Assembly: GCA_028293565.1 (NCBI GenBank)
Contig: JAQGON010000033.1
Span: forward strand, 1-33,900
Length of the DNA: 33,900 bases
Origin: Verrucomicrobiota bacterium
GTDB taxonomy: Bacteria; Verrucomicrobiota; Verrucomicrobiia; Opitutales; Opitutaceae
Direction: 5' to 3'
Below are positions 1 to 33,900 of the stretch, piece after piece. A program made the position numbers and the translations under genes. Within the stretch, counting starts at the first letter, position 1, and each line of letters starts with the position of its first letter. The notes below the pieces were generated by a model. It was not told where the DNA came from. It made no database searches and worked only from the letters and a program-made list of their open reading frames with translations.

Positions 1-894
1 TGCGAGGGCGCGGGCGAGCTGTTCCGCGTTTCCACCCTCGACCCGCTGTCGCCGCCCAGGACGAAAGAGGGCGCGGTCGATTACACCAAGGACTTCTTCG
101 GGAAGCAGGCCTACCTGACCGTGTCGGGCCAGCTCGAAGCCGAAATCTTCGCCACCGCCCTTTCCAACGTCTACACGTTCGGCCCCACGTTCCGCGCGGA
201 AAACTCCAACACGTCGCGGCACGCCTCGGAATTCTGGATGATCGAGCCCGAAATGGCGTTCTGCGACCTGACGGGCAACATGGACCTGGCAGAGGAGTTC
301 GTGAAATATCTCATCCGCGACGCGAAGGAGCACTGCGCCGCGGATCTCGAGTTTTTCTCCAGGTTCGTCGACAAGGACCTCCTCGCGCGACTCGACTTCG
401 TCCTCGAGCGGCCCTTCCAGCGCTGCAGCTACACCGAGGCGATCACGCTGCTCGAAAAAAGCGGGAGAAAATGGGAGCACCCCGCGACCTGGGGCGACAA
501 CCTGCAGTCCGAGCACGAGCGGTTTCTCGCCGAGGAACATTTCAAGTGCCCGGTGACGGTCTATGATTATCCGCGAACGCTGAAGCCTTTTTACATGCGC
601 GTGAACGACGACGGGAAAACCGTCACCGCGATGGATCTCCTCGTCCCCGGCATCGGCGAGATCATCGGGGGCAGCCAGCGCGAGGAGCGTCTCGACGTCC
701 TCCAGGAGAACATGCGGGCCCATCATCTCCCCGAGAAGGACTACTCGTGGTACCTCGATCTGCGCCGCTACGGGACCGTCCCCCACTCAGGGTTCGGCCT
801 CGGTTTCGAACGGATGCTCATGTTCGTCACCGGTGTCGCCAACATCCGCGACGTCATCCCCTTCGCCCGCACCCCCGGCACCGCCGAATTCTAG
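1..894 (+). CDS. asnS: Asparaginyl-tRNA synthetase, C-terminal part (5' end outside window)
   Basis: Reading frame 1 is open from the first base, so the gene enters from the left; 297 C-terminal residues are present. The enzyme charges tRNA-Asn with asparagine in the cytoplasm. The class II catalytic core is visible: motif 2 ([21 protein letters not shown] region, about positions 190-255) and motif 3 near the C-terminus ([13 protein letters not shown], then [13 protein letters not shown]). These are characteristic of AsnRS rather than AspRS. The N-terminal OB-fold anticodon-binding domain and motif 1 lie outside the window. The protein ends in TAEF followed by TAG. The next gene starts 119 bases downstream on the same strand with no clear hairpin between them, so read-through is possible. 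Confidence 0.97.
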
Positions 895-1013
895 CGCGCC
901 TCAGGCACCGCGCACGTTCGCGATCTACCCCAAACGGACCAATCTGATTCTCGGGCGTGGCGAGGAAGCTCGGCGATTGCCCTTCGCCCCGCCGCCCCTT
1001 TTGTTTTCCTTTC

Positions 1014-2243
1014 ATGGCTGCGTCGAAATCCGTGCGTCCCCCCGCCCCCCTCCGCATCCTCACCGCCGTGCCCCTCTGCGACGGGCACGACAGCGCGGTG
1101 ACCACGATCAACATCGAGCTCGCGCGCCACGGGATCGAAGTGATCTACCTGGGATATCACCAGTCGGTCTCGGCGATCGCCCGGGCCGCGATCCAGGAGG
1201 ACGTCAACGTCGTGGGACTCTCCTCCTACAACGGCGGGCACATTGTGTTTTTCCGGGAGGTCGCCGACCAGCTGAAGCGCTCGGGCAACGCCGACATTCC
1301 GCTTTTCGGCGGCGGCGGCGGCACGATCACGAAAGCCGACGAACGCGTGATGCGGCGCCAGGGCACGGACCGGATCTTCTACGCGGGGACGCCGCTGAAG
1401 GAAATCATGGCGGTGATCCAGCGCGACTATGCCCGGCCCGCGAAATTCGTCGCGAAGTTCCGCGGCGACCGCGCGCTGGCCCGCGCGATCACGCTGGCCG
1501 AGGCGGGCGTGAAAAAACCGCCGCAGACGAAACCACGCGCATCGGCCGCGCCCGCCGGGAAAAAGAAGGCCTTCGTCGTGGGCGTTGCCGGCCCGGGCGG
1601 CGCGGGAAAATCGACGCTGATCGACGAGCTCACGTCGCGCTTTCTCCAGCGCATCCCCGGCGGCCGCATCGCGATCCTCGCCAACGATCCCTCGCACCCC
1701 GGGTCCGGCGGCGCCATCCTCGGCGACCGCGTGTCGGCGATCTACGCGCAGGATGACCGGGTGTTTTTCCGCTCGCTCGCGACGCGGGGCAGCCTGACCG
1801 GCCTGTCGCGGGCCGCGCCCGATGCCATCGCCCTCCTCCGCGGGAGCGGACAGTTCGACCTGATCCTGGTCGAGTCGGTGGGCGTGGGCCAGGAGAGCGA
1901 CCCGTTCCGGATTTTCGGCCGGGGCCCGGCGCTGGTCGACGCCACGCTGTTCGTGCTCGCACCGCATTATGGCGGGCTGATCCAGCTGCAGAAGATCGCC
2001 CTGTTGAACGGAGCCGACCTCGTCGCGCTCAACAAATGCGATCATCCCATGGCGCACACGGCGAAGGCGGAGATCCAGGCCCGGCTCAACCAGAACGGCA
2101 AGGGCCAGACCCTCCACACCACGACCGCCGCCCGGCACTTCGACGCCGGAGTCGACGCGCTGTTCGGGGCGCTGGCCGGAATCGGCGGACTCGACGACTG
2201 CGCCGGGGGCGAAAAACCGTGTCACCTGAAAATCTCCCCATGA
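1014..2243 (+). CDS. IcmF-type mutase, first half: B12-binding domain fused to MeaB-like GTPase chaperone
   Basis: 409 residues from ATG 1014. An in-frame GTG at 957 would add 19 residues unlike the family, so it was not used. Residues 13-140 are a cobalamin-binding Rossmann domain. DGHDSA at 23-28 is the IcmF form of the DxHxxG motif, and His25 should be the lower cobalt ligand; GGGGG at 99-103 would face the nucleotide tail. After a basic, Pro/Ala-rich linker (about 165-185) comes a G3E/MeaB GTPase: P-loop GVAGPGGAGKST (190-201), DPSHPGSGGAILGDR, VESVGVGQ switch region and NKCD base-recognition motif. In fused isobutyryl-CoA mutase (IcmF) the same two domains precede the substrate-binding mutase domain. 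Here the chain stops and the mutase follows as a separate gene with an ATGA overlap. The GTPase would gate adenosylcobalamin loading and removal of damaged cofactor. Confidence 0.92.
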   Translation: MAASKSVRPPAPLRILTAVPLCDGHDSAVTTINIELARHGIEVIYLGYHQSVSAIARAAIQEDVNVVGLSSYNGGHIVFFREVADQLKRSGNADIPLFGGGGGTITKADERVMRRQGTDRIFYAGTPLKEIMAVIQRDYARPAKFVAKFRGDRALARAITLAEAGVKKPPQTKPRASAAPAGKKKAFVVGVAGPGGAGKSTLIDELTSRFLQRIPGGRIAILANDPSHPGSGGAILGDRVSAIYAQDDRVFFRSLATRGSLTGLSRAAPDAIALLRGSGQFDLILVESVGVGQESDPFRIFGRGPALVDATLFVLAPHYGGLIQLQKIALLNGADLVALNKCDHPMAHTAKAEIQARLNQNGKGQTLHTTTAARHFDAGVDALFGALAGIGGLDDCAGGEKPCHLKISP

Positions 2244-3985
2244 GCCAGCTCGGAAAAATCGCGGACTCGATCGACGCCTATAACGCGCACGTCGCCGCCG
2301 AGGTGAAACGCGCGCGGGCCGACGAAGCCTTCGCCGCCGAGCTTCGCGCCCGCTGGGCGCAGCTGCGCTCATCGGTGGAGATGACCCGCTCGCCGACCGG
2401 GACCCCGCTGCCGCGCCTGGCGCTGCCGGAGACGGACGAACCGGGCGCGATCGCCGAGTATCTCCTGGGACAGGGTTTTCCGGGCCAGTTTCCCTACGCG
2501 ACGGCGGCCTACCGCGAAATGTACCTCGACAAGGAAATCGGCACGGGCGAGGAGCCGATGCGGCTTTTTGCCGGCCTCGGCCTGGCGGAGGACACGAATG
2601 CCCGGTTCAAATATCTCTCGCGGCATCAAAAGAGCCTGCGCCTCTCGACCGCCTTCGACGGACCCACGCTCTATGGGCTCGATTCCGACCACGCCGGAGT
2701 CCTCGGCAAAGTCGGCGAAGGCGGCGTGGCGATCGACACGGTGGAAGACATGGGCCGGCTGTTTGCCGGCTTCGACCTGACCCGGAAGGACGCGTCGGTC
2801 TCGATGACGATGAATGCGCCCGCCCCGGTGATTCTCGCGATGTTCATCGCGGCGGCCAAGCGGCGGTTCGGTCCCGGGTGCGTGCCGAACCTCCGCGGCA
2901 CGATCCAAGCCGACATGCTGAAGGAAGTGCAGGCCCAGAACGAAGTGATTTTCCCGGTCGACGCGTCGCTGCGCTTCCTCTGCGACATGATCGAGTGGTG
3001 CGTGCCCAATCTGCCGCGGTGGTATCCGGTCTCGATTTCCGGATATCATATCGCGGAGGCCGGAGCCACGCCCGTACAGCAGGCGGCGTTCACGCTCTCG
3101 AACGGGTTCACCTACGCGGCCCTGCTCCAGCAGCGCGGCGCGGACGTGAACCAGTTTGGCCCCCGGCTTTCCTTCTTCCTCGATTGCGGACTCGACGTGG
3201 AGTACCTCGTGCTCGGCCGCGTCTGCCGGCGCATCTGGGCGATCGGTCTGCGGGACGTCTTTGGCGCGGGGCCGAAGGCGCAGATCCTGAAACTGCATAC
3301 CCAGACTTCGGGGCGGTCGCTGATCGCGGCCGAATTCCAGAACAACCTCACGCGCACCGCCGTCGAACTGATGCTGGCATACATGAATCATACGAATTCA
3401 TGCCACTCGAATTCAGCCGACGAGCCGTTCACGACTCCGACGGAAAAATACGCGCTGCTCGCCTCGCACGGCCAGTCGATCCTGCTGGAGGAGTCCGGGA
3501 TCTTCAAACACACGATGAATCTCTTCGGCGGCGCTCCCGGCCTGCTCGCGCTCGAGCGCCAGGTCGAAAAGGCGATCCTCGGGGTGTTCCGGGAAATGGA
3601 CACGCTTGGCGGGGTGATCGCGGCGATGGAACAGCGTTACCAGCGCAGCCAGATCCAGGAGGCCGGACATCGGATCGAGACGCAGATCTATTCCGGCGAG
3701 CGCCCGATCATCGGCCTGAACAAATATGTCTCCGACGAGCCCCTCCCGAGCGTCCCGCTGGCAAGGACCTCGCCGACCCGGCAGCGGCTGCAGGTGGCTC
3801 GGCTGCAGGCTTTCAAGAAGCGGCACGCCCGAAAAGCGCCGGCGGCGTTGCAGCGCCTGGAAAACGTCGTGCGCGGCGGCGGCAATGTTTTCGCCGAACT
3901 GGTCGAAACCGTCGAGACGTGTTCGCTCGGGCAGATCACCGCATGCCTCACCAGCGTGGTCGGCAAGTTCCGCCCGATGGTGTGA
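2240..3985 (+). CDS. IcmF-type acyl-CoA mutase, large substrate-binding subunit
   Basis: 581 residues from ATG 2240, which shares four bases (ATGA) with the stop of the preceding gene, so translation is probably coupled. The sequence is a B12-dependent mutase TIM barrel: RLSTAFDGPTLYGLDSDH (134-151), SVSMTMNAPAP (186-196), GTIQADMLKE (220-229), SISGYHIAEAGATPVQQAAFTLSNG, RLSFFLD, TSGRSL and NSADEPFTTPT. The C-terminus (AALQRLENVV...CSLGQITACL) is typical of IcmF, not methylmalonyl-CoA mutase. The Arg that binds the methylmalonyl carboxylate is replaced by Gln233 (KEVQAQNEVIFP), so methylmalonyl-CoA is an unlikely substrate. Tyr91 lies at or next to the second specificity position, where isobutyryl enzymes have Phe. 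Isobutyryl-, 2-hydroxyisobutyryl- or isovaleryl/pivalyl-CoA are candidates. The true substrate cannot be read from the sequence. Confidence 0.92.
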   Translation: MSQLGKIADSIDAYNAHVAAEVKRARADEAFAAELRARWAQLRSSVEMTRSPTGTPLPRLALPETDEPGAIAEYLLGQGFPGQFPYATAAYREMYLDKEIGTGEEPMRLFAGLGLAEDTNARFKYLSRHQKSLRLSTAFDGPTLYGLDSDHAGVLGKVGEGGVAIDTVEDMGRLFAGFDLTRKDASVSMTMNAPAPVILAMFIAAAKRRFGPGCVPNLRGTIQADMLKEVQAQNEVIFPVDASLRFLCDMIEWCVPNLPRWYPVSISGYHIAEAGATPVQQAAFTLSNGFTYAALLQQRGADVNQFGPRLSFFLDCGLDVEYLVLGRVCRRIWAIGLRDVFGAGPKAQILKLHTQTSGRSLIAAEFQNNLTRTAVELMLAYMNHTNSCHSNSADEPFTTPTEKYALLASHGQSILLEESGIFKHTMNLFGGAPGLLALERQVEKAILGVFREMDTLGGVIAAMEQRYQRSQIQEAGHRIETQIYSGERPIIGLNKYVSDEPLPSVPLARTSPTRQRLQVARLQAFKKRHARKAPAALQRLENVVRGGGNVFAELVETVETCSLGQITACLTSVVGKFRPMV

Positions 3986-4033
3986 CGTTTCCGGCGCCAC
4001 TCCTCCGGCGCTGGCGGACCTTGAAGAAGGGAA

Positions 4034-4066
4034 ATGAAAAAGCCGCCTTGCGGCGGCTCTTTCGCT
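4034..4066. terminator. Bidirectional intrinsic terminator between convergent genes
   Basis: A 7-bp perfect stem, AGCCGCC (4041-4047) with loop TTGC and GGCGGCT (4052-4058), is flanked by AAAA on the left and CTTTC on the right. It lies between the stop of the mutase gene (3985) and the stop of the minus-strand gene (4094). On the minus strand the stem is followed by TTTTTCATTT, so it is strongest in that direction. Confidence 0.75.
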
Positions 4067-4093
4067 AACGACCCATTTGACCCTGACCCAAAA

Positions 4094-4723
4094 TCAATTC
4101 GTGCCCTCGGAATAAACCGAGGCCATCCCGGCTGCGCCGCTCCGCGGGAGATTGAGCGCCAGCTGCGAAGTCGCCTTCACCAGCTTCAGCACGGCGCGGC
4201 TCGCGATCTCGCGGCGCAGCGGCGTCTCGGCCGAGGCGTAAGCCTGCGTGATCACGCCGACGAGGTTGGCGCGCGTGACCAGGTCTCCATCTTCCTTCGC
4301 GTTGTTCACGCCCTGCGCGATCCAGCCGCCCGGCATCTCGTTCACCAGGACGTGCGCGACGCCGCGGCCGTTATGGTTCACATAGACGACCGACATCCCG
4401 GCGCGGAGCTGCGAGTAATCGCAGGCGGTCACGACGATCGCCGTGCCGCTCACATAAAGGGGTTCCATCGACTCGCCGGCACCGAGAAACGCCTGCGCGC
4501 CTTCAATCCGCTTGGCGGCGGCCTCGGCCGCGACCAGCTCCTGGCCCTTCGCCACCATCACCGGCGCCGGCGCCATCGTGACAATCGTCTCGAGGTCGCG
4601 CCGAACCGAAACCGTCGAGCGAGCGCTGGCGACCACCCCGCCGAGCGTCAGAAGGAGCGCAGCGGCCAGCCGTGAAACAGAGGACACGCGGCGCTTCTGG
4701 GCGGCGGTGGCGATGAATTGCAT
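4094..4723 (-). CDS. Exported protein with S24/S26 peptidase-like fold, probably not a peptidase
   Basis: 209 residues from ATG 4723; a GTG two codons earlier (4729) is the alternative start. A basic start followed by LAAALLLTLGGVVASA looks like a signal peptide or single membrane anchor. The middle resembles the LexA/signal-peptidase I fold: GESMEPLYVSG (Ser near residue 85, the position of the catalytic serine), RAGMSVVYVNHNGRGVAHVLV, then GWIAQGVNNAKEDGDLVTRANLVGVI, which corresponds to the GD...D...ivG end of that fold. The catalytic lysine expected just after the serine-bearing segment (VKR in active enzymes) reads VAH. The catalytic dyad therefore appears incomplete and the protein may bind rather than cut peptides. 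It is transcribed divergently from the sensor kinase gene. No function is claimed. Confidence 0.75.
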   Translation of the reverse strand: MQFIATAAQKRRVSSVSRLAAALLLTLGGVVASARSTVSVRRDLETIVTMAPAPVMVAKGQELVAAEAAAKRIEGAQAFLGAGESMEPLYVSGTAIVVTACDYSQLRAGMSVVYVNHNGRGVAHVLVNEMPGGWIAQGVNNAKEDGDLVTRANLVGVITQAYASAETPLRREIASRAVLKLVKATSQLALNLPRSGAAGMASVYSEGTN

Positions 4724-4729
4724 GCCCAC

Positions 4730-4956
4730 ATAGTACGCGAATCGGCCGTTTCCAACATCCGGGAGTCCCCCTGTTAATCGGTAGTAAATTCCGCTGGGGT
4801 GTTTACCTTGGGCCCTAGGGTGTATCCCGACTGCACCTTAGGTTCCATCATAATACCTTGTTAATTAAACTTTTACACATCCGAATTCCGGCGATTTTCC
4901 ACGTGAAAAAAGGTTCACTTTCGGGGAATTGGTGCGGATGATCCCTAACTGAGCCG
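4730..4956. promoter_or_regulatory. Divergent upstream region, AT-richer than surroundings
   Basis: 227 non-coding bases separate the starts of the minus-strand S24/S26-like gene and the plus-strand kinase gene, so promoters for both should lie here. The stretch 4845-4910 is clearly AT-richer than its surroundings (TTGTTAATTAAACTTTTACA). It also holds a CACGTG core (4900-4905) and a short inverted repeat GTGAA(4903-4907)...TTCAC(4914-4918). I could not assign -35/-10 boxes with confidence. Confidence 0.4.
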
Positions 4957-6618
4957 ATGATCAGCGTTCTTTGCACAGACGACGACCCCCAGATCACTGA
5001 CGTGGTGCAGACGTATTTCGCCCACTTCGCGCCGGAATGTGCGCTGGAAATCGTCGGAGACGGGCGCTCGTGTCTGAACCGGATGGCGCGGGGTGGAATC
5101 GATGTCCTGTTGCTGGACCTGGAACTTCCGGACATCGACGGCCTGCATATCCTGAGCGAACTCGCGTCGCGCGGCGACACCACTCCCGTGATCATGGTGA
5201 GCGCGCGCGGCCAGACCGATCTGGCGGTGAAAGCCCTGCGCGCGGGTGCGGTCGACTGCATCGACAAGGCGTCGCCCCAGTTTCTCGAACTGCCGACCCT
5301 CGTCAAAAATGTCTACAGCCGTCAGCAGGAAAAATTGAAGGTCCAGCGTCCGGCGTCGCTCGCCGCCGCCAGAAACCTGGTGCTGCTGGTCGAGAGTTCC
5401 GCGCCGCTCCGGGCCGCGCTGTCTTCCTTTCTCACCCGCAATGCGCCCCGGATCGTCCTGACCTCGATCGCGTCGATCGACGAACTCGAGTCGACGCTCA
5501 CGGGACGTAGCGGGCTGGACGCGATCATCCTCGGGCCCAAGCCCGGCAATTCCACGCCCTTGGACGCGCTGCGGACAATTCACACGCATGCGAGCGGAAC
5601 CCCGGTGATCCTTCTCGCGCAGCAGAACGACGGGGCGACGGCGGTCGCGGCCTTCAAGCTCGGCGCGCAGGACTATATCCTCCAGCAGGACGGTTACCTG
5701 TCGGAATTGGTTTTTTCGCTCAACAGCCTGCTGCGTCGCGCGGACACCGATCACCTGAATGCGCGCCTCAGCCGCGAGCTCGCCGAACTCAACCAGTCGC
5801 TCGAGGCGAAGGTCGCCACGCGAACCGAGGAGCTGAAGGCCGAGATCGCCGTCCGGCAGAAGGCCGAAAACGCCGCGGCGGAGCACGCCGCCAGGCTGCA
5901 GACCCTTTCGAAACGACTCTTCAAAATCCAGGAGGACGAACGGCGGGCGATCGCGCGCGAGCTCCATGACCAGGTCGGCCAGATGCTGACGGGATTGAAA
6001 TTCCAGCTCGAGGCGCTGGCCCGCGCCGCGGACCAGAATCCGGGAGCCGGACTGAAGGAGAAGATCAACGAGGCGCTTGGCCTTTCCGCCGAACTGATGG
6101 CGCATGTCCGGGAACTGACGCAGCAATTTCGCCCCCGGATCCTGGACGACCTCGGACTCCGCGCCGCCCTGGAATGGCACGCGCGGCTCTTTCAGCGCCA
6201 AACCGGGGTAAACGCCGCGGTCGAGGTTTCCCTGCCGGACAAACGGCTGCCGATTGAACTCGAGGTCGCCGTCTTTCGCATCACGCAGGAGGCGCTCACG
6301 AATATCGCGCGGCATGCGGGCTGCACGGAGGCCGCCGTCATCGTGACGCACGATTCCGTCGGCGCGGGGGAAACCGGCGAGGGGCGGCTCCACGTCGAGA
6401 TCTCCGATCGCGGCCGCGGTTTCGACCTCGAGGCCGCGCTCGCGTCGCGCAACTCGATCGGACTGACCAGCCTCACCGAGCGCGTCAGCCTCGCGGGCGG
6501 AACGGTGGAAATCTTTTCCCGCGTCAACCAGGGCACGCGCATCCATGCGGAATTCCCGGTGGGCGGGACGCGGAACGGCGACTCGACCGCGCCCATGTCC
6601 GCCGGAGTCCTTTTATGA
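4957..6618 (+). CDS. NarL-type sensor histidine kinase with N-terminal receiver and a second, degenerate receiver
   Basis: 553 residues, no signal peptide or membrane segment, so a soluble kinase. Residues 1-120 are a complete receiver domain (acidic cluster D8-D10, phospho-acceptor Asp54 in LLLDLELP, Ser82, Lys104). Residues 140-260 follow the same fold (LVLLVES, LDAIILGPKPG, TPVILLAQQ, AQDYILQ), but the acidic pair, acceptor Asp, Ser/Thr and Lys are all replaced, which makes it a pseudo-receiver. A coiled coil (about 263-315) leads to a HisKA_3 box with His337 (RRAIARELHDQVGQ). A GHKL ATPase follows: N-box ITQEALTNIARHAG, G1 DRGRGFD, G2 SIGLTSLTERV. Receiver input implies it is phosphorylated from an upstream kinase rather than sensing directly. 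Its stop overlaps the next start (ATGA), which pairs it with the regulator at 6615. Confidence 0.93.
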   Translation: MISVLCTDDDPQITDVVQTYFAHFAPECALEIVGDGRSCLNRMARGGIDVLLLDLELPDIDGLHILSELASRGDTTPVIMVSARGQTDLAVKALRAGAVDCIDKASPQFLELPTLVKNVYSRQQEKLKVQRPASLAAARNLVLLVESSAPLRAALSSFLTRNAPRIVLTSIASIDELESTLTGRSGLDAIILGPKPGNSTPLDALRTIHTHASGTPVILLAQQNDGATAVAAFKLGAQDYILQQDGYLSELVFSLNSLLRRADTDHLNARLSRELAELNQSLEAKVATRTEELKAEIAVRQKAENAAAEHAARLQTLSKRLFKIQEDERRAIARELHDQVGQMLTGLKFQLEALARAADQNPGAGLKEKINEALGLSAELMAHVRELTQQFRPRILDDLGLRAALEWHARLFQRQTGVNAAVEVSLPDKRLPIELEVAVFRITQEALTNIARHAGCTEAAVIVTHDSVGAGETGEGRLHVEISDRGRGFDLEAALASRNSIGLTSLTERVSLAGGTVEIFSRVNQGTRIHAEFPVGGTRNGDSTAPMSAGVLL

Positions 6619-7256
6619 CCACGGTTGTACTCGCCGATGACCACGAGATCGTGCGCAAAGGCGTGCGGAGTGTCCTCGAGGCCGAAAAGAATTTCACCGT
6701 CCTGGCGGATGTCGCCGACGGGCTGGCGGCCGTCCAGGCCGTGGAAAAACACCGGCCGAACCTGCTCTTTCTTGACCTCAGCCTGCCCCGGCTGCATGGC
6801 ATCGAGGTCCTGCGGCAGGTCCGCGCCGCGAGCCCCGACACGCGCGTGCTGGTGCTCTCGATGCACAACGACGAGCCCTATGTGATCGAGGCGCTGCGCT
6901 GCGGGGCCTCCGCCTATCTTTTAAAAGGCTCCGACACTTCCGAAATCCTGCATGCGGCCCGGGAAGTCGTCGCGGGCCGCCGTTTCCTGAGCGCGCCACT
7001 GTCCGACTGGGCGATCAGCGCGCTGGTGAGCAAACCCGCCGAAAACGCCGATCCGCTCGCCACGCTCTCGCCGCGCGAGCGCGAGGTGCTGCAGTATGCC
7101 GCCGAGGGGCTGGCCAACGCGGAGATCGCCGAAAAGCTTTTCCTCAGCCCGCGCACGACGGAGACCCACCGCATGAACCTGATGCGGAAGCTGAATCTCC
7201 AATCGCAGACCGACCTGGTCCGCTTCGCGATCAGGCGAGGCCTGATCCAGGCTTAG
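6615..7256 (+). CDS. NarL/FixJ-family response regulator
   Basis: 213 residues. The N-terminal receiver has D8/D9 and phospho-acceptor Asp54 (LLFLDLSLP), the Ser of LSMHNDE and the Lys of YLLKGSD. The C-terminal LuxR-type helix-turn-helix (about 147-213) reads LSPREREVLQYAAEGLANAEIAEKLFLSPRTTETHR. The ATG overlaps the kinase stop by ATGA, so the two are translationally coupled and are the likely cognate pair: the HisKA_3 kinase phosphorylates Asp54 and the regulator binds DNA as a dimer. Targets are unknown. Confidence 0.95.
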   Translation: MTTVVLADDHEIVRKGVRSVLEAEKNFTVLADVADGLAAVQAVEKHRPNLLFLDLSLPRLHGIEVLRQVRAASPDTRVLVLSMHNDEPYVIEALRCGASAYLLKGSDTSEILHAAREVVAGRRFLSAPLSDWAISALVSKPAENADPLATLSPREREVLQYAAEGLANAEIAEKLFLSPRTTETHRMNLMRKLNLQSQTDLVRFAIRRGLIQA

Positions 7257-7365
7257 TTCGCGCGGGGTTTTTTGCCGATCCGTCCAACGCGGACCATGGG
7301 CACTGCGATGAAGCGGTGCTTCGCGTCTTTGCGGCGATCCTCTTCAAACGCCGGCAGACAAAACA

Positions 7366-7397
7366 GAACCGCTCCGGTTTTTATCCGAAGCGGTTTC
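7366..7397. terminator. Hairpin between convergent genes
   Basis: AACCGCT (7367-7373) pairs with AGCGGTT (7389-7395), with further CGG/CCG pairing and a T-rich loop. It sits between the regulator stop (7256) and the minus-strand stop (7410). The flanking T-runs are weak, so the terminator call is moderate. The rest of 7257-7409 holds no recognisable gene. Confidence 0.5.
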
Positions 7398-7409
7398 CAG
7401 CCCTAAATC

Positions 7410-8990
7410 TCAAGAGACGCCGTCCGCTTTTTTCCGGCCGCCCCGGCTCGGTCGCTTGCGACCGCCGTCATCGCCGGTCTTGTCGGCGAACTTCGAAACC
7501 TTGGCGTTGAGCCACAGCTCATCCTTCGCGTTTTTGTTCAGCCAGAAAATTTCCCCGGCGTGCTCGACGAAGACCGGTTTTTCGCGCGGCTTTTCCGGGA
7601 CCTTGAGGCCCGCGGTCAGCAGCGTGGCCACGAATTCGTCGGGGCTCCTGCCCAGCTCCTCGGCCAGCCGGTCAGCTTTCCCGGCCACCGACCCCGTTTT
7701 CGTTTCCTTCAGGAGAAGCCGCACGGCCGACAGCACGCCGCCGGCTTCGGGCGCCCCCGAAGGCGCGGTCGCGAGCGGGCCGGAATCGCCGAGGGCCTGG
7801 CCGGACGGTGTCCCGTCCGGAGCAGCGAGCGCTTCGCCCGCCTCTTTTTCGCGGCCGTTGATCCAGAGGCCGCCGCGCGAATCGTGATTCAGCCACCAGA
7901 CATCCGGGCCGATCTCCACCATCACCGGCTTGTCGTCGGGTTTCTCCGGCACGACGAGGCCGAGGGTCTTGAATCCGGCGGTGAGCTCGGATTCGGAAAC
8001 CTTCAGGGCGCGCGACAGAAAACTCGCGCTTCCGGAGCCGCCGGGTCCGCGGCGGTTCCGCCGCATCAGCGGACGGACCCGTTCCAGCAAAGCGGGTCCC
8101 GCCGGCAGGATGCCGGCCGGTGCGGACTCGGGTTTCGCGTTCCGGTGGGCCGGGCGCTCGGCGGCGCCGCCGGTCGCAGCGCCTTCGGCGCGTTCGGGCC
8201 GCGGGGCATGCGGCTCCGGTGATGCGGGCTGCGCTTCGGCCTCGGGCTGAGCATCGTTCGCCACCCGCGTGCCCTGCACGACGCGAAACACCGGACGCGG
8301 TTTCTCGCGCACGTTGATCCACAGCTCGCCGCGGCGGTTGATGTTCACCCAATAAAGATCTCCGTCGTATTCGACGTACACCGGCTTCGCGTTTTCGTCG
8401 CCCGGGATCTGCATGCCGCACTCGACCAGCGCGCCCTTCACGTCCTCCTCGGACAGCGACCATTTTTTCGCGAGATAATCGACGCCGACCGACATGCCGG
8501 GCCCGCGCTGGTTGCGGCGCATGTGGGGTTTCAATGCATCGAAAAACGTCGGCAGCTCGTCTTCCTGCGCGAGGTTGTCCCACTCGTCCTTTTCCGCCTC
8601 CTCCTCCGGCGCGTCCGGCTCGCTGTCGCGGGAGGTGTCGACCGGTTTCCGGAAACCGTCGTCCGGCGCCATCTTCTCCTCGAGGAAGCTCGCCGGCTTC
8701 TCCTCGGTGGCGGCCGTCCCGGACGCGGCCTGGAATTTTGCGGCGAATTCGGCGCGGAGCTTTTCCGCCTCGGCCTTGGCCGCGGCGGCGGCCGCGTCCT
8801 GCAGCGACCAGTCGCGCTGCGTCGAGCGCCGCGCGAGTCCGGTGAAGGCGAGCAGGTTGCCCGCCTGGGGTTCGAACTGGACAATCTCCCACTCATCGCG
8901 GCCGAGATCGTTCAGAAATTTTTCCAGAAGCGCGGGGCTGGCGAATCCGCCTTTTCCGCTCGTAATGACCTTGTATTCCCAGAGTGACAT
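7410..8990 (-). CDS. DUF4177-like N-terminus plus three copies of an unrecognised ~84-residue module, basic tail
   Basis: 526 residues from ATG 8990. In-frame codons upstream to 9029 were ignored because MSLWEYKV begins the DUF4177-like segment (2-40; EYKV...LLEKFLNDLGRDEWEIVQFE). An Ala/Glu-rich coiled stretch (60-105) and an acidic linker (120-145) follow. Three modules then align with each other at 147-230, 299-382 and 418-500. Each has a helical first half (for example LLERVRPLMRRNRRGPG) and a beta-looking second half: KPV.VE, an aromatic W.N pair, then RGELWIN.RE. The modules are separated by Pro/Ala/Glu-rich linkers. The C-terminus (506-523) is strongly basic (RKRPSRGGRKK). No signal peptide, so cytoplasmic. 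I recognise no family for the module; a nucleic-acid or protein-binding role is only a guess from the modular layout and basic tail. The gene stands alone. Confidence 0.85.
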   Translation of the reverse strand: MSLWEYKVITSGKGGFASPALLEKFLNDLGRDEWEIVQFEPQAGNLLAFTGLARRSTQRDWSLQDAAAAAAKAEAEKLRAEFAAKFQAASGTAATEEKPASFLEEKMAPDDGFRKPVDTSRDSEPDAPEEEAEKDEWDNLAQEDELPTFFDALKPHMRRNQRGPGMSVGVDYLAKKWSLSEEDVKGALVECGMQIPGDENAKPVYVEYDGDLYWVNINRRGELWINVREKPRPVFRVVQGTRVANDAQPEAEAQPASPEPHAPRPERAEGAATGGAAERPAHRNAKPESAPAGILPAGPALLERVRPLMRRNRRGPGGSGSASFLSRALKVSESELTAGFKTLGLVVPEKPDDKPVMVEIGPDVWWLNHDSRGGLWINGREKEAGEALAAPDGTPSGQALGDSGPLATAPSGAPEAGGVLSAVRLLLKETKTGSVAGKADRLAEELGRSPDEFVATLLTAGLKVPEKPREKPVFVEHAGEIFWLNKNAKDELWLNAKVSKFADKTGDDGGRKRPSRGGRKKADGVS

Positions 8991-9050
8991 AGAAGACCGG
9001 CGAATCCGCCGGAACCCAACGCATCCCAAATGACAGCGAGATTGCCGAGC

Positions 9051-10244
9051 CTAATCTGACCAATCTTTCGTCACGGAAGCCAAAAACCACTCCATTGCAT
9101 AATCGCTCAATTGGCTCCCCGGACCAGCGGGATTGAAATCGAATGCATGCGTGGCCCACGGCAGGCGCAGGAAAAAATGCGGCACGCCGAGCTCCGACAA
9201 TCGCGCGGACAATCGTTCGCCGTGTTTGACCCACGACAACGTGTCCGGCTCGCCGTGAATCAGCAGGGTCGGCGGTGAATCGCTTTGCGCCAGCCGCTGC
9301 GCGCTCGCCGAATCGTAGTTCGCCTCGCGCCCCTGGTCGGGCGGCCCGCCCAGAAATTGGCGCATCAACCCGCGCGAATTGAGCACATCGTCCGTGCGCG
9401 ACACCGCCCACACAAACGGCATGTCGTGCGGCGCGTACAACGCGATCACGCCGCGAATCGCCGGATCGCGCGCGCCATAACCCACCGCCGAGGCGATCTG
9501 CCCGCCGGCCGACCGACCAAACAAAATCAGCCGGGTCGGATCGATGCCATAACCGGGCGCATGGGATTTGATCCACGCGATGGCCTCCAGCACGTCGTCG
9601 CGCTGCGCCGGCCACTGCCAGCGCGGAGCGAGCCGGTAGCTGATCGCGGCCACGACGCAGCCTCGCTCGACGAGCCAGTCATTCCACTCCGGCAATTGCT
9701 TCCGGTCGCCGCCGTTCCAGCCGCCCCCGTGAATCACAATGACGCACGGCCGAAGGCTTCCCCGCGAATCCGGCGTCGCCGGCCGATAGAGATCGACCTT
9801 CAGTTCGGATCCATCGGGAGCGCCCACCACCGCGGTGGTCATCCGCGCCGGCCGCCGGGCGCGCCCGGCCACCAGCCGCTTTCCGGAAAACACCGGTCGG
9901 GCGAGATTCCTCGCGCCAAACGCTTCGGTCAATTGCCGCGGCAGCGTCGCCGCAAGCCGCCGCGCGCTGACGACCGGGCGAAGCAGGCAAACCGCCGCGG
10001 CCGCGCAGGGCAGGAGGATGGCGGCGCGCCAGGGCCCCGTCGTCGCCAGCACGGCACCGGTGCCGAGCAGGAGCGGAAGCAGAACAAGCCAATGGCCAAA
10101 TTCGCCCGCCAGGATCGCGAGTTTCCAGGCAATCATCCAATCCGGCGCCCTCACGACCGCCAGCGACGCGATCGCCGCGACCGCGATGGCCGCAATCAGG
10201 AGGAGGGAGCTGGCCACGTCGATTTCCACTACGCGCGAAGCCAT
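9051..10244 (-). CDS. Membrane-anchored alpha/beta-hydrolase (HSL/BD-FAE-type esterase)
   Basis: 397 residues. Residues 8-90 contain about three hydrophobic segments, so the protein is anchored in the inner membrane. Residues 135-397 are an alpha/beta-hydrolase of the hormone-sensitive lipase type: oxyanion motif HGGGW (172-176), nucleophile elbow GRSAGG with Ser245, probable Asp334 (HGEPD) and His366 (ATHAFD). It should hydrolyse a carboxylic ester; the substrate is unknown. It is divergent from rsuA with only 55 bases between the starts, so promoters must be compact or overlapping. No Shine-Dalgarno sequence precedes the ATG. Confidence 0.9.
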   Translation of the reverse strand: MASRVVEIDVASSLLLIAAIAVAAIASLAVVRAPDWMIAWKLAILAGEFGHWLVLLPLLLGTGAVLATTGPWRAAILLPCAAAAVCLLRPVVSARRLAATLPRQLTEAFGARNLARPVFSGKRLVAGRARRPARMTTAVVGAPDGSELKVDLYRPATPDSRGSLRPCVIVIHGGGWNGGDRKQLPEWNDWLVERGCVVAAISYRLAPRWQWPAQRDDVLEAIAWIKSHAPGYGIDPTRLILFGRSAGGQIASAVGYGARDPAIRGVIALYAPHDMPFVWAVSRTDDVLNSRGLMRQFLGGPPDQGREANYDSASAQRLAQSDSPPTLLIHGEPDTLSWVKHGERLSARLSELGVPHFFLRLPWATHAFDFNPAGPGSQLSDYAMEWFLASVTKDWSD

Positions 10245-10299
10245 GCCGCAGGCGAACCATTTTCTTTGTGCTTCGCCGCGCCCGTGTTTGATTCGGGAA

Positions 10300-10998
10300 A
10301 TGCGCCGCGTCGATCAGCTCCTTGCCAACCTCGGCTACTGCAGCCGCCGGGAGGCCCGCGACTGGGTCGAAGGCGGCCGCGTGTCCGTGGCCGGCCGGGC
10401 CGTCTCGGATCCCGGCAGCAAGGTGGACGAGACCGGTGTCCGCATTGACGGCGAGCCACCCGATCATCCCGGCGAACTCCTCCTGCTCCTCCACAAACCG
10501 GTGGGGCTCGTCTGCTCGCACGACGAGCGCGAGGGGGCCAACGTCTATTCGCTCCTGCCCGAGCGGTGGCGGCGCCGGAATCCCCAGGTCACCAGCATCG
10601 GCCGGCTCGACAAGGACACCAGCGGAGTTCTCCTGCTGACCGACATTGCGCCGCTGGTGCACCGGCTGACGTCGCCGAAGCACAAGATTCCCAAGGTTTA
10701 TCGCGCGGCGCTCGATTCCGACCTGCCGGGCGATGCCGCCGCCCGGTTCGCGAGCGGCGAACTCCTGCTGGAGGGCGAAAAAAATCCCTGTGCGCCGGCG
10801 GACCTCCGGATGCTTTCGCCGCGCGAAGCCGAGGTCACGCTGACGGAGGGACGGTACCATCAGGTGCGCCGCATGTTCGCCGCCGTGGGCGCGACCGTGA
10901 CGGCCCTGCACCGTTTCCGCTTCGGCGACCTTGAGCTCGGAGAACTCGGCCCCGGGCAATGGCGGGAGCTTGCGCCGGACCATTTCGGCAAATTTTGA
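10300..10998 (+). CDS. rsuA: 16S rRNA pseudouridine(516) synthase RsuA-like
   Basis: 232 residues, the usual RsuA length (E. coli about 231). The frame is open further upstream, but ATG 10300 starts exactly at the S4 domain (RRVDQLLANLGYCSRREARDWV, residues 2-23). The catalytic motif GRLDKDTSGVLLLT has Asp104. HRLTSPKHKIPKVYRA and GRYHQVRRMFAAVG are typical of the RsuA/RluB/RluE branch. A 16S U516 target is most likely from the length and the HRLTSP segment, but RluB or RluE function cannot be excluded. The stop codon TGA is the first three bases of a dispersed repeat that fills the gap to yhbY. Confidence 0.88.
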   Translation: MRRVDQLLANLGYCSRREARDWVEGGRVSVAGRAVSDPGSKVDETGVRIDGEPPDHPGELLLLLHKPVGLVCSHDEREGANVYSLLPERWRRRNPQVTSIGRLDKDTSGVLLLTDIAPLVHRLTSPKHKIPKVYRAALDSDLPGDAAARFASGELLLEGEKNPCAPADLRMLSPREAEVTLTEGRYHQVRRMFAAVGATVTALHRFRFGDLELGELGPGQWRELAPDHFGKF

Positions 10999-11029
10999 CC
11001 GCGAAGCTCGCAAAGGCCGCGAAGGCTGG
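10996..11029 (+). repeat. Half unit of a dispersed 9-nt-period repeat, starting on the rsuA stop codon
   Basis: TGACCGCGAAGCTCGCAAAG, then GCCGCGAAGG, is a run of roughly nine-base units of the type (C)CGCGAAGG / TCGCAAAGG. The same family occurs at 17936-18021, 18823-18976, 28022-28087 and 29275-29341. The TGA of rsuA is the first three bases of this copy. Confidence 0.6.
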
Positions 11030-11042
11030 GTAGCTCCGAGCG

Positions 11043-11357
11043 ATGGACGAATTCCCCCTGACCGGCGCCCAAAAAGCCTTCCTGCGCGGGCTCGGGCAAA
11101 AACTCGAGCCCGCGCTGAAACTCGGAAAGGGCGGCGTCACTCCCGCCTTCCTCGGACAGTTCCAGCAGCAGCTTCGCGCGCACGAGCTCGTGAAGCTCCG
11201 TTTTCTCGGATCGGATCGCGACGAACGCGCCGGACTCTGCGCCCAGCTGGCCGACGAGGCCCGGTGCGTGCTCGTCGGAACCGTCGGGCACACGGCATTG
11301 TTCTACCGTCAGCATCCGGAGCCCGCGGGACGCGACATCGAGCTGCCCGCCAAATAG
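11043..11357 (+). CDS. yhbY: CRS1/YhbY-type RNA-binding protein
   Basis: 104 residues, the normal size for a single CRS1/YhbY (CRM) domain. The hallmark pattern is clear: LTGAQKAFLRGLGQKLEPALKLGKGGVTP (with the GKGG loop), then QLRAHELVKLRF and GHTALFYR. In bacteria YhbY associates with pre-50S ribosomal particles. It lies 44 bases after rsuA on the same strand, so two ribosome-maturation genes are adjacent and probably cotranscribed. The last residues (AGRDIELPAK) are the usual short basic end. Confidence 0.93.
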   Translation: MDEFPLTGAQKAFLRGLGQKLEPALKLGKGGVTPAFLGQFQQQLRAHELVKLRFLGSDRDERAGLCAQLADEARCVLVGTVGHTALFYRQHPEPAGRDIELPAK

Positions 11358-11408
11358 CGGTGCGCCGCAATGCTTTGACCGCCGGATCGGCGGCGATATG
11401 CCTTGCGC

Positions 11409-12356
11409 ATGTTCACCATCATTGGAGGCGACGGAAAGGAATACGGCCCCGTCTCGGCGGAACAGATCCGGACGTGGCTGGCGGGCGGGCGGGCGAATCT
11501 CGACACCAAGGCGAAGGCCCAGGGCTCCGAGGAGTGGCGGCGGATCGGCGATTTTCCCGATTTTAGCGGCAGCCCCTCGCGCGTTGAAACTCCGCCGACC
11601 GTCGCCGTCAACGTCGCCGACGCGAAAGCCTACGCGGAGGATCTCATCTCCCGCGGTTCGACGATCGATGTGATGGGCTGCCTGGGCCGGAGCTTCGAAT
11701 TGTGGAAGGCGCATTTCCTCCCCCTCGTCGGCGTGACCCTTCTGATCGTGGTCGCGCAGGGAGTAGCCGGGATGATTCCGGTCCTCGGGATGCTGAGCGG
11801 CCTGCTCCTGAACGGCGTGTTCTACGGCGGGCTCTATTATTTTTACCTCGGAAAAATTCGCGGCGAACACCGCGAGGTCGGCGACGCCTTCGCCGGATTC
11901 ACCCGGGCCTTCGTGCCCCTGATGCTGGCCACGCTGGTGTCCTCACTGATCATCATCGGCGTGATGATGGTGGCGTGCGCTCCGCTCATGCTCTGGCTGG
12001 TGAAATCGCTGATCGAGGGCGGAGGCCAGATCCGTTCGATGCCTGCGTTCAGCCCGTTCGTGGTGGCCGGCGGCCTCGTCGGATGCGTCGCGGTGATCTA
12101 CCTGTCGATTTCCTGGGCGTTCACCTTCCTCCTCGTCATCGACCAGGGCCTGGGACCCTGGACCGCCATGCAAGTGGGCCGCCGGGTCGTGGGCCGGCAT
12201 TGGTTTGCGGTCTTCGGCGTCCTGTTTCTCGGCGCGATCTTCGCCCTGCTGGGTATCGTCGCCCTTTTCATCGGCATCATCTTCACCCTGCCGCTCATGT
12301 TTGGCGCGATCTGTTACGCGTACGAATCGCTGTTCCGGCCGCCGCCGCGGATTTGA
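11409..12356 (+). CDS. GYF_2-domain (DUF4339) multi-pass membrane protein
   Basis: 315 residues from ATG 11409; a TTG at 11403 is less likely. Residues 1-50 form a GYF_2/DUF4339 domain (FTIIGGDGKEYGPVSAEQIRTWL...EEWRRIGDF), a small cytoplasmic peptide-binding module often found at the N-terminus of bacterial membrane proteins. A polar linker (50-90) follows. About six hydrophobic segments between roughly 100 and 305 then form a membrane domain resembling DUF975-like or glycerophosphodiesterase-membrane-type integral domains. It follows yhbY by 51 bases. No enzymatic motif is visible and the function is unknown. Confidence 0.82.
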   Translation: MFTIIGGDGKEYGPVSAEQIRTWLAGGRANLDTKAKAQGSEEWRRIGDFPDFSGSPSRVETPPTVAVNVADAKAYAEDLISRGSTIDVMGCLGRSFELWKAHFLPLVGVTLLIVVAQGVAGMIPVLGMLSGLLLNGVFYGGLYYFYLGKIRGEHREVGDAFAGFTRAFVPLMLATLVSSLIIIGVMMVACAPLMLWLVKSLIEGGGQIRSMPAFSPFVVAGGLVGCVAVIYLSISWAFTFLLVIDQGLGPWTAMQVGRRVVGRHWFAVFGVLFLGAIFALLGIVALFIGIIFTLPLMFGAICYAYESLFRPPPRI

Positions 12357-12390
12357 AAAACGGCACCGGCCTCCTCCCGATGCCAGGGGA

Positions 12391-12864
12391 TCAAACCTCG
12401 GAAGAGGTTTTCTTCGCCAGCAGCGCGTCGAGCGAAAGCCTGCCGGGGCCGAAGACGAACACGATCACCGCAGCCAGGAGAAAAAGAAACGGCGCGGCCG
12501 TCACGAACTTGTCCGGATCCGACGCGAGGGCGTGGACCGCCTCCGTTTCCGACGTCGCATAGGCGACGGCCATCATGAAAATCAGCGGGAGCGGCACAAT
12601 CCGTCCGCCGAGCCCTGCCAGCAGCAGGAGGCCGCCGATGCATTCCACCGAGCCCGCCACGATGGCGTTCAGCTTCGGCGCCGGAAGATGCAGGCTTTCG
12701 AAATAGCCCGCCGTGCGGTCGAGGTTCATCAGCTTGCCCTTGCCGGTCTGGAAAAATCCCCATCCCCAATAAAGCCGGACCAGCAGGAGAAATGGCGAAC
12801 GCAGCCAGCCCGCCACGAAGGCGAGCACGGCGTTGAGCTTATGGTACAGGGAGGCGGGGTTCAT
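12391..12864 (-). CDS. bufD: DoxX-family membrane protein, fourth gene of the bufferin cluster (BufD-like)
   Basis: 157 residues from ATG 12864. The open frame continues upstream, but that part is the shadow of bufC. The sequence has the DoxX pattern: LYWGWGFFQTGKGKLMNL, then KLNAIVAGSVECIGGLLLLAGLGGRIVPLPLIFMM..., with about four membrane helices. DoxX proteins are the regular last gene of bufferin and gig operons in Proteobacteria. Their role there is unclear, possibly electron transfer to or from the quinone pool or membrane handling of the metallophore. It begins 25 bases after the stop of bufC, so it belongs to the same transcript. Confidence 0.88.
   Translation of the reverse strand: MNPASLYHKLNAVLAFVAGWLRSPFLLLVRLYWGWGFFQTGKGKLMNLDRTAGYFESLHLPAPKLNAIVAGSVECIGGLLLLAGLGGRIVPLPLIFMMAVAYATSETEAVHALASDPDKFVTAAPFLFLLAAVIVFVFGPGRLSLDALLAKKTSSEV
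12393..12410. terminator. Possible hairpin terminator at the 3' end of bufD
   Basis: AAACCTC (12393-12399), loop GGAA, GAGGTTT (12404-12410) is a perfect 7-bp stem that includes the end of the minus-strand DoxX gene and lies 36 bases after the plus-strand GYF gene. It could stop transcription from the left; flanking T-tracts are short, so support is modest. Confidence 0.35.
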
Positions 12865-12889
12865 GGGGATAAGAGGGACAGGTGGGAAA

Positions 12890-13813
12890 TTATTTCCGGC
12901 GGCAGAGCCAGCCGAGTTCGGTCCAGAGCGCGAACCAGTCGCGCACCTGCCCGGTCGTGACTCCCGCGCCGCCCCTCGCGAGCGCACGGCTCAGGCGCGC
13001 GCCCGCGCGCAGCGCTTCCAGGATGCGGAAGGCGGACGACTCGAGGCGCTTGTAATAAAGCTGGTTCTCCACGCGGTGCACCGCGATCCACGTCTTCGAA
13101 CGCCGCGGCAGGCGGATCCGGCGCACGGCGGCCCGGCGCCGCGCCGCAGTGGTCGCGTTGCTCGCCTCGGCGCGAAGCGTGTCGCGCTTTTTCACCGCGA
13201 TCACATAGGCGTCCACCGGATGGTTCAATGCGAGCAGCTGCACGTAAGGCTGCACCGCGAGGCGAAGGCGGGAGGGCGGACTCGCGCCGAGATCCGCCGC
13301 GGTGACCGGCGCGAACGCCTCCTCGTCGAACGCGACGGTCTGCGCCCATTCGAAGCGCGCGATGTCGATGGCCAGCGCCGTGCGCGGGGCGGTCCAGGCA
13401 GGCTCGGCGCGCAGGAAGGCCTCGAGGCCCGAGCACAGGTTGCGCAGCGTGAACGAGCGCGACGGACGCTTCGCCAGATAGGCGAGGGCCAGGCGGTCGA
13501 ACTTCCGCGCGCCGAGCATCGCGCGCAGGCCCGGATTGTCGTCGTGGAAGCAGTCGACCAGCCGGAACCAATACATCCGGTTGTAAATTTCGAGCCGGTC
13601 AAACGCAGTCAGCCGGTCGTTGGGCTTGATGATTTCCGCGGCGACCTCGGCCATCGGCCGGCCATCGGTCCATTTCCGCTGCATCCGGTCACCCGCCGCG
13701 AGCGGGCGCAGCAGGGAGGCGTGCATCAGCCGCTGGATTTCACGCAGGCCGCGGATGCGGCGCGGCCTGCTCGCAACCGCGCTTGGGTCTGGCGGAGAGG
13801 GTTCCATGAACAT
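12890..13813 (-). CDS. bufC: DUF2063 protein, partner of the MNIO enzyme (BufC-like)
   Basis: 307 residues from ATG 13813; ATG 13807 is equally possible, and codons further upstream overlap bufB. The N-terminal half carries the DUF2063 pattern: LREIQRLMHASLLRPL (about 24-39), then RLEIYNRMYWFRLVDCFHDDNPGLRAMLG, and PSRSFTLRNLCSGLEAFL. The second half (LRLAVQPYVQLLALNHPVDAY and onward) is the region that binds precursor in characterised homologues. In MNIO systems this protein presents the leader of the precursor to the DUF692 enzyme. The start lies 23 bases after the bufB stop, and bufD follows at 25 bases. No membrane segment, so cytoplasmic. Confidence 0.87.
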   Translation of the reverse strand: MFMEPSPPDPSAVASRPRRIRGLREIQRLMHASLLRPLAAGDRMQRKWTDGRPMAEVAAEIIKPNDRLTAFDRLEIYNRMYWFRLVDCFHDDNPGLRAMLGARKFDRLALAYLAKRPSRSFTLRNLCSGLEAFLRAEPAWTAPRTALAIDIARFEWAQTVAFDEEAFAPVTAADLGASPPSRLRLAVQPYVQLLALNHPVDAYVIAVKKRDTLRAEASNATTAARRRAAVRRIRLPRRSKTWIAVHRVENQLYYKRLESSAFRILEALRAGARLSRALARGGAGVTTGQVRDWFALWTELGWLCRRK

Positions 13814-13836
13814 CGACGGCCCGGGGCTTCCCGCCT

Positions 13837-14706
13837 TCAGCCAACGCGGGCCGCTTCCGCCGGCGCCGCGCCCCGCGCGCCGCCGATGAATTCGTTGGCC
13901 TTCAGCGCCTCGTCGTGCACTTCGGCGAAGGACGGAATCCGGTCGTCCCACTCAAGCAGCGTCGCCGTCACCCCGCAGAGCCGGGTGGCGTGCGCGTAGA
14001 GTTTCCAGACCGGGTCGAGCACCGGATGATCGTGCGTGTCGAGGAGGTATTTCTCGAATTTCGTGTGCCCCGCGATGTGCATCTGGCCCACGCGATGGTG
14101 GGGCACGCCGTTCAGATAATCGTACGGGTTGAAACCGTGGTTCTTCGACGAGACGTAGATGTTGTTCACGTCGAGGAGAATTCCGCAGTCGGCGAGTTCG
14201 ACGACTTCACCCAGGAACTCCCACTCGGTCATCTCCGACGCGTGGAACTCCGCGTAGCTGCTGACATTCTCGACGCAGATCGGCACCTCGAGAAAATCCC
14301 GCACCATCCGGATCTTGGCCGCCGTCCGTTTCGCCGCCTCGAACGTGTACGGCATCGGCAGGAGGTCGTGCGTGTAGGTGCCGTCGACGCTGCCCCAGCA
14401 GAGATGATCCGAGAGCCAGGGAGTGTTCGTGCGCCTGACGAGCGCCTTGAGCCGGCGGAGGTGTTCGCGGTCGGGTTTTTCGGCGGACCCGAAGTACATC
14501 GAAACGCCGTGCTGCACCACGCGGTACTGCTCCAGGATCAGGTCGAGGACCTCGAGCGGGCGGCCGCCCCCGCACATGAAATTCTCCGAGATGATCTCGA
14601 ACCAGTCGACCACCGGTTTCTTTGCGAGGATGTGCGAATAATGCGGGACCCGCAGGCCGAGGCCGATGCCGTAGTCGGTGTGGCCGTTGAACGGATTGGC
14701 GGGCAT
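13837..14706 (-). CDS. bufB: MNIO (DUF692) multinuclear non-haem iron oxidase, bufferin-modifying (BufB-like)
   Basis: 289 residues, the usual size. MNIO enzymes are TIM barrels that hold two or three iron atoms and oxidise cysteines of RiPP precursors. Candidate metal ligands and conserved blocks are all present: DWFEIISENFM (34-44), HGVSMYFGS (66-74), SDHLCW (99-104), VENVSSY (145-151), LLDVNNIYVSSKNHG (177-191), QMHIAGH (208-214), DTHDHPV (223-229) and LLEWD (250-254). In bufferins the homologous enzyme turns cysteines into 5-thiooxazole rings that bind copper. The gene lies between the precursor gene upstream and its DUF2063 partner downstream. An intrinsic terminator (14748-14783) separates it from the precursor. 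Confidence 0.95.
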   Translation of the reverse strand: MPANPFNGHTDYGIGLGLRVPHYSHILAKKPVVDWFEIISENFMCGGGRPLEVLDLILEQYRVVQHGVSMYFGSAEKPDREHLRRLKALVRRTNTPWLSDHLCWGSVDGTYTHDLLPMPYTFEAAKRTAAKIRMVRDFLEVPICVENVSSYAEFHASEMTEWEFLGEVVELADCGILLDVNNIYVSSKNHGFNPYDYLNGVPHHRVGQMHIAGHTKFEKYLLDTHDHPVLDPVWKLYAHATRLCGVTATLLEWDDRIPSFAEVHDEALKANEFIGGARGAAPAEAARVG

Positions 14707-14747
14707 GAACGAAGGACGGAGCGGGCGAACCGGATTGCGGACGGACG

Positions 14748-14783
14748 AAAAAAAACGCGGCCGACGACGAGCGCCGGCCGCGT
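14748..14783 (-). terminator. Strong intrinsic terminator between bufA and bufB
   Basis: On the minus strand, a 9-bp perfect GC-rich stem (ACGCGGCCG at 14755-14763 pairing with CGGCCGCGT at 14775-14783) is followed by eight consecutive T residues (A-run 14748-14755 on the given strand). It starts 13 bases after the bufA stop and ends 41 bases before the bufB start. This is the best intrinsic terminator in the window. Inside an operon it would act as a partial terminator that leaves more precursor mRNA than enzyme mRNA. Confidence 0.88.
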
Positions 14784-14796
14784 CGAGGAGAGTCGA

Positions 14797-15096
14797 TTAC
14801 TTCTTGGGCGTTTCGGCGGAGGCGCAGCCGCCCTTGCCCTTGCAGGAGTTCTTGCCCTTGCAGCCATTGTCGCCGGCAGAGCAGCCGCCCTTGCCCTTGC
14901 AGTCGTTGTGGCCCTTGCAGGAGGCGGATCCCTTGCAGCCGTCCTTGCCCTTGCAGGAGCTCTTGTCCTTGGAGGCATCCTTGGTCGCCGGGGTGCCGGC
15001 AGCCGCGTCGCCCGCGTGGGCGCGAACCGCGAGCGAACCGGCGTAGAGGCCGGCCATGGCGGCGGCGGTGATGATGAGACGTGTCGATTTATTCAT
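14797..15096 (-). CDS. bufA2: Bufferin-type (BufA2-like) exported cysteine-rich RiPP precursor
   Basis: 99 residues. Residues 1-28 form a Sec signal peptide (MNKSTRLIITAAAMAGLYAG..., cleavage after AHA). A short Ala/Asp/Lys spacer leads to a core with eight cysteines at 48, 54, 60, 66, 72, 79, 85 and 91: five residues between neighbours throughout, except six between 72 and 79. Most cysteines are followed by KG; the CKGKGGC unit occurs twice (66-72, 85-91) and CKGKNSC once. This matches the BufA2 pattern of periplasmic copper-binding bufferins, whose cysteines are modified by the MNIO enzyme. The peptide would be modified in the cytoplasm, exported and buffer copper in the periplasm. Cluster order (-): bufA2, terminator, bufB, bufC, bufD. 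No other cysteine occurs in the protein. Confidence 0.92.
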   Translation of the reverse strand: MNKSTRLIITAAAMAGLYAGSLAVRAHAGDAAAGTPATKDASKDKSSCKGKDGCKGSASCKGHNDCKGKGGCSAGDNGCKGKNSCKGKGGCASAETPKK

Positions 15097-15256
15097 GCGA
15101 TACTGGTTTTGGGGTTTATTGACCGCCTTGCGCAGCTACCAAGCCGAACCAAGCGATGCAAAAATGGGAGGAACGACCACCGGGATTATTCCCGGGATTT
15201 GAAATCGGTGCAACTCGAATGTCGGCATGACGCCCCACCCGGGGCCCGCGACAGGC
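15097..15256 (-). promoter_or_regulatory. Upstream region of the bufferin cluster with a small palindrome
   Basis: 160 non-coding bases between the dehydrogenase stop and the bufA start should hold the promoter. The only clear structure is an inverted repeat CCGGGA-TTAT-TCCCGG (15180-15195), about 85 bases before the start codon. It could be an operator or an mRNA hairpin. I could not define -35/-10 boxes, and no Shine-Dalgarno sequence precedes the ATG. Confidence 0.35.
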
Positions 15257-16228
15257 CTAGACGATCCGGTCCGCCATCGGCTGCCGGCGTTCGAATTCCG
15301 CGAGATTGGCCAGGAAGTGACGCACGATCGCCTCGTCCTGGTCGCGCCGGCCGCCGGCCGTGTGCGGCGTCACGTAACACCGCGGCGCGGACCATAAGGG
15401 ATGGTCGGGCGGAAGCGGTTCGGTTTCGAACACGTCGAGATAGGCTGCGCCCAGCCGTCCCGAATTCAATGCCGCCAGCAGCGCCTTCTCGTCGACCGTC
15501 GAGCCCCGCCCCACGTTGTAGAAGCGCGCGCCGGGTTTGAAACACGCCAGGCGCCGGGCGTTGACGTAGTTTCGCGTGCCCTCGTTGTCGGGCAGGAGGT
15601 TGACCACGTGATCGGCGAGCGAAAGCACGCCGCTGATTTTTTCCTCCGGGATGATGTGCACGCCCGGTTCGCTGCGCACCGAGCGGCGCACGGCATAAAG
15701 TTTCATCCCTAACGGCGCGAGCAGTTCGGTCAGCCTCCGGCCGATCGCGCCGAAGCCGAGGAGCACCGCGGTCTGCCCCGTGAGCAGCGTGTTCTCGTAG
15801 CGCCGTTCCTGATAATTCCACGCCCGGTCGCCAAGCTGGTCGCGGTGCGAGGCCAGCAGGCTGCGGCCGAGCGCGAGCATCATCGCCAGGACGTGCTGCG
15901 CGCACGGATCGGCAAAGACCCCCGAGGCCGTCGTGAAAATCGAGCCGCGCTCACGAAAGCCCTCGCGAAACGCCGCGTTGTCGTAGCGCTCGTATCCCGC
16001 GCTCGTCACCTCCACCCAGCGAAGCTGCGCGCAGCGGAGGCAATCCCCGGCGTCGGGCTGGCCAAATGCGACGTCCGCCGACGCCAGCGCCGGGTCCGGC
16101 GCGCCTCCGACCAGCACGCTGCTCGAGGCCCGCTGCGAGACGATCAGCCGATGCCGGGCCGTCCCTTCGCCCAGCAGCCGCGTGGCGGCCGCGTTGAATT
16201 TTGCGTTGGTCCAGATCGTCAGGCTCAT
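15257..16228 (-). CDS. D-2-hydroxyacid dehydrogenase (NAD(P)-dependent)
   Basis: 323 residues. It has the two-domain D-isomer hydroxyacid dehydrogenase layout. The Rossmann motif is GFGAIG (158-163). Catalytic Arg241 lies in NVGRGS, Glu270 in DVFETEPLPPDHPLW and His289 in TPHTAG. The basic residues after the Rossmann beta-2 strand (YAVRRS, 178-183) suggest NADP rather than NAD. The reaction is reversible reduction of a 2-oxoacid to a D-2-hydroxyacid; the exact substrate (glyoxylate, hydroxypyruvate or other) cannot be read here. It is upstream of bufA on the same strand with a 160-base gap, so probably a separate unit. Confidence 0.92.
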   Translation of the reverse strand: MSLTIWTNAKFNAAATRLLGEGTARHRLIVSQRASSSVLVGGAPDPALASADVAFGQPDAGDCLRCAQLRWVEVTSAGYERYDNAAFREGFRERGSIFTTASGVFADPCAQHVLAMMLALGRSLLASHRDQLGDRAWNYQERRYENTLLTGQTAVLLGFGAIGRRLTELLAPLGMKLYAVRRSVRSEPGVHIIPEEKISGVLSLADHVVNLLPDNEGTRNYVNARRLACFKPGARFYNVGRGSTVDEKALLAALNSGRLGAAYLDVFETEPLPPDHPLWSAPRCYVTPHTAGGRRDQDEAIVRHFLANLAEFERRQPMADRIV

Positions 16229-16287
16229 GCGCGAAAAGCCGATGACGCGGACATGAAATCACCGCCGCAAGCAAAAGCCGCCGCGCG

Positions 16288-16713
16288 TCACCACCGGCCG
16301 CCCGCCGCTTCCACCTTGATCACATGCGTGTCGTCGAAATTGCCGAGCGTCACCGGATTTCCACCGACCGAGTGGAACTGCAGCTTCCCGCCGAAGGAAA
16401 TGCGGACGTCCACCGTCACCTGGTGCATCAGCTGGTCGTCCGACGCACGATACTCGACCTGGAACGGAATCGGCGGCGGACCCGGATGCGGGAGCGTCGC
16501 CTCGCCGAGGAGGTTCAGGGGGCCGGCGGGATTGGCGGCATCAATCACGCGAACGGTGACAACCGCGTCCGCCGGCAGCGCGGCGTCGAGGTTGTAAGTG
16601 ATCATCCCCTTGAGAACCCGGTCTTCCGATCCCGGCGCCGAAACGTCGAGATGGCTGCAACCGGCGACGAAGGCCGCGAGCGGAACGAGACGCAGAAGGG
16701 TCCGGAGTTTCAT
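16288..16713 (-). CDS. YbaY/YscW-type lipoprotein
   Basis: 141 residues from ATG 16713. A lipoprotein signal is present: basic start, hydrophobic core and lipobox FVAGC with Cys19. The rest is one beta-rich domain: VLKGMITYNLDAALPADAVVTVRVID, then PIPFQVEYRASD and VTVDVRISFGGKLQF. It resembles the YbaY/type III secretion lipoprotein chaperone YscW domain found in many small outer-membrane lipoproteins. The start codon overlaps the stop of the glycosidase-like gene (ATGA at 16713-16710), so translation is coupled. This domain pairs with many partners and no type III secretion genes are present, so I infer only an envelope location. Confidence 0.82.
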   Translation of the reverse strand: MKLRTLLRLVPLAAFVAGCSHLDVSAPGSEDRVLKGMITYNLDAALPADAVVTVRVIDAANPAGPLNLLGEATLPHPGPPPIPFQVEYRASDDQLMHQVTVDVRISFGGKLQFHSVGGNPVTLGNFDDTHVIKVEAAGGRW

Positions 16714-17900
16714 GGCGTCGGCCGCGGAGCGGCGGCGGCGCGCAAAGGCTGCAGCCGGGAATTGACCTGCGCAAGCAACTCCGTGTGCTCGCGCGCCTCG
16801 GCGTCGTTCGCATGCACGAGACCGGAAGCGAAAGGCGGCTGTTCTCCAAGCCCGTCCTGCCACCGGCTCCACGCATACCCGACGACCGCCGGATGATGCG
16901 CCATGCGCTCGAGCGCGGCCCGCCCGCGCCGCAGCATGCGTTCGACGGTGGTGAGCCCGCGGGACCGCACCGTTCCCATCGGGGCCATGAACCCAGGACT
17001 GACCCATGTGAAATCGCCGAGCACACACGGGCCCGATTGAGTCGGCGAAAAATCCCCGGGGCTCAGCCAGGCGACGTCGACAGCCGGATACTGGCATTCC
17101 GCGAGCACGGCGGCCCCCGCGCGGCCGGCGAAACGGCTCCCGAGCACCAGATGGCGGGGATCGTGCGCCCGGATCGCCGCGCCCGTCTCCACGAAATAGC
17201 GGTGCGCAAATTCCCGCGTCCACCGCGCGTCATCGCGCAAATATCCCCGCGTCGAAATGCCGCGCTCCATGCGCGTCATTTCGCGCAGCACTTCCTTGTT
17301 GGTGATCGGCTGCGCCCACGCCTTGGCGAGGGCGTCGAGGCGCCCGCCGTGCAGCGCGAGGACAAATTCCCATGCGGCATGATAGGCCGCGAATCCCGGC
17401 TCGAGGCTCAGACAGATCTGGAGCAGCGCCGGCCGGCCCCCCGGTCCGGGCTGCGCCCACCCGAGTTCGTCGTCGGCCAGCCAGCCAATCAGCTCCCGCC
17501 GGCCGCTTTGCGGTCCGCAGATGCCCGCCGCGCGCCGCGCGGCCGACGCCGGCCACGTTGCATCGTAGACGTCGGGCAAGCGCGCGTCGCCGGTCCGGAT
17601 CGCCGCGCCCGACTCGACAAAGCCAATCGTCAGGACGCATGGCAGGCCGTCGTCGCATAACGCCAGGTCCGAGGCAGCCCCGAGCGCGTTGAAACCCCAG
17701 CTTCTCAGCCGGGCGACGGGATCGTTGGACGATTCGGGAATTCCGCGCACGCCGTTGACCGCCCGCAGGACAAAGGGCCGATCCTCCGGATCGAGCAGCC
17801 ACCAGACGCCCGAGAAAGCCTGCGCCACCCGGAAAAAACCGGGAGCTCCGCGCATCGTCTCGGGTTTGAACGCCAGCCCGGCGTCACTGGATTCCGCCAT
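16710..17900 (-). CDS. Agarase-like (GH50-like) TIM-barrel protein
   Basis: 396 residues from ATG 17900; an in-frame start at 18011 would add 37 residues that read through a repeat. The opening (GVWWLLDPEDRPFVLRAVNGVRGI, about 30-53), the central DPRHLVLGSRFAG and the C-terminal VVGYAWSRWQDG follow the layout of GH50 agarase-type proteins. In those the sequence runs from 'the wall-less WWLV.PEG.PF' through 'DPNHLYLG.RFA' to 'G.HWFQ..D'. No signal peptide is seen with the chosen start, which is unusual for an agarase. Catalytic glutamates cannot be assigned by eye; the DDELGW segment and the AECQYPAVD stretch are candidates. Treat it as a glycosidase-like protein of unknown substrate. It overlaps the downstream lipoprotein gene by ATGA. 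Confidence 0.65.
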   Translation of the reverse strand: MAESSDAGLAFKPETMRGAPGFFRVAQAFSGVWWLLDPEDRPFVLRAVNGVRGIPESSNDPVARLRSWGFNALGAASDLALCDDGLPCVLTIGFVESGAAIRTGDARLPDVYDATWPASAARRAAGICGPQSGRRELIGWLADDELGWAQPGPGGRPALLQICLSLEPGFAAYHAAWEFVLALHGGRLDALAKAWAQPITNKEVLREMTRMERGISTRGYLRDDARWTREFAHRYFVETGAAIRAHDPRHLVLGSRFAGRAGAAVLAECQYPAVDVAWLSPGDFSPTQSGPCVLGDFTWVSPGFMAPMGTVRSRGLTTVERMLRRGRAALERMAHHPAVVGYAWSRWQDGLGEQPPFASGLVHANDAEAREHTELLAQVNSRLQPLRAAAAPRPTP

Positions 17901-17935
17901 GGGCCGCGAGGCTGTCGCGCCTCCGGGCCGTTTCC

Positions 17936-18021
17936 AACCACGAATGGACCGGATGGATCCGAATCCGGGCACGCCATCATCGCCCGCAGATTCGGGTTCA
18001 TTCGCGTCCATTCGGTGGTTA
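17936..18021. repeat. Inverted repeat of 9-nt-period family between divergent starts
   Basis: Left arm 17936-17964 (AACCACGAATGGACC, then GGATGGATCCGAAT) and right arm 17990-18021 (ATTCGGGTTCATTCGCGTCC, then ATTCGGTGGTTA) are imperfect reverse complements. Both are built from about nine-base units of the form CGAATGGAC. The element fills most of the gap between the agarase-like gene and bdhA and ends 10 bases before the bdhA ATG, so it would lie in the bdhA 5' leader. Confidence 0.75.
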
Positions 18022-18031
18022 GGGTCTCCGC

Positions 18032-18814
18032 ATGCTAAGAAACAAAACGGCCATCGTCACCGGCTCCACAAGCGGCATCGGGCTGGGCATCGCGCGCGCC
18101 CTCGCTCACGCCGGCGCAAACGTCATGCTCAATGGCTTCGGCGACGCCGCCGAAATCGAGAAGATCCGCCATGCGCTGGGGACGACGACTTCCGGGCGCG
18201 TGCTCCATCACTCGGCCGACGTCGGCAAGGCCGAGGACATCGTCGCGATGGTCGCGGCGACCGAACAGGCCTTCGGCGCGGTCGATATCCTGGTCAACAA
18301 TGCGGGCATCCAGTTCGTCGCGCCGGTTGACGAGTTTCCCGGCGAGCGCTGGACCGCGGTGCAGGACATCGTGTTGAACTCGACTTTCCACGCGATCAAG
18401 GCCGCGCTGCCCGGAATGAAGCGCCGCAACTGGGGCCGCATCGTCAACGTCGCCTCCGCTCACGGCCTCGTCGCGTCGCCGTTCAAGTCCGCCTATGTCG
18501 CCGCCAAACACGGCCAGATCGGACTCACCAAGACCGTCGCGCTGGAGGTCGCCGAAACCGGGATCACCTGCAACGCGGTTTGTCCCGGCTATGTCCTGAC
18601 CCCGCTGGTCGAGGCGCAGGTCGGCGCCCAGGCAAAGGCCCACAACCTTTCGCGCGAGCGCGTGATCCGGGAGGTGATCCTGGCCGCGCAGCCCTCGCGG
18701 CAGTTCGTGGAGGTCGACGACATCGCGGCGCTGGTGATTTTCCTCTGCGGGGACTCGGCCAAATCGATCACCGGGGCGGCCATCCCGATCGACGGCGGCT
18801 GGACCGCGCGGTGA
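18032..18814 (+). CDS. bdhA: 3-hydroxybutyrate dehydrogenase (short-chain dehydrogenase)
   Basis: 260 residues, the normal length for bacterial D-3-hydroxybutyrate dehydrogenase. It has the classical SDR plan: TGSTSGIG (10-17) for NAD, NNAG (89-92) and the Ser142/Tyr155/Lys159 triad (ASAHG, SAYVAAKH). BdhA-specific blocks are NNAGIQFVAPVDEFP, AHGLVASPFKSAYVAAKHG, CPGYVLTPLVEAQ and QPSRQFVEVDDIA. It interconverts 3-hydroxybutyrate and acetoacetate with NAD. The gene stands alone on this strand. A thiolase and the acetoacetate-yielding tyrosine genes lie elsewhere in the window but are not adjacent. The ATG is 10 bases after a hairpin repeat. Confidence 0.92.
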   Translation: MLRNKTAIVTGSTSGIGLGIARALAHAGANVMLNGFGDAAEIEKIRHALGTTTSGRVLHHSADVGKAEDIVAMVAATEQAFGAVDILVNNAGIQFVAPVDEFPGERWTAVQDIVLNSTFHAIKAALPGMKRRNWGRIVNVASAHGLVASPFKSAYVAAKHGQIGLTKTVALEVAETGITCNAVCPGYVLTPLVEAQVGAQAKAHNLSRERVIREVILAAQPSRQFVEVDDIAALVIFLCGDSAKSITGAAIPIDGGWTAR

Positions 18815-18822
18815 AACCGCTG

Positions 18823-18976
18823 TTAACCGCCAAGGACGCAAAGGCCGCGAAGTTCCATCCTTCGTGGGCTTCGTGACCTTTGTGGTAAAAATCCAACCGG
18901 GGAATTTTTGAAACCACGAAGACCGCAAAGGACACAAAGGATCGGACTTCGCGGCCTTTGCGCCCTTGGCGGTTAA
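18823..18976. repeat. Nested long inverted repeat between convergent genes
   Basis: Outer arms: 18823-18852 (TTAACCGCCAAGGACGCAAA...) and 18947-18976 (its reverse complement). They match at 29 of 30 positions. Inner arms: 18864-18886 and 18912-18940, built from the same nine-base units (ACCACGAAGACCGCAAAGG...). The whole can fold into one long cruciform or hairpin. It lies between the bdhA stop (18814) and the stop of the next gene (18990, minus) and could act as a terminator in both directions. Confidence 0.9.
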
Positions 18977-18989
18977 AAAAATCCGCTGC

Positions 18990-20471
18990 CTACCAGAGGC
19001 CCAGATTGATGCGGCTGACCTCGACCGGATTGTCCGTGTCGTTCTTCAATTCCAAGGTGTTCGCCCCCGCCTGCAGGAGCGCTGAATCGAAACGGTAATA
19101 GCGCGAGTGATCCCGGTTCGGCCGGTGAATTCCGCCCGACGTGATGTACTCCACGAAGAGTTCCGTGGGACGCAGCGTCGAAACCCACTCCAGCGGCTTC
19201 CCGTCGAGCGACAGCCCGAGCGGCCCGTTCGCGAACAGGAGAATCCGCGCGCGCCATGCGGGCAGCGCCGGCGACGGCACCGGCAGCGGAAGCGTGATCG
19301 CACTGTGCGCTGGCACCTGGGCCGGAAGAAATCCGGGCTGGTCCATCTCCTTCCGGTATTTCGCGACCGGGACCGAAAAAAGCAGCGGCCTGCGCGCGGC
19401 CGACGCCGGCGATTCGAGCCCAGCGAGCCAGTCGTAGGGCACGCCGCCGAAATTGGTCCGTCCGACGAAATTGAACAGGCTCAGCCCGTCCGCCCCGCAC
19501 GCGTACAGTCCCGTGGCGGCGCCCCGCAGCGATTCCGGACAATGATACTGCCACCCGTGCTCGATCTCGATCGACGCATAGATCGGCATCGCCGGGCCGA
19601 ACATCGCGCGGAATTCCGCGATCGGCATCTCGTAGTTGGTGTCGAGAAATTCCGAGACGGTGACGAAATCGACCAGGTCGCGTTTCACCCAGTCCGCAAC
19701 GTCGACACCCACGACGCGGCATCCGCGCGGCGTGCTCGGCACGCGCACGGAAAGCTTCAGGCCGTGCTTCCGCGTCAGCTCGCGCGCGAATTCCACGATG
19801 CGGGTCAGGTGCTCGCGCTTCGCCCACACCTCGTCGCCTGCGCCGGAGAGATGCCGCGGAAAACGCATCCAGTCGAGCTGGAGGCCATCCATCGAGCGGG
19901 CGTAGCGCCCGATCACTTCCGCAAGCAGCGCGCGGACGTATGCGTCCACTTCCGGACGCGAGAAATCGAGGCTCCAGTTCAGCCACTCCGGATCGCCGCG
20001 CGCCGCCGCTTCCGGACGGGCGATCGCGTCGGGATGCTGCTTCCGGACGAGCGGAAGATTCCATTCGTTTTCGGCGGTCGGATTGTGCACGTCGTTCATC
20101 CGATACGTGATGAACGTCTCCTTCCCCGCCGCCTTCAGCCGCTCGAGGAAATATCCGAACGGGTCGTTGCCCTTCGCGTGCTCGGCCCTCAGCTGCGTCA
20201 GGTTCGGATCGACCAGGCCCGCCGTGGTCGGGAAATAAAAACGTCCCGCCCCGCAGCACAGCAGAAACGTGGTGACGTTGGCCGGCAGCTCCCGCACCTG
20301 CTCGTCGACATCCGCCTTGTAGTCCGGGGTGAGCGTCGAAAACAGCAGGTGTCCGTCGTGGTCGACGAGCAGACGCCGCGGGCGGGAGACGTCCTGGTTC
20401 GCCGGCAACGACCCGGCAAGCGTCAGGCCCAAAGCGAGGCCGCGCCACCAGCCCGGGGTAAGGAGATGCAT
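18990..20471 (-). CDS. Exported glycoside-hydrolase-like TIM-barrel protein
   Basis: 493 residues with a signal peptide (MHLLTPGWWRGLALGLTLAGSLPA). The main domain (about 30-370) reads like a family-10-like glycosidase barrel: LLVDHDGHLLFSTLTPDYKADVD, AAGKETFITYRMNDVHN, NWSLDFSRPEVDAYVRALLAEVIGRY, DGLQLDWMRFPRHLSGAGDE, DFVTVSEFLDTNYE and IYASIEIEHG. The Asp and Arg of LDWMRFP resemble the substrate-site strand of the GHL10 type. The last ~110 residues (RARILLFANGPLGLSLDGKP to VSRINLGLW) look like a beta-sandwich domain. A second long frame (18973-20478) is its shadow. Substrate unknown. The start lies 187 bases downstream of the M13 peptidase stop. Confidence 0.8.
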   Translation of the reverse strand: MHLLTPGWWRGLALGLTLAGSLPANQDVSRPRRLLVDHDGHLLFSTLTPDYKADVDEQVRELPANVTTFLLCCGAGRFYFPTTAGLVDPNLTQLRAEHAKGNDPFGYFLERLKAAGKETFITYRMNDVHNPTAENEWNLPLVRKQHPDAIARPEAAARGDPEWLNWSLDFSRPEVDAYVRALLAEVIGRYARSMDGLQLDWMRFPRHLSGAGDEVWAKREHLTRIVEFARELTRKHGLKLSVRVPSTPRGCRVVGVDVADWVKRDLVDFVTVSEFLDTNYEMPIAEFRAMFGPAMPIYASIEIEHGWQYHCPESLRGAATGLYACGADGLSLFNFVGRTNFGGVPYDWLAGLESPASAARRPLLFSVPVAKYRKEMDQPGFLPAQVPAHSAITLPLPVPSPALPAWRARILLFANGPLGLSLDGKPLEWVSTLRPTELFVEYITSGGIHRPNRDHSRYYRFDSALLQAGANTLELKNDTDNPVEVSRINLGLW

Positions 20472-20604
20472 CGTCCAAACCCTGCGACGAACCGTTGACG
20501 ATGTCTAGGCTGCCGCGCCTTCCCCGTCGCGAACCGGTCGACGGCCGACGGACGCCGATGAATGCGATCGATCCGGACCGTCAGCGTTCAGCGTCGATTG
20601 AAAC

Positions 20605-20636
20605 AAAAGCCCGCGCCCCGGGGAGGCGCGGGCCGA
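20605..20636 (-). terminator. Intrinsic terminator downstream of the M13 peptidase gene
   Basis: GCCCGCGCC (20609-20617) pairs perfectly with GGCGCGGGC (20625-20633) around a 7-base loop. On the minus strand the stem is followed by TTTTGTTTCAA. It begins 26 bases after the stop at 20659. Confidence 0.82.
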
Positions 20637-20658
20637 AGTCCGGAAATCGTCGCGGTCC

Positions 20659-22695
20659 TTACCAGATCTTCGTGCGCTGCTCCGGTTCGCGCCACATCGG
20701 GTCGCCTTTCTTGATGCCGAAGGCATCGAAGAACTCCTGGAGGTTCACCAGGGGACCCACCGCGCGGAAGGGGCCGGGCGAGTGCACGTCGGAGGCCACA
20801 TAGCGCTTGAGGGCGTCGTCGCGGTATTTCGTCCGCCACATCTGCGCCCATGCGACGAAGAAACGCTGTTCGGGCGTGAGGCCGTCGATCAGCTTCCGCT
20901 CCTTGCCCTTCAGCGAACGCTGCAGCGCCTGGTAGGCGATCGTCACGCCGCCGAGGTCGCCGATGTTCTCGCCGAGCGTCTGCTGGCCGTTGATCGCAAG
21001 CCCGGGCAGCGCGAAATAGCCGTTGTACTGCTGCGCCAGCCGCATCGCGCGCGCGACGAAGGCGCCGGCGTCGTCCTGCGTCCACCAGTCAGCGAGGTTG
21101 CCCTGCGCGTCGTACAGCCGGCCCTTGTCGTCGAAGCCGTGCGAGATTTCGTGGCCGATCACGGCGACGATCCCGCCGTAGTTCACCGCGTCGTCCATCG
21201 ACGGATCGAAATAGGGCGGCTGCAGGATGCCGGCAAGGAACACGAGCTGGCCAGCGGACGGCTGGTAGTAGGCGTTGACCTGCTGCGGCGTCCTGAGCCA
21301 TTCCGCCTTGTCGAAGGGGTGGCCGAATTTCGCCATCTGGCGCTGGTTCTCGAAGGCCGCGGCGTTCCGCACGTTGTCGTAATAACTTCCGCGCGCGATC
21401 GTCAGGCCCGAGTAGTCGCGCCAGGTTTCCGGATAACCGACGATCACCCGGAAGGTGCGCAGCTTCTCGAGCGCCTTCTGCTTGGTCGGCTCCGTCATCC
21501 AGTCGAGAGCCACGATGCGGTCGTGCAGGACGTCGCGCATGTTCTGGATCATGACTTCGAGGCGGCTTTTCACCTCGGGCGGGAAATATTTCGCGACGTA
21601 GAGTTCGCCGACGGCGAATCCGACGTTGGCGTCGAGCACCTTCGCCGCGCGTTGCCACCGGGGCTCCTGCGCCGGAGTGCCGTTGAGCACCGTGCCGAAG
21701 AAACGGAAGTTCTCCTTATCGAACGGCGACGAAAGACAGGACGCCGCATCCGTGATCGCGTGCCACCGCAGGTAGGCCTTCCACTCCTCCAGCGGATGTT
21801 CGGCGAGCAGGCGGTTCATCGCTGCGAAGAACTTCGGCTGGCCGACGTTGAGGCTCGTCTCGGATGCCGGCACGCCGGCCGCCGCCAGATAGGCCTTGAA
21901 ATCGAAGGCCGGCATCAGCGCCGCCGCTTCGTCGACGGTCATCTTGTTGTAGTTCGCGATCGGGTCGCGCAGCTCCGTCACCGACTTCGAGATTTTCGCG
22001 AGTTCCGTCTCGAGAAGCAGCACGCTCTGCGCGTCCTTCGCCGCCGCGTCCGCGGGCGAGCCGGCGAGCTGGAACATGGTGGCCATGTGCGCGGCGAACT
22101 GCGGGAGGAACTTGGCGTATTTTTCGTCGAGATAATAGTCGCGCGTCGGAAGGCTGAGCCCGCCCTGCCCCACGATGAGCTGCATCGTGTCGTTCTTCTT
22201 CTCGTCGGCGTAAGGCTGGATCCCGAAGAGCGGCGAGCCGCCGTGGACATGAGAGCTGGCGACACAGAGCGAGAGATCCTTGAGGTTCGCGATGGCGGCG
22301 ATGCGCGCGAGTTCCGGCTCAAGCGGCTTCATCCCCGCGGCCTCGATCGCCGTCTCGTCCATCGCCGTCGCATAGAAGTCGCCGATCTTCCGGCGATTCG
22401 ATCCGGGCTCGCCGGGATTCGCCAGCGTGTCCTCGAGGATGCCGTGGATCCGCTGCCAGTTGTTCTGGCCCAGCATGTCGAACGCCCCCCAGCGTGACTT
22501 GTCCGCCGGGATCTCGGTCGTTTTGAGCCAGCCGCCGTCGGCGTAAAGGTAGAAGTCCACCGCGGGCGAAACCGAACGATCCATCAGCGCGGGGCTGAAG
22601 CTCAGCGGCACGATGACGTCCGCCGCGCGCAGCGGCGACAGGACGGCAGCCGCAAGGAGGCCGGCCGCCATGGGGATAAGACGGGAGTTGTTCAT
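20659..22695 (-). CDS. pepO: M13-family zinc metallopeptidase (neprilysin/PepO type), exported
   Basis: 678 residues from ATG 22695 (MNNSRLIPMAAG), which puts a signal peptide (to about LRA|AD) at the N-terminus; the longer frame to 22824 adds a non-conserved extension. The N-terminal M13 domain begins VSPAVDFYLYADGGWLKTTEIPADKSRWGAFD. The zinc site is HEISH (515-519) with Glu518 region and the third ligand in GENIGDLGG (Glu576). The motif NAYY, upstream of the zinc site, is typical. It should cleave peptides in the periplasm; no lipobox is present. Terminator at 20605-20636. The adjacent glycosidase-like gene downstream is probably separate. Confidence 0.95.
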   Translation of the reverse strand: MNNSRLIPMAAGLLAAAVLSPLRAADVIVPLSFSPALMDRSVSPAVDFYLYADGGWLKTTEIPADKSRWGAFDMLGQNNWQRIHGILEDTLANPGEPGSNRRKIGDFYATAMDETAIEAAGMKPLEPELARIAAIANLKDLSLCVASSHVHGGSPLFGIQPYADEKKNDTMQLIVGQGGLSLPTRDYYLDEKYAKFLPQFAAHMATMFQLAGSPADAAAKDAQSVLLLETELAKISKSVTELRDPIANYNKMTVDEAAALMPAFDFKAYLAAAGVPASETSLNVGQPKFFAAMNRLLAEHPLEEWKAYLRWHAITDAASCLSSPFDKENFRFFGTVLNGTPAQEPRWQRAAKVLDANVGFAVGELYVAKYFPPEVKSRLEVMIQNMRDVLHDRIVALDWMTEPTKQKALEKLRTFRVIVGYPETWRDYSGLTIARGSYYDNVRNAAAFENQRQMAKFGHPFDKAEWLRTPQQVNAYYQPSAGQLVFLAGILQPPYFDPSMDDAVNYGGIVAVIGHEISHGFDDKGRLYDAQGNLADWWTQDDAGAFVARAMRLAQQYNGYFALPGLAINGQQTLGENIGDLGGVTIAYQALQRSLKGKERKLIDGLTPEQRFFVAWAQMWRTKYRDDALKRYVASDVHSPGPFRAVGPLVNLQEFFDAFGIKKGDPMWREPEQRTKIW

Positions 22696-22844
22696 GAGGC
22701 GACGACGCTTCCACGCTCGGCGCGCGCGCGCAACCCTCCAGCGACGAATGGCAAATTCGCAGGATGAGCGGAAGGAGGCGGTCCGCGCTACGTCTTGCCA
22801 GCAGGATTTGCCCCGGTCATTCATGTCCCGGGCCCGCCCCGCTC

Positions 22845-25800
22845 ATGGAATCACTCCTCGTCCTGCTGCTTGTGTACCTGGTCGCGGCGCTCGTCGTTTT
22901 TCCAGTCTGGGTCCTGGTCAAATCCCGAAATCAGGACCGGGAATTGAACGACCTACGGGCACAGGTCGGCGCGCTGGAAAACGAAATCCAGGCGTCGAAA
23001 CGCGAGGCGCCCACTCCCGCTCCGGCCCAGGCGATGCGTCCGGCACATGCGCCGTCGGTCACGACGCCCGCCTGGATCCCCGCCTCCGTTGCGCCAGTTC
23101 CGCCGCCCCCTCCTGTCGCGGCGCCGATTCCGGCGGCCATTGCCTCCGCGCCGCCGATGCTTCCGCCCCCGCCGCCCGCTCCGCCGCCGCCTCGTTACAC
23201 CCCGCCGGCCTCGCCCGCCATCAACTGGGAGCAGTTCATGGGCGCGAAGCTCTTCGCGTGGCTGGGCGGGCTCGCCCTGTTTCTCGGCGTCGCGTTCTTC
23301 GTCAGGTATTCGTTCGAGCACAATCTGATCCCGCCGCAGGTGCGCGTGGCCATCGGGTTTGTCGTCGGGATCGGACTGATCGCCGGCGGCCTGAAACTCC
23401 CGCGCAAAAAATACGCCATCACGGTGCAGACGCTCGTCGGCGCCGGCATCGTCTCGCTCTACGCGGTCACGTTCGCGTGCAATTCCATCTACCATTTTGA
23501 TTTCTTCGGGCCGCTGGCGACGTTTGTGCTGATGACGCTGATCACCGCGGCCGCCTTCATCCTTGCGGTCCGCCTCGATGCCCCGGCCGTGGCCATTCTC
23601 GGGATCCTCGGCGGTTTTCTCACTCCCATCCTGCTGTCCACCGGCGTCGACAATCCCTTGGGACTGTTCGGCTATCTCGCGCTGCTCGTCACGGGCCTCT
23701 CGGCGGCGGCGCTCCATCGCCGCTGGTTTTATCTCGTGCCCATCGGCGCGGCCGGGACGGTCCTCATGCTGATTGCATGGGCGGAAAAATTCTATGTTCC
23801 GGAGAAAACCCCCACCGCGATGGCCGTGTGCACCGGCTTCAGCTTCCTGTACCTGGCCGTATACCTCGTTGCCCGGCGCCTGGACCGCGCGGCGGCGGCC
23901 GTGCTCGGCGCCGCGGTCGCGCTGCCGCTCGTGTCGCTCGGCTTCGTCCTTTTCTTCGTGGAAACGCCCGCGGTCGGCGGACGGCCCGGACTCCTTTTCC
24001 CGTTTCTGCTCGTCAGCGATTTCCTGCTGCTGGCGCTGATCTGGCTCGACGAGCGCATCACGAAACTCCAGCCGGTTCCGGGACTCGCGGCGTTCGGACT
24101 GCTGGCCCTGTGGACCACAGAAAACCTGACCGATGCACTCCTGCCGTGGGCGCTCGCCGCCTTTCTGCTCCTGGCGGCGGTGCACGCGGTTTTTCCGCTC
24201 CTGCTCGGGCGCCGGCGTCCCGGGACGAACACGGCGGGCTGGGGCCAGTTCTTCCCGCCGCTTGCGCTGCTGTTGATCCTGGTGCCGTTGGTGAAACTCG
24301 AAACGGCTTCGATGCTGTTCTGGCCGGCGATCCTGCTGGTGGACGTGCTCGCGATCGGCCTGGCGGTCGTCAGCGCTTCGCTGACCGCGGTCGCAGCCGT
24401 GCTGGTCCTCACGCTCCTGGCGACCGGCGTGTGTCTCTTCAAGGTGCCCGCGGGCTTCGCCTTGGAGCCGTCGCTGCTCCTGATCGTCGCCGGTTTCTCC
24501 GTGTTTTTCTTCGTCGCCGGAATCTGGCTGACCCGGCGCCTCGGCGACCGCCTGAGCCAGGCCGGGTCGCGCGCGGTGTTTGGCTCGCCGCGCACACAGC
24601 TGCCGGCGTTTTCCTCGCTGCTGCCGTTCGCCCTGCTCATCATGGTGACCGCGCGCCTCGCCGTGCCGGACCCGTCCGCGATCTTCGGGCTGGCCCTGCT
24701 GCTGGTGATTCTTGTCCTGGGGCTGACCCGGGTCGCGGCCAATTCAGGAGGCGCGGAGAAGAACTCCGCGGAAATCGAATGGCTGCCCGCGTGCGCGCTC
24801 GCGGGCGTCGCGGCGCTGGAGTTCGCGTGGCACGGCCGCCATTTCGATCCTTCCGCTGCGGCGCGTCCGCTGGCGTGGTATCTGGGGTTCTACGCCGTGT
24901 TCGCGGCCTATCCGTTTGTTTTCCGGCGGACTTTCGCGCGCTCGACGGGCCCGTGGGCCGTGGCGGCGTTGGGCGGGCTGGCCCAATTCTGGATCCTCTA
25001 CCGCACGATTCGCCTCGGCTGGCCGGATTCCGCGCTCGACCGGGTCCCCGGCGCGATTCCCGCGCTGTTCGCATTGGCTCCGCTCGCCAGCCTCTTCGCC
25101 GTCCTGCGGAGCATTTCGCCGTCGGAGCCGAAGCGGCTCAACCAGCTCGCCTGGTTCGGCGGCGTGGCGCTGTGCTTCATCACCCTTGTGTTCCCGATCC
25201 AGTTTGACCGGCAATGGCTGACGGTGGGATGGGCCCTCGAGGGCGCCGCGCTGCTGTGGCTGTTTCAGCGCGTGCCGCATTCCGGCCTGCGCGCGACCGG
25301 GACCGTGCTGCTCGCGGCCGCGTTCGTGCGGCTGGCGCTGAATCCCGCGGTGCTGGGATATCACGTGCGCGGCGGCACGCCGGTGCTGAACTGGTACCTT
25401 TACGCCTATGCGCTGACGATTGCGGCGCTCTGCTTCGGGGCGCGCCGGCTGAACCAGCCTGTTCCCGAGCCGGACGCCGCCGAGGGAGAGCCACCTGGCC
25501 TCGTTTCGGGTTATGTCCTGCTCGGATTCAACGTCGCGCCGCTGCTCAACACCCTGGGGATCGTCCTGGCTTTCCTTCTGCTCAACCTGGAAATCGCCGA
25601 CTACTTCACGGCACCGGGATCGCGCGCGCTGGGTTTCCAGTTTTCCGGAAATTTCGCGCGGGACATGAGCTACACGATCGCCTGGGCGCTGTTCGCGCTC
25701 GCGCTCCTGGCGCTCGGCATCTGGAAGGAAGCGCGGGCCGCGCGCTACGCCGCGATCATCCTGCTCAGCGTCGCGCTCGTGAAGCTTTTCTTCCACGACC

Positions 25801-25928
25801 TCGCCCTGCTCGAAGCCCTGTATCGCATCGGGGCGCTGCTGGCGGTGGCGGTCATCGCCATTCTCGCGTCCGTCGCGTATCAGCGTTTTCTGCCGAGCAA
25901 TGAAAAAATCCCCCCGTCGGAGCCTTGA
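22845..25928 (+). CDS. DUF2339 large polytopic membrane protein
   Basis: 1027 residues from ATG 22845; the 27 upstream in-frame codons look non-coding. After an N-terminal membrane segment (MESLLVLLLVYLVAALVVFPVWVLV) come a coiled coil (about 30-55) and a long Pro/Ala-rich linker (60-125). Then the DUF2339 signature appears: NWEQFMGAKLFAWLGGLALFLGVAFFVRYSFE (about 127-158), followed by more than 20 hydrophobic segments to the C-terminus (TLVGAGIVSLYAVTFAC, DAPAVAILGILGGFLTPILL). Function of the family is unknown. It overlaps the start of the DUF3999 gene by 29 bases, a common pairing, so the two likely act together in the inner membrane. Confidence 0.9.
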   Translation: MESLLVLLLVYLVAALVVFPVWVLVKSRNQDRELNDLRAQVGALENEIQASKREAPTPAPAQAMRPAHAPSVTTPAWIPASVAPVPPPPPVAAPIPAAIASAPPMLPPPPPAPPPPRYTPPASPAINWEQFMGAKLFAWLGGLALFLGVAFFVRYSFEHNLIPPQVRVAIGFVVGIGLIAGGLKLPRKKYAITVQTLVGAGIVSLYAVTFACNSIYHFDFFGPLATFVLMTLITAAAFILAVRLDAPAVAILGILGGFLTPILLSTGVDNPLGLFGYLALLVTGLSAAALHRRWFYLVPIGAAGTVLMLIAWAEKFYVPEKTPTAMAVCTGFSFLYLAVYLVARRLDRAAAAVLGAAVALPLVSLGFVLFFVETPAVGGRPGLLFPFLLVSDFLLLALIWLDERITKLQPVPGLAAFGLLALWTTENLTDALLPWALAAFLLLAAVHAVFPLLLGRRRPGTNTAGWGQFFPPLALLLILVPLVKLETASMLFWPAILLVDVLAIGLAVVSASLTAVAAVLVLTLLATGVCLFKVPAGFALEPSLLLIVAGFSVFFFVAGIWLTRRLGDRLSQAGSRAVFGSPRTQLPAFSSLLPFALLIMVTARLAVPDPSAIFGLALLLVILVLGLTRVAANSGGAEKNSAEIEWLPACALAGVAALEFAWHGRHFDPSAAARPLAWYLGFYAVFAAYPFVFRRTFARSTGPWAVAALGGLAQFWILYRTIRLGWPDSALDRVPGAIPALFALAPLASLFAVLRSISPSEPKRLNQLAWFGGVALCFITLVFPIQFDRQWLTVGWALEGAALLWLFQRVPHSGLRATGTVLLAAAFVRLALNPAVLGYHVRGGTPVLNWYLYAYALTIAALCFGARRLNQPVPEPDAAEGEPPGLVSGYVLLGFNVAPLLNTLGIVLAFLLLNLEIADYFTAPGSRALGFQFSGNFARDMSYTIAWALFALALLALGIWKEARAARYAAIILLSVALVKLFFHDLALLEALYRIGALLAVAVIAILASVAYQRFLPSNEKIPPSEP

Positions 25929-27918
25929 TCGCCTCGCAGTCCTGCTCGCGCTGGCCGCCGCCGGGAAACTGTCGGCCCTCGCCCCGACCGAATGGCGGCA
26001 GCGGCAGCCGTTCACCGTCGCCGCGCCCGGCCTCACCCGGATCGCCGTGCCCGCGGCCGTCTTCGACGCCACGCAGCCGGGCCTGGCCGATCTTCGGGTG
26101 ATCGACGCGGGCGGCGCCGAAGTCGCCTGCCTGCTGGATACGCCTCCCGACCCGGGCGCGGAGCCCGAGGAGAACCGCTGGGTCCGCCCCAGATTTTTCC
26201 GCGCCGCGCGCACCGACTCCGGAACCCAGCTCGTGCTGGAGACCGGCGCCGCGGGGAAACTGGATGCCGTCGAACTCGAGACCTCCGCGCCCTTTTTCCT
26301 GCACGCGGCGCACGTCGACATCTCCGGCGACGGCCGCGAATGGAAATCAACCGGCCCGGCCGTCGCGGTCTTCCGCCAGTTCGGAGCGGAGCAACTCCGC
26401 CTCTCGCTCGGCGCGCGCGTCGCCGCATTCGTGCGCATCACGATCGACGACGTCCGTTCGCGGCCGGTGGCGTTCACCGGCGCCCGTCTGCAGCGCGTGT
26501 CCTCACGTCCCCCGCCGCCGGAACTCGTCCCGGTCGGAGCGCGTATCGTTCGCCGCGAGGAGTTCGCCGGCGAAACCGTGCTCACGGTCGAGCTCGACGG
26601 AAAACAGCTTCCTCTCGGGCGTCTCGGCCTGGTGGTGCAGGATCCGATCTTCATGCGGCGCGTGACCGTCTCCGTCCGCAAGCTGCATGGCAGCGCGCTC
26701 GAGGAGCGGGTCGCCGGCGCGGGCCCGCTGTACCGCGTGGCGCTGGACGGCGTCTCCGATCGCGCCGGGCTCGGTCTGCCGCTCGGGATCGAGCCGCCGA
26801 CGCGGGAGCTGTTCGTCCACATCCAGAACGGCGATTCGCCTCCGCTCAGGATCGACGGGGTCGAAGTCAGCCAGTTTCCCGTGAACCTCCTGTTCATCGC
26901 GCCCGCGGCGGGATCGTATTTTCTGCTGGCCGGGAATCCACAGGCTTCGACGCCCCGCTACGATCTGGCGGGATTCGCCGGCGACCTTCGCTCCGCGGCG
27001 GCGGTGACGGTCACCCCCGGTCCACCCGAAGCGACGCCGGGATATCATCCGCGGGAGTTCCTTTCCGGCGCCGGGCTCCCCGACGCGCCCTTCGGCGGGG
27101 CGGCGCTCGATGCGAAAGCGTGGGCCGTGCGCCGGCCCGTCGCGCTCGGCCAGCCGGGAGTGCAGGAGCTGGAGCTCGACGCCGCCGCGCTCGCCCATTC
27201 GCGTCCGGACTTCGCGGACCTCCGCCTGCTGCGCGCCGGGAAACAGGTTCCCTATCTCCTCGAGCAGCCCGCGCTCGCGCGCTCCTTGCCGCTGGAAATC
27301 ACCGCCGAGGCCGATCCCAAACGTCCGACGGCGAGCGTTTGGCGGGCACGGCTTCCACAGACGGGATTGCCGCTGCGACGGTTGACCCTGAGCTCAACGA
27401 CGCCGCTTTTTCAGCGCCAGATCCGCGTGTACGAAAAAATCACGGGTCCGAACGGCGGAACTGTCGCGATGCCGCTGACGGAAGGCCCGTGGAGCCGGAC
27501 GCCCGAAGCGGGCACACCGGAAACGCGGGTCTTTGAGCTGACGGAGCGCGTCCGGACCCGCACGCTCTGGATCGAAACCGAAAACGGCGACAACCCGGCG
27601 ATCGCCCTCGCGTCGGTCCGCGTCACCCATCCGGTGGTCCGGCTGATCTTCCAGGCCACGGCCACCGACGGGCTGGAACTCGTTTACGGAAACAAGGCGG
27701 CGAACGCTCCCCATTACGACCTCAGTCTCGTCGCGGCAAAACTGCTGACCTCGACCCGCCATGAAGCGAAGCTGGCGGAGAGCGACGCCGCGGAGGACGG
27801 CGACGGCGGAAACGTTTTCTCCAACCTCGACCCGCGGCTCGTGTTCTGGGGCGCGCTCGCCCTCGTGGTCGTGAGCCTGCTCCTCATCGTGGCCAAGCTT
27901 CTCCCGAAGGCGACGTAG
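25900..27918 (+). CDS. DUF3999 family protein, partner of DUF2339
   Basis: 672 residues. An N-terminal signal (RLAVLLALAAAGKLSALA) leads to a mostly beta-rich exported region with two large repeated halves (about 30-350 and 385-610). A single C-terminal membrane helix ends the chain (LVFWGALALVVVSLLLIVAKLLPKAT, about 647-672). Segments such as WRQRQPFTVAAPGLTRIAVPAAVFDATQPGLADLRVID and VRRPVALGQPGVQELELDAAALAHSRPDFADLRLLRAGK look like the duplicated DUF3999 repeat. The ATG lies inside the DUF2339 gene (29-base overlap), so it is cotranscribed with it. Likely a periplasmic-facing, tail-anchored component of a two-protein envelope complex of unknown role. Confidence 0.88.
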   Translation: MKKSPRRSLDRLAVLLALAAAGKLSALAPTEWRQRQPFTVAAPGLTRIAVPAAVFDATQPGLADLRVIDAGGAEVACLLDTPPDPGAEPEENRWVRPRFFRAARTDSGTQLVLETGAAGKLDAVELETSAPFFLHAAHVDISGDGREWKSTGPAVAVFRQFGAEQLRLSLGARVAAFVRITIDDVRSRPVAFTGARLQRVSSRPPPPELVPVGARIVRREEFAGETVLTVELDGKQLPLGRLGLVVQDPIFMRRVTVSVRKLHGSALEERVAGAGPLYRVALDGVSDRAGLGLPLGIEPPTRELFVHIQNGDSPPLRIDGVEVSQFPVNLLFIAPAAGSYFLLAGNPQASTPRYDLAGFAGDLRSAAAVTVTPGPPEATPGYHPREFLSGAGLPDAPFGGAALDAKAWAVRRPVALGQPGVQELELDAAALAHSRPDFADLRLLRAGKQVPYLLEQPALARSLPLEITAEADPKRPTASVWRARLPQTGLPLRRLTLSSTTPLFQRQIRVYEKITGPNGGTVAMPLTEGPWSRTPEAGTPETRVFELTERVRTRTLWIETENGDNPAIALASVRVTHPVVRLIFQATATDGLELVYGNKAANAPHYDLSLVAAKLLTSTRHEAKLAESDAAEDGDGGNVFSNLDPRLVFWGALALVVVSLLLIVAKLLPKAT

Positions 27919-28021
27919 CGGAAAAACGCGGAAAAAATTCCGCGCCGGCTGGCGTCATCCGCCCGGAATCGCGCGTCCACGCGTGGTCCTCAGGACGCCT
28001 GATGAAATGAGCGATGCCGGG

Positions 28022-28087
28022 TGACCACGAAGGTGGCGAAGCCGGCGAAGGCCGAGCCGAATTCGAGCTTCGCGCGTTTCGCGGTCA
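28022..28087. repeat. Inverted repeat of 9-nt-period family overlapping the thiolase stop
   Basis: The 66-bp element starts TGACCACGAAGGTGGCGAAG and ends CGCGCGTTTCGCGGTCA, so both ends read TGACC(A/G)CGAA outward. The right end includes the thiolase stop codon (TGA on the minus strand, 28087-28085). It occupies most of the gap after the DUF3999 gene stop and may serve as a terminator. The remainder of 27919-28021 shows nothing recognisable. Confidence 0.7.
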
Positions 28088-29266
28088 GACGATTTCCACG
28101 CACACCGCGAGGCCTTCGCCGCCGCCGATGCAGATCGCGGCGACGCCGCGCTTCAGGCCGCGCTCCTTCAGCGCCGACAGCAGCGTCACCAGGATGCGCG
28201 CGCCACTCGCGCCGATCGGGTGGCCGAGCGCGATGGCTCCGCCGCGGACGTTCAGTTTTTCGTGAGGCACGCCGAGTTCCTGCATGAACGCCATCGGGAC
28301 GACGGCGAAGGCTTCGTTCACCTCCCACAAATCGATCTCGCCCGCCTTCCAGCCTGCCCGCGCGAGGGCGGTCTGCGTGGCCTGGACGGGGGCGGTGGTG
28401 AACCACACCGGGTCCTGCGCATGTCCGCCGAACGAGACAATCCGGGCGAGCGGTTTCCAGCCTTTCGACCGGGCGAGCGCCCCGGTGGCGAGCACGAGGG
28501 CCGCCGCGCCATCGTTGAGCGTCGAGGCGTTGGCGGCGGTGATCGTCCCGGTTTTCTCGAAGGCCGGGCGCAGAGCCGGGATCTTGTCGTACTTCACCTT
28601 GGCCGGGCCCTCGTCGAGCGCCACCTTCGTGACGCCGCCCTTGGCGTCGGTGATTTCCACCGGCGTGATCTCGCGCGCGAACGACCCGTCCTTCTGCGCG
28701 GCATTCGCGCGCTGGAAACTCGCGACGGCATAGGCATCCTGCTGCTCCCGCGTGAAGGCGTATTTCGCCGCGCACTTTTCCGCGCAGCTGCCCATGTGGA
28801 GATTGTTGTACGGATCCCAGAGGCCGTCGAGGATGACGGAGTCGATCACCTGCTGATGGCCCAGCCGATAGCCGTCGCGCGCCTTCGGCAGGAGATACGG
28901 CGCCGCGCTCATGTTTTCCATTCCGCCGGCGACCACGACCATGGCGTCGCCCGCTGCGAGCGCGTGCGATCCCTGCATCACCGCCTGCAGGCCGGAGCCG
29001 CAGACCTTGTGGATCGTGACGGCTCGCGTGGAAACGGGCAGGCCCGCCGCCAGCGCCGCCTGGCGCGCCGGGGCCTGCCCCTGTCCGGCCTGCAGCACAT
29101 TGCCGAGGAGGACGTTGCTCACGTCGGTCGAAGCGAGGCCCGCCTGCGCGAGTGCGCCGCCGATCGCCGCGGCACCGAGGCGCGAGGCGGGGACGGACGC
29201 GAGCGCGCCCTGGAAGGCGCCGATGGGGGTGCGGGTGGCGGAGAGGATGACGATTTCCGAGGACAT
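28085..29266 (-). CDS. Acetyl-CoA C-acetyltransferase (thiolase)
   Basis: 393 residues, the standard length for a biosynthetic-type thiolase (AtoB/PhaA). Catalytic Cys89 lies in HKVCGSGLQAV, His349 in GGAIALGHPIGASGAR and Cys379 in CIGGGEGLA. The usual NVNGG is NVRGG here. It condenses two acetyl-CoA to acetoacetyl-CoA or runs in reverse. It closes a minus-strand run hppD, hmgA, flavin reductase, thiolase, which would fit cleavage of acetoacetyl-CoA derived from tyrosine or ketone bodies. The upstream gap (29267-29344) contains a repeat of the 9-nt family and a run of T residues immediately before the ATG, with no Shine-Dalgarno sequence. Confidence 0.94.
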   Translation of the reverse strand: MSSEIVILSATRTPIGAFQGALASVPASRLGAAAIGGALAQAGLASTDVSNVLLGNVLQAGQGQAPARQAALAAGLPVSTRAVTIHKVCGSGLQAVMQGSHALAAGDAMVVVAGGMENMSAAPYLLPKARDGYRLGHQQVIDSVILDGLWDPYNNLHMGSCAEKCAAKYAFTREQQDAYAVASFQRANAAQKDGSFAREITPVEITDAKGGVTKVALDEGPAKVKYDKIPALRPAFEKTGTITAANASTLNDGAAALVLATGALARSKGWKPLARIVSFGGHAQDPVWFTTAPVQATQTALARAGWKAGEIDLWEVNEAFAVVPMAFMQELGVPHEKLNVRGGAIALGHPIGASGARILVTLLSALKERGLKRGVAAICIGGGEGLAVCVEIV

Positions 29267-29274
29267 AAAAAAAA

Positions 29275-29341
29275 TGACCGCCGGACGGCGAAACCCGAGG
29301 GACGGTTCCTGGCGAGCTTGGCGGCGTTTGCGTTGAAATCA
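29275..29341. repeat. Degenerate inverted repeat of 9-nt-period family
   Basis: 67 bp that begin TGACCGCCGGACGGCGAAAC and end TTGGCGGCGTTTGCGTTGAAATCA; on the other strand the latter reads TGATTTCAACGCAAACGCCG. Same arrangement as at 28022-28087 but more diverged. It fills the gap between the flavin reductase stop and the thiolase start. Confidence 0.55.
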
Positions 29342-29344
29342 GCC

Positions 29345-29953
29345 CTAATCAGGCCGCTCGAGATGAAAGGTGTCGCGCGTCGTGGTGTACGCCTCGCCAC
29401 CGAGGCGGCCGACGAGATCCAGCTTGCGCGCATCGGGCCGGCCATCGGAGCCGAGCACGCCATCGTGAATATGCGCCGCGAGAATGCGGCCGAAGATGAC
29501 GTTCGCCGCTAGCGGACCCTCGCCGATGTTCACGATCTGGTGCAGCCGGCATTCAAACGCGACCGGCGCTTCCGCCACGCGCGGCGGCCGCACCCGGTCC
29601 GAGGCCGTCGCAGCGATGCCGAAGGTTTCGAACTCGCTTTCGCCGTAGGGCAGCAGCGCCGAGGTCGCGTTCATTTTTTCCGCCAGACGATGCGGGACGA
29701 GGTTCACGACGAATTCCGGGACCTCCTCGATGTTGCGCACGGTGTCCTTTTTTCCGCCCTGCCGGTTGTTAACCGGCACGAACATCAGGGTCGGCGGGTT
29801 CGCGGTGATGCCCTGAAAAAAACTGAAGGGCGCGAGATTGGCGCGGCCGTCGGCCGAAATGCTCGAGACCCATGCGATCGGCCGCGGCAGGATCGTGCCG
29901 ATCATCCATTGGTAGGCGTCGCGCGGCGCGAGCGTGGAGAAATCAAGGAGCAT
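29345..29953 (-). CDS. Flavin reductase family protein (FMN-binding)
   Basis: 202 residues with the flavin-reductase-like FMN-binding split-barrel fold: WMIGTILPRPIAWVSSISADGRANLAPFSFFQGITANPPTLMF (16-58), GGKKDTVRNIEEVPEFVVNLV and AFECRLHQIVNIGEG. Members bind FMN and reduce it with NAD(P)H or act as flavin-dependent oxidoreductases. The gene is downstream of hmgA on the same strand with a 190-base gap. Similar flavin-reductase-type genes are seen beside homogentisate genes in other bacteria, so a link to aromatic catabolism is plausible but not shown. No Shine-Dalgarno sequence. Confidence 0.88.
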   Translation of the reverse strand: MLLDFSTLAPRDAYQWMIGTILPRPIAWVSSISADGRANLAPFSFFQGITANPPTLMFVPVNNRQGGKKDTVRNIEEVPEFVVNLVPHRLAEKMNATSALLPYGESEFETFGIAATASDRVRPPRVAEAPVAFECRLHQIVNIGEGPLAANVIFGRILAAHIHDGVLGSDGRPDARKLDLVGRLGGEAYTTTRDTFHLERPD

Positions 29954-29964
29954 GAGGTAGAATT

Positions 29965-30133
29965 CGAAGGTTGAAACCCGGAGTCCGAAGGAATTTCGAA
30001 AGGCGGAGGATGGTCGTGCCCCATCGTGAATCGCTTTCGCCCCGGTTTGAAAGCTCGCTCCGATCGACCAGCTCGATTGCAGATTTCAAAAACTCCTTCG
30101 GCTTTCGGATTTTCGCGTTCGTGGTTCCTTCTC
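29965..30133. repeat. Degenerate repeat arms in the flavin reductase-hmgA gap
   Basis: 29965-30012 (CGAAGGTTGAAACCCGGAGT, then CCGAAGGAATTTCGAAAGGCGG) and 30089-30132 (CTCCTTCGGCTTTCGGATTT, then TCGCGTTCGTGGTTCC) are low-similarity inverted arms made of CCGAAGG-type units. They flank about 75 bases with no gene. Membership of the same family as the other repeats is likely but weaker. Confidence 0.4.
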
Positions 30134-30143
30134 CGCCCGCCCG

Positions 30144-31328
30144 TCAGCCCATCCAGCTCAACGGATAGTGAGGGTCGTCGATCGCCAGCGCTTCCGCCGT
30201 GAGCCGCAGCGGATACTGGGTGTCAAACATCACCGCCAGTTCCTCGGTCCGCTGGGCATCGAAACTCCTGAGCGTCGTGCCCGGATGCGGACCATGCGGG
30301 ATTCCTTGGGGATGAAGGGTGAACGATCCGGGCTCAACGCCTTTGCGCGATCCGAACTGGCCGCGCACATAAAACAGCACCTCGTCGGCCTCGGTGTTGT
30401 CGTGCGCCCACGGCACTTTCACCGCCTCCGGATGATGGTCGAGCCAGCGCGGCGCAAACGTGCATACGACGTAGCCGCGGATCTCGAAGGTCTGGTGAAT
30501 CGGCGGCGGCAGGTGCACCGTGCCGGTGATCGGCTCGAAATCATTCGCGTTGAAGGTGAAGGGATAGAGGTAGCCGTCCCACCCCACGACATCGAACGGA
30601 TGGCTCGCCATCACGATTTTCGTCAACCGCGAGCGGTCCTTGAGCAGGATCGCAAAGTCGCCCTCCTTCTCGTCGGGAGCCAGCTCGCTCGGACCGTGAA
30701 AATCGCGCTCGCTGTAAGGCGCGCCCATCCGGATCTGTCCCTCGGGATGCAGGTAGCGCGCCGGAATCCGGACGGGGTGCGCGGACTCGAGAATGAGGTA
30801 ATCCTCCTTCGCGACATCGTCCGGCACCAGGCGATGGATCGTGCCGCGGGGAATCACGATATAATCGTCCTGGCGATAGCGTAGCCGTCCGAAATTGGTC
30901 TCCAGCCACCCGCCGCCGGCCCAGACGAAGATGATGTCGTCGCTCTGGCCATTGCGGTAGAAATCGTAGCCCGCGGCCATGGCTGTCGCCGGACGGCAGC
31001 GCGCGCAGGTCATGTCCTGGTTGAACATCAGCGGCACGCGGCCCGTGTAGGGATCGCCCTGGCGCGGAAGCTGGAAGGACTTCAGATGATGGTGCCGCAG
31101 CGGCGCGGGCGCCGCCGGCTGCGGGGCGAACTCGCGCACGAGCTCGACGCTCTTCACCCGCGTGGGCGGCTTCTGGTGATAAAGAATCGAGTACGCGCGA
31201 TCGAAGCCCTCCGTCGTGATGACGTGCTCATAGTGAAGCCCCTCGCCCTTGAAACTCGCCGCGGCCTCGCGCGGAAACCTGAGGTGATGCTTCTGGGGAA
31301 TCTGCCCGAGTTTGAGGTAATGGGGCAT
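30144..31328 (-). CDS. hmgA: Homogentisate 1,2-dioxygenase
   Basis: 394 residues, matching the shorter bacterial form of the enzyme. It opens the ring of homogentisate to maleylacetoacetate with Fe(II) and O2. Conserved cupin blocks are FVWAGGGWLETNFGRLRYRQDDYIVIPRGTIHRLV, VMASHPFDVVGWDGYLYPFTFN, HDNTEADEVLFYVRGQFGSRKG (iron-ligand Glu) and HPQGIPHGPHPG (iron-ligand His). It lies 80 bases downstream of hppD on the same strand, so the two consecutive steps of tyrosine breakdown are probably cotranscribed. Maleylacetoacetate isomerase and fumarylacetoacetase are not in the window. Confidence 0.95.
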   Translation of the reverse strand: MPHYLKLGQIPQKHHLRFPREAAASFKGEGLHYEHVITTEGFDRAYSILYHQKPPTRVKSVELVREFAPQPAAPAPLRHHHLKSFQLPRQGDPYTGRVPLMFNQDMTCARCRPATAMAAGYDFYRNGQSDDIIFVWAGGGWLETNFGRLRYRQDDYIVIPRGTIHRLVPDDVAKEDYLILESAHPVRIPARYLHPEGQIRMGAPYSERDFHGPSELAPDEKEGDFAILLKDRSRLTKIVMASHPFDVVGWDGYLYPFTFNANDFEPITGTVHLPPPIHQTFEIRGYVVCTFAPRWLDHHPEAVKVPWAHDNTEADEVLFYVRGQFGSRKGVEPGSFTLHPQGIPHGPHPGTTLRSFDAQRTEELAVMFDTQYPLRLTAEALAIDDPHYPLSWMG

Positions 31329-31408
31329 GGGAGGCGTGGGATGCGGGACGCGAGCCAGATCAGATTGAACCCTTCACATGGCCCGGGTCACACGCGACAT
31401 TTTCCATC

Positions 31409-32527
<1,119 letters not shown>

Positions 32528-32659
32528 GACAAGGACGGGGAGAAACCGGGACGTTCAATGCTTCCGCCAATCTACTCCGCACCCCTCCCAGGGTCTATCG
32601 GCCAAACGGAGTAAACCACCGTCTTGCGCCGCGCGCGCCGGGCCGTCACCCTGGGGGCG
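32528..32659. promoter_or_regulatory. Divergent hppD / regulator promoter region with inverted repeat
   Basis: 132 bases between the hppD start and the regulator start. TACTCCG (32573-32579) and CGGAGTA (32607-32613) are a perfect 7-bp inverted repeat, 27 bases apart. This is a possible operator or loop site for the adjacent regulator. No convincing -35/-10 boxes could be assigned. Confidence 0.35.
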
Positions 32660-33274
32660 ATGACGGGACGCATTCCGAAATCCAGCGCGGCGCGCGCCGG
32701 CCTGCTGGCCCACACCCTGGCGATGCTGGAGGACGTGCCGGTGGGGCTGCTCCTCCTCGACGCGGACCTGCAGCCGCTGTGGTTCAACGCGGAGGCGGCG
32801 CGGGCGTGCGCGGTGTGGAACCACGGCGAGCGGCGCGCCGCGGCGCTGCGCGCGCGCCGCGAGTTCGTCGTGCCGGCGCCGCTGCTCGAGTCGTGCCGCG
32901 CGCTGCTCGCGGAGTCCCGGCTGAATTCCGCGCATCCCCATGTGGTCAGCGACCATGCGCGCGGGCTGCACGCGCGCGTGCGGCTGCACACGCCCGGGGC
33001 GGGGCGGCCGCCGGCGTTTCATGTTCATCTCGATTACCGGCGTCCCCGCGGGGACCGCCATCGTTCGCTGTCGCCCGGCGCGCTCGCGCTGCTCGCGCGG
33101 CTGACCGAGCGCGAGCGCGAGGTCGCGATGCGCGTGCGCGAGGGCCTGCGCACAAGCGAGATCGCCGGGGAGCTGCGCCGCAGCCCGCTCACGATCAAGA
33201 CCCAGCTCGCCGCCGTATTTTCCAAGCTGAACATCCGCGGACGCACGCGCGTCGCCGCGCTGCTCAACCGCTAG
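32660..33274 (+). CDS. LuxR-type transcriptional regulator with PAS-like N-terminus
   Basis: 204 residues from ATG 32660, which is preceded by a G-rich run; a TTG at 32624 is the alternative. The N-terminal part (about 18-45, MLEDVPVGLLLLDADLQPLWFNAEAARA) reads like the start of a PAS domain. The C-terminal helix-turn-helix (about 140-204: LTEREREVAMRVREGLRTSEIAGELRRSPLTIKTQLAAVFSKLNIRGRTRV) is a typical LuxR/GerE module. There is no receiver domain, so it is not a classical response regulator and may sense a ligand through the PAS-like part. Its position, divergent from hppD, makes it a candidate regulator of tyrosine breakdown, but that is only from context. Confidence 0.85.
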   Translation: MTGRIPKSSAARAGLLAHTLAMLEDVPVGLLLLDADLQPLWFNAEAARACAVWNHGERRAAALRARREFVVPAPLLESCRALLAESRLNSAHPHVVSDHARGLHARVRLHTPGAGRPPAFHVHLDYRRPRGDRHRSLSPGALALLARLTEREREVAMRVREGLRTSEIAGELRRSPLTIKTQLAAVFSKLNIRGRTRVAALLNR

Positions 33275-33291
33275 GAATTTCGGGAGGTCGT

Positions 33292-33395
33292 GTAGCACGG
33301 GTCTCCGACCCGTGAAGATGGACTCGAGCTAAACGGGTGGGCTCGACATTCTCCGTTGGCAGAGTCCGCCCACACGGGTCGGAGACCCGTGCTAC
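33292..33395. repeat. REP-like inverted repeat pair
   Basis: Two perfect 23-bp arms, 33292-33314 (GTAGCACGGGTCTCC, then GACCCGTG) and 33373-33395 (its reverse complement), flank 58 bases. Each arm is itself palindromic (CACGGGT-CTCCG-ACCCGTG). The region lies between the LuxR-type gene stop and the CHASE3 gene start. Layout and size resemble REP/BIME elements; no transposase is present here. Confidence 0.88.
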
Positions 33396-33464
33396 CCGCG
33401 GCGAACCGGATCGGGTGATTGCGGTTGTAGGAAGGCGCCGCGGGTTGTCTTATTCGGTTCCGCA

Positions 33465-33900
33465 ATGCTTTTCACCATCGAGCGCAAGATCGTCCTGGCC
33501 TTCGGCGTCACGATCGCCGCGCTCGGGTTGATGGTGGGAGGGGCGTGGTGGAACATCTCGCGCTACGAATCGACGTTCCGCTGGGTCGATCACACCCACC
33601 AGGCGCTCTACGAGCTGGAGGCCCTGCTCAATCGCGTCCAGATCATCCAGATCGAATCCCTGCGTTTCGTGATCACCGCCGATCCCTCCTGCCTCGAACG
33701 GCGGGCCGCCGGCGAGAAGCTCGCGCGGGAATCCTGGGGCCGGCTGCAGCAGCTGACCCTCGACAACGCCGCGCAGCAGCGCCGGCTCGCCCAGGTCAAG
33801 CCGCTCATCGATGAGCTCGTCCGCGTGACCGACGTCCGCATCCTGCTCCGGCAGCGCGAAGGTCTGGAGGCCGCGGCGGCAAACGTCACCCGCGGCGAGG
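33465..33900 (+). CDS. CHASE3-domain sensor protein, N-terminal part (3' end outside window)
   Basis: The frame from ATG 33465 is open to the end of the window, giving 145 residues. The first ~28 residues contain a membrane segment (IVLAFGVTIAALGLMVGGAWW). The periplasmic part follows the CHASE3 pattern: RWVDHTHQALYELEALLNRVQIIQIESLRFVITADPSCLERR, a helical bundle preceding a second membrane helix. CHASE3 sensors are usually histidine kinases or diguanylate cyclases; the output domain is beyond the window. The start is 66 bases after a REP-like element. Confidence 0.8.
   Translation, partial: MLFTIERKIVLAFGVTIAALGLMVGGAWWNISRYESTFRWVDHTHQALYELEALLNRVQIIQIESLRFVITADPSCLERRAAGEKLARESWGRLQQLTLDNAAQQRRLAQVKPLIDELVRVTDVRILLRQREGLEAAAANVTRGE

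Follow-up and report, generated by a model that had tools for sequence, protein, structure and literature searches.

The described systems closest to our locus are the captophorins and the bufferin 2 (Buf2) operons. In passages of PMC13097082, Cys-Lys captophorins combine an MNIO and a PME1 with a precursor carrying several Cys-Lys motifs, an arrangement also found here, and the characterised members generally bind copper. The tree and experiments in these passages concern Pseudomonadota and they describe no Verrucomicrobiota product, in which respect our locus differs. The oxazolin/HvfABC and fontiphorin systems (Lys-Cys class) share the MNIO-PME1 chemistry, but have EGKCG repeats and a Phe at the substrate-selecting site (3bww) instead of the CKG repeats and the Asp seen here. 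On the regulatory side, SigF of Caulobacter controls two DUF692 operons (CC3254-3257, CC2907-2905) together with MsrP; copper induces its regulon, and mutation of sigF makes the cells copper-sensitive (PMC3511200, PMC8224329). In Brucella, passages of PMC8315932 describe an ECF16 regulon that joins Msr genes and a sacrificial Met-rich peptide under hypochlorite.

Based on the data presented below, we consider it probable that the cluster makes a captophorin, i.e. a bufferin-2-like RiPP, which buffers copper in the envelope within an ECF-run methionine/thiol-oxidation regulon.

The four-gene cluster and its distribution

In the window, i.e. the whole analysed stretch of 33,900 nucleotides of contig JAQGON010000033.1, genes for a bufA-like precursor, an MNIO, a DUF2063 protein and a DoxX protein follow one another in this order on the minus strand between 12391 and 15096 (Table 1). 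Genes, order and family matches, like the shared promoter and the hairpin conservation described below, are established by the sequence itself, and the ORF coordinates and profile matches agree with the preliminary description on the four genes, their order, the single strand and the span. Its gaps of 23-25 bases downstream of bufB are found as well: 90 bases separate precursor and MNIO, 23 bases MNIO and DUF2063 (with the ATG at 13813; 29 with the start at 13807) and 25 bases DUF2063 and DoxX. The Verrucomicrobiota background it had proposed was narrowed to Opitutaceae by the relatives and the tree. As to its remark on a setting outside the proteobacterial cases, the cluster type is common outside Proteobacteria among the best 80 of at least 565 relatives. 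By gene order, the operon-like run of precursor, MNIO, DUF2063 and DoxX corresponds to the core of a bufferin gene cluster.

Table 1. Positions of genes and sequence features in the window
Feature	Coordinates	Strand	Details
ECF-type promoter motif GGGAATAA-N15-CTC	15168..15193	-	CTC end to precursor ATG 71 nt
Precursor gene (bufA-like)	14797..15096	-	99 aa; 8 Cys, 6 followed by Lys; signal-peptide-like residues 1-28 (by eye)
Six-Cys core of the precursor	14824..14919	-	Cys 60, 66, 72, 79, 85, 91 (spacing 6,6,7,6,6)
Terminator-like hairpin, precursor/MNIO gap	14754..14784	-	13 bp stem and T run; candidate leaky attenuator
MNIO (DUF692), bufB-like	13837..14706	-	289 aa; PF05114 345.6 bits (cutoff 25)
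Asp254-Asp255 of the MNIO	13942..13947	-	Proposed catalytic base and Cys-Lys-class substrate-selecting Asp; D255 in 97/103 relatives
DUF2063 partner (PME type 1)	12890..13813	-	Start ATG 13813 or 13807; PF09836 49.7 (cutoff 27.2)
DoxX-family membrane protein	12391..12864	-	157 aa; PF07681 70.6 bits (cutoff 23.6)
Terminator-like hairpin after DoxX	12361..12385	-	Possible operon end

At least 565 of 580 pattern-matched stretches from named genomes encode an MNIO relative, and the best 80 of these relatives were analysed further. At the 73 loci that extend 2.4 kb or more downstream, DUF2063 is kept in 72, DoxX in 51 and the complete set of four genes in 47. Because of this spread of the MNIO and the retention of its partner genes, the cluster represents more than chance. 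A scan of viral contigs returned two distant MNIOs and nothing more.

Putative maturation proteins and precursor peptide

The MNIO reaches 335.1 bits with the BufB equivalog model NF050167, above the curated cutoff of 310, which is also exceeded in 55 of the 200 family genomes, and it stays below the cutoff of the oxazolin-type HvfB model (243.4 bits against 360). Residues H66, H101, E146, N147, D179, N182, N189, H210, D223, H225, D254 and E266 are invariant in all 117 aligned MNIOs. Beside the catalytic Asp, passages of PMC13097082 describe a substrate-selecting site (Phe250 in FonB), at which our enzyme has D255, the Asp of the Cys-Lys captophorins, though this residue is not exclusive to the class. 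Use of Asp255 as a diagnostic of Cys-Lys enzymes was dropped, since Asp also occurs in one of eight Buf1 references and in a Streptomyces MNIO; of the three Buf2 references, two carry Gly at this site. In a tree for which the MNIOs of relatives were thinned from 102 to 82 (<90% identity to each other), the enzyme groups with bufferin MNIOs and outside HvfB-type 3bww and TglH, with an SH-aLRT of 83 for a join that involves a partial 3bww and long branches. It is thus not found in a non-bufferin branch, the outcome which the preliminary description had named as contradicting its reading. The grouping favours the bufferin assignment without proving it. As the plasmid references are mostly bufferin 1, the Cys-Lys class is thinly represented in the tree; three references are named Buf2, and partial 3bww is the sole member of the Lys-Cys class.

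For the DUF2063 protein, a sequence search against the PDB gave no match, and the fold search with its AlphaFold2 model (pLDDT 90.4) gave TglI (8hci, 8hi7) and NGO1945 (3dee) as best matches; the model thus resembles known MNIO partners. A match to an RRE, that of TbiB1, is very weak (E 1.0). The DoxX protein scores 68.3 bits with the HvfX family NF050144, under the cutoff of 80. We also considered a methanobactin-like chalkophore for copper acquisition, induced by copper starvation, with which our cluster would share the enzyme superfamily (PF05114) and the export signal. Such a product is highly improbable, as the MNIO scores 36.6 bits with the MbnB model (cutoff 325), the partner best matches PME type 1 and not MbnC (7fc0 chain C, 18th among the fold matches, E 1.3), and the nameable genes behind the promoter motif described below are oxidative-damage genes.

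The precursors were collected from 124 MNIO loci, 101 by rule and two added, giving 103 sequences, 96 of them distinct; the 21 loci outside this set comprise 12 plasmid references and nine without a precursor (L009, L014, L023, L030, L048, L054, L061, L102, L119), several of these owing to contig ends. The 6,6,7,6,6 core is present in 75 of the 96 distinct precursors, and in these 75 a Lys follows core Cys 1, 2, 4 and 5 in 64, 73, 67 and 72 cases, respectively. Cys 48 and Cys 54 form an extension immediately ahead of the core, which also occurs in Opitutaceae-type relatives, a set assembled by hand from record titles and kinship. Among 41 distinct Opitutaceae-type precursors the number of Cys ranges from 4 to 11 (in four of the 41, one counted Cys belongs to the signal region) and seven have eight, so that an eight-cysteine precursor, regarded as unusual in the preliminary description, is ordinary for this family. 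The six CK motifs, together with the MNIO and the DUF2063 partner, are those expected of a Cys-Lys captophorin, and there is no EGKCG repeat in the precursor.

Compared with Buf2 (BufA2 NF050166, BufB NF050167), the gene order, the BufB-level MNIO, the DUF2063 partner and DoxX are alike, and the first five core Cys, read by eye, are spaced 6,6,7,6 just as in the precursor of Pseudomonas putida pKF715B. In contrast, the last Cys follows 6 residues on here and 13 in the P. putida sequence, our precursor contains a doubled CKGxxxCKGxGGC unit, to which Opitutaceae-type precursors add hexapeptide repeats, and an ECF gene can adjoin the cluster, whereas none was found for Buf2 by Antoine et al. Moreover, the precursor scores 33.9 bits with the BufA2 model, below its curated cutoff of 60, which none of eight Verrucomicrobiota/Acidobacteriota relatives (one without a match) and both of two proteobacterial Buf2 precursors pass. 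Beside the 6 or 12 conserved Cys in the Buf2 definition of Antoine et al., which also asks for a match to their profile, the six core Cys of our precursor are accompanied by two additional ones. The bufferin reading of the preliminary description is supported for the MNIO, by model score and tree, and is not borne out by the BufA2 score of the precursor; this peptide is best classed as bufferin-2-like, among the Cys-Lys captophorins. A precursor subtype outside the BufA2 model (none of nine pass), with no characterised member of its clade in the literature passages, could also mean that the MNIO modifies the Cys-Lys peptide in another way or that the bound metal is not copper; we regard this as quite unlikely, since the enzyme retains its catalytic residues as well as the Asp that selects for Cys-Lys.

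Promoter motif, sigma factor and probable regulon

The preliminary description had concentrated on the genes themselves; the more informative features are the link between promoter and ECF factor and the intergenic hairpin. In the window, GGAATA-N16-CTC matches once against 0.10 expected, and a looser GGAAT-N17..19-CTC is found in 36 of 42 distinct Opitutaceae-type bufA upstream regions against 11 of 2100 shuffles. The motif is present in none of 29 Acidobacteriota clusters, and a sigma-70 promoter scan gave no hit. In the own genome (4.16 Mb), the exact pattern GGGAATAAN{15,16}CTC has two matches and its reversed control three, and hence the argument for this genome rests on the positions of the sites and not on their counts. 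Of the two exact GGGAATAA-N15/16-CTC sites, one precedes bufA and the other lies 11 nt ahead of an ECF sigma gene that is not linked to the cluster; a near match, GGAATA-N16-CTC, lies 8 nt before MsrA. The wider scan covered 76 of the 200 genomes, namely 54 of the 56 BufB-positive ones (without G186 and G308), with 130 motifs versus 20 for the reversed control, and 22 BufB-negative ones, with 45 versus 14.

In the own genome, the ECF sigma gene has an anti-sigma-like partner, whose gene is split between contigs; the pair lies on another contig than bufA. ECF relatives adjoin bufferin genes in eight loci, and in one of these (L035) the motif stands ahead of both the ECF gene and bufA, as it does in L080 given a later ECF start. 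In Opitutaceae bacterium EW11 (QAYY01000015, L025), apparently an isolate, both genes of the sigma pair adjoin the bufferin genes. The anti-sigma-like protein matches no Pfam family and has a single TM segment, and a Cys pair beyond the membrane helix is invariant in 30 of 30 distinct sequences; its model is poor (pLDDT 66.7), with RseB/MucB matches at E above 0.001. The family is matched in 50 of 56 BufB-positive genomes, being missing from six, and in 69 of 144 BufB-negative ones, a co-occurrence (Fisher p 2e-8, phylogeny uncorrected) that counts as weak evidence. An ECF factor serving bufferin alone was rejected, as the anti-sigma family in those 69 genomes, and a BufB-negative genome (G147) with this family, an ECF gene and the motif, speak against a dedicated sigma factor.

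Other motif-led genes in relatives encode, among the sites named, MsrA, MsrB, MsrP, redoxins, DoxX and DsbD-like proteins. From the listed sites, 20 plus the own one, chosen for spacer or place, and 30 loci were inspected, these two sets having four sites in common, as well as 40 further sites in BufB-positive genomes picked as unexplained; 12 of the 30 loci led to nothing recognisable, and 21 of the 40 had no gene counted as envelope stress. The named genes, which include MsrA, MsrB, MsrP, a peroxiredoxin-like and a DsbD-like protein and no copper pump, would also suit a Cys-rich peptide, modified or not, that mainly serves as a sacrificial scavenger of envelope oxidants such as hypochlorite and binds copper secondarily. 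Scavenging would then be the reason why it shares a regulon with Msr and redoxin genes, for which the Brucella ECF16 regulon in the passages of PMC8315932 is a precedent. We hold this to be unlikely: the MNIO/PME pair that is kept in 72 of the 73 loci would be superfluous for a mere sacrificial thiol, copper binding is general among the characterised members in the passages of PMC13097082, and copper induces the SigF regulon of Caulobacter, which the cell requires in order to tolerate the metal (PMC8224329).

A regulon of envelope methionine/thiol oxidation that includes copper buffering would parallel the Caulobacter SigF system, which likewise has an ECF factor and an anti-sigma with a conserved Cys pair and joins MNIO operons with MsrP. 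The details differ, with a promoter GTAACC-N16-CGAA there and GGGAATAA-N15/16-CTC here, and six TM helices and a DUF1109 in NrsF in place of the single TM segment of our Pfam-less protein. CC2907-2905 may be the bufferin 2 operon of Caulobacter, in which case a Buf2-type operon under ECF control would not itself be new.

Proposed mechanism and the hairpins of the operon

For the chemistry, the metal and the signal, as for the sigma factor that reads the promoter and the direction of regulation, we infer the following course. The DUF2063 protein would present the Cys-rich precursor, and the MNIO would convert Cys residues in it, most likely the six that precede Lys, namely Cys 48, 54, 60, 66, 79 and 85, to 5-thiooxazoles in the cytoplasm. 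The modified peptide would then be exported by Sec, with DoxX assisting in the membrane, and bind Cu(I) in the envelope, whereby free copper would fall. Transcription of the operon would start at the ECF-type promoter and depend on the sigma factor whose gene lies on another contig; the same promoter also stands ahead of the sigma gene itself and, in relatives, ahead of Msr and redoxin genes. Copper or an oxidant acting on the Cys pair of the anti-sigma would release the sigma factor.

More tentatively, and with somewhat more doubt than confidence, this may be an envelope-damage regulon of the Verrucomicrobiota's own, in which an ECF sigma and a one-helix anti-sigma with an RseB-like Cys-pair sensor drive co-production of a repeat-expandable captophorin with methionine sulfoxide reductases and redoxins. 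Its origin might then be independent of the SigF/NrsF wiring of bufferins in Proteobacteria, and the copper capacity of the peptide might depend on how many CKGxxx repeats it has.

If our proposal is true, thiooxazole copper peptides belong broadly to the stress biology of Acidobacteriota and Verrucomicrobiota, which are common phyla of soils and waters, and the combination of bufferin with repair of methionine sulfoxide under an ECF factor, as in Caulobacter, recurs in a second phylum with another promoter and anti-sigma. Such a recurrence would argue that, for the envelope, damage by copper and oxidation of methionine and thiols amount to a single problem. The promoter is a direct and cheap handle for testing function where few genetic tools exist, and peptides that naturally range from 4 to 11 Cys offer a way to ask how repeat number sets metal capacity.

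The hairpin after DoxX is weak taken alone, since the region has five such sites versus 3.1 in shuffles. The hairpin 3' of the precursor gene would stop many transcripts and thereby yield more precursor than enzyme. Its conservation is plain: a perfect stem of at least 10 pairs with a T run is found in 30 of 38 distinct Opitutaceae-type precursor-MNIO gaps versus 2 of 760 block shuffles.

The bufferin-like cluster and the grouping of its enzyme

The cluster is of a known bufferin kind in a variant form, with a well-supported shared promoter and a putative function. As the preliminary description had stated, the precursor, MNIO, DUF2063 and DoxX genes follow each other in this order on one strand. 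The intergenic gaps are 90, 23 and 25 bases, and the three neighbours scanned are unrelated (a CRS1/YhbY protein and, also on the plus strand, a GYF_2 membrane protein, and upstream a 2-hydroxyacid dehydrogenase). The MNIO is the single match of its kind in the genome containing the window, which has no BufA2-like place (E 0.01) beyond the window precursor.

Positions of the cluster genes and of the intergenic hairpin
Feature	Position	Strand
Precursor, 99 residues	14797-15096	minus
Hairpin between precursor and MNIO genes, 13-pair stem and T run	14784-14754	
MNIO/DUF692 protein	13837-14706	minus
DUF2063 protein	12890-13807, or to 13813 from an in-frame upstream ATG	minus
DoxX protein	12391-12864	minus

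The proposed membership in bufferin families is supported for the enzyme but not by the score of the precursor: the MNIO passes the NCBI bufferin maturase model (BufB; 335.1 bits, cutoff 310) and fails the HvfB (243.4 bits, cutoff 360) and MbnB models (36.6 bits, cutoff 325), and the precursor stays below the BufA2 cutoff (33.9 of 60 bits). This sub-cutoff score is a trait of the group: the eight Verrucomicrobiota/Acidobacteriota precursors scored all stay under the cutoff, with 19.5 to 47.3 bits or, in one case, no match at all, whereas the two proteobacterial type 2 bufferin (Buf2) precursors tested both exceed it (92.5 and 80.9). The DUF2063 protein passes the PF09836 cutoff and fails the HvfC equivalog (27.5 vs 142).

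Scanning one genome per species yielded at least 580 matching stretches, 565 of which encode an MNIO relative; the best 80 of these 565 are 72-90% identical and come from Verrucomicrobiota and Acidobacteriota, with two exceptions: a Planctomycetota record and a record whose title says no more than 'bacterium'. A BufB match at E 1e-30 is present in 56 of 200 genomes of the window's family (55 above the cutoff). These include 10 of the 11 genomes listed from the window's genus; in a sample of the order the count is 6/132. A quick maximum-likelihood tree was built from 101 MNIOs. In it a branch with SH-aLRT 93 sets off the 83 from Verrucomicrobiota, Acidobacteriota and Planctomycetota, which adjoin the proteobacterial bufferin MNIOs and lie apart from HvfB-type 3bww and TglH (SH-aLRT 83); the window MNIO falls within a starred Opitutaceae set of 35 (SH-aLRT 98). 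The enzyme is thus placed with the bufferin MNIOs, as had been expected, rather than on a non-bufferin branch; since long branches were flagged, this grouping is suggested by the tree, as support and not proof. The proteobacterial type 1 (Buf1) and Buf2 enzymes do not separate cleanly in it. Twelve His/Asp/Glu/Asn residues are invariant in all 117 aligned MNIOs.

At locus L102 (G186:C1:3480961-3484737), what precedes an MNIO above the BufB cutoff is no Cys-Lys peptide but a protein of 237 residues, which has scattered Cys and a Tat-like signal; the MNIO clusters with two viral-contig MNIOs. Bufferin-like MNIOs with 41-43% identity to that of the window also occur on the IMG/VR viral contigs L128 and L129. 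A bufferin cluster on a MAG contig titled Akkermansia muciniphila (L076) groups with other Verrucomicrobiota MAGs, and this name may stem from an error in binning or naming. Besides, 14 loci (L010:2950-4737 and 13 others) encode, close to the cluster and in several of them directly after DoxX, a recurring protein of some 600 residues; the sole one scanned, in L010, matches Thioredox_DsbH. The window lacks it in the place after DoxX.

The precursor and its substrate class

A core Cys spacing of 6,6,7,6,6, roughly twice CKGxxxCKGxGGC, is found in 75 of 96 distinct precursors. In the window precursor it spans Cys 60-91 and is preceded by Cys 48 and 54 in a matching six-residue rhythm. The eight cysteines, first taken to be unusual, are not so among relatives: in a set of Opitutaceae-type precursors assembled by hand the number ranges from 4 to 11, with six in 18/41 and eight in 7/41 distinct sequences (the signal region holds one Cys in 4/41), and 30 distinct Acidobacteriota precursors have 3 to 6. 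The core rhythm is lost in some of the Opitutaceae peptides, which carry plain CKGKDG-type repeats. The available text of PMC12452194 gives 6 Cys for 90% of Buf2 precursors and 12 for the remainder, and finds, outside its classes, small precursors in the hundreds whose Cys number 1 to 18; the accessible part of PMC8692599 describes gammaproteobacterial DUF692 clusters with six Cys. Judged by eye, the first five Cys of Pseudomonas putida Buf2 are spaced 6,6,7,6 as in the core, but its last Cys lies 13 further on.

Lys follows core Cys 1, 2, 4 and 5 in 64, 73, 67 and 72 of the 75 precursors, and the corresponding counts for core Cys 3 and 6 are 63 and 10; the window precursor has Ser after core Cys 3 and six Cys-Lys motifs in all. 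On the enzyme side, Asp255 occupies the substrate-selecting site described in PMC13097082. Asp is present there in 97 of 103 relatives, and 3bww has Phe, but the residue is no exclusive mark of the Cys-Lys class: Gly takes this place in two of the three named Buf2 references, and Asp is also found in one of eight Buf1 references and in a Streptomyces MNIO.

Candidate regulatory elements and the ECF/anti-sigma-like pair

Between the precursor and MNIO genes, 30/38 distinct Opitutaceae-type regions contain a T run together with a perfect stem of 10 or more pairs, G-U pairs counted, vs 2/760 block shuffles; for other regions the figures are 8/49 vs 0/980 shuffles. Stem sequences vary among loci with pairing conserved, and the natural reading is a leaky terminator that would give precursor in excess of enzyme.

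Upstream of bufA, aligned regions of close relatives share a GGGAAT...CTC block. The pattern GGAAT-N17..19-CTC was found in 36/42 distinct Opitutaceae-type upstream regions (11/2100 shuffles), 6/24 from other Verrucomicrobiota/Planctomycetota (5/1200) and 0/29 from Acidobacteriota (6/1450). A search of the window's genome with GGGAATAAN{15,16}CTC gave two matches, a count that is uninformative alone because the reversed control gave three. One site lies 71 nt before bufA. The other, on contig C33, is separated by 11 nt from the ECF sigma gene that it precedes (183 aa, Sigma70_r2 and r4_2); the gene next to follow is cut by the contig end. That the motif is a promoter common to bufA and other genes is well supported. 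Among 21 motif sites inspected (20 fetched as a chosen set for spacer or place, and the own one), 15 run straight into an ECF relative: the gap is 6-13 nt at 11 of these and 40 nt at one, and at the remaining three the frame was called from upstream. Three more sites have such a relative at a distance of about 500 nt, one has a weak match and two have none.

Relatives of the ECF/anti-sigma pair adjoin bufferin genes in eight of the loci fetched (ECF E-values 1e-20 to 1e-92). L035 (Limisphaerales) reads motif, ECF, anti-sigma, motif, bufA, MNIO, DUF2063, DoxX, and L080 is alike if its ECF gene starts later than the longest frame. For L024 and L025 the one motif position found is ahead of bufA; L081 and L086 have the motif ahead of both DoxX and bufA, with none ahead of the ECF gene. 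The gene cut by the contig end belongs to an anti-sigma-like family, which has no Pfam match and only a weak, sub-cutoff match to an NCBIfam anti-sigma model (26.2 vs 100). Thirty distinct proteins of this family have a single hydrophobic segment starting near residue 84-110, downstream of which Cys 168 and 182 are invariant and His192 is kept in 29. The top PDB match of a weak structural model (pLDDT 66.7) is RseB, the periplasmic sensor of the sigma-E system (E 0.002), with MucB ranking lower. A reasonable guess from these features is that the protein may be a thiol or copper sensor.

The family occurs in 119/200 family genomes, 50/56 BufB-positive and 69/144 BufB-negative, and is therefore not tied to bufferin alone. 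Genome G188 encodes two bufferin MNIOs on separate contigs, and near each of them lies a copy of the pair (L023/L183, L103/L182). Seven Acidobacteriota clusters (L037, L049, L053, L057, L059, L065, L070) carry a different ECF gene directly after DoxX, distantly similar to that of Verrucomicrobiota, and lack its motif.

Motif sites beyond the cluster

The motif has 130 sites in 54 BufB-positive genomes (20 in the reversed control) and 45 in 22 BufB-negative genomes (14). At 19 of 40 further sites the gene that follows can be recognised as one for envelope stress, at the other 21 it cannot; the 19 comprise ten MsrA (six orthologues in the window's genus), five TlpA-like redoxins (three of them from this genus) and single cases of peroxiredoxin-like, MsrP, MsrB and DsbD-like genes. 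Families were confirmed by one representative each, with Pfam or, for MsrP and the own MsrA, NCBIfam, and the others assigned by eye. The own MsrA is preceded by GGAATA-N16-CTC, 8 nt before the ATG, deviating from the exact pattern at letters 1 and 8. Among 12 MsrA sites of relatives, the gap is 8 or 9 nt in ten, 14 in one and 141 in one; gaps of 8-9 nt would imply very short leaders.

This functional set resembles that of Caulobacter SigF, which in the available text of PMC3511200 controls two MNIO operons and MsrP via GTAACC-N16-CGAA promoters, with NrsF as a partner in which two conserved Cys matter; according to the accessible part of PMC8224329, copper induces the regulon in both of the media used, and mutation of sigF makes the cells copper-sensitive. 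Here, however, promoter and anti-sigma family differ, and the likeness may represent convergence. The listings and passages covered, from open-licence papers, contain no description of the Verrucomicrobiota regulon or the precursor subtype, and a taxonomic figure in PMC12452194 may include these phyla.

The 30 motif loci listed lead to seven ECF genes (three judged by anti-sigma position and one from the inspection of the 21 sites), one weak ECF match, two bufA, two MsrA, two DoxX (one inside a bufferin cluster), two peroxiredoxin-like genes and, in twelve cases, nothing recognisable. In the other two, L140 (genome G132) and L145 (G141), both from BufB-negative genomes, the motif leads a gene that by eye resembles a primary sigma factor.
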